DNA from: Micavibrio aeruginosavorus ARL-13
GTDB lineage: Bacteria; Pseudomonadota; Alphaproteobacteria; Micavibrionales; Micavibrionaceae
Assembly (NCBI RefSeq): GCF_000226315.1
Contig: NC_016026.1
Span: forward strand, 2,294,001-2,358,000
Length of the DNA stretch: 64,000 bases
Direction of reading: 5' to 3'
The position numbers were made by a program, and so were the translations under genes. Shown piece by piece: positions 1 to 64,000 of the stretch. Numbering within the stretch: position 1 is the stretch's first letter; every line of letters begins with the position of its first letter. The notes under the pieces were generated by a model. That model was given only the letters and a program-made list of their open reading frames with translations. It ran no database searches and was not told the origin of the DNA.

Positions 1-921
1 CAGTTGCGCCAGTTCGCGGGCCTGATCATCGGAATCATTCACGTCTTTCAACATCACATATTCAAACGTGATGCGGCGATTATCGCTGAGGCCCGGATAG
101 TTGCGGCAGGCATCCAGCAATTCGGCCAGCGGGTATTTGTTGTTGATCGGCATAATCTCGCTGCGCACCGCATCGTTCGGCGCGTGCAGGGAAATGGCCA
201 GATTGACGTTGAGTTCTTCGCCACATTGAACAATCTGCGGCACAACGCCGGATGTGGACAGGGTAATGCGGCGTTTGGAAATTCCGAGACCGTCTTCGTC
301 CATGCAAATCTGCATCGCCTTGGCCACGTTGGCGTAGTTATAGAGCGGTTCACCCATACCCATCAAAACGATGTTGGTCAGGTCGCGGCCCTGGTTCGCA
401 TCTTTCTTTTCACCCGCAACCGGCCATTCGCCCAGAACGTCGCGGGCATACATAATCTGTTGCAGGATTTCATGGGGCCCGAGATTGCGGACCAGCGGCT
501 GCGTGCCCGTGTGGCAGAAGCGGCAGGTCAGCGTGCAGCCCACTTGCGATGATACGCACAGCGTTCCGCGATCGGCCTCCGGGATAAAGACCATTTCAAT
601 TTGTTGACCATCCGCCATGACCAGCAGCCATTTCATCGTGCCGTCGGTGGATTTTTGTTCCGTCATCACGCCCGGGCGTTCAATGGAGAATTTTTCGATG
701 AGCGTATCGCGCAAATCGCGCGGCAGGTTGGTCATCGCTTCAAAATCGGTCACACCCCGGTGGTAAACCCAGTGCCAAACCTGTTTCGCGCGGAATTTGG
801 GCAGGCCGTGTTCCTCCAGCGCCGCGATCATTTCGGGCAGGGTGAGACCGATCAGGGCAATGCGGCCGGCCGCGTCGGTACGCGGGGCGGCAAATTTCGT
901 GGCATGGGATGTAACGCTCAT
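1..921 (-). CDS. rlmN: Dual-specificity 23S rRNA/tRNA adenine C2 methyltransferase RlmN, 3' end cut off
   Basis: Radical-SAM enzyme that methylates C2 of A2503 in 23S rRNA and A37 of some tRNAs. The frame runs off the left edge; 307 codons are present, so the C-terminus with its second catalytic Cys is not seen. Visible are the CX3CX2C cluster ligands (C129, C133, C136 in GCTLTCRFCHTGTQ), the nearby C122, the GMGEPLYN motif and the KRRITLSTSG strand, all diagnostic of the family. Start chosen at the ATG at 921 (MSVTSHATK); an in-frame ATG at 933 is the alternative, and neither has a clear Shine-Dalgarno sequence. It is transcribed divergently from the Cys/His-rich miniprotein gene. Confidence 0.95.
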   Translation of the reverse strand, partial: MSVTSHATKFAAPRTDAAGRIALIGLTLPEMIAALEEHGLPKFRAKQVWHWVYHRGVTDFEAMTNLPRDLRDTLIEKFSIERPGVMTEQKSTDGTMKWLLVMADGQQIEMVFIPEADRGTLCVSSQVGCTLTCRFCHTGTQPLVRNLGPHEILQQIMYARDVLGEWPVAGEKKDANQGRDLTNIVLMGMGEPLYNYANVAKAMQICMDEDGLGISKRRITLSTSGVVPQIVQCGEELNVNLAISLHAPNDAVRSEIMPINNKYPLAELLDACRNYPGLSDNRRITFEYVMLKDVNDSDDQARELAQL

Positions 922-985
922 GCGCGCATACATACAGGAGGGGGGCCGGAAAAGTCAAAGAAAAGCGGAAAAACGTGCGTTTTCA

Positions 986-1020
986 GGGGGCCATGCCCCC
1001 CTATTCCCCCGTATGGGGGG
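986..1020. repeat. Two adjacent G/C-only palindromes
   Basis: GGGGGCCATGCCCCC (986-1000) is followed at once by CCCCCGTATGGGGG (1006-1019). They lie between the divergent rlmN and miniprotein genes. They have no U-tract on either side, so they do not look like normal intrinsic terminators. Their role is unknown. Confidence 0.5.
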
Positions 1021-1167
1021 TTTGGCGAATCCCCTTGCCGATCCCCATGGAAACCCCATATCATTACTGGGATGGCCGCGATTGATCCGCCAAGTTTGAG
1101 TAAGTCGGATCTGGCAAATCAAAAATCGGACCATCCCATCTTATTCATTCAAAGGGGAACGGACACC

Positions 1168-1371
1168 ATGTTTGCGAAAATCAAAGAATTGCTGGGCGGT
1201 AGCAAAAGCGAATCCGCACAAAAATCCGGGTGCTGCGGCGCCCACGCCAAGCGCGTTGAAGAAGGCCAATCCTGTTGTGGGGCCAGCAAGGCCGAAGCAG
1301 CCGAGAAACCGCAAGGCGGCGGGTGCTGTGGCGGTCATGGCCATCACCACGGGCATCATCATCAGCACTAA
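1168..1371 (+). CDS. Small Cys/His-rich putative metal-binding protein
   Basis: A 67-residue protein I do not recognise as a named family. After a short amphipathic N-terminus (MFAKIKELLGG) it carries three CC pairs at residues 22-23, 36-37 and 53-54, each in a CCG context, and a histidine-rich tail (HGHHHGHHHQH, residues 57-67). Such spacing suggests binding of a soft or transition metal (Cu, Zn, Ni) or a metal-storage or chaperone role; this is inference from composition only. The ATG at 1168 is preceded by AAAGGGGAAC (1151-1160), a good ribosome binding site. A longer upstream reading frame exists but lacks a start with such a site. Two hairpins follow directly, so it is probably a single-gene transcript. 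Confidence 0.75.
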   Translation: MFAKIKELLGGSKSESAQKSGCCGAHAKRVEEGQSCCGASKAEAAEKPQGGGCCGGHGHHHGHHHQH

Positions 1372-1395
1372 TCGAGGCTGATGTTTATAAAGACA

Positions 1396-1428
1396 GGAAC
1401 CCGCAAGAGCCAATACGGCCCGGGTTCC
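1396..1428. other. Hairpin downstream of the Cys/His miniprotein
   Basis: GGAACCCG (1396-1403) pairs perfectly with CGGGTTCC (1421-1428). It lies between the miniprotein stop and a second, more typical terminator, so it may stabilise the 3' end of the transcript. Confidence 0.45.
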
Positions 1429-1436
1429 ATGCCAGG

Positions 1437-1475
1437 AAGGCGGTCCAGATGAGTGACCGCCTTTCTTGTTTTCCG
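1437..1475 (+). terminator. Intrinsic terminator of the Cys/His miniprotein gene
   Basis: Perfect 9-bp stem AAGGCGGTC (1437-1445) with GACCGCCTT (1455-1463), followed by the T-rich TCTTGTTTTCC. The rest of the 314-base gap 1372-1685 is an A/T-rich stretch leading to the acyltransferase gene; I saw no other feature in it. Confidence 0.75.
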
Positions 1476-1685
1476 GTTTATTTTCAAATGGTTTCGCCCA
1501 TCGCACCGCCCCATGCGGCGCTGTGCAATTTGCGACAGATCGCCTTTTATTCAAATCCCCATCAAATTTACGACAACACGTTGATTTAATTAAAAAAATC
1601 GTAAGCCAAAGCGCGTAGTATAAAGCTGGGACTATTTGTGAAATTAAATTTTAAACCGAAACAGTTTTATTTGGAGGTTTCCACC

Positions 1686-2573
1686 ATGTCGACCCAGGAT
1701 TTTCTGGCCACATGTCTGGACAGTGTGCGATCCAAATCTTTCTATCCTGCGTACCAGAAAGCGTTTCGCATTATTCAGGCTGATACCAATGCCTTGAAGG
1801 AAATTGTGTTCCGACTTCGATATGAAATTTATTGTGTCGATAACGATATGGAACAAACAAGCGGTGCATCGACCAGCGCGATGGAGAAAGACGCGTTCGA
1901 CGATAATTCACTGCACTATCTGCTCTATCACAAAATGACGGACGAACCGGTGGGCACGGTGCGTGTGGTCATGCCGCGCACAGATCGGCCGTTGAGCAGT
2001 TTTCCGCTGCAATTCGTTTGCGACCACCCCTTGTTACACATGCCGGACCGGGTCCATCGCTTTTGCGAAGTGTCCCGCCTGTGCATGACGCGGGATTTCC
2101 GCCGCCGTCCGGGCGATGGCCGCGTGTTGCCCAGCTATAACGAACAGGACCAGGCCGTGCGCATGAACGCCGATGGCACAACGGTGTTTATCCGTCGGGT
2201 TATCCCGTTCGCGCCGCTGGGCCTTCTGCGCGCCGCGTTTGAAGGGGCGTTGGATAACGGCCTGACCGATTGCGTCTGCGTGATGGACCCGGACCAGCTC
2301 TATGCCCTGCAACGCATCGGCCTGTCCTACCGCGTTCTGGGCCCGCGTCTGGATATTGGCGGGCAACAGCAGCCGATCATCTTCAACATCAAACATGCGC
2401 TGGACAATATGATCCTGCAAAACCCGCCCTGCTGGGAAATCGTGTCCGACCGGGGCCGCCTGCATATCAAGGCAAACGAGCTGGATCAAAACCAGTGGCA
2501 GGACCAGATTTTCGACCAGCAATGCATGGATATGATTTTTGAACGGCTGACCACACCGCCGCCCCGCGTGTAA
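1686..2573 (+). CDS. GNAT-type acyltransferase of the PEP-CTERM/exosortase-associated or autoinducer-synthase class
   Basis: A 295-residue cytosolic protein. The N-terminal half contains FRLRYEIYCVDN (about residues 44-55), GTVRVVMPR and FCEVSRLCM. This layout (RYxVY-like entry, GTxR strand, ExSRL) is typical of acyl-homoserine-lactone-synthase-like GNAT proteins and of the acyltransferases annotated as PEP-CTERM/exosortase associated. I see no exosortase, PEP-CTERM protein or LuxR regulator nearby, so its acyl donor and product are unknown. The start at 1686 is supported by GGAGG at 1673-1677; an earlier in-frame start at 1638 has no such support. It is a lone gene after an A/T-rich leader. 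Confidence 0.75.
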   Translation: MSTQDFLATCLDSVRSKSFYPAYQKAFRIIQADTNALKEIVFRLRYEIYCVDNDMEQTSGASTSAMEKDAFDDNSLHYLLYHKMTDEPVGTVRVVMPRTDRPLSSFPLQFVCDHPLLHMPDRVHRFCEVSRLCMTRDFRRRPGDGRVLPSYNEQDQAVRMNADGTTVFIRRVIPFAPLGLLRAAFEGALDNGLTDCVCVMDPDQLYALQRIGLSYRVLGPRLDIGGQQQPIIFNIKHALDNMILQNPPCWEIVSDRGRLHIKANELDQNQWQDQIFDQQCMDMIFERLTTPPPRV

Positions 2574-2708
2574 AAAACCCACGCGCGGATGGCCGTCCAT
2601 TCCTTAGATTTTTGCCTAAACTTTGACCCTAACTTCGCCGCCATCGGTCCTTGTGACCGGGCGGTTTTTCTTTTTTGGAAACCACGGACTAACATGGATT
2701 TTTATTTC

Positions 2709-2780
2709 GTCATTCCGGCGAAAGCCGGAATCCAGACGATTCACCCACCGGATACCGACTTTCGTCGGTATCCGGTGGGT
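2709..2780. repeat. REP-like palindromic element, double hairpin
   Basis: First hairpin: ATTCCGGC (2712-2719), loop GAAA, GCCGGAAT (2724-2731). Second: a perfect 17-bp inverted repeat starting ACCCACCGGATACCGAC (2743-2759), loop TTTC, with its exact complement at 2764-2780. The CATTCC-stem-GGAATCCA core recurs at 24931-25000 and 33338-33406, with a related form near 38936-38961. It lies in the gap before thrC, too far from its start to be a simple leader. Confidence 0.8.
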
Positions 2781-2860
2781 GGGGGTTGCGCCCCCATCTG
2801 TGGCCCCATCCCCTTCATTTCCCTAATGAATCAATAAGCTTTTTATGCTCAAATACCCCT

Positions 2861-4273
2861 ATGATTCGTTATGTTTCCACCCGGGGTCCGGGCACACCGC
2901 AATCCTTTACCGATGTCATGCTGGCCGGGCTGGCGCCCGATTCGGGGCTGTATATCCCCGACATGTGGCCGGAGATTGACCGCGACCTGCTCTCACATCT
3001 GGCGGGCACGCCCTATACCAACGTGGCCATGGAAATCATGACGCCGTTTATCGGCAAGGCCGTGCCGCCGGACGTTCTGTTCAAAATTCTGCAGGACACG
3101 TATGAAGGTGGGTCGTTTGACCATGCCTGCGTGGCCCCGCTGGTTCAGGTTGGGCCATCCGCATGGATCATGGAATTGTTCCACGGCCCGACATTGTCAT
3201 TCAAGGATTACGCCCTGCAATTTATTGGCCGGCTGTTCGATTATTTATTGGAACAGAAAGGCCAGCGCCTGACCATCGTCGGCGCCACATCGGGCGATAC
3301 CGGATCGGCGGCGATTGAAGCCTGCCGCAATTGCAAGAATATCGACATCTTCATCCTGCACCCCAAGGGACGCACATCGGAAATCCAACGCCGTCAAATG
3401 ACGACAGTGGAGGCACCGAATGTATTTAACATTGCCGTAGAGGGCACATTTGATGATTGCCAGACATTGGTGAAAACCATGCTGGGCGATGCGAAAATGC
3501 GCGGGGATTTAAATTTGTCCGCCATCAACTCCATCAACTGGGCCCGTATTATGGCGCAGATCGTGTATTACGCGACCGCCGCGCTGGCGTTGGGCGCGCC
3601 CCATCGCCCGGTATCCTTCGCCGTGCCCACGGGCAATTTCGGCAATGTCTATGCCGGATGGTGCGCGCGCCGCATCGGCTTGCCCATCGATCAATTGATC
3701 GTGGCCACGAACAAGAACGATATCCTGACCCGGTTCTTTGAAACGGGTGACATGCGGATGGAACGGGTCATGCCAACCCTGTCCCCCAGCATGGATATTC
3801 AGATTTCCAGTAACTTTGAACGCTACCTGTGCGACTTAATGGGCCGGGATTATGATGGCCTCAAGAAACTGATGCATGCGTTCAAGGTGCAGAAGGCCTT
3901 TATTATGAACCCGGATTCGATGCAGAAGGCCAAGCGCGAATTCACCGCGCAACGCTGTGATGATGAAACCACGTTACAAACCATGCGCGAATGTTATTTG
4001 CAATCGGGCATCATGATCGACCCGCACACGGCTGTTGGCCTGTATGGTGCGATGACGAAGCGGGATGATCCGTCCGTTCCGGTCGTAGCGCTGGCCTGTG
4101 CCCACCCGGCCAAATTCCCCGATGCCGTGGAAAAAGCCATTGGCATCCGCCCGCCCATGCCCGCTGTTCTGGATGGCCTGCTGGGCAAGGCAGAACATTA
4201 CATCGTCCTGCCCAACGATTTGGGTAAGGTGCAGGGCTATATCCGTAACGAAGCCAAAGCGATTCGCCGCTAA
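2861..4273 (+). CDS. thrC: Threonine synthase
   Basis: PLP enzyme converting O-phospho-L-homoserine to L-threonine. The 470-residue length fits the long proteobacterial class. The N-terminus MIRYVSTRG is typical, the PLP lysine lies in LSFKDYALQ (K115), and the phosphate-binding region GATSGDTGSAA follows. The ATG at 2861 gives the usual family N-terminus; the frame extends upstream to 2786, but that part does not resemble the family. The M16 peptidase gene follows 57 bases downstream on the same strand. In many Alphaproteobacteria thrC is also followed by an M16 peptidase and a GNAT gene (from memory), the same order as here. Confidence 0.96.
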   Translation: MIRYVSTRGPGTPQSFTDVMLAGLAPDSGLYIPDMWPEIDRDLLSHLAGTPYTNVAMEIMTPFIGKAVPPDVLFKILQDTYEGGSFDHACVAPLVQVGPSAWIMELFHGPTLSFKDYALQFIGRLFDYLLEQKGQRLTIVGATSGDTGSAAIEACRNCKNIDIFILHPKGRTSEIQRRQMTTVEAPNVFNIAVEGTFDDCQTLVKTMLGDAKMRGDLNLSAINSINWARIMAQIVYYATAALALGAPHRPVSFAVPTGNFGNVYAGWCARRIGLPIDQLIVATNKNDILTRFFETGDMRMERVMPTLSPSMDIQISSNFERYLCDLMGRDYDGLKKLMHAFKVQKAFIMNPDSMQKAKREFTAQRCDDETTLQTMRECYLQSGIMIDPHTAVGLYGAMTKRDDPSVPVVALACAHPAKFPDAVEKAIGIRPPMPAVLDGLLGKAEHYIVLPNDLGKVQGYIRNEAKAIRR

Positions 4274-4330
4274 CCCCTTATTCGCGCTGACCCTTGCCGC
4301 AACCCCAGGATTGATCTATCTCTAAACGTT

Positions 4331-5593
4331 ATGAGCATTGAAATCACAACCCTGCCCGGGGGTCTCCGGGTTGTTACCGATTCAATTCCGTCCATGGATT
4401 CCGTGGCGATCGGCGTTTGGGCCGCCGTTGGCACACGCCACGAAGATATGGTCCATAACGGCGTCGCTCACATGGTCGAACATATGATGTTCAAGGGCAC
4501 CAAAACCCGCACCGCCGCCCAAATCGCCGAAGCGATCGAGGATGTCGGCGGCAATGTCAATGCGTACACCAGCCGCGACATCACCGCATATCACGTTCAT
4601 CTGTTAAAGGATCATACGCCGCTGGCGATGGATATTCTGTCCGACATTCTGCAACACACCACCATGCCGGATGATGAGGTTGAGCGCGAACGCGATGTCA
4701 TCCTGCAGGAAATCGGGATGAGCAACGACACGCCCGACGATCTGGTGTTCGATCTGTATCAGGAAACGGCCTACCCCGATCAGGCGCTCGGCGCGCCCAT
4801 TCTGGGCCGCAACGATATTATTGCAAACATGCAGCGCGATACGTTGCAGGGCTACGTCAATCGCTGCTACACGCCGAAAAATCTGGTGCTGTCCGCCGCG
4901 GGCAATATTACGCATGACGCCTTGGTCAAAATGGCAATGGAGCGTTTCAACGCCCTGCCCAAGGACCAAAACATCACAACCAAGCCCGCCAATTATACAG
5001 GCGGACAAAGCCGCGCGGAGAAGGATCTGGAACAAAGCCATATCGTTATGGGGTTCCAGGGCATTTCCCGCCATGACGAGGATTATTACGCCGCCGTGGC
5101 CCTGTCCACCATTCTGGGCGGCGGCATGTCATCACGGCTGTTCCAGGAAGTGCGCGAAAAACGCGGATTGGTGTATTCCGTGTTCAGCTTCCACAGCTCC
5201 TACGCCGATGATGGCCAGTTTGCCGTGTATGCAGGCACCGGCCCGGAACGTCTGGGTGAATTGATCCCGGTCGTCTGCGATGAATTGAAAAAAATTGCCA
5301 ATGACGTGGTCAGCGACGCCGAATTGAAACGGGCCAAAACCCAGATGAAATCCGGATTGCTGATGGCGCGCGAATCCATGATGACCCGTGCCGGGCAACA
5401 GGCCAAACACCTGATCTATTTCGACAAGAAACTGGATGTCGCTGAATTGCTGCACAAGATCGATGCTGTGACGGGCGATGATATTTTGCGCTTGTCCCAG
5501 CGAATTTTTGCAACGGTTCCGACCGTGGCGGCGCTTGGACCGCTCCAGCAACTGGAATCCTATGAATCTTTACGCGCCCGCCTGCGCGCTTAA
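4331..5593 (+). CDS. M16 family zinc metallopeptidase (mitochondrial-processing-peptidase-like)
   Basis: A 420-residue protein of the pitrilysin/MPP-beta group. The inverted zinc motif HXXEH is HMVEH (H47, E50, H51), and the third ligand is probably E127 in DVILQEIGMS. The C-terminal half has the glycine-rich LGGGMSSRLFQEVREKRGL stretch typical of processing-peptidase subunits. There is no signal peptide, so it should act in the cytoplasm. It lies just downstream of thrC and 21 bases upstream of the RimJ-like gene, probably in one transcript. The substrate is unknown; alphaproteobacterial homologues are mostly annotated only as putative peptidases. Confidence 0.93.
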   Translation: MSIEITTLPGGLRVVTDSIPSMDSVAIGVWAAVGTRHEDMVHNGVAHMVEHMMFKGTKTRTAAQIAEAIEDVGGNVNAYTSRDITAYHVHLLKDHTPLAMDILSDILQHTTMPDDEVERERDVILQEIGMSNDTPDDLVFDLYQETAYPDQALGAPILGRNDIIANMQRDTLQGYVNRCYTPKNLVLSAAGNITHDALVKMAMERFNALPKDQNITTKPANYTGGQSRAEKDLEQSHIVMGFQGISRHDEDYYAAVALSTILGGGMSSRLFQEVREKRGLVYSVFSFHSSYADDGQFAVYAGTGPERLGELIPVVCDELKKIANDVVSDAELKRAKTQMKSGLLMARESMMTRAGQQAKHLIYFDKKLDVAELLHKIDAVTGDDILRLSQRIFATVPTVAALGPLQQLESYESLRARLRA

Positions 5594-5614
5594 GGATTAA
5601 CGAAGGGGGGCCGC

Positions 5615-6250
5615 ATGAACATTGCCAATTTACTGCGCCCCGCGGCCCCTTCTGCACGATCCATTTCTTTATCACTGAGTGGTGAACGTGTTGTTATCCG
5701 CACGCCCGAGCGGCGTGACATGGACCAGTGGATTGCGGCGCGTACGCGCAACCGGTCCTATCTTCAGCCGTATGAACCCAAATGGCCGGATGATGCGCTG
5801 ACCTCAGCCGCTTTTAATAGACGCTTAGGCCGGCAGCAACGCGATATTCGCACCGGGCATGCGTGCCCATTTCTGATCATTCGGCTGGATAATCTGCAAC
5901 TGATCGGGGCCATCAATCTGAACAATATTGTGCGCGGGGCCGCACAATATGCGTCGATGGGATATTGGCTGGATGAACAATCCCAAGGTCAGGGATATAT
6001 GACCGAGGCCGCGATGCTGGCCCTTGGCCATGCGTTTGGCCCTTTAAAGCTGCACAGAATTAACGCCGGATGCGTGCCGCATAATGGCCGCAGCAAATCC
6101 CTGCTGACCCGACTTGGGTTTGAAGAAGAGGGATATGCAAAACGCTATCTGCAAATCAACGGTGAATGGCAGGACCACATCCTGTTCGGCCTGAGCATCG
6201 AAACCTGGAAAACCACACTGCCCGGATCAACATTGAATATTCCAGCTTGA
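5615..6250 (+). CDS. GNAT N-acetyltransferase, RimJ/RimL type
   Basis: A 211-residue acetyl-CoA-dependent acetyltransferase. Family features are RTPERRDMDQWIAAR near the N-terminus, the GYWLDEQSQGQGYMTEA acetyl-CoA loop (about residues 116-132) and NGRSKSLLTRLGFEEEGYAK. RimJ acetylates the N-terminal alanine of ribosomal protein S5, but the family also covers other targets and the sequence alone does not decide. The start follows AAGGGGGG (5604-5611), a good ribosome binding site. It is the last gene of the thrC-peptidase-acetyltransferase run. Confidence 0.88.
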   Translation: MNIANLLRPAAPSARSISLSLSGERVVIRTPERRDMDQWIAARTRNRSYLQPYEPKWPDDALTSAAFNRRLGRQQRDIRTGHACPFLIIRLDNLQLIGAINLNNIVRGAAQYASMGYWLDEQSQGQGYMTEAAMLALGHAFGPLKLHRINAGCVPHNGRSKSLLTRLGFEEEGYAKRYLQINGEWQDHILFGLSIETWKTTLPGSTLNIPA

Positions 6251-6445
6251 TTAAAACGGGCTTTACGCATCGCCCCATTTCTGCATACAATAAGCAACAG
6301 AATGCGGATTGGCTCGAAAAACGATCCGCGCTCGCCACGGCGATGAGAATCAGGATCAGACTCACGCCTCTATTGTATTCTCGGGCGTAGTTATACCCGC
6401 ATCCTCATACAACGATGACGGGATCTTTCAAAAACCCATCAAACC

Positions 6446-6469
6446 TTTAAACCGCGATTGCGGTTTAAA
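6446..6469. promoter_or_regulatory. Perfect 10-bp palindrome just before the glycine-rich protein gene
   Basis: TTTAAACCGC (6446-6455), loop GATT, GCGGTTTAAA (6460-6469). It ends 20 bases before the ATG at 6490. It could be a terminator for the upstream acetyltransferase gene or an operator; the sequence does not decide. Confidence 0.5.
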
Positions 6470-6489
6470 AAACTATTTATACTGATCCA

Positions 6490-7635
6490 ATGCGCCCACA
6501 ATTTTTATTGATTCTGGCCTGTGGCTGTTTCGCTTTCGCTGAAACCGCGCTCGCCGCCTGCGCAAACCCCGCTGGCATCGGGGGCGATATTGTGTGGAAC
6601 AGCACAACAAACACGCCCGCTTATTGCGACAATTATGTGTGGATTGGCTTCCCCAAGGGAAACATGGTCACCCCCACATGCACCGCGCCAGCCGGCGTGC
6701 AAGGCCAGATCATGTACAATTCAACCAGCCATGTTTTGCAATATTGCGACGGCACGGCATGGTATGCCGCCGGCGCGCCGGGTGATGGTGGTGCGGGATG
6801 CACGGGCCCGGTGGGCACCGCCGGGGATCTTGTCTACAACACCACCCATAGCGCCCTGCAATATTGCGAAGGCGACCAGTGGATCAAGATTGGCCAAACC
6901 CCGCCCTGCGATTCAACGCCGATTGAATACACGACGCCGGGATCGGCAACCTACTCCGTTCCTTATAATTGCGAACAAATCACCATCCACGCCTATGGCG
7001 CGGGTGGTGGCGGCGCACTGAACAACGTATCGCGCGGCGCGGGCGGTGGTGGCGGGGCCAGTGCCGTTGTTCGCGTCAGTGATATCACACTCCTGGCCGT
7101 GGCCGGCGGCGGCGGTGGCGGTGGCGGAACCGAGGGTAAAAATTACAGCAATTCCCGCGGTGGTGGCGGCGGTTATGCGACAGCCACCGTGACCGTCACA
7201 CCCGGCGCGAACTTCAGCGTCTTTGTCGGCGGCGGGGGAATCAGCCCCAATTTGGATACAGGCGGGAATGGCGGCATTACATCACCGTATAACGGTGGGC
7301 GTGGCGGCAACCGGCGGGCCAATGGCACCGCCGCAACCTATGGCGGCGCGGGCGGCGGCGGATCAGAAAATAACGGGGCGAACTCCACATGGGGTGGCGC
7401 GGGCGGACGGGGCGATGACGGCGGATCGTGCGGATCATCCACCAATGGCGGCGCATGCAGCAACCAGCATGGCGGCGGCGGCGGCGGATACAGCATCAGT
7501 GGTGGAACTGTCATTTTGGGCGGCAATGGTGGCGCGGGTGGCGGCTTGGCCGCGAATGGCGGACCGGGCAACGGCGTTCAGGGCGGAACAGCAGGGGCAG
7601 GCAAAATCGTGATTATTCCGGGCGACGCGCCGTAG
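6490..7635 (+). CDS. Secreted glycine-rich protein with three Cys-containing N-terminal repeats
   Basis: A 381-residue protein with a clear signal peptide (FLLILACGCFAFAETALA, cleavage near residue 22). Residues about 23-145 hold three repeats of some 40-45 residues with the pattern C-x2-P-x-G-x2-G-x-[IL]-x-[WY]-N-[ST]-T, then YC[DE] and a W. A linker (YTTPGSATYSVPYNCEQITI) leads to about 200 residues very rich in glycine (GGGGGG runs), like glycine-rich tips of phage tail fibres and bacterial adhesins. There is no lipobox or membrane anchor. It probably acts outside the cell, perhaps in adhesion; this is inference from architecture. It is a lone gene convergent with the yqgE gene, whose stop lies 9 bases away. 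Confidence 0.8.
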   Translation: MRPQFLLILACGCFAFAETALAACANPAGIGGDIVWNSTTNTPAYCDNYVWIGFPKGNMVTPTCTAPAGVQGQIMYNSTSHVLQYCDGTAWYAAGAPGDGGAGCTGPVGTAGDLVYNTTHSALQYCEGDQWIKIGQTPPCDSTPIEYTTPGSATYSVPYNCEQITIHAYGAGGGGALNNVSRGAGGGGGASAVVRVSDITLLAVAGGGGGGGGTEGKNYSNSRGGGGGYATATVTVTPGANFSVFVGGGGISPNLDTGGNGGITSPYNGGRGGNRRANGTAATYGGAGGGGSENNGANSTWGGAGGRGDDGGSCGSSTNGGACSNQHGGGGGGYSISGGTVILGGNGGAGGGLAANGGPGNGVQGGTAGAGKIVIIPGDAP

Positions 7636-7644
7636 GCACGCCCT

Positions 7645-8241
7645 CTAAGCGCGTCCCGCAGCACCCGACAACATCGCCGGGTTGACACCCATGCGCTGAA
7701 TCGCGTTTTCCCATTTGCGCGCGGCATCAACACCGAACACCAAATCGGCGGAAGCATCGGTGATCAGCCAGGCATTATCCTGAATTTCCTGTTCCAATTG
7801 GCCCGGCGACCACCCGGCATATCCCAGCACGAACAGCATTTGTTCCGGCCCGCGCCCCTGAACAATTTCGCGCAGGGCATCCAGCGTACCGGTGACATGA
7901 ATATCGCTTTTCACACGCACGGTATCCTTCTGCGCGAAATCGGCGGAGTGCAGAACGAACCCGCGCCCGGATTCCACCGGACCGCCGCTCAACACTTGCA
8001 GGCTGTAGAGAATATCTTCATCCACATCATCATTGGCGACGTTGAGCTGGGCAACCAATTCGGAAAACTCCACACCCGGCAGCGGGTTGTTGATGACCAG
8101 ACCCATGGAACCCTTGTCATCATGCGCGCACATGAAAATCACCGCTTTTTGAAAGCGGGAATCGCCCATATTGGGCATCGCCAGCAACAATTTACCGACC
8201 AGAAATGTATCCGTCATGGATACGTCCGAAGAATCCGTCAT
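7645..8241 (-). CDS. YqgE/AlgH family protein (UPF0301)
   Basis: A 198-residue cytosolic protein of the conserved UPF0301/DUF179 family, whose biochemical role is not settled. Family features are GKLLLAMPNMGDSRFQKAV, the CAHDDKGSMGLVINNPL segment, the GGPVESGRGFVLHS motif and LGYAGWSPGQLEQEI near the C-terminus. Start at 8241 is supported by GGAAT nine bases upstream; an internal ATG (MTDTFLVGK, 8217) gives a length closer to E. coli YqgE. It follows the PBP1A gene on the same strand with an 18-base gap, so it is probably co-transcribed with it. Confidence 0.93.
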   Translation of the reverse strand: MTDSSDVSMTDTFLVGKLLLAMPNMGDSRFQKAVIFMCAHDDKGSMGLVINNPLPGVEFSELVAQLNVANDDVDEDILYSLQVLSGGPVESGRGFVLHSADFAQKDTVRVKSDIHVTGTLDALREIVQGRGPEQMLFVLGYAGWSPGQLEQEIQDNAWLITDASADLVFGVDAARKWENAIQRMGVNPAMLSGAAGRA

Positions 8242-8259
8242 GTGTTTATTCCATTCGCC

Positions 8260-10830
8260 TTAATACAAACCACCCGTTCCCGTCGTCACCGATTGCGGAC
8301 GTGATCCGCCACTGGTTTCCGGCTGTGGGCCATAGGGCTGGGTAGGATAAAATTGTTGTTCATCCACCACAACGCCCGGCACGCTGCCATCAGGCATCGG
8401 CTGGGTATAGGGGGAAAGAAGATCGCTGTCACTTTGCCACGGCTGATCCGCCGCCGTGCCCTCATAAGGCAGATCGCGCTGGAAGCTGGACATCACGGAA
8501 ATGCCATTGCCGTCCAGAATATAAATTTTATCGGTCGGTTCCGTTCCGGCCAGGAACGCTTCCCAAATGGTTTTCTTGTCGCCGGGACGGGCGCGCGCGC
8601 CGGTTTCGGCGTTGATCAAAACTTGGCGGATGCCGGGCGGAATACGGAACGGGGTGGCGGGTTGGTCCTTCAACGCGCCCTCCATAAAGTCTTTAAAGAC
8701 CGGCACGGCCGCCGATGCACCCGTTTCCCGGGCGCCCAGTGATTTCGGTTCGTCGTAACCGATATACACACCCACGGCCAAGTCGGGCGAGAACCCAACA
8801 AACCATGCATCTTTGGAATCGTTAGTCGTGCCGGTTTTGCCGGCCAGCGGAATATCCAGCGCGCGGATTTTCGCCGCCGTCCCGCGTTGCACGACACCTT
8901 CCAGAATGGACACCATCTGGTATGCCGTGCGCGGGTCGTTGATTTGTTCGCGGGTATCGGGAACCACGGGCGCATCCTGCACCGCCCATTCGATCAGCGG
9001 CCCGCACCCGCCGCATTGGCGCGTGTCATCGCTGTAAATCGTTTTACCGCGGCGATCCTGAATTCGGTCGATAAAAGTTGGGGTAATTTTTTTCCCGCCA
9101 TTCACCAGCATGGCATAGGCCGCGGTCATATCCAGCACAGTTGTTTCCTGCGCCCCCAGCGAATTGGCCAGGTTGGTTTTCATCTTGTCAAAAATACCGA
9201 ATTTTTCGGCGTAGGTCGCAACCTTGTCCATGCCGATATAATCGGCCAGACGCACCGTCATCAGGTTTCGGGATTTTTCAACACCGACACGAATCGGGGT
9301 TGGGCCGTAATATTCGTTGGAATAGTTGGTCGGACGCCATTTCGGCAGACCCGGCCCCTGATCAATCACCAGCGGCGCATCCAGAACCAGCGTGGACGGT
9401 GTAAAACCACTATCCAACGCGGCCAGATAGATAAACGGCTTGAACGCCGAACCCGGCTGGCGTTGCGCCTGTGTCGCGCGGTTGAAGGAGCTGTTGTCAA
9501 AATGCCATCCACCCTGCATCGCCAGCACACGGCCCGTATGCGGGTCCATGGCAATCAACGCGCCATTCACTTTCGGCACCTGACGCAGGTGGATGGTTTT
9601 TTTCTCTTTCCCCTCTTCGTTTTTGTCCGTGACGGTTTCAACCATCACCACATCACCCACGATCAGCGGTTTGGATGACGTCCATTTGACATCGTCTGCG
9701 TTCAGGGCACCGCGCGTGCCTGAGGCCAGGCCAATTTTCACCGCATCCGTCGATGCCTCGGTCACAATCGCCAGATCCCAGTGGCGCAACATGCCCTCTG
9801 GACGTGGCACAATCGCCAAACGGTCGGCCCAGTTATCAATCGAATCCAGATGCAACACCGGTCCGCGCCAGCCGCGGCGGCGGTCAAACGCCATCAATCC
9901 GTCGCGCAATGATTTTTCAGCAATCGCCTGCAATGTCGGGTTCACCGACGTCCGCACAGCCAAGCCCCCTTCATACAACGCATCCTTGCCATAGCGGGCT
10001 TCCAGCTCACGCCGGACTTCTTCAGCAAAATATGGAGCACGCACGATGTCACCGGCCCCGCGTTCAACCACGGTCAGCGGCTTGGCCTTGGCAATATCGG
10101 CCTGGGCTTCGTCCACATATCCATTGACGACCATGCGATCAATCACCCAGTTGCGGCGTTCAATCGCTGCATCGTAATGGCGCGTCGGGCTGTAGTTGTT
10201 CGGCCCCTTCGGCAAGGCAGCCAGATACGCGGCCTCTTCAATGCTCAACTCAGACAAAGATTTGTTGAAATAGTTGAGCGCCGCAGCCGCCACACCGTAA
10301 GACCGCTGGCCCAAGAAAATTTCGTTGAGATAAAGCTCCAGCAGGCGATCCTTGCTCATCGCCTTTTCCATGCGGAAAGCCAAAATGGCTTCGCGGATTT
10401 TACGCTCGTAACTCACCTCGTTGGTCAGCAGAAAGTTTTTTGCGACCTGTTGCGTGATGGTTGATGCCCCCTGTGGCCGCCCCCCGTTCTTGAAGTTGGT
10501 CACAACGGCACGCGCAATCGCAATCGGGTCTACACCCTGGTGCGTGTAAAAATTCTGGTCTTCCGCCGCGATGAAGGCGTTTTTGACCAGGTCGGGCATG
10601 GAATCAATCGGAACGAAAATGCGCTTTTCAGCGGCATACTCCTCCATCAGCCGCCCATCACCCGCATAAATGCGCGTGGTCACCGGCGGATTATAGTCTT
10701 TCAATGCGCTGTAATCGGGCAAATCCCGGCTGTAGGTGCTGATCACCACGACGACAACAGCCACCCCGGCGATCAAGCCGAGCATGCCAAGGGAGAACAA
10801 CGCCAGAATCGAATAATAGAGCCATTTCAT
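8260..10830 (-). CDS. mrcA: Penicillin-binding protein 1A, bifunctional glycosyltransferase/transpeptidase
   Basis: An 856-residue class A PBP that polymerises and cross-links peptidoglycan at the inner-membrane surface. An N-terminal membrane helix (about residues 5-30) is followed by the family-51 glycosyltransferase domain (AAEDQNFYTHQGVDP, GASTITQQVAKNF). An OB-like insert typical of PBP1A precedes the transpeptidase domain, which carries SxxK in PGSAFKPF and KTG in AGKTGTTNDSKDAWF. The C-terminal 60 residues are Pro/Gln-rich and look disordered. The gene name rests on domain order and length. Peptidoglycan genes elsewhere in the window include alr, mltG and a D,D-carboxypeptidase. Confidence 0.95.
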   Translation of the reverse strand: MKWLYYSILALFSLGMLGLIAGVAVVVVVISTYSRDLPDYSALKDYNPPVTTRIYAGDGRLMEEYAAEKRIFVPIDSMPDLVKNAFIAAEDQNFYTHQGVDPIAIARAVVTNFKNGGRPQGASTITQQVAKNFLLTNEVSYERKIREAILAFRMEKAMSKDRLLELYLNEIFLGQRSYGVAAAALNYFNKSLSELSIEEAAYLAALPKGPNNYSPTRHYDAAIERRNWVIDRMVVNGYVDEAQADIAKAKPLTVVERGAGDIVRAPYFAEEVRRELEARYGKDALYEGGLAVRTSVNPTLQAIAEKSLRDGLMAFDRRRGWRGPVLHLDSIDNWADRLAIVPRPEGMLRHWDLAIVTEASTDAVKIGLASGTRGALNADDVKWTSSKPLIVGDVVMVETVTDKNEEGKEKKTIHLRQVPKVNGALIAMDPHTGRVLAMQGGWHFDNSSFNRATQAQRQPGSAFKPFIYLAALDSGFTPSTLVLDAPLVIDQGPGLPKWRPTNYSNEYYGPTPIRVGVEKSRNLMTVRLADYIGMDKVATYAEKFGIFDKMKTNLANSLGAQETTVLDMTAAYAMLVNGGKKITPTFIDRIQDRRGKTIYSDDTRQCGGCGPLIEWAVQDAPVVPDTREQINDPRTAYQMVSILEGVVQRGTAAKIRALDIPLAGKTGTTNDSKDAWFVGFSPDLAVGVYIGYDEPKSLGARETGASAAVPVFKDFMEGALKDQPATPFRIPPGIRQVLINAETGARARPGDKKTIWEAFLAGTEPTDKIYILDGNGISVMSSFQRDLPYEGTAADQPWQSDSDLLSPYTQPMPDGSVPGVVVDEQQFYPTQPYGPQPETSGGSRPQSVTTGTGGLY

Positions 10831-10896
10831 GCCTCTTTTATCGCACAGGAATCGGGCAGGATAAAGGCCACAAAGGGCGTGTTTATCGCAAAAGGA

Positions 10897-12000
10897 TTAC
10901 GGGTTTGGCACCAGCCGCAATAACCGCCCATCCGACGAATCGGTCAGCAGGTAAACGGCACCATCCGGCCCGACCCGCACATCGCGGATTCGCTCACCAA
11001 GATCTTTCAGATAGGTATCCTGCCGCCCGATTCGCTCACCATCCACCGCCAGCACGCGCAGGGATTCCCCAGCCAGCGCACCAACCAGCAAATGGCCCCG
11101 CCATGCCGGGAACAAGTCCCCGTCATAAAACGCCATGCCACTGGGCGCGATGGAGGGCGTCCAGTGCATCAACGGCTGTTCCATGCCCGGCGCGGCCGTG
11201 CGATCGGTAATTTTAAACCCGGTATAATCAATGCCGTAGGTGATTTCCGGCCAACCGTAATTGCGGCCCGGCTTGATGATATTCACCTCATCCCCGCCAC
11301 GCGGCCCGTGTTCATGCTCAAAAATCACGCCTGTGCCCGGCTGCAGGGCCAAGCCCTGCACGTTGCGATGACCATAGGAATAGATTTCCGGTCTGGCGTA
11401 ATCCTGTTTCACAAACGGATTGTCGTCCGGCACGTTTCCATCGCGGTCAATCCGGATGATCGCACCAAGGTGATTGCCCTTGTTCTGGGCCTCACGCATG
11501 TCATAGCGTTCACCCAATGACAGCAACAATGTGTTATCCGGCAAGAATAATAATTTCCCGCCGAAATGCTGCTCTGATCCCGATTTCGGCGCAGCGCGGA
11601 ACAGGATTTTTGTTTCCACCAGCATCGCATCAGTCAAGGACAGGCGCGCCCGCGCAACCTCTGTGCCAAACCCACCCTTGCCCTGCCCGGCATACGCGAT
11701 ATAGACGCGATTATTCTTGGTAAATTCGGGGTCCAGTGCGATATCAAACAACCCCGCCTGCCCGCGTGCCACAACGCGCGGAACGCCTTTAATCTCGGTG
11801 CGGGTTTGGCCATCACGGGCCACACGCCACAATGTTCCCCCTCGCTCGGTAATCAGAAAATCGCCATCTGGCAAAAACGCCAAAGACCAGGGATGGTCGA
11901 AATCATCCGCCACCGTTTCAACGGTAAACGGATCATCATCCGCATGCACGATACCAGGGCAAAGGATCAGGGCCATCAATGAGATCAATAAAATGCGCAT
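10897..12000 (-). CDS. PQQ-dependent sugar dehydrogenase-like protein (soluble aldose dehydrogenase family)
   Basis: A 367-residue exported beta-propeller related to E. coli YliI and soluble PQQ glucose/aldose-sugar dehydrogenases. The signal peptide MRILLISLMALILCPGIVHA is followed by the first blade (FDHPWSLAFLPDGDFLITER) and the catalytic-site segments LFDIALDPEF and HFGGKLLFLPD; EHGPRGGDEVN and NYGWPEITYG are family hallmarks. It probably oxidises a sugar in the periplasm using PQQ, but no pqq gene lies nearby. Start at 12000; an in-frame ATG four codons upstream (12012) is possible. It stands alone, divergent from the dipeptidase gene. Confidence 0.88.
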   Translation of the reverse strand: MRILLISLMALILCPGIVHADDDPFTVETVADDFDHPWSLAFLPDGDFLITERGGTLWRVARDGQTRTEIKGVPRVVARGQAGLFDIALDPEFTKNNRVYIAYAGQGKGGFGTEVARARLSLTDAMLVETKILFRAAPKSGSEQHFGGKLLFLPDNTLLLSLGERYDMREAQNKGNHLGAIIRIDRDGNVPDDNPFVKQDYARPEIYSYGHRNVQGLALQPGTGVIFEHEHGPRGGDEVNIIKPGRNYGWPEITYGIDYTGFKITDRTAAPGMEQPLMHWTPSIAPSGMAFYDGDLFPAWRGHLLVGALAGESLRVLAVDGERIGRQDTYLKDLGERIRDVRVGPDGAVYLLTDSSDGRLLRLVPNP

Positions 12001-12092
12001 AAGACCAATCATGGGAATAATATAGGGCGGTTAAAACGACACTTCCATTGTGACCATCTTTGCGGCAGGATCAACCCGCAAGGATGGCACAC

Positions 12093-12770
12093 ATGGAACC
12101 ACAACATATTCCCGCAACCGATTTGATCGACATGGGCGCATGGGCGGCCCGTGACGGCCTGCCGTTGCGGGTGGATCTGGTCTATGCGCAAATCAACCAT
12201 CCGGAAAATATTTTTGGCCGGGCGCTGTACCGCGAAACGGCGCGATTCTGGCTGCACCGCGATTTTGCCGCGATTGTCGCCGATGCCGCCAAAATCGCCT
12301 ATGCCCAGCGCGAATGGATTTTCATTTTGAAGGACGGCCTGCGCCCGGTTGAGGCGCAAGCGATGATGCAGGACACCGCCATCGTGAAGGCCAACCCGCA
12401 ATGGCTGGTCGAACCACGCCTGCTGTCCCCGCCCGGCATGGGCGGGCATCCGCGCGCCATGGCGGTGGATATTACGCCGTGCGATGATAATGGTGTTTTA
12501 ATCGACATGGGCACGGTGTTCGACCATTTGACCACCAACCCCGCCGATAATCCGGCTGCCCGCGCCAACACCAATTTGCCCGCGCATGTTCTGGATAACC
12601 GCAAATTTCTGGAAGAGTGCATGATGATGGCGGCGGCGCGTCACAACAAACCGATGTTGCCCCTGCCCGCCGAATGGTGGGATTTCAGATTCCCGAAAAC
12701 CTACACCGACGCCTACGCCCCCATTCACGACCGCGACTTGCCGGATGATATGAAGATGGTGGCAACTTAA
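12093..12770 (+). CDS. M15D family D-alanyl-D-alanine dipeptidase (VanX/DdpX-like)
   Basis: A 225-residue protein matching the VanX/DdpX peptidase family, which cleaves D-Ala-D-Ala. The first zinc motif is intact (GMGGHPRAMAVDIT: H119, D126). The second, EWWH in VanX, reads EWWDF here: catalytic Glu E194 is kept but the third zinc ligand is Asp197 instead of His. There is no signal peptide, so it is cytosolic as in VanX. Start at 12093 is preceded by AAGG nine bases upstream; the in-frame ATG at 12084 is an alternative. It is convergent with mlaF, only 6 bases between stops. A role in D-Ala-D-Ala recycling is plausible; nothing points to vancomycin resistance. Confidence 0.87.
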   Translation: MEPQHIPATDLIDMGAWAARDGLPLRVDLVYAQINHPENIFGRALYRETARFWLHRDFAAIVADAAKIAYAQREWIFILKDGLRPVEAQAMMQDTAIVKANPQWLVEPRLLSPPGMGGHPRAMAVDITPCDDNGVLIDMGTVFDHLTTNPADNPAARANTNLPAHVLDNRKFLEECMMMAAARHNKPMLPLPAEWWDFRFPKTYTDAYAPIHDRDLPDDMKMVAT

Positions 12771-12776
12771 AAGACG

Positions 12777-13556
12777 TTACGCCGCCTTGCCGATACCGCT
12801 TTGAATCGGCCCTTCGGCCCGGCCGTGGATGAACTGGTCCACATACGGGTTGCCGGAATTGTCCAGTTGCTCCACCGGACCGGTCCAGATGATGCGGCCT
12901 TCGTGAATCATGGCGACATCGTCGGCGATTTTGCGGACGCTGGCCATATCATGCGTGATGGACAAGGCAGTGGCACCCAGTTCCTTCACCGATTTCACGA
13001 TCAGGTTATTGATGACATCGGCCATGATCGGGTCCAGACCCGTGGTCGGCTCATCAAAGAAAATGATTTCCGGGGATGTTGCAATGGCACGGGCCAGGCC
13101 GACACGTTTTTGCATCCCGCCCGACAATTCCGCCGGAACCAGATGGCCGGTGGCTTCATCAAGGCCCACGGCGATTAGTTTTTCAACGGCAATCTCATAC
13201 GCCTTGTGGCGGTCCATGCCACGGCCATGGATCAGGCCGAAGGCCACATTTTCCCAGACCTTGAGCGAGTCGAAAAGCGCCGCGCCCTGAAACAACATGC
13301 CGAATTTGCGCATGACCTCATCACGCCCTGCGGAATCCAACCCCACAGATTCGCGGCCATCAATCAGAATGGACCCGGAATCCGGACGGATAATGCCCAG
13401 CACGCATTTCAGCATGACGGATTTGCCCGTCCCCGACCCGCCGATAATCACCATCGACCGGCCCGTCTGAACGTTCAGATCCACGCCCTGCAAAACGCGT
13501 TTGGAGCCAAAGGATTTATAGACATTCGACAGATGCAGCTTCGTCGTTCCGGTCAT
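12777..13556 (-). CDS. mlaF: ABC transporter ATP-binding protein MlaF
   Basis: A 259-residue ATPase of the Mla phospholipid transport system, which moves lipids between inner and outer membranes. Walker A is GGSGTGKSVM, the signature is LSGGMQKRVGLARA, Walker B is EIIFFDEPTTGLDP, and the switch His is in ITHDM. The long spacing and the C-terminal FIHGRAEGPI are typical of MlaF. The ATG at 13556 overlaps the mlaE stop by four bases (ATGA), so the two are translationally coupled. The reading frame continues upstream to 13763, but that part is mlaE in another frame. MlaD is not here; it lies at 37804-38298. Confidence 0.95.
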   Translation of the reverse strand: MTGTTKLHLSNVYKSFGSKRVLQGVDLNVQTGRSMVIIGGSGTGKSVMLKCVLGIIRPDSGSILIDGRESVGLDSAGRDEVMRKFGMLFQGAALFDSLKVWENVAFGLIHGRGMDRHKAYEIAVEKLIAVGLDEATGHLVPAELSGGMQKRVGLARAIATSPEIIFFDEPTTGLDPIMADVINNLIVKSVKELGATALSITHDMASVRKIADDVAMIHEGRIIWTGPVEQLDNSGNPYVDQFIHGRAEGPIQSGIGKAA

Positions 13557-14443
13557 GAGAAAAACACCTGCGTCAGGAGATAGTTGAAAATCAGGATCAG
13601 GATAGACGCCGACACAACCGCATTCGTGGTGGCCGCGCCAACACCCTGGGCCCCACGTCCGGAATTGTAACCGTGATAGCACCCCATCACCGCCACGATC
13701 AGACCGAACACAGCCGCCTTGATCAAACCGGAAATCACGTCGATATTTTCGACGACATCCCATGTTTGCGACAAATACCGACCCGGATTAAAGCCCAGAT
13801 TATAAATGCTGACGATATAGCCGCCGAACACGCCGACAATATCCCCCAGCAGAACCAGGCACGGCAACATCAACGTACCGGCTAGTACGCGCGGCGCGAT
13901 CAGATATTTGAATGGATTGACGGACAAGGTGGTCAGCGCATCAATCTGTTCGGTGACGCGCATCGTACCAATTTCGGCGGCAATCGCCGCGCCCACGCGG
14001 CCCGCCACCATCAGACCGGCCAGCACCGGGGCCAGTTCGCGCGTCATCGACAAAACGACGACGCCGGCAATCGCCCCTTCGGCGTTAAAGCGGGTGAAGC
14101 CGGTATAGGATTGCAGCGCCAGCACCATGCCCGTAAACAACGCCGTCATACCGACGACAGGCAGAGAGTAATAGCCAATGTCGATCAGCTGGCGCAAAAC
14201 CAGACGCGGAAAATAGGGCGGCAGGAAAATATGCGCCACCGATTGGCCGACAAACAGGGACAAACGCCCCGCACCGCGGATCAGGCGCATAATCGTCCCG
14301 CCGATGGTTTCGCACGCATCCAGCAATTTTTCCGTGATGGGATGTTCGTGGATCTGTTTGTGCAGCGGGGGTTTGCTCGACCCCCCTCCTGAAATACCCG
14401 GCGTCTCGATCTTGGCTTCGCTGGTCATAATCACATTGTCCAT
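13553..14443 (-). CDS. mlaE: ABC transporter permease MlaE
   Basis: Inner-membrane permease of the Mla lipid transport complex, partner of MlaF. Family signatures include DIGYYSLPVVGMTALFTGMV, LARGE-type segments GLMVAGRVGAAIAAEIGTMR and TEQIDALTTLSVNPFKYL, and the C-terminal GYNSGRGAQGVGAATTNAVV. There are about five membrane segments. An N-terminal extension of some 50 residues (KLLDACETIGGTIMRLIRGA) precedes the core. The start is uncertain: ATG at 14443 (MDNVIMTSE) is given; ATG 14428 or a TTG at 14476 are alternatives, none with a strong ribosome binding site. The stop overlaps the mlaF start. Confidence 0.94.
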   Translation of the reverse strand: MDNVIMTSEAKIETPGISGGGSSKPPLHKQIHEHPITEKLLDACETIGGTIMRLIRGAGRLSLFVGQSVAHIFLPPYFPRLVLRQLIDIGYYSLPVVGMTALFTGMVLALQSYTGFTRFNAEGAIAGVVVLSMTRELAPVLAGLMVAGRVGAAIAAEIGTMRVTEQIDALTTLSVNPFKYLIAPRVLAGTLMLPCLVLLGDIVGVFGGYIVSIYNLGFNPGRYLSQTWDVVENIDVISGLIKAAVFGLIVAVMGCYHGYNSGRGAQGVGAATTNAVVSASILILIFNYLLTQVFFS

Positions 14444-14492
14444 CTGCTTTGAATACGGAAGTCTTCTTACCCGCAAATGCCCGAAAAATCCA

Positions 14493-15617
14493 TTATTTTT
14501 CGGACGCTAAGCCCGCCTGAATCCCCGGATGGACATAGGTGCGGCGGTACCGCGCCCCAAGGCTGGTCAGGATTTCATAGCCAATGGTCCCCGCCTGGGC
14601 CGCCAGGTCATCCACGCCTTGCCCCGGACCAACCACATCCAGCATATCGCCAGGCTTCAGGCCCGGCACAGCACCCGCATCCACCGTGACCAGATCCATC
14701 GACACCCGCCCCAGAACCGGACAGGCCACGCCATTTGCATAAAGCACACCGCGACCGCTGAACGAGCGCAGGAACCCATCGGCATAGCCAAGCGCGACCG
14801 TGGCCACCCGCGTCGGGGCCTCCGCACGCCATGTGGCAGAATACCCGACACTGTCCCCGGCGGGAACGGTGCGGACCTGCAACACCGGCACCTGCAACCG
14901 AATGACCGGGGCCATCGGGTTGGCCGTCTCCGGCGTCGGGTTCAGGCCATAGGCCGCCATGCCGGGCCGGACCATATCCAGATGATAGGATTGCAGACGC
15001 ATCGCGCCGGATGAATTGGCGATGGACCGCGGCACACCCGGGCAAGCCCGCCGGGCCACATCATCGAACAGGGTAAATTGCCGCGCCGTCATGGGATGAT
15101 CGGCCTCATCGGCACAGGCGAAATGGCTCATCACCAGATGCAGGTTCAGCCCTGTCAGGCGCGTCGGGTCATCCAGAATCGCCGCACGGTCGGCGGCATC
15201 CAACCCCAAGCGGTTCATTCCCGAATCGATATGCAAAATGCAAGGCGCCCCAGCGGCAAAGCTGCGCCACGCGCTGACCTGCCCCAGATCGTTCAGCACC
15301 GGGGTCAGGCGATGCGCCCGGTAATCCTGCGCCGCGCCGGGATAAAGCCCGCCCAGAACCGCAATATTTTCCGCCCCCGGGAACAGACCGCGCAGCGTGA
15401 CGCCCTCATCCGGCGTGGCGACAAAAAACGTTTTGACCCCACAGGCGCGCAAAGTTTGCGCCACAGGCACCAGCCCCAGCCCATAGGCATCGGCCTTCAC
15501 CACACCGGCGACTGCACAATGCGGGCCGAGCACATCCTGAAAATGGCGGATATTGGCGGATATTGCATTTAAATCAATGGTCAGGCGACCGCCTGTTAAC
15601 GGATCAGACATCATCAT
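14493..15617 (-). CDS. alr: Alanine racemase
   Basis: PLP enzyme interconverting L- and D-alanine for peptidoglycan. The 374-residue length is normal for the family. The PLP lysine is K41 in VVKADAYGLG, and the catalytic tyrosine is Y259 in DSVGYSATWR; ALGYADGFLR follows. The start is one of three consecutive ATGs (15617, 15614, 15611); the longer frame to 15857 does not resemble the family. In many Alphaproteobacteria alr follows dnaB directly; here the pilin-like gene P1 sits between the two on the opposite strand. Confidence 0.96.
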   Translation of the reverse strand: MMMSDPLTGGRLTIDLNAISANIRHFQDVLGPHCAVAGVVKADAYGLGLVPVAQTLRACGVKTFFVATPDEGVTLRGLFPGAENIAVLGGLYPGAAQDYRAHRLTPVLNDLGQVSAWRSFAAGAPCILHIDSGMNRLGLDAADRAAILDDPTRLTGLNLHLVMSHFACADEADHPMTARQFTLFDDVARRACPGVPRSIANSSGAMRLQSYHLDMVRPGMAAYGLNPTPETANPMAPVIRLQVPVLQVRTVPAGDSVGYSATWRAEAPTRVATVALGYADGFLRSFSGRGVLYANGVACPVLGRVSMDLVTVDAGAVPGLKPGDMLDVVGPGQGVDDLAAQAGTIGYEILTSLGARYRRTYVHPGIQAGLASEK

Positions 15618-15677
15618 GGGCGATAATTTATCATAGTTTCCCGTTCGGGTCAGAGGCGTTTTGCGGTACCATAAATT

Positions 15678-16448
15678 ATGATGAATCAGCGTAATTATAA
15701 AATTGCGAAATCCTCCCGCCTCCATGAACGTGGAAACGTCCTGTTTCTGATCCTGATTGCCGTCGCGTTGTTCGCCGCACTCAGCTTCGCCGTCGTCCAG
15801 ACACGCGGCGGGGGCACAGATGCGAACAAGGAAAAAATTCAACTGGCCGCATCGCAACTGGCCCAGTATGGCGGCGATATCGAGGCCGCTATCCTGCGCA
15901 TGCGCGTGGGCAAGGGTATGGGGCCGGATGTGATGAGCTTTGAAACACCGTTCCTGTCATCCGCCAATTACACCAATCCGAATTGCGCCGTGGATGATTG
16001 CAAAGTCTATATGCCCAAGGGCGGCGCCATTTCATACAACGCCCCGAACGATGAATGGCTGGATTGGGGCCAGCAATCCCAACCCCATTGGGGCGGATGG
16101 TTGTTTACCGGCGGATCATGCGTACCCGGTGTCGGGCTGGGCAACGATGCCACCTGTAACGGCGACGTTGATAATCTGGAGCTGATTGCCATTGTTCCCT
16201 ACATCCAACGCGACGTCTGCATGGAAATTAACCGCAAGAAGGAAATTACATCCGGCGTCACGCCGCCGCCACAAGACCAAGGCAGCGCATGGATCAACAA
16301 CCCCGAATTTTCCGGCACCTTCACCACGGGCGAAGCGATTGCGTCCGCAGGAGGAGAAATTTTTGGCCGTAACGAAGGCTGTTTCGAAGGGGGTGGCACC
16401 CCGGCATCGGGCACCTACCATTATTATAAGGTTCTGATTGAGCGATAG
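15678..16448 (+). CDS. Pilin-like single-pass exported protein P1
   Basis: A 256-residue protein of no family I can name. The N-terminus resembles a type IV pilin or pseudopilin: a charged leader ending HERGNV, then a hydrophobic helix (LFLILIAVALFAALSFAVV, about residues 22-40). The rest is probably extracytoplasmic, with Cys at about 100, 105 and three or four more further on. It shares with P2 (43567-44301) and P3 (53291-53980) the E[RS]G[NS]V segment, the core LIAIVPYIQRDVCMEIN, and the ending YYKVLIER. It is alone between alr and dnaB with its own terminator. Function unknown; export, adhesion or pilus assembly are guesses. Confidence 0.8.
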   Translation: MMNQRNYKIAKSSRLHERGNVLFLILIAVALFAALSFAVVQTRGGGTDANKEKIQLAASQLAQYGGDIEAAILRMRVGKGMGPDVMSFETPFLSSANYTNPNCAVDDCKVYMPKGGAISYNAPNDEWLDWGQQSQPHWGGWLFTGGSCVPGVGLGNDATCNGDVDNLELIAIVPYIQRDVCMEINRKKEITSGVTPPPQDQGSAWINNPEFSGTFTTGEAIASAGGEIFGRNEGCFEGGGTPASGTYHYYKVLIER

Positions 16449-16477
16449 AAAAAACCCCCGCCAGTGCGGGGGTTTTT
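16449..16477. terminator. Bidirectional terminator between P1 and dnaB
   Basis: AAAAAACCCCCGC (16449-16461), loop CAGT, GCGGGGGTTTTT (16466-16477). A/T runs on both sides let it serve the two converging genes. Confidence 0.88.
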
Positions 16478-16478
16478 C

Positions 16479-17984
16479 TTATTCGTAATCCTGTGTCGGA
16501 CCATGGAAATGATCCAGATTGGCAAAGCGGGTGAGGTTGCCGTCGAAGAACAACCGCACCGTTCCAATCGGGCCATGACGCTGTTTCGCGATAATGGTTT
16601 CGGCCACGTTATGGAGCTGCTCCATCCTCTGTTGCCATTCGATATGCTTATCGGTGCCGGGTTCGGGTTCGGCCCGGGACAGATAATATTCTTCGCGGTA
16701 CACGAACATCACAACGTCCGAGTCCTGTTCAATCGATCCCGATTCACGCAGGTCGGACAATTGCGGGCGCTTGTCATCACGCTGTTCCACCGCACGGGAA
16801 AGCTGGGACAGCGCAATCACCGGAATATCCAGTTCCTTGGCAATCGCCTTCAGACCCCGGGTAATTTCCGACACTTCCAAAACGCGGTTTTCAGCGGATT
16901 GGCGCGAGCCAGAGCCCTGCAACAGCTGCAAATAGTCAATGACAATCAAACCCAGGCCGCTTTGGCGTTTCAAACGGCGCGCGCGCGTGCGCACAGCACC
17001 AATCGACAAAGCCGGCGTGTCATCAATATACAGCGGCACTTGCGACAGACGGTGCGATGCCTCGACAAAGCGACGGAAATCATTTTCGGTCAGTTTGCCC
17101 TTACGGATGGAGTCACCGGAAATTTCCGCCTGATCCGCCAGAATACGCGTTGCCAGCTGGTCGGATGACATTTCCAGAGAGAAGAACCCGACAACCGCCC
17201 CTTCCTTGCCGCCGGTTTGGGCATAACGGTTCGCCGCGTTAAACGCGATGTTGGTGGCCAGCGTGGTTTTCCCCATCGACGGGCGACCCGCAAGGATCAG
17301 CAAGTCGGAATTGTGCAGACCCCCCAGTTTTTCATCCAGATCGCGCAGCCCCGTGGTTACGCCCGTGACGTGACCATCGGTCTTATAGGCTTTGTCCGCA
17401 ATTTCAATCGCGCGCGCGACCGAATCCTTCAGCGTCACAAACCCTTTCCGGCCATCACCGGATTCGGCCAGAATGAACAGGCGGTTTTCCGCCATCTCAA
17501 TCGCCTTGGTCGCGTCGCGTTCGATTGTTTGTTCAAACGCATCATTCACCACATCCTCGCCCAGCGCGATCAGTTCGCGGCGCAAATGCAGATCATACAG
17601 ATTGCGCGCATAATCCGTCGCGCTGATGACCGTAATCACCGCGCTGGCCAGATCAGCCAGATATTGCGTGCCACCAACGGATGACAGGTCAGAGTCGGTT
17701 TCAAAATACCCTTTCAGCGTCACCGGTGACGCTGTCTGACCGCGCTCAATCAAACGCTGGATCGCTTCGAAAATGCGTTGGTGCGCGGGATGGAAAAAAT
17801 GTGCGGGCTTCAGAAAGTCGATGCGCTCCAGCACACGGTTATCGACCAGCAGTGCACCCAGCAATCCCTGCTCCGCCTCCAGGTTATGCGGCAGCGTGCG
17901 GTAATTCCGCTCCGCCGAAACCATCGGATCGTTGAGGGGAATATCATCCTTGCGGGCAAGGTTCGTGTTTGCTGTCGTGCTCAT
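16479..17984 (-). CDS. dnaB: Replicative DNA helicase DnaB
   Basis: Hexameric helicase of the replication fork. The 501-residue protein has the N-terminal DnaG-interacting domain (LPHNLEAEQGLLGALL, about residues 31-46) and the RecA-like C-terminal domain with Walker A in AGRPSMGKTTLATNIA, FFSLEMSSDQLATR, Walker B IVIDYLQLLQ and the conserved LSQLSRAVEQR. No intein or insertion is seen. It lies downstream of rplI on the same strand, the usual alphaproteobacterial order, and shares a terminator with the converging P1 gene. Confidence 0.97.
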   Translation of the reverse strand: MSTTANTNLARKDDIPLNDPMVSAERNYRTLPHNLEAEQGLLGALLVDNRVLERIDFLKPAHFFHPAHQRIFEAIQRLIERGQTASPVTLKGYFETDSDLSSVGGTQYLADLASAVITVISATDYARNLYDLHLRRELIALGEDVVNDAFEQTIERDATKAIEMAENRLFILAESGDGRKGFVTLKDSVARAIEIADKAYKTDGHVTGVTTGLRDLDEKLGGLHNSDLLILAGRPSMGKTTLATNIAFNAANRYAQTGGKEGAVVGFFSLEMSSDQLATRILADQAEISGDSIRKGKLTENDFRRFVEASHRLSQVPLYIDDTPALSIGAVRTRARRLKRQSGLGLIVIDYLQLLQGSGSRQSAENRVLEVSEITRGLKAIAKELDIPVIALSQLSRAVEQRDDKRPQLSDLRESGSIEQDSDVVMFVYREEYYLSRAEPEPGTDKHIEWQQRMEQLHNVAETIIAKQRHGPIGTVRLFFDGNLTRFANLDHFHGPTQDYE

Positions 17985-18085
17985 GGCGGCACTCTATTCA
18001 AAATCCCGCGCACACGCCACAAGCGCATCACACCCCCCATGTGAATTGCGGGGATAAGGGATGGTCGGAAACCCCCGGCAAAGAA

Positions 18086-18118
18086 GAAGCCCGCAGGCTG
18101 GTAGGACCTGCGGGCTTC
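18086..18118 (-). terminator. Hairpin terminator after rplI
   Basis: GAAGCCCGCAGG (18086-18097) pairs perfectly with CCTGCGGGCTTC (18107-18118). It lies between the rplI stop and the dnaB start. On the minus strand it is followed by TTCTTTGCC, a modest T-tract. Confidence 0.7.
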
Positions 18119-18170
18119 CGTAATCAGCTATATCCCTTGGGGAGAAACAGCCGAACCTGTTGTTTTAGGC

Positions 18171-18872
18171 TCAGGCGGTTTCGCCTTCGTCGGCGGCTTC
18201 AACGGCATCATCCACATGTTTCGTGGATTTAGCGGCTTTCTTCGCGGCCTTTTTGTCAGCTTTGGCTGCGGCTTCTGCGGAACGCTCTTGCTCAACAGCA
18301 AGGGCTTCGTCATCCAGCAGAGCGGATTTTGCCGCTGCGTCTTCTGCCAGTTCAGCGGCACGGGCTTCAGCAGCCAGTTTCGCTTTACCGGTTTTGGCCT
18401 GGATTGCGGCTTCCTCTTCCGAACGTGCAACGTTGACCATCACGTCAACTTTCACTTCCGGGTGCAGGGAAACGCTGACCGGGGCCAGACCCAGGGATTT
18501 AAACGCGGTGTTCATGACAACCTGGCCACGGCTTACGGTGGCTTTCAATTGGTCGGCAATGGCTTCCGCGATGTCACGCGTGGTGACGGAACCGTACAAA
18601 TGGCCACCTTCGGACGCCAGACGGATCAGAACGATCGTCTTGCCTTCCAGGGATTTTGCCACTTTCTGGGCGTCAGCGCGTTTTTCCGCGTTGCGTTTTT
18701 CCAGTTCAGCTTTTTGGGCTTCGAAATGGGCCACGTTATCCGGGGTCGCGCGCAGAGCTTTTTTCTGCGGGATCAGGTAATTGCGGGCATAACCCGGCCT
18801 TACCTTCACCAGAGAGCCCATTGCACCCAGGTTTTCAACGCGTTCCAGAAGGATCACTTCCATGTTCGCCAT
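18171..18872 (-). CDS. rplI: 50S ribosomal protein L9 with a long C-terminal tail
   Basis: Primary binder of 23S rRNA at the base of the L1 stalk. The N-domain is classic (MEVILLERVENLGAMG, VRPGYARNYLIP), followed by the connecting helix and a C-domain ending near residue 160 (VDVMVNVARSEEEA). A further 70 or so residues rich in Ala, Lys and Glu follow, so the protein is 233 residues against about 150-200 usual. The start at 18872 has AAGGAG eight bases upstream. It is third in the rpsF-rpsR-rplI operon. Confidence 0.96.
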   Translation of the reverse strand: MANMEVILLERVENLGAMGSLVKVRPGYARNYLIPQKKALRATPDNVAHFEAQKAELEKRNAEKRADAQKVAKSLEGKTIVLIRLASEGGHLYGSVTTRDIAEAIADQLKATVSRGQVVMNTAFKSLGLAPVSVSLHPEVKVDVMVNVARSEEEAAIQAKTGKAKLAAEARAAELAEDAAAKSALLDDEALAVEQERSAEAAAKADKKAAKKAAKSTKHVDDAVEAADEGETA

Positions 18873-18894
18873 GATCTATACTCCTTCCACTCGA

Positions 18895-19302
18895 TTACTG
18901 TTGGAACGAACGCGGAGCGCGTTCGCCACGGGGTTCACGATCGCCGCGATCGTTGCCGCGGAATTCACCGCCACCACGATATTCGCCACGGCCTTCACCA
19001 CGACCTTCCGGACGCGGACCGCGCGGGGCGCTGTCCATTTCCTGACGGACATACGGCATCAGAGCCATGAAACGGGCACGTTTAATAGCGCGAGCCAGTT
19101 CACGTTGCTTCTTCTGCGATACGGCCGTGATACGGCTCGGCATGATTTTGCCGCGCTCGGAAATGTAACGGCCCAGCGTGCGCACGTCTTTCCAGTCGAT
19201 TGCCGGAGCATTCGGACCAGAGAACGGGCACGTCTTGCGACGACGGAAGAACGGACGGCGGCCAGCCGGGCCACCAGCGGATTTTTGCATCTCTTCAGAC
19301 AT
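18895..19302 (-). CDS. rpsR: 30S ribosomal protein S18 with an Arg/Gly-rich C-terminal tail
   Basis: Small-subunit protein that binds 16S rRNA as a pair with S6. The core ([51 protein letters not shown]) fills residues 14 to about 85. The last 50 residues are a low-complexity tail of RGE/RGG type ([17 protein letters not shown]), giving 135 residues against about 75-90 usual. The ATG overlaps the rpsF stop in TAATG, so translation is coupled. The same frame continues without interruption, so the tail is not a frameshift. Confidence 0.96.
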
Positions 19303-19661
19303 TATGCGGCTTCCTTGTCAAAATCGTTATCGTTGGAACGATCGCCGCCCAGAATGGCCGACGGGCCCTTGGACAGTTCGTCCAGACGAACGCTGATGTG
19401 GCGCAGAACGTCTTCGTTCAGGCGCATGTTACGCTCCATCTCCAGCAGTGCCGGAGCCGGGGTGTCCAGTTCCATCAGAACATAATGACCTTTGCGGTTT
19501 TTCTTGATGCGGTAAGCCAGCGTGCGCAGGCCCCAGCTTTCGGTTTTCACAACCTTGCCACCGTTTTTGGTGATCAGGTCGGAAAATTGTTTGGTCAGGT
19601 CTTCGACTTGCGTCGCGCTCAGATCCTGCCGTGCAATAAACACGGTTTCATAGAAAGGCAT
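19302..19661 (-). CDS. rpsF: 30S ribosomal protein S6
   Basis: Small-subunit protein that binds S18. The 119-residue sequence has the family N-terminus [15 protein letters not shown], the [20 protein letters not shown] strand pair and [11 protein letters not shown]. The start at 19661 follows GAGGAGAAACGAGT, a strong ribosome binding site. First gene of rpsF-rpsR-rplI; a structured leader lies upstream. Confidence 0.97.
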
Positions 19662-19780
19662 ACTCGTTTCTCCTCTCGGGTTTCAGAAATCCAGGCCAGA
19701 CAACCGGCCTAGGTTCCATCAGCCAACACCACCATGGTGCTGGCGAGGTTCTTTTAAAGAACGGGGGCACTATACGGATC
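19662..19780 (-). promoter_or_regulatory. Possible structured leader of the rpsF operon
   Basis: Reading on the minus strand, CCAGCACC-ATGG-TGGTGTTGG forms one hairpin (one G-U pair) and the segment around GGCCTAGGTT/GGCCTGG can form a second before the rpsF ribosome binding site. An S6:S18-binding leader is known for this operon in many bacteria; I cannot show that this is one. The rest of the gap up to 19990 is G/C-rich and holds a perfect 8-bp hairpin ATCCCCGC-ACGGG-GCGGGGAT (19903-19923); no gene is convincing there. Confidence 0.35.
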
Positions 19781-19990
19781 CCGGCCCCTGAATCAAGGAA
19801 ATTCCGGCGTTTTATTGGAAAAAAGCGATTCCCACCCCCATTCCGCCTACACCCCGGCCATTCCCCCGAAAAATTCCCGCGCCCCGCCCCCAAAAGCAAC
19901 ATCCCCGCACGGGGCGGGGATGCGAAAACTTAATGTTATGGAAATGTTATTCCGGTCGTAGGGCCCGGTAAGGATTTTGGCGCATACATA

Positions 19991-20029
19991 AAAACAGCCC
20001 CTGCAATTTCTCTCAGAGGGCTGTTTTTA
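19991..20029 (-). terminator. Terminator of the membrane protein gene at 20036
   Basis: AAAACAGCCCCT (19991-20002) pairs with AGGGCTGTTTTT (20016-20027) around a 13-base loop; A and T runs flank both arms. It lies just past the stop of the minus-strand gene. Confidence 0.8.
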
Positions 20030-20035
20030 AAATGC

Positions 20036-20899
20036 TTACTCACCTTGCTCAACACGTCGCCACCGCCCGCGCGGCTTCTCGTGTCTTTGCGGATCATTTT
20101 GTAATGAATATTGGTAATAGTTCGACAGCACGCCAACGCCAAATGCAGTGAACAAAGGAATAAAATAGAACGCCATCGGCAGCTGCAACAAGCCGACAAA
20201 AAACTGGAACCCCATCGGGGCAGGCACGCCCTTCTGTACACCGATCACATGACCAATAAAGCCCGCGATAAAACCGACAGCAAAAGAATACGCAAAACAC
20301 CCCAGAAAAAGCCGCCAGGCCCCAACAAACGGCGTGCAGAGCAATCGCCAAACATATCCATCGGTACGGTCAAACGATTCCTTGAAAGACATATGCGAGC
20401 GGACAGCTTTGGCCGGGAAGTAAAAACAAAGTCTATACCCGCAATAAAGGACACCAAGAATCGCCGCGAGCGTCAAAAGCCCGACAGCAGGCCGCAACGA
20501 CACAGCGGAGAAAAGCGCCGCTCCCAAAACCGTCGAAAAAACAACCAGCGCAAATCCCGCGACGACAAGCAACCACCCCATGCCGATAAAAGCCAGATCG
20601 CTTTTTTCAGGATGGAATGGGTCGACGGGCTTGGCACGCTCCGGCCCATGCAACAAAACACGATGCCAACCAATTATAAAACACGCACAGAAATAACCCG
20701 CGACCAGCGAACCAAAGACAAATTTCCCCTTTAACGCTGGCCACATCATATTCCCCAAGACATCAACCAGATCCAGCCCAATAATCCACGGCAAGATGGG
20801 CACTAGCAACGCCCAGAATTCCTGCTGATGGCCCTTGGTAAAGGCCCGCACATTGCGGCCCGTTTCAATGATCCCATAGGTTGGCTGAATACCCGGCAT
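20036..20899 (-). CDS. Uncharacterised multi-pass inner-membrane protein
   Basis: A 287-residue protein not recognised. After a hydrophilic N-terminus (MPGIQPTYGIIETGRNVRAF) I count about six hydrophobic segments, including LLVPILPWIIGLDLVDVLG, FGSLVAGYFCACFIIGW, LLVVAGFALVVFSTVLGAAL, LLTLAAILGVLYCGYRLCFYF, FAVGFIAGFIGHVIGV and FYFIPLFTAFGVGVL. The short cytosolic tail is basic. The start at 20899 has GGGGGAG six bases upstream; the frame reaches 20968 but without a better start. It has its own terminator, so it is probably monocistronic. Function unknown. Confidence 0.75.
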   Translation of the reverse strand: MPGIQPTYGIIETGRNVRAFTKGHQQEFWALLVPILPWIIGLDLVDVLGNMMWPALKGKFVFGSLVAGYFCACFIIGWHRVLLHGPERAKPVDPFHPEKSDLAFIGMGWLLVVAGFALVVFSTVLGAALFSAVSLRPAVGLLTLAAILGVLYCGYRLCFYFPAKAVRSHMSFKESFDRTDGYVWRLLCTPFVGAWRLFLGCFAYSFAVGFIAGFIGHVIGVQKGVPAPMGFQFFVGLLQLPMAFYFIPLFTAFGVGVLSNYYQYSLQNDPQRHEKPRGRWRRVEQGE

Positions 20900-21013
20900 G
20901 ACTCCCCCGTGAATGAATCTGTTAATTGCGCACAGATCAATGTTCAACCATAAGAGGTTTGCGAACAATCACGAACTTACGTGATGTGGGTGAAAGGCAG
21001 ACGGGTGGGCCCA

Positions 21014-21718
21014 TCAAAACGGCCACATCACCATCACCAGCCGCTGCCCCGGCACCGGTGGGCTGCCGTGGATCAGGGCTTGATCGGTATCGCGGCATTT
21101 TAACAGGAGCAAGTCGCCAGGTGCCGTGGCCTGGGCCAGCGGATCATTGGCGCGGACCGGGGTGGCTTCAATATCGCGTCCATTTTCACGCATCGTGCAA
21201 TCGGGCCGCCACCAGGTGCCCGCCGCGCCGCGCAATGTGACCAGGCCGAGCAGATCCCCCTTATCCGTATGCCAGAAATTATTTTCAGAGGGCTGAAAGG
21301 CCATCAAGGATGTTCCGACACTGCCGCCATTCGGTTTGCACACGGCAGCAAAATGCCCGACCAGATCAATGATCGTGCGGGCCATGTCCATGCGCCCACC
21401 ACTCCCTTCGGGAAAGCCGGCATCCTCCAGCGCGTAATCCAGCGCCAGCAAACGGCTTTCATCGCGCAATTGGTGGACCGGCCACGTGTAATTCAAAATT
21501 TCGCGGCGATAGTCGGACGTCCACCGGACATCCGGTGACAATTTGGAAATGTCGAGATCCATGAGATAGGAATTATTCGCCGCCGCGGCGGCCCCCCGCC
21601 ACACCGCCAGATTCAAACGCGGGTCGCGGATCATGGCCAGCACGCCGGGATCATCGCCCAGCGCGGCCTGGCCAAAGTCTTCGCGGTAGGATCGGGCGGT
21701 GTTCACAGGTACATCCAT
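21014..21718 (-). CDS. DUF1826-like protein
   Basis: A 234-residue soluble protein. The C-terminal half, FWHTDKGDLLGLVTLRGAAG followed by TWWRPD and later LIHGSPPVPGQRLVMVMW, matches my memory of DUF1826, a family seen near zinc-homeostasis (CobW-type) genes. The His-Thr-Asp and later His could form a double-stranded-beta-helix metal site like that of 2-oxoglutarate dioxygenases; that is inference. The start at 21718 has AAGGA eight bases upstream. No zinc-related gene is adjacent. It is divergent from fabD. Confidence 0.65.
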   Translation of the reverse strand: MDVPVNTARSYREDFGQAALGDDPGVLAMIRDPRLNLAVWRGAAAAANNSYLMDLDISKLSPDVRWTSDYRREILNYTWPVHQLRDESRLLALDYALEDAGFPEGSGGRMDMARTIIDLVGHFAAVCKPNGGSVGTSLMAFQPSENNFWHTDKGDLLGLVTLRGAAGTWWRPDCTMRENGRDIEATPVRANDPLAQATAPGDLLLLKCRDTDQALIHGSPPVPGQRLVMVMWPF

Positions 21719-21887
21719 CGGCAATGTCCTTATCAAAAGGTATGAACCGGGGATGACATTATGGCTATTTTCATATTTCGTCAAACTTTTACCCCTCCAA
21801 GCCAAGGCCCCCTTGCCCGACCGGGTCGTTCCCGGTAAAAAGGGCCGGAAATGTTAAGAAAACCAACCTTTTCAAGGATGCTCATCA

Positions 21888-22832
21888 ATGACACGCGCTT
21901 TCGTTTTCCCCGGTCAGGGGTCGCAATTCCCGGGTATGGGCAAGGATCTGGCCGAGGCCTTTCCCGACGCCAAACTGGTGTTTGAAGAAGTCGACGACGC
22001 CCTGTCCCAGAAATTGTCGAAAATCATTTTCGAAGGGCCGGACTCCGACCTGAACCTGACCGAGAACACGCAGCCCGCATTAATGGCCGTGTCCATGGCG
22101 GTGATGGCGGTTCTGACCAAACAGGGCGGGATTGATTTGAAATCCGTCTGTTCCCACGTGGCGGGCCATTCACTGGGTGAATATTCCGCGTTGACCGCCG
22201 CGGGCGCTTTGAAGTTGTCTGATACTGCCCGCCTGCTGAAACTGCGTGGACAGTCGATGCAGAAGGCCGTGCCGGTTGGTCAGGGGGCCATGGCCGCCAT
22301 TCTGGGATTGGAATTTGATGATGTGATGGCGATTGCATCGGAAGTGTCCGGCAACGAAGTCTGCGAGGCCGCCAACGATAACGCACCGGGACAAGTCGTC
22401 ATTTCCGGCCACAAGGGCGCGGTGGAAGCCGCCATCGCCCTGGCCACCAGCCGTGGCGCAAAACGCGCATTGGCGTTGCCCGTATCCGCCCCGTTCCATT
22501 GCCGTTTGATGCAACCCGCCGCCGAGGCGATGCAGGCCGCGTTGGCCGAAACCACGGTCAACGCCCCGGTTGTTCCGGTCATTGCCAACGTCACCGCCAG
22601 TCCCGTGACCGACCCGGCGGAGATTACCCGCCTGTTGGTCGAGCAGATCACGGGCCGTGTGCGCTGGCGCGAATCGGTTCAATGGATGAAAGCCAATGGT
22701 GTCACCGAAGCCACCGAGATCGGCGCGGGCAAAGTTCTGGCCGGACTGATCAAACGGATTGAAGGCGACATTGCCTGCACATCGGTCGGCACGCCGGAGC
22801 AGGTTGAAGCCCTGATCACGCAACTGAAATAA
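21888..22832 (+). CDS. fabD: Malonyl-CoA:ACP transacylase
   Basis: Transfers malonyl from CoA to acyl carrier protein, the entry step of fatty-acid elongation. The 314-residue protein has FPGQGSQFPGMGKDL at the N-terminus, the catalytic serine S95 in GHSLGEYSA, and the catalytic His H204 in SAPFHCRLM. It is first of the fabD/fabG/acpP/fabF/mltG set, but here followed by its own terminator and a chemotaxis pair instead of fabG. Confidence 0.97.
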   Translation: MTRAFVFPGQGSQFPGMGKDLAEAFPDAKLVFEEVDDALSQKLSKIIFEGPDSDLNLTENTQPALMAVSMAVMAVLTKQGGIDLKSVCSHVAGHSLGEYSALTAAGALKLSDTARLLKLRGQSMQKAVPVGQGAMAAILGLEFDDVMAIASEVSGNEVCEAANDNAPGQVVISGHKGAVEAAIALATSRGAKRALALPVSAPFHCRLMQPAAEAMQAALAETTVNAPVVPVIANVTASPVTDPAEITRLLVEQITGRVRWRESVQWMKANGVTEATEIGAGKVLAGLIKRIEGDIACTSVGTPEQVEALITQLK

Positions 22833-22855
22833 TCAAATAAACGCGCAATAAACAC

Positions 22856-22894
22856 GCCCCCGGCGCGCCCGCATGGCCCGCCGGGGGCTTTTTT
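22856..22894 (+). terminator. Intrinsic terminator of fabD
   Basis: GCCCCCGGCG (22856-22865) pairs with CGCCGGGGGC (22879-22888), followed by TTTTTTG. It separates fabD from the downstream PAS gene. Confidence 0.9.
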
Positions 22895-23057
22895 GTGCAA
22901 ACAGATGGCTTACAAAAACCTTACAGGAGGGCACCGCTCAGGCAAAATAAATCAATAAAAATCAAGATGATAATTAACCTTGACTTCCCCCGCCCAGCAC
23001 ACAATCTTAGTTGCAACCGCTTGATAAAAGGCGGGGGCCACGAACGACTGCGTAACA

Positions 23058-23594
23058 ATGGGGGTTACCCTGACACACCACCGGATCACACCGACGGGCA
23101 TTGCCCGCCCTTGGGACGATGAGGAAATCATCGTCAGCAAAACCGACATCAAGGGGCGCATCATCTACGCCAACGATGTCTTTCAGCGTGTGTCCCTGCT
23201 GACACCGGATGAATTGATCGGCAAACCCCACAACATCATCCGCCACCCGCATATGCCGCGGTGCATTTTCAAACTCTTCTGGGATACGTTGCAGGCGAAC
23301 AAGGAAATCTTCGCCTATGTCCTCAACATGGCCAGCAACGGCGACCATTACTGGGTCTTTGCCCACGTCACGCCCAGCTACGATAACAATATGAACGTGG
23401 TCGGATACCATTCCAACCGCCGCAAGCCCGATCCCGAAAAAATCGCCAAAATCGAGCCGATTTATAAGGCCTTGCTGGCGGAAGAAGCCAAACATTCCGG
23501 CCCGCGCGAAGCGCTGGACGCCGGAACCAAATTGCTGAACGAAACACTGGCCAAGGCGGGAATGTCCTATGATGAATTCATCTTCTCTCTCTAA
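23058..23594 (+). CDS. Aer-type PAS domain protein (energy-taxis sensor subunit)
   Basis: A 178-residue soluble protein that is almost wholly one PAS domain of the aerotaxis type: [56 protein letters not shown]. The IIRHPDMP-like motif is characteristic of flavin-binding Aer PAS domains. There is no membrane segment or signalling domain. The next gene, overlapping by 26 bases, encodes a chemoreceptor without a sensor domain. This arrangement resembles the two-protein CetB/CetA energy-taxis system of Campylobacter. Flavin binding is inferred from the motif. Confidence 0.85.
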
Positions 23595-24879
23595 GGCTTC
23601 AATACTGGCCATCCTGTCCGGTGTATCGGGTTTTGCCGCACTGGGGCTGTTGATCGCGGATCAGGATATTCCGGTCTACGTCCCCTATGCGTTGGCCGGA
23701 GCCAGCATTCTCAGCATCATCGGCACCGTTTTCTTTCAACGCAAAACCGCCGCCACGCTGGACCAATACAGCGCGGTTTTAAAAGATATTGCCAAAGGCA
23801 ATTTTGAAACCCGCATCGTATCCGTCAAGGAACACGGCGTATTGGGACAGGTGGGCCATGACATCAACCATGTCGCCGACATCACCGACGCGTACATCCG
23901 CGAAGTCACAAATTCGATGCAGGCCGTCGGCGAAGGGCGGTATTACCGCCCGGTTCTGGAACGCGGCCTGCCCGGCATTTATCGCCGCAGCGCCAAGGCC
24001 GTGAACAATGTGGTCGCCGAAACCGAACGCCAAATCACGGCGTTCCGTGGATACGCGGACACGTTCGAGGGCAGCGTCAACGTGATCGTACAAAGTGTAT
24101 CCAGCGCCGCAAAAGACGTTGAAAGCGCGTCCGAACGCATGCTGGGCATCACCGAAGCCACGACCACGCGCGCCATCGACACATCCAACGCCGCCACCGT
24201 CGCCGCCGAGAGCACACATATTGTCGCCGCCGCGGCCGAAGAACTCTCGGCCTCGATCAGCACGATCAATGCGAATGTCTCCGAATCTTCCTCCATCGCG
24301 GTACAGGCCGCCAGCGAGGCGGACAAGACGGACCGCCTGATCAACGCCCTGACCGATGCCGCGAAGAATGTCGGCACGATCATTGAATTGATCAACAATA
24401 TCGCCAGCCAGACCAACCTGCTGGCCCTGAACGCCACGATCGAGGCCGCGCGTGCGGGTGAAGCGGGCAAAGGATTCGCCGTCGTTGCGCATGAGGTGAA
24501 AACACTGGCCGAACAAACCGCCCGGGCGACCGATGACATCACCAAACAAATCGGCACGATGCAGGAATTGACCGACGAAGCCGCCGCCGCCATCCGCGGG
24601 ATCGGCCAGACCATTCACCGCATCAACGATATTTCATCCACCATCGCGTTGGGCATGGACGAACAGAACATCGCCACGCAGGAAATCGCCCGGTCGATCC
24701 AGCAGGCCTCGCAAAGCACCGAGAACGTCACCCGCAACGTCAGTGACGTACAGGGCATGGCCGCCGAAGGCAAGGAATCGTCCGCCCGCGTATTGGACAT
24801 CGCCAAGACATTGTCCCGCGAATCCGACCGCCTGCAGGCGGATATCGCTGCCTTCCTGAAAACCGCACGGTCGATTTAA
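23569..24879 (+). CDS. Methyl-accepting chemotaxis protein without a periplasmic sensor
   Basis: A 436-residue chemoreceptor. Two hydrophobic helices (about residues 9-24 and 32-50) are separated by only a few residues, so there is no ligand-binding domain. A HAMP-like segment and a long coiled coil follow, with the hairpin tip [27 protein letters not shown] split across residues about 265-291 and [20 protein letters not shown]. No CheR-docking pentapeptide is at the C-terminus. It starts inside the PAS gene (26-base overlap), so the two are made together; the PAS protein is the likely sensor. No other che gene is in the window. Confidence 0.92.
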
Positions 24880-24930
24880 TCTTCTCACCTTGCGGTTACC
24901 CATACGGGTTTTGTAGGCTGTTTTTCCACC

Positions 24931-25000
24931 TCAGCATTCCCGCGCAAGCGGGAATCCACGCGACCCATCCATTGGATCCCCGCTTGCGCGGGGATGCTGA
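24931..25000. repeat. REP-like palindromic element, two inverted copies
   Basis: Left copy TCAGCATTCCCGC-GCAA-GCGGGAATCCA (24931-24958) and right copy, in reverse, ending GCGGGGATGCTGA (24988-25000), share the pattern TCAGCATYCCCGC-GCAA-GCGGGRATCCA. Each copy is an 8-bp hairpin with a four-base loop. It lies between the chemoreceptor gene and fabG. Related elements are at 2709-2780 and 33338-33406. Confidence 0.85.
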
Positions 25001-25083
25001 AAGACGGGGGAATCCCCTATATTGACCCCCCCGCCCCAACCCCCTATTCTGCCCCTTCAATTTTTGAAGGGAAGGATACGATC

Positions 25084-25821
25084 ATGTTTAATCTTTCAGG
25101 CAAATGCGCTCTGGTGACCGGGGCCACAGGTGGAATTGGCGGCGCGATTGCCCGCGCCATGCATGCCCAGGGCGCAACCGTCGGCATTTCTGGCCGGAAC
25201 GAGGCCAAGCTGGCCGAGTTGGCCGCCGAATTGAAAGACCGCGTCCATGTCCTGCCCGCCGATCTGGGGGCCGAAGGTGGCGTGGATGCGCTGGTGAAAG
25301 CCGCCGAAGCCGCCATGGGCCAAATTGATATTCTGGTCAACAATGCCGGCCTGACCCGCGACAATTTGTCCCTGCGCATGAAACCGGAAGAATGGGACGA
25401 AGTGATTGCCGTCAACATGACCGCCACCTTCCGTCTGGCGCAGGCCGTTCAACGCGGCATGATGAAGCGCCGCAATGGCCGCATCATCAACGTCGCATCC
25501 GTCGTTGGCGTGATGGGCAACCCCGGCCAGTGCAACTATGTTGCCTCGAAAGCCGGCATGATCGGCTGGTCCAAAGCGATGGCACAGGAAATTGCCAGCC
25601 GCAACATCACCATCAACTGCATCGCCCCGGGCTTCATCGCCACGGCCATGACCGACGCATTGAACGATGACCAGAAAGCCACAATCAACGCGAAAATCCC
25701 GATGGGCCGCATGGGCAGCTCCGAGGACATCGCATCGGCAGCCGTATTCCTGGCCAGCGATGAAGCCGCGTACGTCACCGGCCAGACCATTCACGTGAAT
25801 GGCGGCATGGTGATGATTTAA
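25084..25821 (+). CDS. fabG: 3-oxoacyl-ACP reductase
   Basis: NADPH-dependent reductase of fatty-acid elongation, SDR family. The 245-residue protein has the TGATGGIG cofactor loop (residues 12-19), NNAG (86-89), catalytic S139, Y152 and K156 (NYVASKAGM), and INCIAPGFIATAMTDAL. The start at 25084 is preceded by GGGAAGGA. Its stop overlaps the HAD phosphatase start (TAATG). In most relatives fabG sits directly after fabD; here a PAS/chemoreceptor pair and a repeat intervene. Confidence 0.97.
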   Translation: MFNLSGKCALVTGATGGIGGAIARAMHAQGATVGISGRNEAKLAELAAELKDRVHVLPADLGAEGGVDALVKAAEAAMGQIDILVNNAGLTRDNLSLRMKPEEWDEVIAVNMTATFRLAQAVQRGMMKRRNGRIINVASVVGVMGNPGQCNYVASKAGMIGWSKAMAQEIASRNITINCIAPGFIATAMTDALNDDQKATINAKIPMGRMGSSEDIASAAVFLASDEAAYVTGQTIHVNGGMVMI

Positions 25822-26498
25822 TGGCCGCGTACGATCTGGTTATCTTTGATTGCGACGGCACGCTGGTCGACAGCGAGCTGGCCAATAATGCGGCGTTTTG
25901 CGATGAATTGGCGGCAGAAGGGCTAACGCAATACACGCTGGATTATGCGATGACCCATTTTGTCGGGTCATCGGTTCCGACATTGATGAAGCTGATCGCG
26001 GATGAAACCGGGCATGTGTTTCCGGATGATTTCCGCGACCGTTACATCCGCAATGTCAGCCGCCGCATCCCCACCGATATACGCCCCATTGAACACGCGT
26101 ATGAAACAATCGAAATCGTCAGCAAGATCGTGCCCGTCTGTGTGGCATCCAACGGCGAGCGCATGAACGTGATTGATTGCGTGAAAGCCATCAACGCCAT
26201 GGATGTGTTCTTCACCGAAGAAACCATTTTCACCAAGGATCAAGTCGAACACCCCAAACCGGCCCCGGATTTGTTCCTCTATGCCGCCGCGCAAATGGGC
26301 AATGTGCCGCCGGAACGGTGTCTGGTGATTGAAGATTCCAAATTCGGGGCCCGCGCGGGCGTGGCCGCCGGCATGGATGTGCTGGGCTTCACCGGGTCAT
26401 CGCATGACAAATTGGGCCGCGCCGCCGAACTGTCCGCCGAACGCGTGATCGCCGTGATTGATGATTTGCGGGACATTCTGGATTACCTGCCCGACTAA
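25821..26498 (+). CDS. HAD-superfamily phosphatase (phosphoglycolate-phosphatase-like)
   Basis: A 225-residue soluble hydrolase of HAD subfamily IA. Motif I is FDCDGTLVDSE (nucleophile D10, acid D12), motif II is CVASNGERM, the motif III lysine lies in EHPKPAPDLF, and motif IV is CLVIEDSKFGARAG. The cap is helical. The substrate is not clear from the sequence: phosphoglycolate, beta-phosphoglucomutase-like or sugar phosphates are all possible. It is translationally coupled to fabG and has a terminator right after it. Confidence 0.88.
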   Translation: MAAYDLVIFDCDGTLVDSELANNAAFCDELAAEGLTQYTLDYAMTHFVGSSVPTLMKLIADETGHVFPDDFRDRYIRNVSRRIPTDIRPIEHAYETIEIVSKIVPVCVASNGERMNVIDCVKAINAMDVFFTEETIFTKDQVEHPKPAPDLFLYAAAQMGNVPPERCLVIEDSKFGARAGVAAGMDVLGFTGSSHDKLGRAAELSAERVIAVIDDLRDILDYLPD

Positions 26499-26510
26499 AA
26501 AACAAACATG

Positions 26511-26539
26511 AAAAAAGGGCCCAACCGGGCCCTTTTTTA
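26511..26539. terminator. Bidirectional terminator between the HAD gene and the unknown gene at 26553
   Basis: AAAAAAGGGCCC-AACC-GGGCCCTTTTTT, a perfect 12-bp stem with A and T runs at both ends. It serves the two converging genes. Confidence 0.92.
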
Positions 26540-26552
26540 AATTCGTATCCGA

Positions 26553-27299
26553 TTACATCGCCAGCGCGAAAGTCGGGCGGTTGACCATGACCGGAGAGCC
26601 CGGTTTCGGCGCATCCAGTTTCAGGTCGCCATTTGCAGCCGGGCCGAAATCCAGTTGGTTTTTCGACAATTTCGGCGCGGTATCTTCGATCACCTTGGCA
26701 CCGCGTTTCAGCAGCTCTTCCGTGCCCTTATCAGAGGCCACGAAACCACCGATCGCACCGGCCAGACCGGGGGATTGTGCATACCCGTCAGTATCGCCAT
26801 GGAACAGGTCCAGACGGCGCAGGTTTTCCTGCAGGTCCTCGATTTCGTATTTCTTCAGCGACTCAACGGTAATGCCGTTGGCGGACATATACGCCAGTGT
26901 GTTGCGAACATTCGCGGCCACTTCCTGACGGGAGGCTTCACCGGGGTTCAGTTCCAGATCCTTCAGGCGACGGGCCAGCCCTTCGGACTGCATTTTCGTC
27001 TGTGCCCAGGCTTGCGCCGAGAAGGTCATCAGATGCGGATTGTTGAACATGCTTTTCAGCAGGTTTTCACCGTCCATTGCACGATACTGGCCTTCGACCG
27101 TTTGGAATTCAGATCCGGTTTGCGCCTTGTCCAGTGCTTCGCCCTTATCGGCCAGCGCGCGGGTCGCAACAGATGCATTGTTCAGGAGAGAGCGTTTTTG
27201 CGCGGCGGTCAGAACACCACCTTCGCCACCGGCACGCACGGTGCTGCCCATGGAGAAATTGCCGCCTGCCGTTGCTTGATCACGTTTGCTCATAGCCAT
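26553..27299 (-). CDS. Uncharacterised soluble protein
   Basis: A 248-residue protein I do not recognise. It has no signal peptide or membrane helix. The N-terminal 35 residues are Gly/Ser/Thr-rich and look disordered; the middle is strongly helical and charged (SLLNNASVATRALADKG, EGLARRLKDLELNPGEAS); the C-terminal 35 residues are again extended (GDLKLDAPKPGSPVMVNRPT). The ATG at 27293 (MSKRDQ) is better spaced to AAAGGG upstream than the ATG at 27299. It is a lone minus-strand gene between fabG and acpP, where relatives usually have none. Confidence 0.7.
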   Translation of the reverse strand: MAMSKRDQATAGGNFSMGSTVRAGGEGGVLTAAQKRSLLNNASVATRALADKGEALDKAQTGSEFQTVEGQYRAMDGENLLKSMFNNPHLMTFSAQAWAQTKMQSEGLARRLKDLELNPGEASRQEVAANVRNTLAYMSANGITVESLKKYEIEDLQENLRRLDLFHGDTDGYAQSPGLAGAIGGFVASDKGTEELLKRGAKVIEDTAPKLSKNQLDFGPAANGDLKLDAPKPGSPVMVNRPTFALAM

Positions 27300-27535
27300 A
27301 CACCCTTTATATAGAACGTTTCGTTCCTTGATTATGCGACATATTAACCAAATTCCACCCTATTTGTCTACAAATATCAGTTAAGACATTGATTTTCATT
27401 GGTTTTTATATTTTCCAGAATCTTAATTTGGGGCCCAAGATATAACGCCCATATAAATTGTTGATTTCGGCAGAGAGGATCACTACAGTCCCCCCCGAAC
27501 TGACTTTAACTGAAACAACAATAAGGTAATAAGCG

Positions 27536-27775
27536 ATGAGTGACATTGCTGAGCGCGTGAAGAAAATTGTAATCGACCATTTGGGCGTCGACGAAGCCAA
27601 AGTGGTTGAAGCAGCGAGCTTCATTGACGATCTGGGCGCAGACTCCCTCGACACTGTTGAGCTGGTCATGGCCTTCGAAGAAGAATTCAGCGTCGAAATC
27701 CCGGACGATGCCGCTGAGAAAATTCAGACGGTTGGTGACGCGATCAGCTTCATCAAGGAAAACTCCGCTGCCTAA
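27536..27775 (+). CDS. acpP: Acyl carrier protein
   Basis: A 79-residue carrier of growing acyl chains. The phosphopantetheine serine is S37 in [19 protein letters not shown]. Acidic, helical, normal length. It lies upstream of fabF; a hairpin in between may set their relative expression. The 236-base gap before it is A/T-rich and should hold its promoter; I could not place one with confidence. Confidence 0.98.
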
Positions 27776-27814
27776 TTCCATGGCATGGTGTTTTTAACGC
27801 TATAAAGTTAAAGT

Positions 27815-27852
27815 CGCAGTCCCTTTTCATTAAAGGACTGCGCTTTTCTTTT
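27815..27852 (+). terminator. Terminator or attenuator between acpP and fabF
   Basis: CGCAGTCC (27815-27822) pairs with GGACTGCG (27835-27842), followed by CTTTTCTTTTC. It probably reduces read-through so that acpP is expressed more than fabF. Confidence 0.75.
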
Positions 27853-27888
27853 CTGCTGATATGATAGCCTGCTTGAAAGAGGTTCGAA

Positions 27889-29160
27889 ATGAGACGAGTT
27901 GTCGTAACAGGTATGGGCATGGTCTCCCCGCTGGGCGTGGGGGTCAAACGCAATTGGGATCGCATCACGAACAGTGAGAGCGGGATTCGCCGTATCGAGA
28001 AGATGGATGCGTCCGATCTGGCCTCGCAAATTGCGGGCGAAGTTCCGGTGACCACCGACGAAAACCCGACCGACGGTTCATTTAACGCCAATCTGTTCGT
28101 TCCGGTGAAGGAACAGAAGAAGATGGATACATTCATCATGTACGCCATCGCCGCGGCAGAAGAAGCCCTGAACGATGCCGACTGGCACCCAACCGCGGAC
28201 GAAGACCAATACCGCACCGGCGTGATGATCGGGTCCGGCATTGGCGGTCTGCAATCCATTTATGAAACATCCACGACGCTGGCCGAAAAGGGCCCGCGCC
28301 GTCTGTCCCCGTTCTCCGTTCCCGCGATGTTGATCAATTTGGCCTCGGGTCACGTTTCGATCATGCACGGGCTGAAGGGGCCGAACCATTCCGTGGTCAC
28401 CGCCTGCGCGTCCGGTACGCACGCCATTGGCGACGCCGCCCGTCTGATTATGTGGGGTGATGCCGATGTGATGGTCGCCGGTGGCGCCGAAGCGGGCGTG
28501 AACCGTCTGGGCGTGGCCAGCTTTGCCGCTGCACGCGCTTTGTCCACGGGCTATAACGACAACCCGACCGCCGCATCCCGTCCGTTTGACGAAGGCCGCG
28601 ATGGTTTCGTCATCGCCGAAGGCGCAGGCATCGTTGTTCTGGAAGAATACGAGCACGCGAAAAAACGCGGTGCGAAAATCTATGGCGAAATCATCGGCTA
28701 TGGCATGTCGGGCGATGCGTACCACATCACATCCCCGGCGGAAAACGGCGATGGCGGTTTCCGCGCGATGCAGGCGGCGTTGAAACGCGCCGAACTGAAC
28801 CCGGGTGATATTGATTACATCAACGCCCACGGCACATCGACACCGCTGGGTGACGGTTTGGAATGCACGGCGGTCAAACGCCTGTTCGGCAACCATCTGG
28901 ATACCCTGTCCATGTCATCCACCAAATCGGCCATCGGCCATTTGCTGGGCGCGGCGGGCGCGGTTGAGGCGATTTACACAATCAAGGCGATCGAGACCGG
29001 CATTCTGCCGCCGACGCTGAACCTTGAAAACGTATCTGAACCTTGCCAGGGCCTGGATCTGGTGCCGAAAGTGGCGAAGGAGAAGAAGGTCCGCACGGCC
29101 CTGTCCAACTCCTTCGGCTTTGGTGGCACCAATGCCAGCCTGATCATCCGGTCCGTGTAA
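27889..29160 (+). CDS. fabF: Beta-ketoacyl-ACP synthase II
   Basis: Condensing enzyme of fatty-acid elongation. The 423-residue protein has the active-site Cys C173 in TACASGTHAIG, H314 in NAHGTSTPLGD and H351 in KSAIGHLLGAAG, the Cys-His-His triad of KAS I/II. Its C-terminus NSFGFGGTNASLI is typical. mltG follows 11 bases downstream, as in many Proteobacteria. Confidence 0.97.
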   Translation: MRRVVVTGMGMVSPLGVGVKRNWDRITNSESGIRRIEKMDASDLASQIAGEVPVTTDENPTDGSFNANLFVPVKEQKKMDTFIMYAIAAAEEALNDADWHPTADEDQYRTGVMIGSGIGGLQSIYETSTTLAEKGPRRLSPFSVPAMLINLASGHVSIMHGLKGPNHSVVTACASGTHAIGDAARLIMWGDADVMVAGGAEAGVNRLGVASFAAARALSTGYNDNPTAASRPFDEGRDGFVIAEGAGIVVLEEYEHAKKRGAKIYGEIIGYGMSGDAYHITSPAENGDGGFRAMQAALKRAELNPGDIDYINAHGTSTPLGDGLECTAVKRLFGNHLDTLSMSSTKSAIGHLLGAAGAVEAIYTIKAIETGILPPTLNLENVSEPCQGLDLVPKVAKEKKVRTALSNSFGFGGTNASLIIRSV

Positions 29161-29171
29161 CAGGCGGCAGG

Positions 29172-30209
29172 ATGGCGGAACCCAGCAAGTTTCAAAACGG
29201 CTTCGTTCAATTCTTTCTCGGCGCGCTGGTTCTGGGGACCACACTCTGTGTGGTCGGCGGAACTGGCGCGTTTGTGTATGGATGGAGCGGCTGGACCAAG
29301 GCCGGCCCCCTGCAAACCGAAACATCCATCATCATTCCACGCGGATCGGGCGTCAGCACGATTGCCGCCACACTGGAAGACCAGGGCGTGATTGAAGATG
29401 CCTTGTTGTTCAAGGCTATGGCCCGCATCACCGGGCACCATACCAATTTAAAAGCTGGCGAATATGCCTTTGCCCCGCAAATTTCCATGCGCAGCGTCAT
29501 TGATAAAATCGAGCGTGGCGATGTCGTGCAACGTCGCGTCACCGTGCCCGAAGGGCTGACCAGCCATCAGATTGTAAAAATCGTCAATGGCACCGACGGA
29601 TTATCCGGCACCATCACAGACATTCCGGCCGAAGGATCCTTGCTGCCGGAAACATACAGTTTTTTGAAAGACCAGGACCGCACCGAAATCATCACCCAGA
29701 TGCAAACCGCGATGACGGACGCCATCACCCAGATGTGGCCAACGCGCGATCCCGGCCTGCCCTTTGACACGATCGAACAGGCCGTGACACTGGCCAGCAT
29801 CGTGGAAAAGGAAACCGGAATCGGTGATGAACGCAAACGCGTCGCCGGTGTGTTTATCAACCGCCTGCGCATGAACATGCCGCTGCAATCCGATCCGACC
29901 GTGATTTATGCGATCACCAAGGGCGATATGAAGGATGACGGCATGGGCCCGCTGGGCCGCCGCCTGTTGCGCAAGGATCTGACCGATACGGATTCACCGT
30001 ACAACACGTACAAATACCCCGGCCTGCCCCCCGGCCCCATCGCCAACCCGGGTAAAGCCTCCATCGACGCCGTCCTGCACCCGGAGCAGCACAATTACAT
30101 CTATTTCGTCGCCGACGGCGAAGGCGGCCACGTCTTCGCCCGTACATTGACCGAGCATCAGAATAACGTGAATGAATGGCGGAAGGTTCGGAAGGCGAAG
30201 GGGAAATAG
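29172..30209 (+). CDS. mltG: Endolytic murein transglycosylase MltG
   Basis: Inner-membrane enzyme that cleaves new glycan strands and so may end their synthesis. The 345-residue protein has an N-terminal membrane helix (FFLGALVLGTTLCVVGGTGA), LysM-like repeats, and the YceG catalytic region with Glu in ASIVEKETG, then RLRMNMPLQSDPTVIYA and YNTYKYPGLPPGPIANPG. The start at 29172 (MAEPSKFQNG) follows GGCAGG. The frame extends upstream into fabF in another frame. Last gene of the fab set. Confidence 0.96.
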   Translation: MAEPSKFQNGFVQFFLGALVLGTTLCVVGGTGAFVYGWSGWTKAGPLQTETSIIIPRGSGVSTIAATLEDQGVIEDALLFKAMARITGHHTNLKAGEYAFAPQISMRSVIDKIERGDVVQRRVTVPEGLTSHQIVKIVNGTDGLSGTITDIPAEGSLLPETYSFLKDQDRTEIITQMQTAMTDAITQMWPTRDPGLPFDTIEQAVTLASIVEKETGIGDERKRVAGVFINRLRMNMPLQSDPTVIYAITKGDMKDDGMGPLGRRLLRKDLTDTDSPYNTYKYPGLPPGPIANPGKASIDAVLHPEQHNYIYFVADGEGGHVFARTLTEHQNNVNEWRKVRKAKGK

Positions 30210-30304
30210 TCGCAATCCTCTGGCCAGAACTTAACGCCCCTATTTAAGATGAATATTTTTATGTTGTACGGAATACATACAATTGCTATACTGGAAACAG
30301 ATAC

Positions 30305-30586
30305 ATGATCCGGTCTTTTGCCTGTAAGGACACAGCAAAAATCTGGGAAGGCTTGAAAGTACGGGGCTTTCCGGGGGATATGCAGGATCGGGCGTTGATG
30401 AAATTGCGCCTGATTGATGCGGCACAGACCGTGGACGACCTGAAAATTCCGCCGGGAAACCGGCTGGAGGATTTAAGGGGTGACCGCAAAGGCCAAAAAA
30501 GCATTCGGATCAATGATCAGTGGCGCATATGCTTTGTTTGGAAAGACGGCGATGCGTTTGATGTTGAAATCACAGATTACCATTAA
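30305..30586 (+). CDS. HigB-like (RelE superfamily) toxin
   Basis: A 93-residue protein of the HigB/RelE type, predicted ribosome-dependent mRNA endonuclease. Family features are MIRSFACKDTAKIWEG at the N-terminus, LRLIDAAQTVDDLKIPPGNR, LEDLRGDRKGQKSIRINDQW and the C-terminal ICFVWKDGDAFDVEITDYH. Toxin precedes antitoxin by 15 bases, the inverted order typical of higBA. G+C and codon use are not clearly different from neighbours. Confidence 0.93.
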   Translation: MIRSFACKDTAKIWEGLKVRGFPGDMQDRALMKLRLIDAAQTVDDLKIPPGNRLEDLRGDRKGQKSIRINDQWRICFVWKDGDAFDVEITDYH

Positions 30587-30601
30587 GGAACGAGGTCGCC
30601 C

Positions 30602-30907
30602 ATGACCACCCACCTTAAAAACCCTCACCCCGGCGATATTTTGGCCGTGGAGTTTTTGGAGCCGCTGGGCCTGTCGCAAAATGCGCTGGCCAAGGCGATT
30701 GACGTGCCCGCGAACCGTATCAATGAAATCATTCGCGGGCGGCGCGGCATTACGGCGGATACAGATGTCCGGCTGGCGCGGTATTTCGGCTTGTCCGAGG
30801 GGTTTTTCCTGCGCCTGCAAAACGCCTATGACCTGATGGAGGCGCACCGCGCCATTCCCGCCACGGAACTGCGCCGGATTAAACCACACGCGCAGGCCTG
30901 TGCCTGA
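30602..30907 (+). CDS. HigA-like antitoxin
   Basis: A 101-residue helix-turn-helix antitoxin. The N-terminus HPGDILAVEFLEPLGLSQ is a HigA hallmark, and the DNA-binding helices are LSQNALAKAIDVPANRINEI. It should neutralise the upstream toxin and repress the pair. GAGG lies seven bases before the ATG. A terminator follows; the tRNA-Gly gene beyond is on the other strand. Confidence 0.94.
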   Translation: MTTHLKNPHPGDILAVEFLEPLGLSQNALAKAIDVPANRINEIIRGRRGITADTDVRLARYFGLSEGFFLRLQNAYDLMEAHRAIPATELRRIKPHAQACA

Positions 30908-30930
30908 CTCACACAAGCACCAAGACAACA

Positions 30931-30960
30931 AAAAAGCGGCCCGCAAGGAGCCGCTTTTTT
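30931..30960 (+). terminator. Terminator of the toxin-antitoxin pair
   Basis: AAAAAGCGGC (30931-30940) pairs with GCCGCTTTTT (30950-30959) around CCGCAAGGA. T-tract follows. Its A-tract may also end the tRNA transcript from the other strand. Confidence 0.88.
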
Positions 30961-30981
30961 GTTGGTCTGTTGGAAGGTCCA

Positions 30982-31056
30982 TGGAGCGGGCGACGCGATT
31001 CGAACGCGCGACCCTAACCTTGGCAAGGTTATGCTCTACCCCTGAGCTACGCCCGC
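30982..31056 (-). tRNA. tRNA-Gly (GCC)
   Basis: 75 bases including an encoded CCA end. Acceptor GCGGGCG pairs with CGCCCGC; D-arm TAGCTCAGGGGTAGAGCA; anticodon stem-loop AACCTTGCCAAGGTT with GCC anticodon; T-arm GCGCGTTCGAATCGCG. All stems are complete. Confidence 0.97.
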
Positions 31057-31156
31057 ATTTCATGGCTTCAACAGACGCGGAATATACCCATGAATCCGGC
31101 GATTGCAAGGATAAAAAACACAGATTATGTGTTTTGTGTTTTTTTGATTACGGAAA

Positions 31157-31432
31157 TTAAAGTCCGATCTGGACCAGCGGAACGTCGTAGCCATACAGCT
31201 TCCGGCCCGGCGAATGATCAACGATCATGACGTTGGGGCTGTTTTCGACCGTGTTGGCGCAGACGTCGGAGAGTTCATAGTGCATCAAATCGCCTTCATG
31301 ATCGGCGTCGTAGACCAGCATCATCAGGCGCTGGTCCCGATAATATTCGATCCGGCGGATTTCATGCGGGAAATGTGAATCGCACATGACGACCAGTCCC
31401 CCATCCGGCAATTTACCCAGTTCAACATTCAT
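31157..31432 (-). CDS. Uncharacterised small protein
   Basis: A 91-residue acidic protein that I do not recognise. It has no signal or membrane segment. Alternating hydrophobic and polar residues (GLVVMCDSHFPHEIRRIEYY, RLMMLVYDADHEGDLMHYEL) suggest a small beta-rich fold. It follows the gene at 31436 by only three bases on the same strand, so the two form an operon. GAAT and TTGAAC-type spacing upstream give no clear ribosome binding site, which fits coupling to the upstream gene. Confidence 0.6.
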   Translation of the reverse strand: MNVELGKLPDGGLVVMCDSHFPHEIRRIEYYRDQRLMMLVYDADHEGDLMHYELSDVCANTVENSPNVMIVDHSPGRKLYGYDVPLVQIGL

Positions 31433-31435
31433 GGA

Positions 31436-31681
31436 TTACATGGCCCCCGGTGTATTATTGGAGGGGCCGCTATTGCCCAGAATCTGGGTCCAGCCTTGTT
31501 GTTCGGCGGCCGGGGCGGTGGTTTCTGGCGCTTTCGGCGCGGCCTGATCCAGGCCGTTTTCGCGGGCAAAATTGGCGATCACGCCAGCCCCCTGCGTACC
31601 AGCCAGTGTCTGCAGGGATTGGATCCCGGCCAAACGAGCCATCAATTCAGGGCCTTCGTAACGCGATAAAGGTGCGCTCAT
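31436..31681 (-). CDS. Uncharacterised small protein, first of a two-gene operon
   Basis: An 81-residue protein, not recognised. The N-terminal half is helical (RYEGPELMARLAGIQSLQTL), the C-terminal half is Ala/Pro/Gln-rich and probably disordered, ending in NNTPGAM. GGGAGA lies eight or so bases before the ATG at 31681. It is followed three bases later by the gene ending at 31157. No function can be proposed. Confidence 0.6.
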   Translation of the reverse strand: MSAPLSRYEGPELMARLAGIQSLQTLAGTQGAGVIANFARENGLDQAAPKAPETTAPAAEQQGWTQILGNSGPSNNTPGAM

Positions 31682-31817
31682 AATCTTGGTCTCTCCCTAT
31701 ACTCACACCCCCTCTTTATACGCAAAAAGCCTTACCACCCGCTTTATTTTCCTTAAAATTTTATCTATTTGGGGCAAGGTGCTTGAAAAACAGCATTTTT
31801 GACTGATATGAAACCCC

Positions 31818-32366
31818 ATGGACACAGCACAAAACCTGCAGCACCACACCGATTTACCCACCACGCCCGACGCTTTGTTCAAGCGGCTGGACGATCTGGG
31901 CATCCTGTATACGACGTGGCACCACCCGGCGTTCTTTACGGTGGAAGAAGGGCTGGAATTTGAAAAAGACATTCCTGGCCTGCATTGCCGCAATTTGTTC
32001 GTGCGCGATAAACGCGAAACCATGTTTCTGGTCTCTGCTGCCAATGAAACCAAGATTGATTTGAAGAAACTGTCGGCTCTGCTTGATTGCGGACGGTTGT
32101 CGTTTGGATCGCCGGAGCGTTTGTGGGCCAATCTGGGTGTGCGGCCGGGATCGGTGTGCCCATACGCGATTATCAACGATACCGCACAGGCCGTGACCAT
32201 GGTGCTGGATGATACGATCATGCGGGCCACCACCGTCAATTTCCACCCGATGGTCAACACCATGACCATTGGCGTTGCGCCCCAAGACCTTGTACGCTTT
32301 ATCGAATCAACCGGGCATACGCCGTTGATCCTTGATCTCAGTGCTACCGCTCCTGAAGGAGAATAA
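31818..32366 (+). CDS. YbaK/ProX-type aminoacyl-tRNA deacylase (prolyl-tRNA synthetase-associated domain protein)
   Basis: A 182-residue free-standing editing domain that removes mischarged amino acids (Ala or Cys) from tRNA-Pro. Family features are LDDLGILYTTWHHPAFFTVEE, GLHCRNLFVRDKRETMFLVS, the conserved Lys in ETKIDLKKLS and PGSVCPYAIIND. It resembles the PrdX/ProXp-ala group. The YbbN gene follows five bases downstream; the two are likely co-transcribed. Confidence 0.92.
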   Translation: MDTAQNLQHHTDLPTTPDALFKRLDDLGILYTTWHHPAFFTVEEGLEFEKDIPGLHCRNLFVRDKRETMFLVSAANETKIDLKKLSALLDCGRLSFGSPERLWANLGVRPGSVCPYAIINDTAQAVTMVLDDTIMRATTVNFHPMVNTMTIGVAPQDLVRFIESTGHTPLILDLSATAPEGE

Positions 32367-32371
32367 AGACC

Positions 32372-33325
32372 ATGTTATTCGGCAATTCCAAAGACGCGCA
32401 AAAAAATGATGCGGCCACCAGCACCGCCGCGAACGATGCCATTTTCGATGTCGGCACAGAGGATTTCGAAGCCAACGTCATGCGCGCATCGATGGACACG
32501 CCAATCATCGTCGATTTCTGGGCCCCATGGTGCGGACCATGCAAACAATTGGGCCCCACATTGGAACAAGCCGTCATCGCCACCAAGGGCGTAGTGCGCA
32601 TGGCCAAAGTGAATATCGACGAACACCCGGAGTTGGCGCAGGCGATGCGCGTGCAATCCATTCCGACCGTGTTTGCATTTTTCGGTGGTCAACCCATCAC
32701 CGGTTTCACCGGCAACCGCCCGGCCAGCGACATTAAAAAGCTGATGGACCAATTGGTGCAGCTGGCCCGCGAAAGCAAACCGGATGCGGTGAATATTCCC
32801 GAAACACTGGAGGCCGCCAATCAGGCCCTGGCCGACAATAACCCGACACAGGCGCAGGTTTTATATTCCACCGTGCTGGAAGAAGATGAAAACAACGTCG
32901 CCGCGTTTGTTGGATTGGTGCGCGCCTTCATCGCCGATGGCGATGTTGAAACCGCCGCCGGGATGATTGAAAACGCACCCGACACCATCGCCAAAAATTC
33001 ACAATTTTCCGCCGCCATCACCGCCGTTGAATTGGCGCGGCAGGCCGTGCAGGCCGGGCCGGATAATGGCACCAGCGATCTGGCCAAAGCCGTTGCACAA
33101 GCACCCGATAATCACGCCGCACGATTTGATTACGCCATGGCATTGTTCGCCGCAGGCGAGCGTGAAGAGGCCATGAATCAGTTGCTGGACATCATTCGCC
33201 GTGACCGTGCGTGGGAAGACGAAAAAGCGCGCAAGCAATTGCTGCAGTTTTTTGACGCCATTGGTCCGGCGGACAAGAGCGTGGCCGCCGCACGGCGGCA
33301 ATTGTCATCGATTCTGTTTTCGTGA
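32372..33325 (+). CDS. YbbN/CnoX-like thioredoxin-fold co-chaperone
   Basis: A 317-residue cytosolic protein. The thioredoxin domain (residues about 25-130) keeps both active-site cysteines in WAPWCGPCKQLGP; E. coli YbbN itself lacks the classic CGPC, so redox activity is likely here as in alphaproteobacterial CnoX. The rest (about 140-317) is TPR-like helices (LEAANQALADNNPTQAQVLY, AALIAP-type repeats), giving the usual family length. A role protecting substrates of GroEL from over-oxidation is known for the family. A repeat element follows. Confidence 0.93.
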   Translation: MLFGNSKDAQKNDAATSTAANDAIFDVGTEDFEANVMRASMDTPIIVDFWAPWCGPCKQLGPTLEQAVIATKGVVRMAKVNIDEHPELAQAMRVQSIPTVFAFFGGQPITGFTGNRPASDIKKLMDQLVQLARESKPDAVNIPETLEAANQALADNNPTQAQVLYSTVLEEDENNVAAFVGLVRAFIADGDVETAAGMIENAPDTIAKNSQFSAAITAVELARQAVQAGPDNGTSDLAKAVAQAPDNHAARFDYAMALFAAGEREEAMNQLLDIIRRDRAWEDEKARKQLLQFFDAIGPADKSVAAARRQLSSILFS

Positions 33326-33337
33326 TTCTGCTTTATG

Positions 33338-33406
33338 CGGCATCCCCGTGAAACGGGGATCCAAACGGCCAGACCCATGGATTCCCGCTTTCGCGGGAAT
33401 GCTGCT
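33338..33406. repeat. REP-like palindromic element, two inverted copies
   Basis: Left copy GCATCCCCGTGAAACGGGGATCC (33340-33362) and inverted right copy GGATTCCCGCTTTCGCGGGAATGC within 33379-33403. Same architecture as the element at 24931-25000. It sits between the YbbN gene and the LON-domain gene. Confidence 0.82.
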
Positions 33407-33587
33407 GTTAGAAACTGCATAAAAACCCCGCATTTCCGGCCTTTTCCCGCCGCGATGCACCATAAAATTATAATAAAATGTCACCGCGCGGGCTTTTTCT
33501 TGTAACAAAAATGCCTATATGATTAACACTGTGTATGGTTAACCGGGTGGAATACGTGCGTACTCTCTGAATAACGGCTGTGGGGCT

Positions 33588-34271
33588 ATGGGTTGTGACT
33601 TGCCACCAACATTGAACGATTTGCCCGCGGAAATTCCTGTATTTCCGCTGAGCGGCGTTTTGTTGTTGCCGCATGGCCAGTTGCCCCTGAACATCTTTGA
33701 GCCCCGTTATCTGAGCATGGTTGAAGATGCACTGAAATCCCATCGTATCATCGGCATGATCCAACCGCGCGGTGCGGACAATGCCCATCCGGCCTTGTTC
33801 GAAACCGGATGTGCGGGCCGTATTGTGAATTTTTCTGAAACCAATGATGGCCGCTATCTGGTCACGCTGAAGGGCGTGGCCCGGTTCCGCGTGAAATCCG
33901 AACTGGATCAGGGCCGCAACGGCTACCGCCGGGTGCAAGCCGATTGGGCTGATTTCTCCAGCGATCTGGACGCGGTGAGCTGTCTCAATCTCGACCGCCC
34001 GCGTTTGCGCGGTTTGCTGGAAAGCTATTTTGAACTGCACGGCCTGTCCTGTGACTGGAACGCGGTGGAAAGCGCGACGGATAACAAGCTGATCACCTGC
34101 CTGTCCATGATTTGCCCGCTGGATGCGGGCGAGAAACAAGCCTTGCTGGAAGCCTCCTGCTGCAAAACCCGGGCGGATTTGTTTATGACCATTCTGGATA
34201 TGGCGGTGCGTCAATCCGGTGCATTGCACACAAGCTGCCGCCACGGGTCTGACACGTCACTCTGTCATTGA
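33588..34271 (+). CDS. LON peptidase substrate-binding domain protein
   Basis: A 227-residue protein consisting of the LonN-type domain alone: [60 protein letters not shown] and [10 protein letters not shown]. It has no ATPase or protease domain. In Alphaproteobacteria such genes commonly lie with ybbN and trm112, as here. Its own activity is unknown. The C-terminus is unusually Cys/His-rich ([25 protein letters not shown]), and a metal site is possible. Confidence 0.9.
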
Positions 34272-34303
34272 TCCCGCCCGCATCACCGGGGTATAACCCC
34301 CGT

Positions 34304-34489
34304 ATGACACAGACACATCAAATCGACCCGAAATTGCTGGAAATCCTGGTCTGTCCCCTGACCAAGGTGCCGTTGCGTTACGATGCAAAGGCGCAGGAAT
34401 TGATTTCAGATCAGGCAAAACTGGCCTATCCCATCCGCGATGGCATTCCGATCATGCTGGTCGACGATGCGCGCAAGATTGACGAATAG
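34304..34489 (+). CDS. Trm112 family zinc-binding-like protein
   Basis: A 61-residue protein of the Trm112/YcaR family, usually an activator of methyltransferases. [20 protein letters not shown] and [20 protein letters not shown] are typical. Only one Cys is kept, as in other short bacterial members, so it probably does not bind zinc like the eukaryotic protein. The ATG at 34304 fits the family start; a TTG at 34268 would add 12 odd residues. Confidence 0.92.
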
Positions 34490-34506
34490 CAAAAAGGATG
34501 ACGACC

Positions 34507-35676
34507 ATGGACCGCGTTATTATTTTCGACACGACCTTGCGCGACGGCGAACAATCCCCGGGTTGTTCCATGAACCATGATGAAAAACTGCGCATGGCCG
34601 CATTGCTGGATCAGATGGGCGTGGACGTGATCGAAGCCGGTTTCCCGATTGCCAGCAAGGGTGATTGGGAAGCGGTGAAGGCGATTGCCGGAACGGTCAA
34701 AAACGCGACCGTGGCGGGATTGTGCCGCGCCAAGCGCGGTGACATCGAATCCGCCGCCGAAGCGTTGGCCCCGGCGAAAAGCCGCCGCATCCATACCTTC
34801 CTGTCCACATCACCGCTGCACATGAAACATAAATTGCAGATGGAGCCGGAAGCGGTTCTGGATGCCATTCGCGACAGCGTCACGCTGGCCCGCCAATTCA
34901 CCGACGATGTTGAATGGTCCGCCGAAGATGGCAGCCGCACCGAAAATGATTTCCTGTGCCGCGCCGTTGAAACGGCCATTGCCGCTGGTGCCACCACCAT
35001 CAACATTCCCGACACGGTGGGCTATGCCCTGCCCGCAGATTATGCGGCGAAATTTACATTGCTGCTGAACAAGGTGCCGAATATCGACAAGGCGATCTTG
35101 TCCGTTCACTGCCACAACGATCTGGGGCTGGCGGTTGCCAACTCACTCGCCGGTGTGATGGCGGGCGCGCGCCAGATTGAATGCACGATCAACGGCATCG
35201 GCGAACGCGCCGGCAATGCCGCATTGGAAGAAATCGTGATGGCCATGCGCACACGCGCCGATTCATTGCCGTATAAGAACAATATCGATACGACGATGAT
35301 TACCAAGCTGTCGCACGCCTTGTCCGACATCACCGGATTTTCGGTACAGCCGAACAAGGCGATTGTCGGCGCCAATGCGTTCGCGCATGAAAGCGGCATC
35401 CATCAGGACGGCATGCTGAAAAACGCGCAGACCTATGAAATCATGACGCCGGAATCCGTGGGCTTGAATAAATCGGAACTGGTGCTGGGCAAACATTCCG
35501 GCCGCCATGCGTTCCGCGCCCGGCTGGAACAGCTGGGCTTCGATCTGGGCGACAACGCGTTGCAGGACGCGTTCGTGCGCTTCAAGGATCTGGCCGACCA
35601 GAAGAAAAGCGTGAATGATGATGACCTGATCGCGCTGGTGGGTCCGGATGCACCCCGGGTCGAAGTCGGCCCGTAA
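34507..35676 (+). CDS. leuA: 2-isopropylmalate synthase lacking the C-terminal regulatory domain
   Basis: Catalyses acetyl-CoA plus 2-oxoisovalerate to 2-isopropylmalate, first step of leucine synthesis. The TIM barrel is intact: [13 protein letters not shown], metal-binding His pair in [11 protein letters not shown], and [14 protein letters not shown]. The protein stops after the linker ([12 protein letters not shown]) at 389 residues; full LeuA has about 510, the missing part being the leucine-binding LeuA dimer domain. A strong terminator follows at once, so this is a stable short form and not an edge effect. Homocitrate or citramalate synthase activity is an alternative. Start at 34507 has AAGGA eight bases upstream; ATG 34498 is possible. 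Confidence 0.85.
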
Positions 35677-35707
35677 GGGTATATTCAAAAGCGCTAAAGA
35701 AAAAACA

Positions 35708-35737
35708 GCCGCCCCGGACGGGGGCGGCGTTTCTTTT
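35708..35737 (+). terminator. Terminator of the short leuA
   Basis: GCCGCCCC (35708-35715) with GGGGGCGGC (35720-35728), followed by GTTTCTTTTT. Preceded by an A-run. Confidence 0.88.
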
Positions 35738-35846
35738 TAGATCTCCCGTTTACGGAAGTTTTTTTCCCTGTTCAATTTGTCTCGCCGGTTAAGGCCTAAT
35801 AAAGTTACAATTAAGACGGATGGATTGTCAAAAAATTGCGCGGAAC

Positions 35847-35855
35847 TTATCCACA
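35847..35855 (+). promoter_or_regulatory. Perfect DnaA box upstream of aat
   Basis: TTATCCACA, the exact consensus nonamer, 38 bases before the aat ATG in an A/T-rich stretch. A single box could be chance; it is recorded because a second perfect box lies upstream of nrdA. Confidence 0.5.
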
Positions 35856-35892
35856 GAAAGCGTGCACATTATGGAATGTATCGGTTGATAGA

Positions 35893-36570
35893 ATGAGCGC
35901 AAACCCACCCATCACCATACAGGATGTTTTGACCGCCTATGCCATGGGCCTGTTCCCCATGGCCGAACGGGCGGATGAACAGGCCTTTTACTGGTATGAC
36001 CCGCCCTTGCGCGGGCAGATGGATATTGTCGGCCTGCATGTTCCGCGCTCGTTGAAAAAATTCGTTTTGAAATCCCCGTTCACCATCACGGTGGATCAGG
36101 ATTTCCCGGGCGTGATGGCCGGGTGTGCGGCACGCACCGATGACCGACCACAAACATGGATCAATGACGGCATCCGCACTTTGTTCACCGACTTGTACCG
36201 CGCGGGATTTGCCCATTCGGTGGAGGTGCGGGATGCGGGCGGTGCCTTGGTCGGCGGCCTTTACGGCCTGGCGATTGGCGCGGCGTTTTTTGGTGAAAGC
36301 ATGTTTTCGCGCGAATCCGGGGCCAGCAAAACCGCCCTGATCCATCTGTGCGCGCGGCTGTGGCGCGGGGGCTTTACCCTGCTGGACACCCAGTATTTGA
36401 ACCCGCATCTGGAACAATTCGGGGCCTATGAAATCCCCCGCGACCAGTATCTGGCCCGCCTGCATCAGGCCATCCCCCGCCCGGCAGATTTCAATTTGCG
36501 CCGGAATCCCGGGTTAAGCGAGGACCAGCTGGTCCGTGAGTGGTTCGCAATGCGCGCAACAAATCAGTGA
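35893..36570 (+). CDS. aat: Leucyl/phenylalanyl-tRNA--protein transferase
   Basis: Adds Leu or Phe to N-terminal Arg or Lys of proteins, creating N-degrons read by ClpS and degraded by ClpAP. The 225-residue protein has YAMGLFPMAE, WYDPPLRGQ, the FGESMFSRESGASKTAL core and LLDTQYLNPHLEQFGA. ClpS and ClpA are encoded in this window, so the whole N-end rule branch is present. The start at 35893 gives the family N-terminus. Confidence 0.96.
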   Translation: MSANPPITIQDVLTAYAMGLFPMAERADEQAFYWYDPPLRGQMDIVGLHVPRSLKKFVLKSPFTITVDQDFPGVMAGCAARTDDRPQTWINDGIRTLFTDLYRAGFAHSVEVRDAGGALVGGLYGLAIGAAFFGESMFSRESGASKTALIHLCARLWRGGFTLLDTQYLNPHLEQFGAYEIPRDQYLARLHQAIPRPADFNLRRNPGLSEDQLVREWFAMRATNQ

Positions 36571-36665
36571 CTTGCCTGATATTTCCCATAAAAATTGACA
36601 CTTCGTTAAGGATTTGATAGGCTGAGGTCAACTCAAAGACATCATTATTGTCGAGGACCGTGCCG

Positions 36666-37187
36666 ATGAATCGTGACGTATTACACAACGAAGCATCCAC
36701 CCAAAGCCTGAAAGGGGCGTGGACCCGGCATGCGACCGTCGATGGGGCCGTTGTGGGTGGAATGAGGGGCACCACCCTGTCGCGCGATGCGTTCAAGGCG
36801 CAAACCCGTTTCCTGCCCGTCTTCGCCACTGCGGCCGACCCGCACAACACCCCCCGTTACGTCGTCATGGCCGCCCGCCAATGGCAGGGCGAACACGCCG
36901 ATGGCACGATCCGCACCCATGCGGTGGCGGATGTCCATGTTCTGGACCAGCCACATATTGACCGCCTGTTGACCCGCAAGCACATCACGCAGAACCAGAT
37001 TTTTGACCGCGTGGGTGATGCAACACGCGCCGCCAAAGCCCAAAACGAATCCACCTTTGAAACCTGCGCCCGCGATTATACACAGGGCAGACACGCCGGG
37101 ATCAAAGCCTGGCGTTTGGTACAACAGGGTGATGCGGCAACGCCGTCCCCCGCACAACACCCCACGACCAAATCGCGCGCGTTTTAA
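36666..37187 (+). CDS. Uncharacterised protein
   Basis: A 173-residue basic protein that I do not recognise. It has no signal or membrane helix. It may be a small globular domain (about residues 20-115, including RFLPVFATAADPHNTPRYVV) followed by a helical, then disordered tail ending in PTTKSRAF. The start at 36666 has GAGGA eight bases upstream. A reading frame of similar size on the other strand (36681-37214) lacks a ribosome binding site and is less likely. Function unknown. Confidence 0.65.
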   Translation: MNRDVLHNEASTQSLKGAWTRHATVDGAVVGGMRGTTLSRDAFKAQTRFLPVFATAADPHNTPRYVVMAARQWQGEHADGTIRTHAVADVHVLDQPHIDRLLTRKHITQNQIFDRVGDATRAAKAQNESTFETCARDYTQGRHAGIKAWRLVQQGDAATPSPAQHPTTKSRAF

Positions 37188-37199
37188 TACAATAAATAA

Positions 37200-37262
37200 C
37201 AACACGACGACCACGACGGATGCGACGATTATCGCGCAGACCTCGTCGTAGTCGTTGTGTTG
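37200..37262. repeat. Long imperfect inverted repeat between converging genes
   Basis: Arms of 19 bases (CAACACGACGACCACGACG at 37200-37218; CGTCGTAGTCGTTGTGTTG at 37244-37262), two mismatches, 25-base loop. Little T-tract, so it is not a classic intrinsic terminator, but its place between two converging genes suggests a transcription-end function. Confidence 0.6.
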
Positions 37263-37265
37263 AAA

Positions 37266-37817
37266 TTATTCCGCTGACGGCGGGGGTTCCTCGACGGGAA
37301 TATCCGTGTCGGCCGCAGGTGTATCCGACGCGACAGGGGCTGCCGGAGCATCCGTTGCTGCCGCACCTTCAGGCGCGGCGGAAGCGTCCGCAGGATCCGG
37401 CGCAGGTGGCTCTTCCCCGGTTTTATGGGTCAGGCAATCCAAAACCCACACATCATAAATCGGGTGATCCATTGGCGACAAAGCCGGGGATGACGCAAAC
37501 ATCCAGCCACTGAAAATCCATTGCGATTCTTCGGCCTTCGGCGTCAATTCCCACACCTGCAAGAAGGCGGCGGATTCCGGCGTTTCGATCGGCGGTGCTT
37601 TGCGGCAGGCCTGAATTTTAATGTAGAGCGTACCGAATTTAACAGTCGATCCGACATTCGCCTCGAATGTCATTGTGCGCGCCGTCACCTTGTCCAGCGA
37701 TTGCAGCTTCACGACGGGGAAGTCGTCCATCGCGGCGCGCGCAGGAAGGGCAAACCCAAAAGCGCACAGCGCCAGAAGCGTCGATACGACCGGGCGGACG
37801 CGCTTACGGATGCGCAT
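37266..37817 (-). CDS. DUF2155 domain-containing exported protein
   Basis: A 183-residue protein with signal peptide (RPVVSTLLALCAFGFALPARA). The DUF2155 core is LQSLDKVTARTMTFEANVGS, FGTLYIKIQACRKAPPIETP and WIFSGWMFASSPALSPMDHP, followed by YDVWVLDC. A Pro/Ala-rich acidic tail of some 60 residues ends the protein. The family is alphaproteobacterial and of unknown function. It overlaps the mlaD stop by 14 bases (start 37817; 37835 also possible), so they are co-translated. Confidence 0.92.
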   Translation of the reverse strand: MRIRKRVRPVVSTLLALCAFGFALPARAAMDDFPVVKLQSLDKVTARTMTFEANVGSTVKFGTLYIKIQACRKAPPIETPESAAFLQVWELTPKAEESQWIFSGWMFASSPALSPMDHPIYDVWVLDCLTHKTGEEPPAPDPADASAAPEGAAATDAPAAPVASDTPAADTDIPVEEPPPSAE

Positions 37818-38298
37818 CAGCCGATTCCGCACCATTGCCATTCTGATCTTTCGGCGCGCCCTGCATGCTGAAGATAAACTTGCCGAGCAATTGCTCGAGG
37901 TTTTGCGGAGCCTGGGTATAGGAAATACGGTCGCCGTTTTTCATCATGTCTTCGGACGAACCCGGCTCCAGCGACAGGTAGCGGCCACCCATCAAACTCT
38001 CGCTGCTGATCAAAGCGGCGCTGTCGTCCGGGACTTTCACGGACGGATCAACCGACATGCTGACCTTGGCCAGATAGGTTTCCGGGTCCAGCTCGACCGC
38101 GGATACGGTGCCGACTTTCACACCGCTGATCTGCACATCGTCGCCCGCACGCAGGCCACCGACGGAGGAAAAATTCGCGCTGATTGTATAGCCGCTGACA
38201 TCACCGACATTCGCGGCGCTGTAGCTGAAAATCAAAAATACGGCGGCGACCAGCAAAACAACCGCGCCCAAAACCGTTTCAATCAGACTGTGTTTCAT
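37804..38298 (-). CDS. mlaD: MCE-family lipid-binding subunit MlaD
   Basis: Periplasmic substrate-binding subunit of the Mla lipid transporter, anchored by an N-terminal helix (LIETVLGAVVLLVAAVFLIF). The MCE domain shows ISANFSSVGGLRAGDDVQIS, GVKVGTVSAVELDP and the LMGGRYLSLEPGSSEDMM segment. The 164-residue length is normal. mlaE and mlaF are 24 kb away at 12777-14443, so the transporter is encoded at two sites, as is common in Alphaproteobacteria. Confidence 0.95.
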   Translation of the reverse strand: MKHSLIETVLGAVVLLVAAVFLIFSYSAANVGDVSGYTISANFSSVGGLRAGDDVQISGVKVGTVSAVELDPETYLAKVSMSVDPSVKVPDDSAALISSESLMGGRYLSLEPGSSEDMMKNGDRISYTQAPQNLEQLLGKFIFSMQGAPKDQNGNGAESADAHP

Positions 38299-38334
38299 TC
38301 TCTTAATTCACCCAAAAACGCGGTTTAAATTATA

Positions 38335-38742
38335 CTATTGCGGCGGTGTCCAGGATTCGTAATCACCTGTTGCTGCATCACGCTGACCACCGGACAGAAC
38401 ATGCCCCGGCGGACGATACGCCAGATTGGTGCCGGTCATGTTCGGCATATGCGGTTTCTGCCACGGACGACGGAACGATTCCGCGTTTGACGCCGGGACC
38501 ACATCGGTTTGATGGTGCAGCCAGCCATGCCATTCCGGCGGAACGTTCGATGCTTCGGGCACACCCTTGTACATCACCCAGCGGCGATCCAGCTTGTACC
38601 CCGGACGGGCCTTGGCGCTGTAATATCGGTTGCCATAGACGTCGCGGCCCACACTGCGCGCCCCGCTCAGCAATGTAACGAAACCAATATGCGCGGGTGA
38701 CAGGCACCCCAGCATCTGACCGATTGCACGAAACAATCCCAT
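38335..38742 (-). CDS. NDUFA12-family complex I accessory subunit
   Basis: A 135-residue homologue of the mitochondrial 17.2-kDa subunit NDUFA12/B17.2, found in alphaproteobacterial NADH:quinone oxidoreductase. Typical segments are GNRYYSAKARPGYKLDRRWV, PPEWHGWLHHQTD and WQKPHMPNMTGTNLAYRPPG. Start at 38742 is preceded by GGA; ATG 38748 is equally likely. mlaD follows 37 bases downstream; this NDUFA12-mlaD-DUF2155 order is a recurring alphaproteobacterial arrangement. No other complex I gene is here. Confidence 0.94.
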   Translation of the reverse strand: MGLFRAIGQMLGCLSPAHIGFVTLLSGARSVGRDVYGNRYYSAKARPGYKLDRRWVMYKGVPEASNVPPEWHGWLHHQTDVVPASNAESFRRPWQKPHMPNMTGTNLAYRPPGHVLSGGQRDAATGDYESWTPPQ

Positions 38743-38935
38743 GGACATCCATCCCGTCTTTTGAAGGAAAAAAGGAGCGTTCCCGCCCCGCCTCAAAGCC
38801 CCCCATGGATGCCGCAAAAGCCCATGAAAATCAAGCCTTTTGTCGGGGAAAGACGCAGGGCGCGCCCCGTCTGTTCCCGCCATCCCGGACCTGACCCGTG
38901 ATCCGGAGCAACACGCGCTAACCCATCCCGGTCCT

Positions 38936-38961
38936 CGGGATCCCCACTGTCACGGGGATGA
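38936..38961. repeat. Degenerate REP-like palindrome
   Basis: ATCCCC and GGGGAT arms around ACTGTCAC, preceded by TCGGG; a second, weaker ATCCCGG.../...GGATC segment lies just upstream (38881-38905). It appears related to the other three palindromic elements. The 246-base gap here holds nothing else that I can name. Confidence 0.5.
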
Positions 38962-38988
38962 CAAAGGGATGTGCGATAATATGAAAAT

Positions 38989-39891
38989 CTAATCCGCGAC
39001 TTTCCCGGACAGGCCCTGCCACATCCGCACCATGTCCTGAGCCTGGTCGTGTTGGAGCTGTTCATAGGCGACGGAGCGTTGGGCTATGGGCTTGGCCACT
39101 TCGCCCTTGATCCGGTCCTCATCATCCCCGCCCATCATCGCCGCAATTTCAGCATGGGTCAGGGCATAGCAGACCTTCTCAATCCCGGCGCGAATGACCA
39201 GCGCCTGTCCCAGCATCGTGGGTTCGGAACTGCAATACAGGGTACAGCCCTTTAATTCGGTGCGGCCCAATTTTTCCGTGGCCCGGCGAATGGCCAGCAC
39301 CTCGGCATGGGCGGTGGGGTCGCAACGGGAGGTCACGCTGTTCACACCCTCGCCAATAATATGCCCATCAGCATCGGCCACAACCGCCCCGAACGGCCCG
39401 CCCAGACGCGACCGCGCGTTCTGGTGCGCCAGCGCAATGGCCCGCGCCATCAATTGATCGGGAGAATAGCCACGTTCAACACGGTGGGCACCGATGGCAT
39501 CCGGATTTTTGCCGTGCGACCGCAAGACACGGCGCACCACTTCGACCAGACGGTTGGGTTCGACGGGTTTACGCAGAACTTGCTTGATTTCATAACGACT
39601 GATTTCCAGCAGCAGATCGGTGCTGGGTTCATCCGTAATCATAATGATACCGAATGTGTGACCCTTGACCTGACAATGACGGGCGAAATCGAAGCCGGTT
39701 TTGGGCTGCATCGCCTGATCGACAATGGCGATGTCGATATTGCGTGTATCGGCAATGCGCGCCGCGGCCCCGCCATCGGCGGCGGTGACAACCTCATACC
39801 CGTTCATATACAGAAGCCCCGCGAGGTGATCGCGGTCGTCTTCGTTTTGTTCGGCAATCAAGACCTGAAGATTGTTGGAAACGCGGCTCAT
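38989..39891 (-). CDS. Response-regulator receiver domain fused to a guanine-deaminase-like domain lacking its zinc cysteines
   Basis: A 300-residue fusion. Residues 1-125 form a receiver domain with the phospho-acceptor D58 (DIAIVDQAM), T86 and K108 (LRKPVEPN). Residues 143-290 follow the guanine deaminase pattern: GGPFGAVVADADGHIIGEG, DPTAHAEVLAIRRA (zinc His H195, catalytic Glu E197) and KPIAQRSVAYEQL. The second zinc motif, EPCPMC in active enzymes, reads EPTMLG at 223-228, so both zinc cysteines are lost. It is probably catalytically inactive and may act as a phosphorylation-controlled binding domain; this is inference. Start at 39891 follows CAGGTG; a GTG at 39900 is possible. No histidine kinase is adjacent. 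Confidence 0.88.
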   Translation of the reverse strand: MSRVSNNLQVLIAEQNEDDRDHLAGLLYMNGYEVVTAADGGAAARIADTRNIDIAIVDQAMQPKTGFDFARHCQVKGHTFGIIMITDEPSTDLLLEISRYEIKQVLRKPVEPNRLVEVVRRVLRSHGKNPDAIGAHRVERGYSPDQLMARAIALAHQNARSRLGGPFGAVVADADGHIIGEGVNSVTSRCDPTAHAEVLAIRRATEKLGRTELKGCTLYCSSEPTMLGQALVIRAGIEKVCYALTHAEIAAMMGGDDEDRIKGEVAKPIAQRSVAYEQLQHDQAQDMVRMWQGLSGKVAD

Positions 39892-40040
39892 GAGAAACAC
39901 CTGAAAAAATTAGCGAGAAAAAGTGTAGTCCTTTTTATTTATTTGAAAAGCCTTGTTGAAACAGAAAGTCTCGGGTACCCTTTTTATAACAATGACGCAC
40001 CCATCTTATAAAAAACCGGGGCGTAAACAGGGAGAAGTAC

Positions 40041-40943
40041 ATGCTAGAAGACCGCAAGGGCGCACACAGCGCCTTCGATGCCGTTGCCGGAAACGATAAT
40101 CAATCCTCGGCCCCGGCCCCTACCACAGCGCCAGCCACACGCACCGCCTCGGCCCCCCTACCCACACCGCCCAATTATTTTAATCAGGTCGTATCCGCCG
40201 CGCCGCAGGAGCGTATCTTGATTTTGGAGGGGCCAATCACACAGGAACTGGCCATCACGCTGCGCCTGCATCTGCTGCGCATGGAAGCCGCCAGCCCGGA
40301 TGAGCCGATCACCATTATGATCAATTCGGGTGGTGGCTTGGTCACCGCCGGCATGGCAATTTATGACACAATTCAATCGCTGGAATGCCCGGTAAACACT
40401 TATGTCACCGGCATGGCTGCGTCCATGGCTTCCATCCTGTTGGTTGCGGGTACGCCCGGTGAGCGTCGCGCTGCGCCGAATGCCCGTATTATGATCCACC
40501 AGCCGTCTGGGGGATCACAGGGCAACGCCACGGAAATGGGCATCAGCCAGAACGAAATCGAACACACCTATCGCCGCATGGCCTGGGTGTACGCCGCCCA
40601 TGCGTTTGACGCGGCGAAAAGCCCGGCTTTTGACAAAAAAGTCGCGGACAAGATGGCCGATCTGCAAAAAACCGCCCCCACATCCGGTGGCACATGGACG
40701 CCGGATACATTGAAAATGACGGCGCTGGCGCATTTGTATCACGCCGTGATGAAGCAGGATTATTTCCTGTACGCCGAAGAAGCCAAGGATATGGGCCTGA
40801 TCGACAAGATCGAATATCCGGATATGAACATCAAACCCACAATGGACCCGAAACGCGCCAAGATATTACACCGCATTGCCGAGGCCGAACGTCTGGCCAA
40901 CAAGCATCACCGCGACAACCGCCCGGAACCGAGCGCGTTTTAA
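40041..40943 (+). CDS. Divergent ClpP-family serine protease
   Basis: A 300-residue ClpP homologue. The catalytic triad is intact: S128 (GMAASMASILL), H153 (ARIMIHQPSG), D240 (MKQDYFLYAEEA). Two parts are unusual: 45 N-terminal Ala/Pro-rich residues that look disordered, and a long insertion of 40 or so residues (about 190-233, KSPAFDKKVADKMADLQK and on) before the Asp strand. Usual ClpP has about 200 residues. It may work with one of the two ClpA proteins encoded 4-9 kb away. A second, ordinary clpP probably exists outside the window. GGGAG precedes the ATG; a terminator follows. Confidence 0.85.
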   Translation: MLEDRKGAHSAFDAVAGNDNQSSAPAPTTAPATRTASAPLPTPPNYFNQVVSAAPQERILILEGPITQELAITLRLHLLRMEAASPDEPITIMINSGGGLVTAGMAIYDTIQSLECPVNTYVTGMAASMASILLVAGTPGERRAAPNARIMIHQPSGGSQGNATEMGISQNEIEHTYRRMAWVYAAHAFDAAKSPAFDKKVADKMADLQKTAPTSGGTWTPDTLKMTALAHLYHAVMKQDYFLYAEEAKDMGLIDKIEYPDMNIKPTMDPKRAKILHRIAEAERLANKHHRDNRPEPSAF

Positions 40944-40970
40944 ATCGCCGTTCAAACAAACACCCCAACG

Positions 40971-41008
40971 AAAAAACGCCGCCCGCATCAAACCGGGTGG
41001 CGTTTTTT
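40971..41008. terminator. Bidirectional terminator after the clpP-like gene
   Basis: AAAAAACGCC-GCCCG-CATCAAA-CCGGGT-GGCGTTTTTT, stem with one bulge. It also fits the end of the minus-strand gene at 41025. Confidence 0.88.
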
Positions 41009-41024
41009 ATCGTCTCATTTGAAA

Positions 41025-41468
41025 TCAGGCACGGCTGAACACGCTGTGCAGCATGCCGTACCACACCGCCGCCATCCAGAAGAGCAGGAACAATCCCGCC
41101 TGCACAAAAATCGAACTGGCCATCGGGATCAGGAACGGCACCACCACCATGGCCAGACACAAGCCCCGGGCACAATGCTTGAAATCGGCCGCAAAGAAAC
41201 GGATTTGCGCCAAAAAAGCGCCCCACAATTGAAACGCCAGAACCGTGCAGAATCCGTATAAAATCAAACCCGGATCGGACACGGACACCAGAAACCCGCG
41301 CATGATCAGCGGTGCGATACACAGTAAAACAATACAAACAAACGCCAGAACAAGTGTCACCAGATGCGATGTGATATCGATCGGTGCGCGGCCGCCCTGA
41401 TACCGCCCGGACGCGGACAGCGGCACGACATTTTCCGGCGCCGATTGTGTATGTGAAATCCCAGCCAT
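41025..41468 (-). CDS. Small membrane protein resembling the end of the DUF2157 protein
   Basis: A 147-residue protein with about four membrane helices. Its last 50 residues (LCLAMVVVPFLIPMASSIFV then FWMAAVWYGMLHSVFSRA) line up by eye with the DUF2157 gene at 42213 (PFLIPSPDSSFMAGLTFIAF and WIGAGWYGHLTGAMR). This suggests a partial duplication or a separate small family member. Start at 41468 has GGGGGA about ten bases upstream; the frame extends to 41507. It follows the GDYXXLXY gene after 166 bases on the same strand. Function unknown. Confidence 0.7.
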   Translation of the reverse strand: MAGISHTQSAPENVVPLSASGRYQGGRAPIDITSHLVTLVLAFVCIVLLCIAPLIMRGFLVSVSDPGLILYGFCTVLAFQLWGAFLAQIRFFAADFKHCARGLCLAMVVVPFLIPMASSIFVQAGLFLLFWMAAVWYGMLHSVFSRA

Positions 41469-41634
41469 GAGTAAAAATCCCCCCACAGGACAAGCATGAA
41501 GGACCACGCAGCGTGCGTGCCATTATAATTTTTTGAAATTCAGGACAGTCAGAAGAAAAATGGGAAAAAAGAAACGCGCAACACGGGAATGATTCTACCC
41601 CGAATTGCGCGTTCTGAATATAGCGTTTAAAAAA

Positions 41635-42216
41635 TTATTCCTGTAACCCGTCCGTGCCGCGATGTTGGCGCAGGTAATCGCGCAGCGGCATGCCATCCAG
41701 CGACAATCCCCGGATCACAGGCGCGCCGAACGCCCCCGGCACCGCGATTTCCATCATGAAACGATCCGGTTCGGACACGACCAGCCGGTCCAGATCGGCC
41801 GCAAATTCCTCCGGGATGAAGTATTTTTGCGGCCCCGTGGCGGACGACGCGGGAATGCGGCTTTGGCACAAACGATCCGCATCCGGCGCATCACATTGCA
41901 GGCGCGTCACATTCATAAAAGTCTGATTGCCGTTCAGGCACAGGCAGCAATTGGGATCATTATCCGCGCACGCAGCATCCACGCCCGCATCCGCCTCCAT
42001 CCAGTCATAACGAAACTGGATATACCGGCCATGCAGGAGATCCCGTGGATCGTATCCCGCGATCTTCACGGTCCAGACCGGACCCGCCGTCTGGTCGGTC
42101 GCCGCCTTGACCCACAGTAATCCGGGCACCAGCAACGGCAACACCAGCACCGCCAGCATGATTATTTTGCGCATGGGTTCGGAAATTTTATCGCAACAGG
42201 CACAAAAACCGATCAT
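41635..42216 (-). CDS. GDYXXLXY-domain protein
   Basis: A 193-residue protein with one N-terminal membrane helix (IIMLAVLVLPLLVPGLLWV). The family motif region is YDPRDLLHGRYIQFRYDW (about residues 54-71), a variant of GDY-x2-L-x-Y. Between residues 80 and 120 it has six or seven cysteines (ACADNDPNCCLCLNG, RLQCDAP, RLCQSR), more than I expect for the family. The ATG overlaps the DUF2157 stop (ATGA), so the pair is translationally coupled. The two families often occur together in other bacteria; function unknown. Confidence 0.88.
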   Translation of the reverse strand: MIGFCACCDKISEPMRKIIMLAVLVLPLLVPGLLWVKAATDQTAGPVWTVKIAGYDPRDLLHGRYIQFRYDWMEADAGVDAACADNDPNCCLCLNGNQTFMNVTRLQCDAPDADRLCQSRIPASSATGPQKYFIPEEFAADLDRLVVSEPDRFMMEIAVPGAFGAPVIRGLSLDGMPLRDYLRQHRGTDGLQE

Positions 42217-43421
42217 GACTGACCTCCCGAGGAATGAGACTGCGTGTTTGATAAAGACCGCACGTAACGATTGGCCCGGCGCAAGCCCCAAATCATGCCC
42301 AGCATGGCCACCCCGGCAATGATCAAGCCGAATCCCGTGGTCATCAACCCGGCAAAGGCCTCAAGGAAAATGACGTAGATGCGAATGCCGATCAGCGTCA
42401 CCGACAGCGTCACCAGACGCATGGCCCCAGTCAAATGCCCATACCACCCCGCACCAATCCAGAACGCGATGAACGTCAGACCAGCCATAAAGCTGGAATC
42501 CGGTGACGGGATCAGGAACGGTAGCAAGACAGACACAACACATAATCCGCAATAGCCCAGCGTGGCACGATAGAACGCCCGGTCCTCAACACGGCTGTTG
42601 TACAGGGCGTAATGCACCGCCATGCCCGCCAGTGCGATCAAAGGCACAGCAACCGCAACCAGATAGGCCGTGCCATATTCCATACCGGAATCGCGTGCGA
42701 TGGTGCCCAGTTCCTTGGCGCGGTCGACATACCACAGCATTGTCGCCATCATCCCGGTGAAGGTCAGCAAAATAAATCCGGCCCGCATCACAACAAACGC
42801 CCAGATGGGGCGGAAGGCACGGAACATGCGCGTAAATCCATCGGCACACATCGCCAGCGGCAACCACACAGCCACGGCCAAGCTGTAAAACAACATCCAG
42901 ATATCGGGCAGATCGTGCAGATATTGATCCATGATCACCGGGATGCAGCCCAGAAATGCCAGGACCCAGGGAATGGCCGTCAGCATCGTGCGGCCATAAA
43001 TCACCATAAACGGCGAAATCACGATCAGCCACAGCGCCAGCAACCCGCCCGCCCCGCCATTGAGGTGATAAATCTGGCCCACCAGCGCCATAAAGGTCAG
43101 TGTCAGCCCCGCCAGAACCAGCACGGCCCCCTCCCGCCACACATCCATCCCGCGGGCATGGAACCGCCACACGGCCACCGCCGCGCCAATGTTCAAAACG
43201 GCATGCACCACCAGTTTCGCCGCATCGGGAATATCGTTCCAGTTGGCCCCGATCACCATCAATACGCCCACCAGAATGGCGAACAACGACAGCCCCATCA
43301 GACCGCCCGCAAACCGACCCTTTTGCCGGTCGCGTTCAAACGCGGTGATGGATACAGCCTGATCGGCGGAGATTAACCCCACCTGTTCCCAGGCTTTAAT
43401 CTTGCGATGGACACCAAACAT
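42213..43421 (-). CDS. DUF2157 multi-pass membrane protein
   Basis: A 402-residue protein. The N-terminal cytosolic segment KIKAWEQVGLISADQAVSI is the DUF2157 signature. About ten hydrophobic segments follow, including SLFAILVGVLMVIGANW, GAVLVLAGLTLTFMALVGQI and TGFGLIIAGVAMLGMIWGL. The start at 43421 has AGGGGA seven bases upstream. First of a set with the GDYXXLXY gene and perhaps the small membrane gene at 41025. Function unknown. Confidence 0.9.
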   Translation of the reverse strand: MFGVHRKIKAWEQVGLISADQAVSITAFERDRQKGRFAGGLMGLSLFAILVGVLMVIGANWNDIPDAAKLVVHAVLNIGAAVAVWRFHARGMDVWREGAVLVLAGLTLTFMALVGQIYHLNGGAGGLLALWLIVISPFMVIYGRTMLTAIPWVLAFLGCIPVIMDQYLHDLPDIWMLFYSLAVAVWLPLAMCADGFTRMFRAFRPIWAFVVMRAGFILLTFTGMMATMLWYVDRAKELGTIARDSGMEYGTAYLVAVAVPLIALAGMAVHYALYNSRVEDRAFYRATLGYCGLCVVSVLLPFLIPSPDSSFMAGLTFIAFWIGAGWYGHLTGAMRLVTLSVTLIGIRIYVIFLEAFAGLMTTGFGLIIAGVAMLGMIWGLRRANRYVRSLSNTQSHSSGGQS

Positions 43422-43566
43422 ATGATTTTCCCCTTTAAAACGGGCGGTCATTGTGGGATTTCAAAGACAGAAGGATGGGCGCTACGCAAACGCGAAAATC
43501 GGTCATTATCGTACCTTTTTTCAACGCCATGGACATGGTGTTTTTGATACTGGTAGAATCGTGCGT

Positions 43567-44301
43567 ATGAAACCATTTATTCCACCGCACCGCGAATCAG
43601 AACGCGGCAGCGTTTTAATTTATATCTTTATCGCCATCGCCGTTCTGGCCGCGCTGAGCTTTGCCGTATCCAGGTCGGGGCGGGAAAGTGCGCAAACCAT
43701 CAACAAGGAACGCGCCGATTTATGGGCTACGGAATTGTTCGATTATTCGAACATGCTGCGCCGTGCGGTCACGACATTGACGATTACGGGTCTGACGGAA
43801 AACGATGTGTGCTTCCATGATTCCGGGTGGGACGACAACAGTTATCAATTCTCCACCGCCTGCCCCACCGCCAATCTGGTGTTCAGCCAGCTGGGTGGCG
43901 GCGCGACATTCCAGAACCCGAATTACAATCTGCTAGATTCCAGCTATTCCACGGACCCCGCCTATAAAAAATGGCATATCACTGGCGCCAACAGTGTCGC
44001 CGGGGTCGGCACCGATTGTTCCCCGACGGGACCGTGTAATGAATTGCTGGCCGTGTTGCCCTTTGTCCGGCGTGAGGCCTGTATCGCCGTGAATTCCAAA
44101 CTGGGCATCACCGATGATTTGACCGAGCCGCCGCAGGATGACGCCGGTTTTGACCTGAGCGTGCCGTTCAAGGGGTCATACCCAAATGGCGAATCCATCA
44201 ACACCGCCACGCTGGATGGCAAGCGGGTCGGATGTTTTAAGGGCAATGGCGGGGTCATTGACGACGCCTATGTGTTTTACAGTGTCCTGATCGCACGATA
44301 G
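43567..44301 (+). CDS. Pilin-like single-pass exported protein P2
   Basis: A 244-residue paralogue of P1 and P3. The leader MKPFIPPHRESERG is followed by VLIYIFIAIAVLAALSFAV, a pilin-like hydrophobic helix with conserved ESERGSV. The outer part has Cys at about 99, 113, 154, 161, 176 and 226, and shares with P1 and P3 the core LLAVLPFVRREACIAVNSKL and the ending YVFYSVLIAR. P1 and P2 also share PPQD about 15-20 residues past this core. It is alone, between the DUF2157 set and clpA2, with its own terminator. Function unknown. Confidence 0.8.
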   Translation: MKPFIPPHRESERGSVLIYIFIAIAVLAALSFAVSRSGRESAQTINKERADLWATELFDYSNMLRRAVTTLTITGLTENDVCFHDSGWDDNSYQFSTACPTANLVFSQLGGGATFQNPNYNLLDSSYSTDPAYKKWHITGANSVAGVGTDCSPTGPCNELLAVLPFVRREACIAVNSKLGITDDLTEPPQDDAGFDLSVPFKGSYPNGESINTATLDGKRVGCFKGNGGVIDDAYVFYSVLIAR

Positions 44302-44307
44302 GCCAAT

Positions 44308-44336
44308 AAAAAACCCGCTGTTCAAGCGGGTTTTTT
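44308..44336. terminator. Bidirectional terminator between P2 and clpA2
   Basis: AAAAAACCCGC (44308-44318) with GCGGGTTTTTT (44326-44336), loop TGTTCAA. Confidence 0.9.
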
Positions 44337-44354
44337 ATTCTGTCTGTCACCACT

Positions 44355-46724
44355 TTATTTCGGCGTCATTTCATTGCTACGACGGCGCGTTTTTCCCGGC
44401 TTGGCCGCCGCTGGATTATTGTCATTGGCCACAGCAGCATCGTTGAACAGGAAGCGCAGCTTTTTATCCTGGCCCTGTCCTTCGGTATCCACCAGAACCG
44501 CACCACCCTTGGCCAGCTCACCAAACAAAACCTGGCGCGCCAGCGGCGTGCTGATCTCGGTCTGGATCAGGCGGCCCATCGGACGGGCCCCCATGTCACG
44601 GTTATAACCCTTGGTGGCCAGATAGTCGCGAGCATCGGCGCTCAGGTCGATTTTGACATTCCGTTCCGCCAGCTGACCACCCAAGATCTTGACAAATTTA
44701 TCAACGATCGAGCCCATCGTTTCCGGCTTCAGGTAATCAAAACGGATTTGCGCATCCATGCGGTTGCGGAATTCCGGCGGCAGGAATTGGCTCACCTCAT
44801 CCGCGCGCAGAACTTCTTCGCGCGTTTCGGTATGGAACCCGATGCCCTGAACCTTTTTGACTTCGGCATCGCGCAAGTTGCTGGTCATGATCAAAATCAC
44901 GTTGCGGAAATCCGTGGTCTTGCCATGGGAATCCGTCAAACGCCCATCATCCATCACCTGCAACAGGGCTTTCAGAACATCCGGGTGGGCTTTTTCAATT
45001 TCATCGAGCAACAGCACGCAGTTATTGTGCTTGGTCACGGCATTGGTCAGCTCGCCGCCCTCATCATGGCCGACATAGCCCGGGGGTGACCCGACCAGGC
45101 GCGCAACAGTATGTTTCTCCTGAAATTCAGACATATCAAAGCGCACCAATTGCGTGCCCAGCGTTGCCGCCAGCTGTTTCGCCATTTCGGTCTTGCCCAC
45201 ACCCGTTGGACCGGTGAACAGATAACTGCCCTTCGGTTTATTCAGGTCACGCAGGCCAGCCTGAGCCAGCAATACGGCATCGGTCAGGGCATCAATCGCG
45301 GCATCTTGCTGGAACACGGCCTGGCGCAGATCGGAATCCAGCGTGCGCAGTTTTTCCAGCCCGTCGCCCGACAATTCCTTTTTCGGCAGGCGCTTGATAC
45401 GGGCGACAGTGTCTTCCATCTCATCCTTGTCGATCACGTTCGTGGCGCGTGGTTCAACGATACGGTGCGCGGCGGCCCCATCCAGCAAATCAATTGCCTT
45501 GTCCGGCAACTGGCGATCCGTCATATACCGGACCGACAATTTCACCGCGGCTTCAATCGCTTCATCGGTATAGGTCACACCGTGGAAGGTTTCGTAATGT
45601 TTCTTCAGACCTTTCAGAATTTCGATGGCCTGTGCCGGGGTCGGTTCGGCCACATCGATTTTCTGGAAGCGACGGCTCATCGCCGCGTCTTTTTCGAAAT
45701 ATTTGCTGTATTCGGCATACGTCGTCGCCCCAACGCAACGCACCCGACCACTGGACAGATACGGTTTCATAATGTTGGCCGCATCCATCTTGCTGTCACT
45801 GCCCGTACCGGCGCCGATCAGCATGTGGATTTCATCGACGAACAAGATAGCGCCCGGGGTCAATTCCAGCTGGGTCAAAACGGCCTTCAGGCGTTTTTCA
45901 AAATCACCACGATATTTCGATCCCGCGGTCATCGCCGTCAAATCGAGCGAATACAATGTCGCGCCCAGCAATTGGTCCGGCACATTGCCATTCACGATAT
46001 CCATCGCCAGCCCTTCGGCCACCGCCGTTTTACCAACGCCGGGTTCACCCACCAGAATAGGGTTGTTTTTCTTACGACGGGCCAGGACCTCAATCGTCTG
46101 GTTAATTTCATTCTGACGCGCCAGGACTGGATCAATTTTGCCCGAGGCAGCCAGTTCGTTCAGGTTCACCGCAAACTGTTCCAACGGCGGACGTTCGTCC
46201 TCTTCTTCCTCACCCTGCTGTGACGCCGGGTTCTTGCGCTTGCTCAGGCCATAATTATCCGTCGCCGCGGCATCTTTCGGATTCACCGTCGTTCCGTGGG
46301 TCAGGAAATTATCCAGCGTTTCGGCGCTGCCGATGCCATGTTTTTCCAACAGATACGCGGCATTTGAACCGCGTTCGCGCATCAAGGCCAGCAACAGCGA
46401 TTTGCTGTTGGCAATGGTGCCCGGGTTTTTGGTCGTGTTCTCGTAATAGACGCGATTCAAAATCGTGCCCATCGCGCTGCTTTTTTCCAGGTCGATATCC
46501 TGCAGCGGGCGCGGGTTGACATCGAAATGTTCGACGATGAAATGCTCCGCCTCTTCCTTGATCTTGGCAACATCCACTTTCAGTGCACTGAAAACGGTTT
46601 TGCAATCGGGATCATCCAGCAACGCCAACAACAAATGTTCCGGCATCATGATCTGGTTGCCGTGTGCGATGGCGATGTCCTGTGTGCGCAATAAGGTGAG
46701 GCGCATATTTTCAGATTGTTCCAT
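44355..46724 (-). CDS. Second ClpA-type unfoldase (divergent paralogue)
   Basis: A 789-residue AAA+ unfoldase with the same plan as ClpA: ClpN repeats (1-145), an acidic linker with EEEEDE near 172-177, D1 with Walker A GEPGVGKTAVAE (226-237), and D2 with [12 protein letters not shown]. The ClpP-docking loop motif is IGFH. Against the neighbouring clpA, the N-domain, the linker and the C-terminal 40 residues (basic tail ending KPGKTRRRSNEMTPK) differ most, so it probably recognises other substrates or adaptors. It is separated from clpA by 217 bases with a hairpin, so it has its own promoter. Confidence 0.92.
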   Translation of the reverse strand: MEQSENMRLTLLRTQDIAIAHGNQIMMPEHLLLALLDDPDCKTVFSALKVDVAKIKEEAEHFIVEHFDVNPRPLQDIDLEKSSAMGTILNRVYYENTTKNPGTIANSKSLLLALMRERGSNAAYLLEKHGIGSAETLDNFLTHGTTVNPKDAAATDNYGLSKRKNPASQQGEEEEDERPPLEQFAVNLNELAASGKIDPVLARQNEINQTIEVLARRKKNNPILVGEPGVGKTAVAEGLAMDIVNGNVPDQLLGATLYSLDLTAMTAGSKYRGDFEKRLKAVLTQLELTPGAILFVDEIHMLIGAGTGSDSKMDAANIMKPYLSSGRVRCVGATTYAEYSKYFEKDAAMSRRFQKIDVAEPTPAQAIEILKGLKKHYETFHGVTYTDEAIEAAVKLSVRYMTDRQLPDKAIDLLDGAAAHRIVEPRATNVIDKDEMEDTVARIKRLPKKELSGDGLEKLRTLDSDLRQAVFQQDAAIDALTDAVLLAQAGLRDLNKPKGSYLFTGPTGVGKTEMAKQLAATLGTQLVRFDMSEFQEKHTVARLVGSPPGYVGHDEGGELTNAVTKHNNCVLLLDEIEKAHPDVLKALLQVMDDGRLTDSHGKTTDFRNVILIMTSNLRDAEVKKVQGIGFHTETREEVLRADEVSQFLPPEFRNRMDAQIRFDYLKPETMGSIVDKFVKILGGQLAERNVKIDLSADARDYLATKGYNRDMGARPMGRLIQTEISTPLARQVLFGELAKGGAVLVDTEGQGQDKKLRFLFNDAAVANDNNPAAAKPGKTRRRSNEMTPK

Positions 46725-46870
46725 GGCGATCCCTTGTCCCTACTCAAAAGAAGTTTCTTGTTTTTGAACCTGTTTGAAATTTATAGAGATTTTACATAGG
46801 GGTGCCAAGAAAATTATCTTATTTTATGGAAATAAATATTCTTGCTTTGGCTGATTTCAGCCATTTTTAA

Positions 46871-46895
46871 CCCCCGTCCGGGGTTCCGGCGGGGG
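46871..46895 (-). terminator. Hairpin after clpA
   Basis: CCCCCGTCCGG-GGTT-CCGGCGGGGG, stem with one bulge. On the minus strand it is followed by TTAAAAATGG, a modest T-tract. It lies between the clpA stop and the start of clpA2. Confidence 0.6.
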
Positions 46896-46941
46896 TCAAA
46901 GATGGTCCAGACCGCTGTAAATCGGCCAGCCGAACCCTGGT

Positions 46942-49242
46942 CTAGTCCTGGTCGATTTTCTCACGGGCACCGGATTTGCGGGCCTCTTCATAATCGAAAA
47001 TCAGCTCACCGCCCTTGAAATCGACATGGGCGACGCCGCCCTTGGTCAATTTGCCGAATAACAATTCCTCGGCCAGCGGGCGTTTGATTTTTTCCTGAAT
47101 GACACGCGCCAACGGACGCGCACCCATGGCCGGGTCATAACCGATTTCGGCCAGATGGGCGCGGGCCTCATCCGACAGGACGATGGTCACATCACGATCG
47201 GCCAATTGGGCTTCCAGTTGAATGACGAATTTATCAACGACACGCGCCACGGTTTCCGGCTTCAAATTCTGGAACGGCACAATGGCATCCAGGCGGTTGC
47301 GGAATTCCGGCGTGAACAGGCGACGGATTTCATCATTGTCACCATCAATTTCCATGGTGCGGCCAAACCCGATCGGCGATTTCGCCATCTGGGCCGCGCC
47401 CGCATTGGTCGTCATAATCAAAATGACGTTGCGGAAATCAACCGTTTTCCCGTTGTTATCGGTCAGTTTGCCGTAGTCCATGACCTGCAGCAAAATGTTG
47501 TACAGGTCCGGATGGGCCTTTTCAATTTCATCCAGCAGCAACACGCAATGCGGGTTCTGGTCAATCGCATCGGTCAGCAAGCCACCCTGTTCAAAGCCAA
47601 CATAGCCCGGCGGCGTACCGATCAAACGGGACACCGAATGCTTCTCCATATATTCCGACATGTCGAAGCGTTTCAATTCAACGCCGAGCGATTTGGCCAG
47701 TTGCCGCGCCACTTCGGTTTTACCAACCCCGGTGGGGCCGCTGAACAGATACGACCCAATCGGTTTTTCCGCATCGCGCAGACCCGCGCGCGCCATTTTG
47801 ATGGAATCGGACAGCACCGCAATCGCCTGATCCTGGTCGTACACCATGGTTTTCAGGTCGCGATCGAGATTCTTCAACAATGTGCGATCGTCTTTGTTCA
47901 CCGCCTTGGCCGGAATGCGCGCGATCACCGCGATCACATCCTCAATATCCTTCACATTGATGGTTTTCTTGCGTTTTGACGCCGGCACCAGCATCTGGGC
48001 CGCACCAACTTCGTCGATAATATCAATCGCCTTGTCCGGCAATTTGCGATCACCAATATAGCGGGCAGAGAGCTCCACCGCCGCCTTGATCGCATCATTG
48101 GTGTATTTCACATTGTGGTGTTCTTCGTAATAAGGCTTCAGCCCTTTCAGAATTTTGATCGCATCCTCGATGCTCGGTTCCTTCACATCGATTTTCTGGA
48201 ACCGGCGGACCAGCGCGCGGTCCTTTTCAAAATGATTGCGGTATTCCTTGTACGTCGTCGACCCGATGCAGCGCAAAGACCCGTTCGACAAGGCCGGTTT
48301 CAACAGGTTCGACGCATCCATCGCCCCGCCCGACGTGGCCCCAGCGCCAATCACGGTGTGAATTTCATCGATAAACAGAACGGCGTTATCAACCTTTTCA
48401 ATTTCGCCCAGAACGGCCTTCAACCGCTCTTCGAAATCACCGCGATAACGCGTACCCGCCAGCAACGCACCCATATCCAGCGCATAAATCACGGCGGTTT
48501 TCAAAACGTCTGGCACTTCGCCATCGACAATGCGTTTGGCCAACCCTTCGGCAATGGCGGTTTTACCAACGCCCGGATCACCCACATAAAGCGGGTTGTT
48601 TTTCGACCGGCGACAGAGAATTTGCACCGTGCGATCAACCTCTTCATGGCGGCCAATCAGCGGGTCGATCTTGCCGCGCCGCGCCTTGTTGTTCAAATTG
48701 GTGCAATAGGTTTCCAGCGCATCGCGCCCCGGCTTGGCATTCTTGTCATCACCGGAAGCGGATTCACCCGGTTCGGTGCCCTCGGGCGGGCGGATTTCGC
48801 TCTGTCCCGGCACCTTGGCGATGCCGTGGGAAATGTAATTCACCGCATCAAAGCGGGTCATGTCCATTTCCTGCAGGAAATGGACCGCATTGGATTCACG
48901 TTCCGAGAACATGGCGACCAGCACATTGGCGCCGGTCACTTCCTCACGCCCCGAGGATTGCACATGGATCGCCGCGCGTTGCAAAACGCGCTGGAACGCC
49001 GTGGTCGGTTTGGATTCTTCGCCGTTGCGATTGACCAGATAGGTCAGTTCATTGTCCAGATAATGCGCCAGCTGATCCTTCAGATCCGGCAGCGAAATGC
49101 CGCAGGACCGCAATACCGCCATCGCATCCTGATCATCGGTCAGGGCCAGCAGTAAATGCTCCAGCGTCGCATATTCATGGCCGTGATCATTGGCCAGAGC
49201 CAGAGCGCGGTGGAGCGTTTTTTCAAGATTGCGTGAGAGCAT
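46942..49242 (-). CDS. clpA: ATP-dependent Clp protease ATP-binding subunit ClpA
   Basis: Unfoldase that feeds substrates to ClpP and takes N-degron substrates from ClpS. The 766-residue protein has two ClpN repeats (1-140), D1 with Walker [13 protein letters not shown] (221-232), D2 with [12 protein letters not shown], and the ClpP-docking IGFGR loop. It follows clpS on the same strand after 167 bases, as in most Alphaproteobacteria. The adjacent second ClpA is unusual. Confidence 0.96.
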
Positions 49243-49409
49243 GGCGAGGTCCGGGTGCGGAAAGGGTTGGCGTCTCTATCAATATAGTATTTTCGGGCCA
49301 AAGTTAACGACCCGCACCCTTGCACAGGGCTTATTTTGAGTATGGAGCGATTCGAATTGATAAAAGATGAAGAATGATCAATGAAATCAGGGTGTTTTCA
49401 TATTCACCC

Positions 49410-49868
49410 TTATTCCTTCTCCATCGTGCATTGGAGGGGTTGTTCGCTGGCGCGGGCGAAGTCCATCACCTGGGCCACTTTGGTTTCGGCAACTTCGTAC
49501 GTGAAGATGCCACAGATGCCGACACCGCGGCGGTGAACATGCAACATGATGTCGGTGGCTTCCTGACGGTTCTTGGAAAAAAACCGTTCCAGAACGTGGA
49601 CGACAAATTCCATCGGCGTGTAATCGTCGTTCAACAACAACACCTTGTACATGGACGGCTTTTTCGTCTTTGGCCGGGGTTTGAGCAACAGGCCAGCCTG
49701 ACGCCGTTCCTCGCCCTCACCATCATCGGGCAGATCGTCCCCATGATCGTCCCCCATACCATTGATCAGGTCGCCAAAATGCGGCCCGAAAAACGGTCGG
49801 GGATCGTTGGCATCATCATGGGCCATCAGCCAGAAATCCATATCGTCTTCAATCCAAAAACTGGTCAT
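49410..49868 (-). CDS. clpS: Clp protease adaptor ClpS with a long N-terminal extension
   Basis: Adaptor that binds N-degrons and delivers them to ClpA. The core (residues about 62-148) has [40 protein letters not shown] and [20 protein letters not shown], all typical. About 60 acidic residues precede it ([33 protein letters not shown]), so the protein has 152 residues against about 105-115 usual. Start at 49868 lacks a good ribosome binding site; internal ATGs at 49841 or later are possible, so the extension may be shorter. Confidence 0.94.
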
Positions 49869-50075
49869 TGCTCACACGCTCTCTCAAAAGTCTTTTTTCT
49901 GTGGGGCGCGGAAACTGCCATCAATATTATAACGAATTATGAACAGAATCAGGAAAAATTAAAAATCATCAAAACAATCCCGAATCCTTTTGTTTTGCAC
50001 CCTTTTACCCCTGCATTCTGTAACAAAATTGCGCAGCCTGCACAAAGATCAACGGCCCCGACAAAGAAAAATGCC

Positions 50076-50093
50076 CGTTCCCGCAAGGGAACG
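50076..50093 (-). terminator. Terminator of the phasin gene
   Basis: CGTTCCC (50076-50082), loop GCAA, GGGAACG (50087-50093). On the minus strand GGGCATTTTTCTTTG follows. The rest of the 282-base gap to clpS is A/T-rich and featureless. Confidence 0.75.
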
Positions 50094-50150
50094 AGCAGTT
50101 GGGAAGGTCACCATTTGGAATGGGACTCGGGCAGGACGGTGGCGCGGGTC

Positions 50151-50654
50151 TTAGGCGGCCAGGGCGTCCGTAGCTTTTTTAATCGCCTTGCTGGCCTGCG
50201 CGTTCAGCGGCTCCAGCGTTTCGGTCGTAACCTTCAGGCCCAGTTCGGACAATTTGGTCGACGCGGCGACGAAATCTTCGAATTGCTGCTGCGCCAGTTT
50301 GGTCTGTGCGGCAGAGAAATCGTTGATCGTTTTGCAGCCCATCAGGGTTTTCAGGGCAGCCGCATTTTTCTCGGCCGCGTCCTGAGAGATGGACACGTAG
50401 GTTTTCAGGATGTCTTCAACACCCTTGGCGAACACGGACCCGGCCTGGGTCAGCGCTTCAACCTGTTCTTGACCCAGCGCCGACGCGTCCTTGGTCAGTT
50501 TTTCAAAATTGGCGGTGGTGGCTTTGGTCGTTGTCATGATTTTCTCCGTAATTTCAGTGGATTGCGTTTCAACAGAGGCCTTCAGCGCGCGGACATTCGT
50601 GGCGGCGGTTTTGGAGGTCTTCTTTTGGGGTGCTTTTGCTTTTTTCGCTGTCAT
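50151..50654 (-). CDS. Phasin family protein
   Basis: A 167-residue protein that coats polyhydroxyalkanoate granules. After a basic Lys/Ala-rich N-terminus (TAKKAKAPQKKTSKTAA) it is almost entirely amphipathic helix. The phasin signature is seen in NFEKLTKDASALGQEQVEAL, the central KTYVSISQDAAEKNAAALKT and CKTINDFSAAQTKLAQQQFE. Two sequences of the PhaR-binding type lie upstream, one overlapping the likely promoter. Other PHA genes are not in the window. Confidence 0.93.
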   Translation of the reverse strand: MTAKKAKAPQKKTSKTAATNVRALKASVETQSTEITEKIMTTTKATTANFEKLTKDASALGQEQVEALTQAGSVFAKGVEDILKTYVSISQDAAEKNAAALKTLMGCKTINDFSAAQTKLAQQQFEDFVAASTKLSELGLKVTTETLEPLNAQASKAIKKATDALAA

Positions 50655-50700
50655 GGTGGCTCTCCCTATCCTTTTGCTTATAATTTATCAAAGAATATGA

Positions 50701-50768
50701 TGCATTGCACAATACCAAGGTAACACGCACCCCCTGGAGCGTCAAGGGAAAAAATGGTGCAACGCACA
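50701..50768. promoter_or_regulatory. Two PhaR-type operator sites upstream of the phasin gene
   Basis: TGCATTGCACA (50701-50711) and TGCAACGCACA (50758-50768) both match TGCRNYGCASA, a recognition sequence I recall for PhaR of Paracoccus. They lie 47 and 104 bases upstream of the phasin start, in the same orientation. The remainder of the 336-base gap 50655-50990 holds a CCCCGTGATTCGGGG hairpin near 50793 and nothing else I can name. Confidence 0.6.
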
Positions 50769-50990
50769 ACGCTTCTCAAAATGAAAAAAATGCCCCGTGA
50801 TTCGGGGTGTGGTCTATCCCTGAGGCTGTATGCATTTTTTCGAGCGGATTCATAGACTTTAAGGGTCTGCCCGCCTATCATGGTCTTATGAGTCGGACCC
50901 GCCGTGGTTGCGATCTGGCTCTGCCATGGGGCCAGACCATCGGGCCATGACGCGTACAAGAAACGAAAAGCATACAGGATCTCTTCCACA

Positions 50991-52439
50991 ATGGGATACG
51001 ACGTGGCCACTCTCCGTCAGCACGCTCGCACATTTTTTTCCACCGCCCTCGGGCTGGGCCTGATGGCCGGGCTGATGCTGGCCGCGACCCCGGCCCATGC
51101 CGCGAAGAAGAAATCACAAGACAACCCGCGTTACGCCTCAATCGTCATGGATGCCGATACGGGTGCAATCCTGCATGAACGCTATGCCGACAAAAGCCTG
51201 TACCCCGCATCGCTGGTCAAGATGATGACGCTGCTGATGGTGTTTGAAGCGATGGACCGGGGCGAGATGAACCTGAACACCCGCATCCGCATTTCCCAAC
51301 ACGCCGCCAGCATGCAACCCAGCAAGATCGGATTGAAAGCCGGGTCCACCATCCGGGTTGAAGATGCGATTCTGGCGCTGGTCACAAAATCCGCCAACGA
51401 CATGGCCGCCGCATTGGGCGAAGCCGTGGGCGGGACGGAATCCAATTTCGCCAGCATGATGACCCGCCGCGCCCGTGAAATCGGGATGCGCAACACAACA
51501 TTCCGCAACGCCTCGGGCCTGCACCATCCGTCACAGGTGTCAACCGTGCGGGACATGGCCATCCTGTCGCGTCACATCATCTACAACCAGCCACGGAACT
51601 TCCGCTTCTTCAGCACCAAGAATTTTCGTTATAACGGCGTGAATTATCACAACCATAACCGGCTGATGAGCACCTATGCCGGGATGGACGGCCTGAAAAC
51701 CGGTTATACCGTTCCGGCGGGATTCAACCTGGCGGCCACGGCTGTGCGCAATGACCGCCGCCTGATCGCTGTCGTCTTCGGCGGCCGCACGACCCAGAGC
51801 CGAAACGCCCATGTGGCCGACCTGCTGGATCGCGGTTTCAAACAAATCGGCACGGGTCAGGTGATGATGGCGCAAACCAACGTCCGCGCCACAGCCCCGG
51901 CCCCGGTTCCAAACCGCAAACCGGGCACGGAAACAGGCACCACCGTTGTGGCCGCCACCCATTTTGAAGAGATGATGGGCGCAGGCGATTCCGACCCGAC
52001 CGCATCCACACGGATTGAAAGCGGCATGGTCGCCGTCAATGCATTACGCAATGCTGGTGCCGTATCACGCGCAGAGCCACAGACCCCAACGCAGCAACCG
52101 GTTCAGCCCCAAGTCATTCGCACCCCCGCGGCGCAGGCCGCCCTGCAACCGCAAAGCATGACCACCACCGCCCCGATTGTGACATCCGGTACGGAACATA
52201 CATGGTCGGTGCAAATTGGTGCGTTCACCAACCGCATGAAAACCGACCAGCTTTTGACCAGTTCACAGGGGAAATTGCCGCCGCAACTGGCCCAGGTGGC
52301 CCAGCCGGTGATCGTCCCCTTAAGCGCCGGAAGCAGCACCGTCTTCCGCGCCAGGATCAAGGGATTTTCCCGCAACCAGGCCATTGAAGCCTGTCGGTAT
52401 TTCACGGATTGCATGACCATTTCCCCCCGCGCGTTCTGA
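50991..52439 (+). CDS. D-alanyl-D-alanine carboxypeptidase with a C-terminal SPOR domain
   Basis: A 482-residue exported penicillin-binding protein of the DacF/PBP5 (S11) group, which trims the terminal D-Ala of the pentapeptide. Signal peptide GLGLMAGLMLAATPAHA ends near residue 37. Motifs: SxxK at S74-K77 (SLVKM), SxN at S134-N136 (SAND), KTG at 236-238. A linker of about 110 residues precedes the SPOR domain (TWSVQIGAFTNRMKTDQLL, about 400-482), which binds denuded septal peptidoglycan. The start at 50991 gives the signal peptide. The SDR gene follows 14 bases downstream. Confidence 0.95.
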   Translation: MGYDVATLRQHARTFFSTALGLGLMAGLMLAATPAHAAKKKSQDNPRYASIVMDADTGAILHERYADKSLYPASLVKMMTLLMVFEAMDRGEMNLNTRIRISQHAASMQPSKIGLKAGSTIRVEDAILALVTKSANDMAAALGEAVGGTESNFASMMTRRAREIGMRNTTFRNASGLHHPSQVSTVRDMAILSRHIIYNQPRNFRFFSTKNFRYNGVNYHNHNRLMSTYAGMDGLKTGYTVPAGFNLAATAVRNDRRLIAVVFGGRTTQSRNAHVADLLDRGFKQIGTGQVMMAQTNVRATAPAPVPNRKPGTETGTTVVAATHFEEMMGAGDSDPTASTRIESGMVAVNALRNAGAVSRAEPQTPTQQPVQPQVIRTPAAQAALQPQSMTTTAPIVTSGTEHTWSVQIGAFTNRMKTDQLLTSSQGKLPPQLAQVAQPVIVPLSAGSSTVFRARIKGFSRNQAIEACRYFTDCMTISPRAF

Positions 52440-52453
52440 GTAAGGATCTGCCG

Positions 52454-53287
52454 ATGACGTCGCTGAAAGATAAAACGATCGTCATCACCGGGGCCAGCCG
52501 CGGGATTGGTGCCGCGATTGCCATACGGGCCGCGCGCGACGGAGCCAATATCGCCATTCTGGCCAAATCCGACACGCCCCACCCGACACTGGAGGGCACC
52601 ATCCACACCACCGCCGACACCGTGGAAAAGGCAGGAGGGCGCGCTTTGCCGCTGGCCGTGGATATCCGCGATGAAAATGTGGTTGCGGGTGCGATCCAGA
52701 CCATTGCCGCAACATTCGGCCGGATCGATATGGTGGTGAATAACGCCAGCGCCATCCACGCCGCCCCCACGCCCCACACGCCGATGAGCAAATATGATTT
52801 GATGATGGATGTGAATGCGCGCGGCACGTTTGCCGTGGTGCAAGCCGCCCTGCCCCATCTGCAAAAATCCGCCACGGCTGATTCCCCGGCACAAATCTTA
52901 ACCCTATCCCCCCCGCTCAATCTGGGCAGCCAGTGGATCGGGCGGTGCCCGGCCTATAGCCTGTCCAAATATGGGATGAGCCTGCTGACCATGGGGTTTG
53001 CGGCGGAATTTAAGGACTGGCATATCCATGCCAACACGCTGTGGCCGCAAACATTGATCGCCACGGACGCCGTGCGCGTGTTTTTCGCCGATGCCTATAA
53101 TGCGTCGCGCACACCCGAAATTGTTGCCGAGGCCGCCTATGCCATCCTGACCGGATGCAATGGACGATTTGAAACCGGTCAGCATTACACCGATGAAAGC
53201 GCCCTGCGCCTGGTCGGTATCAATGATTTTTCACAGTATAATACGACCCCCGGGCTTGATCCGGTGGATGATATTTTCCTGGATTAA
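52454..53287 (+). CDS. SDR family oxidoreductase of the HSDL2 type
   Basis: A 277-residue NAD(P)-dependent dehydrogenase. The cofactor loop is TGASRGIG (residues 12-19), NNAS replaces NNAG, and the catalytic YxxxK is YSLSK in AYSLSKYGM. The segments LAKSDTPHPTLEGTIHT and SAIHAAPTPHTPMSKYDLMM closely recall hydroxysteroid-dehydrogenase-like protein 2, but without its SCP2 domain. The substrate is probably a lipid or fatty acyl derivative (inferred). It lies between the carboxypeptidase and P3 genes; P3 starts 3 bases after its stop. Confidence 0.88.
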   Translation: MTSLKDKTIVITGASRGIGAAIAIRAARDGANIAILAKSDTPHPTLEGTIHTTADTVEKAGGRALPLAVDIRDENVVAGAIQTIAATFGRIDMVVNNASAIHAAPTPHTPMSKYDLMMDVNARGTFAVVQAALPHLQKSATADSPAQILTLSPPLNLGSQWIGRCPAYSLSKYGMSLLTMGFAAEFKDWHIHANTLWPQTLIATDAVRVFFADAYNASRTPEIVAEAAYAILTGCNGRFETGQHYTDESALRLVGINDFSQYNTTPGLDPVDDIFLD

Positions 53288-53290
53288 ACC

Positions 53291-53980
53291 ATGCAGCAAA
53301 AACGCAACCCATCACGCCCCCAATCTGGCGAATCCGGTAACGTGATCTTCTTCATCTTGCTGGGGATTGCGCTGATTGGCCTGGTGACGGCCGCCTTGCG
53401 ATCCGGCGGATCGGAAAGCGCGAATATCGACGCCGAACAAATGGTCATCAAGGTGTCCCAGGTGCAGCAAAATGCCAGCGCACTGGCGCGCGCCACGGAA
53501 GTTGCGTACCAGAATGTGCGCGAAGAATCCGCCATCAGCTTCGCCCATCCGGACGCACACAGCGATTACGGCACATACGGCACCACCCCATCCGCCGAAG
53601 TGTTTCATGTCCAGGGCGGTGGCGCGGATTATCTGGACCCGCCCGCCGGAATCAATGACGGTACGGCCTGGCAATTTTACGGCACGACTGCCGCGCCGGA
53701 TGTGGGAACGGATGCTGCCGATCTGATCGCCGTTTTGCCCAATGTCACGCCAGAATTTTGCACAGCCATGAATAAATCACTGGGGCAATTGGGCGCGACC
53801 AATGATACGGGCACCTGTGTCTATGATTCATCGGGTGTGCGTTTCAGCGGCGTGTTTGCCGTCGCGCCGAATACGATGGATGGATCCAGCTTTACCTTTA
53901 CCCCCGCACCGCAAGCGTGCGTTACCTGCACCGGGGCCGGCAATACGCAGCATTTTTACAAGGTTATTCTGGCGCGTTAA
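53291..53980 (+). CDS. Pilin-like single-pass exported protein P3
   Basis: A 229-residue paralogue of P1 and P2. The leader ends SGESGNV, then the helix IFFILLGIALIGLVTAAL. The core LIAVLPNVTPEFCTAMNKSL and the ending HFYKVILAR match P1 and P2; GGGADYLDPP corresponds to GGGATFQNPN of P2. Four Cys lie in the last 75 residues, two as CVTC. Unlike P1 and P2, it may be co-transcribed with the SDR gene ending three bases upstream. It is convergent with the FlgO-like gene. Function unknown. Confidence 0.8.
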   Translation: MQQKRNPSRPQSGESGNVIFFILLGIALIGLVTAALRSGGSESANIDAEQMVIKVSQVQQNASALARATEVAYQNVREESAISFAHPDAHSDYGTYGTTPSAEVFHVQGGGADYLDPPAGINDGTAWQFYGTTAAPDVGTDAADLIAVLPNVTPEFCTAMNKSLGQLGATNDTGTCVYDSSGVRFSGVFAVAPNTMDGSSFTFTPAPQACVTCTGAGNTQHFYKVILAR

Positions 53981-53990
53981 GGCCTGAGCC

Positions 53991-54767
53991 TTATTTCGTC
54001 AGCGGCATCGGCTGTGACGCGGTCACAGGCGCGGGCGGCGCATAAGGCGGTGTGGTCGCGGCCGACGGATAGATTGCTTTGGCCTGATGCGCGGGCTGGT
54101 TCGCCGCGGCCGTTTCCGGCGGCGGTGTGGTCGCGCTATAGGCCATGCCGGTCGCCAGTTGATCCCGCTCCGCTTTTGTCATGCTCATTTCACGCAACTG
54201 ACGCGTTGCCGGAAGCGTGTAATCGTAGGCCGACAGAACGCGTCCGGTTTCCGCCTGAATCATCTGCAGCGAAATCATAATATGGTCTTTGCCGCGGGCA
54301 TAGGACCCATACATCTGCACCAGACCGGGTTTACCCATGCCACTGGCGGATGATGGCGTGACGCCTTTCATCACAGGTTTCGGCGCACCGACCCCCACTT
54401 GCGGGGCCATAATGGTGGACGGCACGCTGTCCGGCGGCAGGCCGCCCGTATAGACGTTATATCCCAACTGCACAAACCGTGCGCCCAACTGGTTCGATAC
54501 GGTTTGACCGAATGGGGTCAGTTCACCAGGAATGGCCACATCATAAAGCGGGAAGATTTGCACCGGTGTCGCCGCATTGACATGGGCGCGGGATTGTTGC
54601 GCCAGCATATCCGCCGCCGCATAAGACGAATCCGTCAGATTGATTTTTGAAGTATCGAACAATTCATCCTGCACCGCCAGCGCGACCGCACACGCGCTGA
54701 GCACACCACCAACCCCCAGCAAAGCGCAGGCCCCAAGAACCAGCGATGGCAATCGAACAGACATCAT
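53991..54767 (-). CDS. FlgO-like lipoprotein
   Basis: A 258-residue exported protein with a lipobox (GVGGVLSAC, Cys at about 25). The central region follows the FlgO pattern: YAAADMLAQQSRAHVN, TPFGQTVSNQLGARFVQLGY, QMYGSYARGKDHIMISLQMI and AETGRVLSAYDYTLPA. FlgO is an outer-membrane protein of the flagellar region in Vibrio. The C-terminal 60 residues are Pro/Ala-rich and disordered. The start at 54767 has AGGAG upstream. The following gene (in transcription order, upstream) encodes another lipoprotein 16 bases away; both are probably one operon. Confidence 0.8.
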   Translation of the reverse strand: MMSVRLPSLVLGACALLGVGGVLSACAVALAVQDELFDTSKINLTDSSYAAADMLAQQSRAHVNAATPVQIFPLYDVAIPGELTPFGQTVSNQLGARFVQLGYNVYTGGLPPDSVPSTIMAPQVGVGAPKPVMKGVTPSSASGMGKPGLVQMYGSYARGKDHIMISLQMIQAETGRVLSAYDYTLPATRQLREMSMTKAERDQLATGMAYSATTPPPETAAANQPAHQAKAIYPSAATTPPYAPPAPVTASQPMPLTK

Positions 54768-54783
54768 CGCATGCTCCTGCTTT

Positions 54784-55446
54784 TTAGAATCCGCTATCAA
54801 CGACAATCGGGTCGCTGGACACATCAGCCACCGGAACCGGCGGATTATTCATGTAAACCGGCGCGGCAGAGACATCCACCGAACCATGCTGACGTGTGAT
54901 TTCCTGTCCCTGAACGACCAGGAAGATTTCCGCGTCCAGCGTATAAGCCCCGGCGCCGTTCTGGGCCCGGTCAGCAATCGCGTAGCCCAAAGAGAACGGA
55001 CCTTCGCCCGCCGCGGTCGACACTGGAATACCCTGATTCTGCATCGCGCGGCGCAGGGCCATTTCCATGGCCGCATCGCGGTTGGTGTTGGCCGGATGTG
55101 TAATCACCATCGTCGGCTCCATCGGACGGCCGAAATTGCGCACCAGTTTGGCCAGCAGATCTTCGGCCACAACGGTCAGGGAATCGATATCAGCATTGGT
55201 AAAGCCGGGCGGCAGACCTTCGGTTTGCTGCACCGGAGCCTGATCAACAACCATGGCCGGAGCCGTGCCCTGACCAACGACGTGGGCCGGTTTGGACGCT
55301 TCCTTGCCCGGAGGCGCCTTGTACACTTCATTATGATAGGTGTAACCCGTTGGCATTGTGGTGTCAGCGCAAGCCGCAAGCCCACCCGCCAGAACAACAG
55401 CAGAAGCCAATGTGAAAACGCGCACCAGACGGGACAAAGCAGGCAT
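54784..55446 (-). CDS. Uncharacterised lipoprotein
   Basis: A 220-residue lipoprotein with signal LVRVFTLASAVVLAGGLAAC (lipid Cys at about 25). The mature part has an extended N-terminal region, then an alpha/beta domain including SLTVVAEDLLAKLVRNF, MEPTMVITHPANTNRDAAM and AGAYTLDAEIFLVVQGQEI, and a short hydrophobic C-terminus. It is not a clear FlgO but may have a related role, being in one operon with the FlgO-like gene. The start at 55446 has AGGAA eight bases upstream. Confidence 0.72.
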   Translation of the reverse strand: MPALSRLVRVFTLASAVVLAGGLAACADTTMPTGYTYHNEVYKAPPGKEASKPAHVVGQGTAPAMVVDQAPVQQTEGLPPGFTNADIDSLTVVAEDLLAKLVRNFGRPMEPTMVITHPANTNRDAAMEMALRRAMQNQGIPVSTAAGEGPFSLGYAIADRAQNGAGAYTLDAEIFLVVQGQEITRQHGSVDVSAAPVYMNNPPVPVADVSSDPIVVDSGF

Positions 55447-55575
55447 GGTCAAATTCCTATAAAGACAGTGGATGGCCGCAAAAAGAATCAAGAAGGGCGG
55501 CATGGCAGAACGCCAGACCGGTTCATGCTATCAGGGATTACCCAGAAAATACAGTCTTTGCAGGCGGAAAATTGC

Positions 55576-57036
55576 TTAGCCCTGCCCCTGCAACTTCTTC
55601 ACGATCGCGGTCGTGCTTTTGCCCGCGACCACCGGAGCCAGCCAGACCACGCCGCCGCGGGATTGAACATAATCCGCACCATCGACATGCTTGCCTTCGT
55701 AATCCGCGCCTTTCACCAACACATCCGGGTTGATGCGGCGGATGATCAGCTCAGCCTTGTCATCCTCTTCCTTGGTCCGACCAAAGATCACCACCAGATC
55801 GACCGCGCCCAGCGCCGCCAGAACCTGCGCGCGGGAGTCTTCGTCATTGATCGGGCGGTCTTTGCTCTTATACCGGCGGATGGATTCGTCGCAGTTCAGG
55901 GCGACCACCAGACGGTCACAGCGCGAGCGCGCCTGCGCCAGATAGGTCACGTGACCCGGGTGCAGAATATCAAACGCGCCGTTGGTAAAGCCGATTTTCA
56001 GGCCCTGCGCCCGCCAGCCCTCAACGATTTTGGCGGCATCATCCCAATTGTCGCAAACGGGAGCGATCATGTCGCTGATGGCGTCAGCGGATTCCAGTTC
56101 ATCCATCAAAATCGGCGCGGTGCCAACCTTGCCAACGACAATGCCAGCAGCCCGGTTGGCCAGATGGGCCGCATCATTCAGATCCATGCCCGCAGCCAGA
56201 CCGGCGGCGATCGTGGCAATGACCGTATCGCCCGCACCGGAGACATCGAACACCGCGCGCGCCTGCGCCCGCAAATGCAAGGGTGTGCCATCGGCGCGCA
56301 CCACGCTCATCCCGTCTTGGGACCGGGTGGCGATGACGCAATCAATCCCGGATGTTTTGATCAAATGCCGCGCAGCCACAACAATGTCGCTATCCGTGGC
56401 ATTGGGCAGGTTGTTGGTGGCCTCGGCCAGTTCCTTGCGGTTTGGCGTCACGATGCTGGCCCCGCGATAGATAGAATAATCCCGCCCCTTCGGGTCCACC
56501 AGAACCGGAATATTCTTGGCCCGGGCCGCATCAATGACCCCTGCAATGACCGCAGGCGTCAACGTCCCCTTGCCATAGTCGGACAGGATCAGTGCGCGCG
56601 CGCCGTCATTCAATGCAGCCTGCACCTGCGCAATCAGGCGCGCAGCGACATCGTCGCCCACAGGCCGCGCATCTTCGGCATCCAGACGCAGGAGATGGTG
56701 ATTGCCCGCCATAAACCGGGTTTTCACAATGGTCGGGCGATCGGTTGCCACCAGCAATCCGGCGGCATCCGCACCGATATCGGCCATCATGGCGCGCAAC
56801 GCGCCCGCATCCGCATCATCGCCAACAACACCCGCCAGATGCACACGCACGCCCAGCCCGCGCAGATTGGCCAGAACGTTACCCGCGCCCCCCAAAACGG
56901 CCCGCGTTGTCGTGTTGGACAAAACCGGCACCGGGGCCTCGGGCGACAGGCGCACGGCATCGCCGGTCACATACCGGTCGAGCATGATGTCGCCAATCAC
57001 GGCCACGACTGCATTTTGCAAAGAATTGCGCGTCAT
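55576..57036 (-). CDS. hldE: Bifunctional D-glycero-beta-D-manno-heptose-7-phosphate kinase/1-phosphate adenylyltransferase
   Basis: Makes ADP-heptose precursor for the LPS inner core: the N-terminal ribokinase-like domain (about 1-325) phosphorylates heptose-7-phosphate, and the C-terminal nucleotidyltransferase (about 345-486) adds AMP. Kinase motifs: VIGDIMLDRYVTGDAVRLSP and DVSGAGDTVIATIAAGLAAG. Transferase motif: TNGAFDILHPGHVTYLAQA. Length 486 is normal. Start at ATG 57036; a TTG at 57045 is less likely. Confidence 0.96.
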   Translation of the reverse strand: MTRNSLQNAVVAVIGDIMLDRYVTGDAVRLSPEAPVPVLSNTTTRAVLGGAGNVLANLRGLGVRVHLAGVVGDDADAGALRAMMADIGADAAGLLVATDRPTIVKTRFMAGNHHLLRLDAEDARPVGDDVAARLIAQVQAALNDGARALILSDYGKGTLTPAVIAGVIDAARAKNIPVLVDPKGRDYSIYRGASIVTPNRKELAEATNNLPNATDSDIVVAARHLIKTSGIDCVIATRSQDGMSVVRADGTPLHLRAQARAVFDVSGAGDTVIATIAAGLAAGMDLNDAAHLANRAAGIVVGKVGTAPILMDELESADAISDMIAPVCDNWDDAAKIVEGWRAQGLKIGFTNGAFDILHPGHVTYLAQARSRCDRLVVALNCDESIRRYKSKDRPINDEDSRAQVLAALGAVDLVVIFGRTKEEDDKAELIIRRINPDVLVKGADYEGKHVDGADYVQSRGGVVWLAPVVAGKSTTAIVKKLQGQG

Positions 57037-57212
57037 AATATCCAAAGGATCTACAGGGCAAGCCCCTGTTTTTTCAGCATTTTATCGGCGATTTGCGCCA
57101 GTCCGTCTCTTTTTGCCTGTTTGTTTAGGTTTCGTCAACGTTTCTCCGCTTTAATGGTAGGAACAAAAGACGGGTTTGGGCTTAATTTTCGGGGAATTTT
57201 CGGGGTTTTTGA

Positions 57213-58190
57213 GTGGGTTTTGAATCGGGCGGATCATCTTTAAAATCACACAGCCAGGGTGGCGTGCTGAACCGGATCAAAGTATCCGTTGACCGCAATC
57301 GTCTGGGCGAAGTGCTGGTTTACACCGGGGCCTTAACGCCGCAGGAATTGCGCTATGCGTTGGCCCGCCAAAAAACATCTGGCGCGTCTGAGCCTCTGGG
57401 TCGCGTTCTGCTCCGCGAACGCATGATCCGTCGTCAGGATTTGTACCGCGCCTTGGCCCAGCAAATGACACTGCGCCTGATGGCTGCATCCCTTGCCATT
57501 GCTTTGGGCTTTACGATGTTTGGCATCAAACGCGCCAACGCCGCATCCGTGCGCGACCTGCCGGCGCAGGTCACATTGGCCAGCGTTGCCAACAGCGCAT
57601 TTACACCGGTGAATTATTATCCGAACCTGTTCGGTGCGAATGAAAAACAATCCACGAATTTGAAACCGTTCACAAAATGGACGGATATGTTCGTGCGGTT
57701 TGAAACCGCAATGGGCGGCGCATCCGCAAAATCCAGCATTAAAACCATCAAGGCCGAGATTGAGCCGTTGCAAGGTTTGCCGTTGGACGCCATGGCCGCC
57801 CGCGTGAATACCATCGCAAACGCTGTCCGTTATATCGAGGACAAGGATAACTACGGCAACAGCGATTACTGGGCCACCCCGGTTGAATTCTTTGCCCGGG
57901 GCGGTGATTGCGAAGATTACGCGATTGCCAAATACACCATGCTGCGCGCGTTGGGCGTACCGGAAAGCCGCCTGCGCATCGCCATTGTGCATGATTTGCA
58001 AAAAAACATTCCGCACGCCGTTTTGGTTGTGTATACGGATGACGGCGCATTGATCCTGGACAACCAGAACAAGAGCGTGCGCACCGCGAATTCGCTGACC
58101 AGCCGGTATCGCCCGATCTTCTCGATCAACCGCGATGCGTGGTGGCTGCACAACAAACCGCAAGGCACGGTTCTGGCATCAGCCCAGTAA
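57213..58190 (+). CDS. LapG-like transglutaminase-type cysteine protease with an N-terminal GspE-N-like domain
   Basis: A 325-residue protein. The C-terminal two-thirds match bacterial transglutaminase-like Cys proteases (DUF920/LapG): catalytic Cys in RGGDCEDYAIAKY, His in NIPHAVLVVYTDDG, Asp in ALILDNQNKSVRT. In Pseudomonas, LapG cleaves a large adhesin in the periplasm. Before it, residues about 25-90 (RLGEVLVYTGALTPQELRYA, LGRVLLRERMIRRQDLYRAL) look like the MshEN/GspE N-terminal fold, a domain that in some proteins binds c-di-GMP, followed by a membrane helix (LMAASLAIALGFTMFGI). The start is GTG 57213 or 57264; no clear ribosome binding site. No LapD or large adhesin is nearby. Confidence 0.85.
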   Translation: MGFESGGSSLKSHSQGGVLNRIKVSVDRNRLGEVLVYTGALTPQELRYALARQKTSGASEPLGRVLLRERMIRRQDLYRALAQQMTLRLMAASLAIALGFTMFGIKRANAASVRDLPAQVTLASVANSAFTPVNYYPNLFGANEKQSTNLKPFTKWTDMFVRFETAMGGASAKSSIKTIKAEIEPLQGLPLDAMAARVNTIANAVRYIEDKDNYGNSDYWATPVEFFARGGDCEDYAIAKYTMLRALGVPESRLRIAIVHDLQKNIPHAVLVVYTDDGALILDNQNKSVRTANSLTSRYRPIFSINRDAWWLHNKPQGTVLASAQ

Positions 58191-58227
58191 GGTTTAGGTT
58201 TTGAAGTTTTAAGTTCCCTGTTCAACT

Positions 58228-58265
58228 AAAAAAGCCCGGATCAAAAATCCGGGCTTCTTTCTTTT
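58228..58265. terminator. Bidirectional terminator between the LapG-like gene and the gene at 58270
   Basis: AAGCCCGGA (58232-58240) with TCCGGGCTT (58248-58256), loop TCAAAAA; A-run before, TTCTTTCTTTTT after. Confidence 0.85.
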
Positions 58266-58269
58266 TCGG

Positions 58270-58746
58270 TTATATCATCATGGGACCACGGCCCAGTTTC
58301 TTCCAGTCTGGCTTTTCCTGATCAGACTTACGAACCCACGCCCCCATGGCCGCCGAGCCCGTTTGCCCATCCGCATAGACAATATCCGCGCGCAGGATAA
58401 CACCGTGATGATCGGGCGTATAACGGCCTACGAAATCCTTGCCGTTGTTAAAAACCTCGACCAATTCAAACCCGACATAACGGGCCGAATTGTGAACGAT
58501 CACCTCTGGCCCCTGCATCGCCTTCGTGGTCCCACTTCCCGGATTCGCCTTGCGGCGAAAGCTCATCAGCACCGGTTCGTCCTGTGCCGGATATTCCGGA
58601 TTTTGGCCATTGGCACGAACACGGAAAACGAAGCAGCCGTTATCCTGACGATCCAGCGATACATCAAAACCATCAATTTTCTTCTGAACAACCGGGCCAC
58701 CAAACAGGTGCGCGGCAGCAGCGCGAAACAATGTTTTGAGGGTCAT
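58270..58746 (-). CDS. Uncharacterised protein, tandem paralogue of the next gene
   Basis: A 158-residue soluble protein, not recognised. It shares with the gene at 58763 the segments DGFD, F-x-[FL]-R-[VI]-RANG-[QK]-NP-[ED]-YPA-x-D and FELVE-x-F followed by HGV[IV]LRA. Between these it has an insertion of about 15 residues (PGSGTTKAMQGPEVIV). The predicted structure is mostly beta strand. AAGGAT lies seven bases before ATG 58746. Third gene in a set after 59249 and 58763. Confidence 0.72.
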   Translation of the reverse strand: MTLKTLFRAAAAHLFGGPVVQKKIDGFDVSLDRQDNGCFVFRVRANGQNPEYPAQDEPVLMSFRRKANPGSGTTKAMQGPEVIVHNSARYVGFELVEVFNNGKDFVGRYTPDHHGVILRADIVYADGQTGSAAMGAWVRKSDQEKPDWKKLGRGPMMI

Positions 58747-58762
58747 CACCAAATCCTTTTAT

Positions 58763-59197
58763 TTAAATCGTCGCATCAGGCTGGTTTTGTTTTTGCGCCA
58801 GCGTGATCGTGGATTGGCGCGGAACCAGACGCAGATTTTCCTCGGTTCTGTATCCGCCAAAGGTCGTGATTTTCGCCCGCAGGACAACACCATGATAAGC
58901 GCGCGCGGAATCAAAAGCTTCGACCAGCTCAAAGGCTTTGTATTTCGTATTTTTCTCAACGAACAAACGGCCATCAACGAAGCCGCGGCGGCATTCCGTG
59001 TCATGGTCAACGCGCAGAACCATGTCCTGATCCGCGGCCGGATAGTCGGGATTTTTTCCATTCGCCCGGATACGCAATTCGAACGTATTGTTGTCCATCC
59101 GCTTGATCGCTGTGTCGAATCCATCAACATAACAATAGAATTGCGGCCCAGCCCCAAACAAGCGCGCGGCCTTTTTAAAGATATTCTGCAGTTTCAT
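58763..59197 (-). CDS. Uncharacterised protein, tandem paralogue of the previous gene
   Basis: A 144-residue soluble protein, not recognised. An amphipathic N-terminal helix (MKLQNIFKKAARLFG) is followed by a beta-rich part with DGFDTAIKRMDNNTFELRIR, ANGKNPDYPAADQD, KAFELVEAFDSARAYHGVVL. It lies 16 bases upstream of its paralogue and 51 bases downstream of the gene at 59249, all on one strand, so the three probably form an operon. Confidence 0.72.
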   Translation of the reverse strand: MKLQNIFKKAARLFGAGPQFYCYVDGFDTAIKRMDNNTFELRIRANGKNPDYPAADQDMVLRVDHDTECRRGFVDGRLFVEKNTKYKAFELVEAFDSARAYHGVVLRAKITTFGGYRTEENLRLVPRQSTITLAQKQNQPDATI

Positions 59198-59248
59198 AAC
59201 ACACTCTCTCTTTTTTCGGTTTTTAAAATCTTCCGGGCCACGCGATCA

Positions 59249-59983
59249 TCACCGCGGCCACGGGCCTTTTTTACTTTCGCACGAGCAGGAATCGCACGGG
59301 TTTATTGTACCGCCGAACGAAACATGGTCGAGACGCAACATGGTTTCTTTCGTCCCCTCAATCGCACAGGCCGGGCGCAAATCCTGCGCCAGCGGACGAC
59401 CGACGGAATCAAACGTCAGTTGCAGGGATTCAAACACCATGGCCACGTTCGCGTGGATGGATTGATCAATCGCCTTTGGCAAGACAAACGTCGACACATG
59501 AATGGAACGGCCTTCCTTCATCCGGTCGCGCACTTTGTCATTATCGCCCACGCCCGACGGGAGATAAAAAACCGTGCCTTCGTAATCCTGACGCATGGCA
59601 TATTCACCGCTGGCGGCCACATGGCTGGTCGCATAACGATTAAACGCCACAACCAGATTGCGCACAGTAAAGGGCCCCGGATTGGCAAAGCGATTCATGC
59701 CATCATCACAGGCACCCATGGCCATCACCGTCGTCTGGATCACTTGATACACGTCATTAGAAAACGCGCGATAATGTTCAAGAACCCCACCCGGAACAAA
59801 CATCTTTTGCGCGCGGGCCATCAATTCATCGCGGCCAACCGCAACGCTCAGCCCATGGGACCAGATCGCCTCGCGCATCTTTTGTTCCAACGCCACATCA
59901 CCGCGCGCAACACTGACGATATTTTGCGTCAGGGCGTCCTGCAGCAATTCCGTCGCATCCTGCGGAAGGATTGCATCCATCAT
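59249..59983 (-). CDS. Uncharacterised protein with a Cys-rich C-terminus
   Basis: A 244-residue soluble protein, not recognised. No signal or membrane helix. It looks mixed alpha/beta, with LLQDALTQNIVSVARGDVAL near the N-terminus and GTVFYLPSGVGDNDKVRDRM in the middle. The end is striking: GGTINPCDSCSCESKKGPWP, a C-x2-C-x-C motif that could bind metal or an iron-sulfur cluster, or form disulfides. The start at 59983 has AAGGAG nine bases upstream. First gene of a set with the two paralogues. Confidence 0.72.
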   Translation of the reverse strand: MMDAILPQDATELLQDALTQNIVSVARGDVALEQKMREAIWSHGLSVAVGRDELMARAQKMFVPGGVLEHYRAFSNDVYQVIQTTVMAMGACDDGMNRFANPGPFTVRNLVVAFNRYATSHVAASGEYAMRQDYEGTVFYLPSGVGDNDKVRDRMKEGRSIHVSTFVLPKAIDQSIHANVAMVFESLQLTFDSVGRPLAQDLRPACAIEGTKETMLRLDHVSFGGTINPCDSCSCESKKGPWPR

Positions 59984-60098
59984 GGTATCTGGCTCCTTGG
60001 GGTTTGCCTGATAAGGGTGAAGGCTATCTTTATCGAAAGCAATTTTTTATGTCAATAAATGTCTTTTCCGTTTTGTTTTCAAAAGGATACGAAAAAAC

Positions 60099-60124
60099 AA
60101 AGGGCCCCTATTGGGGCCCTTTTA
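60099..60124 (-). terminator. Terminator of nrdA
   Basis: AAAGGGCCCC (60099-60108), loop TATT, GGGGCCCTTT (60113-60122). Perfect 10-bp stem; on the minus strand it is followed by GTTTTTTCG. Confidence 0.9.
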
Positions 60125-60165
60125 TTCCGTCACGTCCGACTGTCAGGGTTTGTCCTGAAGCCTGA

Positions 60166-61998
60166 TTACTGGCAAGCCAGGCATTCGTCGTATTTTTTGT
60201 CCTCACCCAGTTCCGGCTCGCGGTTGCCTTCGGGCTTTTGGCCTTCTTTGCTGCGCGCCCAGCTGGCGGCGGATTCGGCGCGCTGGATGGATTTGGAACG
60301 GCAGTAATACAGCGACTTCACGCCCTTCGCCCATGCTTCCCAGTGAATGCGGTGCAGGTCGCGTTTGTGCACGTTGCCCGGCAGGAAGACGTTCAGGCTT
60401 TGTGCCTGGCAGATGAACGGCGTGCGGTCCGCCGCATGTTCGATCAACCAACGCTGGTCGATTTCGAAGGCGGTTTTGAACACGTCTTTTTCATCCTGGC
60501 TCAGGAAGTCCAGATGCTGGACCGATCCTTCGTTGGTGAAGATGGACGACCAGATGTCATCATTGTTCAGGCCTTTTTCTTCCAGCAGTTTTTCCAGATA
60601 CGGGTTTTTCACCGCAAAGGAGCCGGACAGAGTTTTGTGGTTGTACGCGTTGGCGGCGTTCGGCTCGATCCCCGGGGATGCACCGCCGGTGATGATGGAA
60701 ATCGACGCCGTCGGCGCAATCGCCATCTTGTTCGAGAAACGCTCCATAATGCCGTAATCAGCGGCATCCGGGCAGGCCCCACGTTCGTGAGCCAGTTTCA
60801 CGGAGGCGTCATCAGCCTGACGCTTAATGTGCTGGAACATGCGGCGGTTCCAGACCTTGGCCATCACCGATTCCATCGGGATCATTTTCGATTGCAGGAA
60901 GGAGTGATACCCCATCACGCCCAGACCAACAGAGCGTTCACGCATCGCGGAATATTTCGCCCGTTTCATCGAATCCGGCGCCTTGTTGATGAAGTCGGTC
61001 AGCACGTTGTCGAGGAAACGCATGACGTCTTCGATAAAGGTCGGGTGATCCTGCCACTGTTCGAACAGTTCGAGGTTCAGCGACGACAGGCAGCACACAG
61101 CCGAGCGTTCATTGCCCAGCGGGTCTTTCCCGGTCGGCAAAGTGATTTCCGAGCAGAGGTTGGACATCTTTACGCTGAGGCCCGCCATTTTATGGTGCGC
61201 CGGAATGCGGTCGTTCACATGATCGATAAACAGAATATAGGGCTCACCCGTTTCAATCCGGGCGGTCAGGATACGGATCCACAGATCGCGCGCCTTCACC
61301 CGGCCAACAACGTGGCCATCTTTCGGGGATTTCAGGGCCCATTCCTCGTCCTTCTCAACAGCGTGCATAAAGCTGTTCGGGATGACGACAGCGTTGTGCA
61401 TGTTCAACGCTTTGCGGTTCGGATCACCCCCGGTCGGACGGCGGATTTCGATGAACTCCTCGATCTCCGGGTGCCAGACGGGCAGATAGATCGCGGCGGA
61501 GCCACGACGCAAGGACCCTTGGGAAATGGCCTGAGTCAGAGAATCCTGCACCTTAATGAACGGAACGATCCCGGACGTTTTGCCATTGCGGCCCACTTTT
61601 TCACCAATGGAACGCACATTGCCCCAGTAGGAGCCAATACCGCCGCCACGGGCCGCCAGCCAGACGTTTTCATTCCACAACGCCACGATGTCTTCGAGGC
61701 TGTCGCCGGATTCGTTGAGGAAGCAGGAAATCGGCAAGCCGCGGCTGGTCCCGCCATTGGACAGGATCGGCGTCGCCGGCATAAACCACAGCTTTGAAAT
61801 ATAATCATAAATTCGCTGGGCGTGGGCGGAATCGTCACCGTAATACATGGCGACGCGCGCAAACAGGTCCTGGAAAGATTCTTCGGGCAGAAGGTAGCGG
61901 TCAACCAGCGTGGCCTTGCCGAAATCGGTCAGGTTGGCGTCCCGGGAACGGTCAATCTGGATACGGTTGCCTTGGGGCACTTGGGCGACGTCAAACAT
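60166..61998 (-). CDS. nrdA: Class I ribonucleotide reductase alpha subunit without an N-terminal ATP-cone
   Basis: Makes deoxyribonucleotides with a small NrdB subunit. The 610-residue protein has the substrate-site Cys in SNLCSEITLPTG, the radical-loop pair in CCLSSLNLEL, ASISIITGGASPGIEP, and the C-terminal redox pair in DECLACQ. E. coli NrdA has about 760 residues with an ATP-cone; here the first 30 residues lead straight into the barrel, so overall activity control by ATP/dATP is probably absent. The start at 61998 has AGGAG nine bases upstream. nrdB is not in the window. A perfect DnaA box and a small palindrome lie upstream. Confidence 0.93.
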   Translation of the reverse strand: MFDVAQVPQGNRIQIDRSRDANLTDFGKATLVDRYLLPEESFQDLFARVAMYYGDDSAHAQRIYDYISKLWFMPATPILSNGGTSRGLPISCFLNESGDSLEDIVALWNENVWLAARGGGIGSYWGNVRSIGEKVGRNGKTSGIVPFIKVQDSLTQAISQGSLRRGSAAIYLPVWHPEIEEFIEIRRPTGGDPNRKALNMHNAVVIPNSFMHAVEKDEEWALKSPKDGHVVGRVKARDLWIRILTARIETGEPYILFIDHVNDRIPAHHKMAGLSVKMSNLCSEITLPTGKDPLGNERSAVCCLSSLNLELFEQWQDHPTFIEDVMRFLDNVLTDFINKAPDSMKRAKYSAMRERSVGLGVMGYHSFLQSKMIPMESVMAKVWNRRMFQHIKRQADDASVKLAHERGACPDAADYGIMERFSNKMAIAPTASISIITGGASPGIEPNAANAYNHKTLSGSFAVKNPYLEKLLEEKGLNNDDIWSSIFTNEGSVQHLDFLSQDEKDVFKTAFEIDQRWLIEHAADRTPFICQAQSLNVFLPGNVHKRDLHRIHWEAWAKGVKSLYYCRSKSIQRAESAASWARSKEGQKPEGNREPELGEDKKYDECLACQ

Positions 61999-62084
61999 GG
62001 CATGCTACTCCTGTAAAATTTCAAAAACTCTCCCTCGGCCACCTTGGGGGTGGACACGGCGGGGCGGGCTGTCGGGGCTTGTTA

Positions 62085-62108
62085 GATAGTGTGGATAAAA
62101 CCACTATC
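62085..62108. promoter_or_regulatory. Palindrome containing a perfect DnaA box upstream of nrdA
   Basis: GATAGTG (62085-62091) and CACTATC (62102-62108) are perfect inverted arms with a 10-base spacer. TGTGGATAA at 62090-62098 is the exact complement of the DnaA consensus TTATCCACA. It lies about 90 bases upstream of the nrdA start. In E. coli, nrdAB is a known DnaA-controlled operon. A NrdR box is not evident. The remainder of the 627-base gap 61999-62625 has a perfect hairpin GCCCGCG-ACAG-CGCGGGC at 62376-62393 and no gene that I could support. Confidence 0.6.
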
Positions 62109-62625
62109 CATTGCGGTCATCACAAATACAGCCTACTACATGTCGTGGTTGCCACCAAGATGACAAAATTCCTAGTGTCCGCGACTGACCCCCGTAAACA
62201 CACGCTAAAAACGCCCGTGGCCGTGTGAGTTCAAGTCCTAAAATGAGTCTTATGCAGAGTTTTTTTATCCCCAAAAACGAAATCATCTTTCACGAATATC
62301 GAAAGGCTGCATTCCATATCGGCACCACATCTTGTGTCCATCTGTGCCGCCAGCCACCTTCCGGAAAAAGACCCTGCCCGCGACAGCGCGGGCCGCATAC
62401 CCCCGCAAATGACCGCTTAAGTCCCTGATCCACCACAGGGAAATCATGATTGATATGGGGTCAGACCGCCCCCCAATCCACCCCTGATTCGCCCCCGATT
62501 CGCGGGCAAAAACATCAATCTTTTCAATGCGATACAAAAGGCACGATTCGTATTTCTTGCCGGGGTCCGCGCCATGGGGGTAAGGTGCGGCCAGCATAAA
62601 ACACTGAACGGAACGTGACTCGGCT

Positions 62626-63192
62626 ATGGAAAAACACGGCTTTATGATTGCGATTGGCGGGCTGTCAGGATCAGGCAAATCGACGCTGGCCGGACGATTG
62701 GCGGCGGAAACCGGCGCGGTCTGGCTGCGGTCCGATTCCATTCGCAAGGAATTGTGGGGCGTGGACCCGCTGACCAAATTGCCGCCCGAGGCCTATAGCC
62801 GCGATTTCAGCACCAAGACCTACGAAACGCTGGCCAGCCGGATGGAAGAGAATTTGCGCGCCGGACGGATCGTGATTGTCGATATGAGCTTTGCCAAGCC
62901 CGTCGAGCGCCGGAGCTTCGCCAACCGGGCCACCGCCTGTGGCGCGGGATTCCACGGGATCTGGCTGGATGCCACACCCGATACGCTGAAAACCCGCGTC
63001 GATGCCCGGGTGGGGGATGTATCGGATGCCGATTCCACAATCGTGACCATGCAATTGGGCTTTGATCTGGGCACCATTGAATGGAGCCGGATCAACACCG
63101 ACCGCCCGGCGGACAGCGTTTACCGTCTGGCTTGTGCCCTGCTGGGCGTGGACGGTCCCACCCCCATCCGCGCGATCAAGCTGGAACCATAA
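62626..63192 (+). CDS. P-loop kinase-like ATPase
   Basis: A 188-residue soluble protein of the AAA_33/zeta-like kinase group. Walker A is GGLSGSGKSTLAG (residues 11-23), followed by LRSDSIRKELWG, a substrate-acid motif VIVDMSFAKPVERRSF and a lid with TRVDARVGDVSDAD. Homologues are often the C-terminal half of aminoglycoside-phosphotransferase-like fusions; here it stands alone. Small-molecule phosphorylation is likely, but the substrate is unknown. It is 80 bases before pyk on the same strand. Confidence 0.85.
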   Translation: MEKHGFMIAIGGLSGSGKSTLAGRLAAETGAVWLRSDSIRKELWGVDPLTKLPPEAYSRDFSTKTYETLASRMEENLRAGRIVIVDMSFAKPVERRSFANRATACGAGFHGIWLDATPDTLKTRVDARVGDVSDADSTIVTMQLGFDLGTIEWSRINTDRPADSVYRLACALLGVDGPTPIRAIKLEP

Positions 63193-63272
63193 GATTTTTA
63201 CGCCAATCGGGCCAAAACTTGATATAAAGCGGGCGTGATCTATCCCTGCACGAACCCCGTAAGGCTTTCGCT

Positions 63273-64000
63273 ATGACCAGCACTGAAATCTGCCCCCTGA
63301 TCCGTAAACGCCAGACCAAGATCGTCGCCACACTCGGCCCCGCATCGGCGAATATTGAGATGATCGAGAAACTGGTTCTGGCCGGGGTTGATGTGGTGCG
63401 GTTGAACTTCAGCCACGGCGAACACGCCGACCATGCCGCACGCGTGAAAATTATTCGCGGACTGGAAACCAAACTGGCCCGCCCCATCGCCATCATCGCC
63501 GATTTGCAGGGTCCGAAATTACGCGTTGGCCGATTTAAAGACGGGTCCATCACGCTGACCGCCGGGCAAAAACTGCGCCTCGATCTGGATAAAACCGAGG
63601 GCGATGACACCCGCGTCAATTTGCCGCACCCGGAAATCATCAACACGCTGAGCCCCGGCGCGTTCATCCTGTGCGATGACGGCAAGGTGCGGATGAAGAT
63701 TATTGATAAGGGCGCGGATTTCCTGATCGCGGAAGTGGTCAGCGGCACGAAATTGTCGAACAACAAGGGCGTGAACGTACCCGGTGTGATTTTGCCCATT
63801 CCGGCCCTGACCGAAAAGGATCGCAAGGATCTGGTCGCAGCCCTTGATATGGGTGTGGATTGGGTCGCACAAAGCTTCGTGCAGCGCCCGGAAGATGTCG
63901 CCGAAGCCAAAAAACTGATCGGTGGTCGCGCCGCGTTGATGGCAAAGATTGAAAAGCCCTCCGCGATTGAATTGTTCGCCGGCATCCTCGATCTGGTCGA
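63273..64000 (+). CDS. pyk: Pyruvate kinase, 3' end cut off
   Basis: Last step of glycolysis: phosphoenolpyruvate plus ADP to pyruvate plus ATP. About 242 codons are present, then the window ends. Visible are RKRQTKIVATLGPAS at the N-terminus, VVRLNFSHGEH, DLQGPKLRVG, the B-domain (residues about 70-165), SNNKGVNVPG and the catalytic lysine in LMAKIEKPSAIE. The start at 63273 has AAGG ten bases upstream. The C-terminal allosteric domain lies outside. Confidence 0.97.
   Translation, partial: MTSTEICPLIRKRQTKIVATLGPASANIEMIEKLVLAGVDVVRLNFSHGEHADHAARVKIIRGLETKLARPIAIIADLQGPKLRVGRFKDGSITLTAGQKLRLDLDKTEGDDTRVNLPHPEIINTLSPGAFILCDDGKVRMKIIDKGADFLIAEVVSGTKLSNNKGVNVPGVILPIPALTEKDRKDLVAALDMGVDWVAQSFVQRPEDVAEAKKLIGGRAALMAKIEKPSAIELFAGILDLV

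Follow-up and report, generated by a model that had tools for sequence, protein, structure and literature searches.

The window analyzed here is a stretch of 64,000 nucleotides from the alphaproteobacterium Micavibrio aeruginosavorus ARL-13, a predator with an epibiotic way of life (PMC3189940). A minus-strand gene at 38989..39891 (ATG at 39891, stop at 38989-38991) encodes a 300-residue protein; were translation to begin at the alternative GTG at 39900, the product would have 303 residues. Residues 10-119 (39535..39864, minus strand) match the Pfam receiver family Response_reg (PF00072) at 56.3 bits against a curated cut-off of 30.2 bits, and residues 145-243 match dCMP_cyt_deam_1 (PF00383) at 66.8 bits against a cut-off of 25 bits. 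The second domain spans residues 142-297 (39001..39468, minus strand), for which the top PDB sequence matches given by phmmer were B. subtilis guanine deaminase (GuaD) entries 1wkq and 1tiy (E 3.4e-25). These matches bear out the preliminary description of this DNA, which had proposed a receiver fused to a guanine-deaminase-like domain that aligns along the length of the enzyme. The fold agrees as well: the deaminase half of an AF2 model superimposed on 1tiy with a Z score of 22.1 and an rmsd of 1.9 Å over 156 residues, and its block pLDDT values were about 79-97 from residue 141 onward. Note that only GuaD rows entered the AF2 alignment, which accounts for the poor modeling of the receiver half (blocks with pLDDT 32-67), and that this half was left unused. 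The preliminary description gave no strand and omitted both the E14-Q15 pair of the receiver and the clpS-clpA neighborhood.

The residues that it had listed are all present. Alignment placed the predicted phospho-acceptor Asp of the receiver at D58 (39718..39720), the switch residue at T86 (39634-39636) and the Lys at K108 (39568-39570), with Q15 (39847..39849) replacing the second acidic, Mg2+-binding residue; all are on the minus strand. In the deaminase half, H195-A196-E197 (39301..39309, minus strand) retains the His ligand and the catalytic Glu of GuaD, whereas the EPCPMC motif reads EPTMLG (residues 223-228; 39208..39225, minus strand). This region aligns to GuaD without gaps, with C83 of the B. 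subtilis enzyme falling on T225 and C86 on G228, the two zinc-Cys sites. The PCxxC zinc motif that defines GuaD is thus missing and, judged by that motif, the window protein is not a guanine deaminase. Its likeness to GuaD, a member of the cytidine deaminase superfamily, nevertheless extends over the whole length of the fold at about 35-45% identity and includes the HAE, GGPFG and DPTAHAE segments. Besides lacking the cysteines, the window protein differs from GuaD in its N-terminally fused receiver, in having neither an FDD motif nor a Trp where GuaD has W92, and in carrying Asp instead of the C-terminal Tyr.

Relatives were compared within the order, in which the family of the window organism is coded f1 and the other families f2, f3 and f5; the window genome is coded G000 and its sister species G002. 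The same fusion was found in 42 of the 104 f1 genomes, plus one copy truncated at a contig end, and strong matches to it, fragments counted, occur in 24 f1 genera. Both cysteines are absent from all 43 f1 fusions. Position 225 is Thr in each of the 43 deaminase sequences and position 228 is Gly in 40, Ser in two and Ala in one, whereas both sites are Cys in 23/23 GuaD proteins and in 9/9 f3 fusions. Fusions with an intact EPCPMC motif, namely the nine of f3 and four of the five of f5, are confined to other families of the order. The His is kept in 42 of the 43 f1 sequences and the Glu in every one. In the deaminase tree the f1 fusions form a single clade with support of 100/99. The fusion genes of G000 and G002 differ by four amino-acid replacements and about 100 silent substitutions, and dN/dS is 0.007 whether taken over the entire gene or over either half, a ratio equaled among the neighboring genes only by MlaD and a citramalate/isopropylmalate-synthase-like gene. 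Local decay and sequencing error are ruled out by this ratio and by the 43 of 43 relatives without the cysteines, and the earlier view that the domain is a pseudo-deaminase rather than a decayed copy has held. One f5 fusion (G046; L164 and L219) has independently lost HAE and both cysteines (DPTSKAV and EPEPMS) and has a shortened receiver.

When active and dead forms were compared at a threshold of at least 80%, 30 deaminase positions were fixed to the same residue in both, 14 were fixed to different residues (including C225T, C228G, W234S, N244L and Y300D) and 19 that are fixed in the active form were relaxed in the dead form. Because 14 positions have been refixed while 30 stay fixed, the pattern argues for changed function and not for decay. 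H246 is newly conserved in the dead form (37/43). The FDD motif, the conserved Trp and the C-terminal Tyr of GuaD are changed or relaxed in the f1 fusions; at position 234 the family has Ser in place of the Trp, and the window protein has Arg. The equivalents of these three features in the alignment are W92, D114 and Y156 of B. subtilis GuaD, which we take to serve guanine binding. GGPFG, N184, H195, E197 and P224 remain 81-100% conserved despite the loss of the zinc site, which argues that the pocket is under selection. The binding of a purine, raised in the preliminary description, therefore stands only in part: N184, H195, E197 and GGPFG are still there, but with the Trp, the FDD motif and the C-terminal Tyr lost, binding of guanine in the old GuaD mode is unlikely. 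From the sequence comparisons we conclude that the fusion is a conserved pseudoenzyme, predicted to have undergone a single loss of zinc binding and guanine recognition in the common ancestor of the f1 fusions, and that the putatively non-catalytic domain was then retained under strong selection.

The receiver has the phospho-Asp, switch Thr and Lys set in addition to its Pfam match, but of the acidic pair (E14-Q15) only the first acid is retained. In CheY the second acid binds Mg2+. That residue is Asp in 36 of 42 f1 members, and Gln was seen only in G000 and G002. The complete set of acidic pair (E-D), Asp, Thr and Lys is found in 33 of the 42. The phospho-Asp is missing from four of the nearest fusions (G025, G013, G122 and G123) and from the receiver-only relative G018. 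Phosphorylation, which had been called likely, is plausible across the family; the Q15 substitution and the losses of phospho-Asp in near relatives make it doubtful as the means of control in the Micavibrio lineage. The best NCBIfam match of the receiver was CpdR (40.1 bits, cut-off 180), and the RssB model matched only the receiver (36.4 bits, cut-off 329), so by these models the window protein is neither RssB nor CpdR.

The fusion lies among genes for Clp proteolysis. A gene for a divergent ClpP-like protease, the second ClpP of the genome, lies next to it and is divergently oriented (40041..40943, plus strand; PF00574, 167.5 bits), the main ClpP being encoded elsewhere. The ClpP-like protein has 300 residues with an extra N terminus and scores below the ClpP equivalog cut-off. 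Its gene adjoins the locus only in G000, G002, G025, G123 and G018, and in most of these the receiver acids are degenerate or missing as well. On the other side of it, on the minus strand, are ClpA2, a second, divergent ClpA-like ATPase (44355..46724; TIGR02639, 886.8 bits, below the cut-off of 993), ClpA (46942..49242; 1122 bits, above that cut-off) and ClpS, the N-degron adaptor of ClpAP (49410..49868; PF02617, 123 bits; NF000669 above cut-off). The two ClpA genes are in tandem in the window, and further ClpA-like copies were found in G001, G003, G004 and G017. Aat, the leucyl/phenylalanyl-tRNA-protein transferase that makes N-degrons, is encoded at 35836..36570 (plus strand; PF03588) and belongs to the same f1 block. 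The fusion is separated from ClpA2 by 4.5 kb and several genes. The plus-strand gene at 43453-44301 encodes a protein with a short hydrophobic pilin-like N-terminal segment and no Pfam match, and in most f1 genomes relatives of it (c3) occupy the interval that separates clpA from the fusion; a second protein with such a segment is encoded at 53291-53980 (plus strand).

The association with clpA recurs in other families. All nine f3 loci have the order clpS-clpA-fusion on one strand, with a gap of 30-93 bp after clpA. Among the 42 f1 fusion loci ClpA is encoded upstream within 5 kb in 28, the fusion always being on the downstream side of ClpA and on the same strand in 25. ClpA was not found near the other 14, of which five have a short flank on one side or both and nine have flanks longer than 8.8 kb in each direction. 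The five f5 fusions, some with short flanks, are all away from clpA. The f1 linkage is not independent evidence because the whole block, DacA-ClpS-ClpA-fusion-NDUFA12-MlaD-Aat with DUF2155 also present, is syntenic, and the weight is carried by the comparison across families. The occupant of the slot varies in that comparison. Three genomes of f3 genus g40 (L225-L227) have an intact GuaD without a receiver directly downstream of clpS-clpA; f2 genome G042 (L209) has a receiver without GuaD after clpA; and f1 genomes G018, G029 and G060 have a receiver alone there. The g40 GuaD could be the source of the fusion or the product of its loss. The f3 fusions share the architecture and the slot of the window protein but differ in their intact EPCPMC motif, presumably with activity, and in their receivers, which often lack the switch Thr. 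No Clp linkage was seen at 17 standalone alphaproteobacterial guaD loci, each with only about 1.5 kb of flank, and guaD standing alone outside the order (97 loci) was near a ClpA-like gene once and near a ClpP twice.

The output of the Caulobacter protein PopA is a degenerate GGDEF domain. Three known regulators of ClpXP resemble the window protein. RssB, the adaptor for sigma S, consists of a receiver plus a PP2C-fold domain without active-site residues that binds both the substrate and ClpX (PMC7226468). It shares with the window protein an N-terminal receiver and a dead-enzyme effector, but its enzyme fold is another one, and the window protein is linked by gene position to ClpS-ClpA and not to ClpX. 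CpdR, a ClpXP adaptor of the Alphaproteobacteria that consists of a receiver alone, primes the protease, and ClpXP has another adaptor in PopA, an effector that binds c-di-GMP (PMC11519897, PMC8973945). CpdR is matched by the receiver-only relatives in the same clpSA slot, although the window receiver falls far below the CpdR cut-off and is followed by an extra domain of 170 residues. PopA is alike in being an effector-type protein that acts on a Clp protease (PMC8973945) but has other domains and is confined to relatives of Caulobacter.

Given its RssB-like build and its location by a Clp ATPase gene, we tentatively propose, with somewhat less than even confidence, that the window protein is an adaptor or regulator of the neighboring ClpS-ClpA(-ClpP) protease. 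The analysis establishes the domain make-up, the conserved loss of the catalytic site, the selection and the gene linkage; a physical interaction with Clp, an adaptor function and a role for the receiver are our inference from linkage and architecture. In this model a substrate, ClpA or ClpS, or a small ligand would dock on the dead deaminase domain, whose conformation would be set by the receiver; phosphorylation would drive this in the majority of the family, whereas in the Micavibrio lineage the receiver would probably act unphosphorylated. The logic of RssB and PopA on ClpXP would thereby be transferred to ClpA. Consistent with this proposal are the single, fully conserved loss of the cysteines under strong constraint, the linkage in both f3 and f1 with GuaD alone or a receiver alone also found in the slot, the lack of such linkage at the 17 short-flanked standalone guaD loci of Alphaproteobacteria, the divergently adjacent second ClpP-like gene of this lineage, the lack of a GuaD partner in the window genome, and the RssB, CpdR and PopA precedents. 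Against it are the block synteny in f1, the nine long-flank f1 loci and five f5 fusions away from ClpA, the genes between the window fusion and ClpA2, the absence of the fusion from more than half of the f1 genomes, the apparently active enzyme in the f3 slot and the relatives that keep only a receiver.

Several of these objections suit an atypical response regulator of the ordinary kind, with a dead domain that binds some protein outside the Clp system and a clpSA neighborhood that is inherited gene order. Block synteny and the fusions away from clpA favor this alternative, yet the clpS-clpA link recurs in three families while the slot occupant changes (receiver, GuaD or fusion), and in f3 the slot is immediately downstream of clpA on the same strand; we consider it unlikely, though a serious competitor. 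A sensor of purines or nucleotides, in which the pocket would bind a ligand without turnover and signal through the receiver or a partner, is the other main alternative; it is compatible with a Clp role, given that PopA binds c-di-GMP, and would account for the conserved pocket, but it must contend with the missing Trp, FDD and Tyr and is improbable. That the protein is still an enzyme, through other metal ligands or a different chemistry, draws on the retained His and Glu and on the newly conserved T225 (43) and H246; the loss of both Cys ligands and of the conserved Trp, FDD and C-terminal Tyr, and a G228 with no side chain able to bind metal, leave it with very little probability. Comparably remote is a role as the inactive partner in a complex with a working deaminase. 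CDA-fold proteins dimerize, ADAT3 is the non-catalytic partner of ADAT2 (PMC7713142), and G013 has the dead fusion alongside an intact GuaD, but no GuaD is encoded in the window genome, where the remaining PF00383 matches are a TadA-like protein and two others. A gene decaying on its way out, as the secondary losses of the deaminase half and the majority of f1 genomes without the fusion might suggest, is scarcely credible against the dN/dS ratio, a single old loss maintained across the family and the contrary substitution pattern.

Returning to the Clp regulator proposal, we hold more loosely an evolutionary extension of it: that protease adaptors built from a receiver plus a dead enzyme, as in RssB and PopA, evolved independently once more in this protein, which would be the first of them for ClpA/ClpS and the first made from a nucleobase deaminase, and that the chemistry of an active receiver-deaminase beside clpSA was lost in the ancestor of the Micavibrio family. 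Directly after clpS-clpA, this one order has a receiver by itself, a deaminase by itself and fusions both active and dead, and living and dead relatives of a pseudoenzyme sharing one genomic slot are rare. If the Clp link is functional, the locus would offer a testable case of an enzyme that came to regulate proteolysis, and a way into the protein turnover of an obligate predator of bacteria.

Outside the order, sampled genomes (385 of the class and 398 of the phylum, partly overlapping) contained only standalone GuaD and no fusion. Horizontal or phage origin was rejected on this ground and on the lack of a full-length match among phages or plasmids. A Prevotella fusion hinted at by long tblastn spans (L038, L044 and L069) proved to be ordinary GuaD frames, and the deaminase downstream of clpA in G026 (L272) is TadA-like. 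The placement of TadA within the deaminase tree was taken as a long-branch artifact and not used, and the receiver tree, which bears on one versus two origins of the f1 and f3 fusions, also has long branches. Our literature searches found no paper on a receiver-guanine-deaminase fusion. Receiver-only genes occupy the f1 locus in G018, G023, G029 and G060. Their nesting within the f1 fusions shows that G018 and G023 have lost the deaminase half; since such relatives keep the receiver alone, the dead domain is dispensable in some of them. Elsewhere in the window genome, a 339-residue protein (L296, G000:C1:2381537-2381818) has a cytidine-deaminase-type match that is weak and falls short of the Pfam cut-off.
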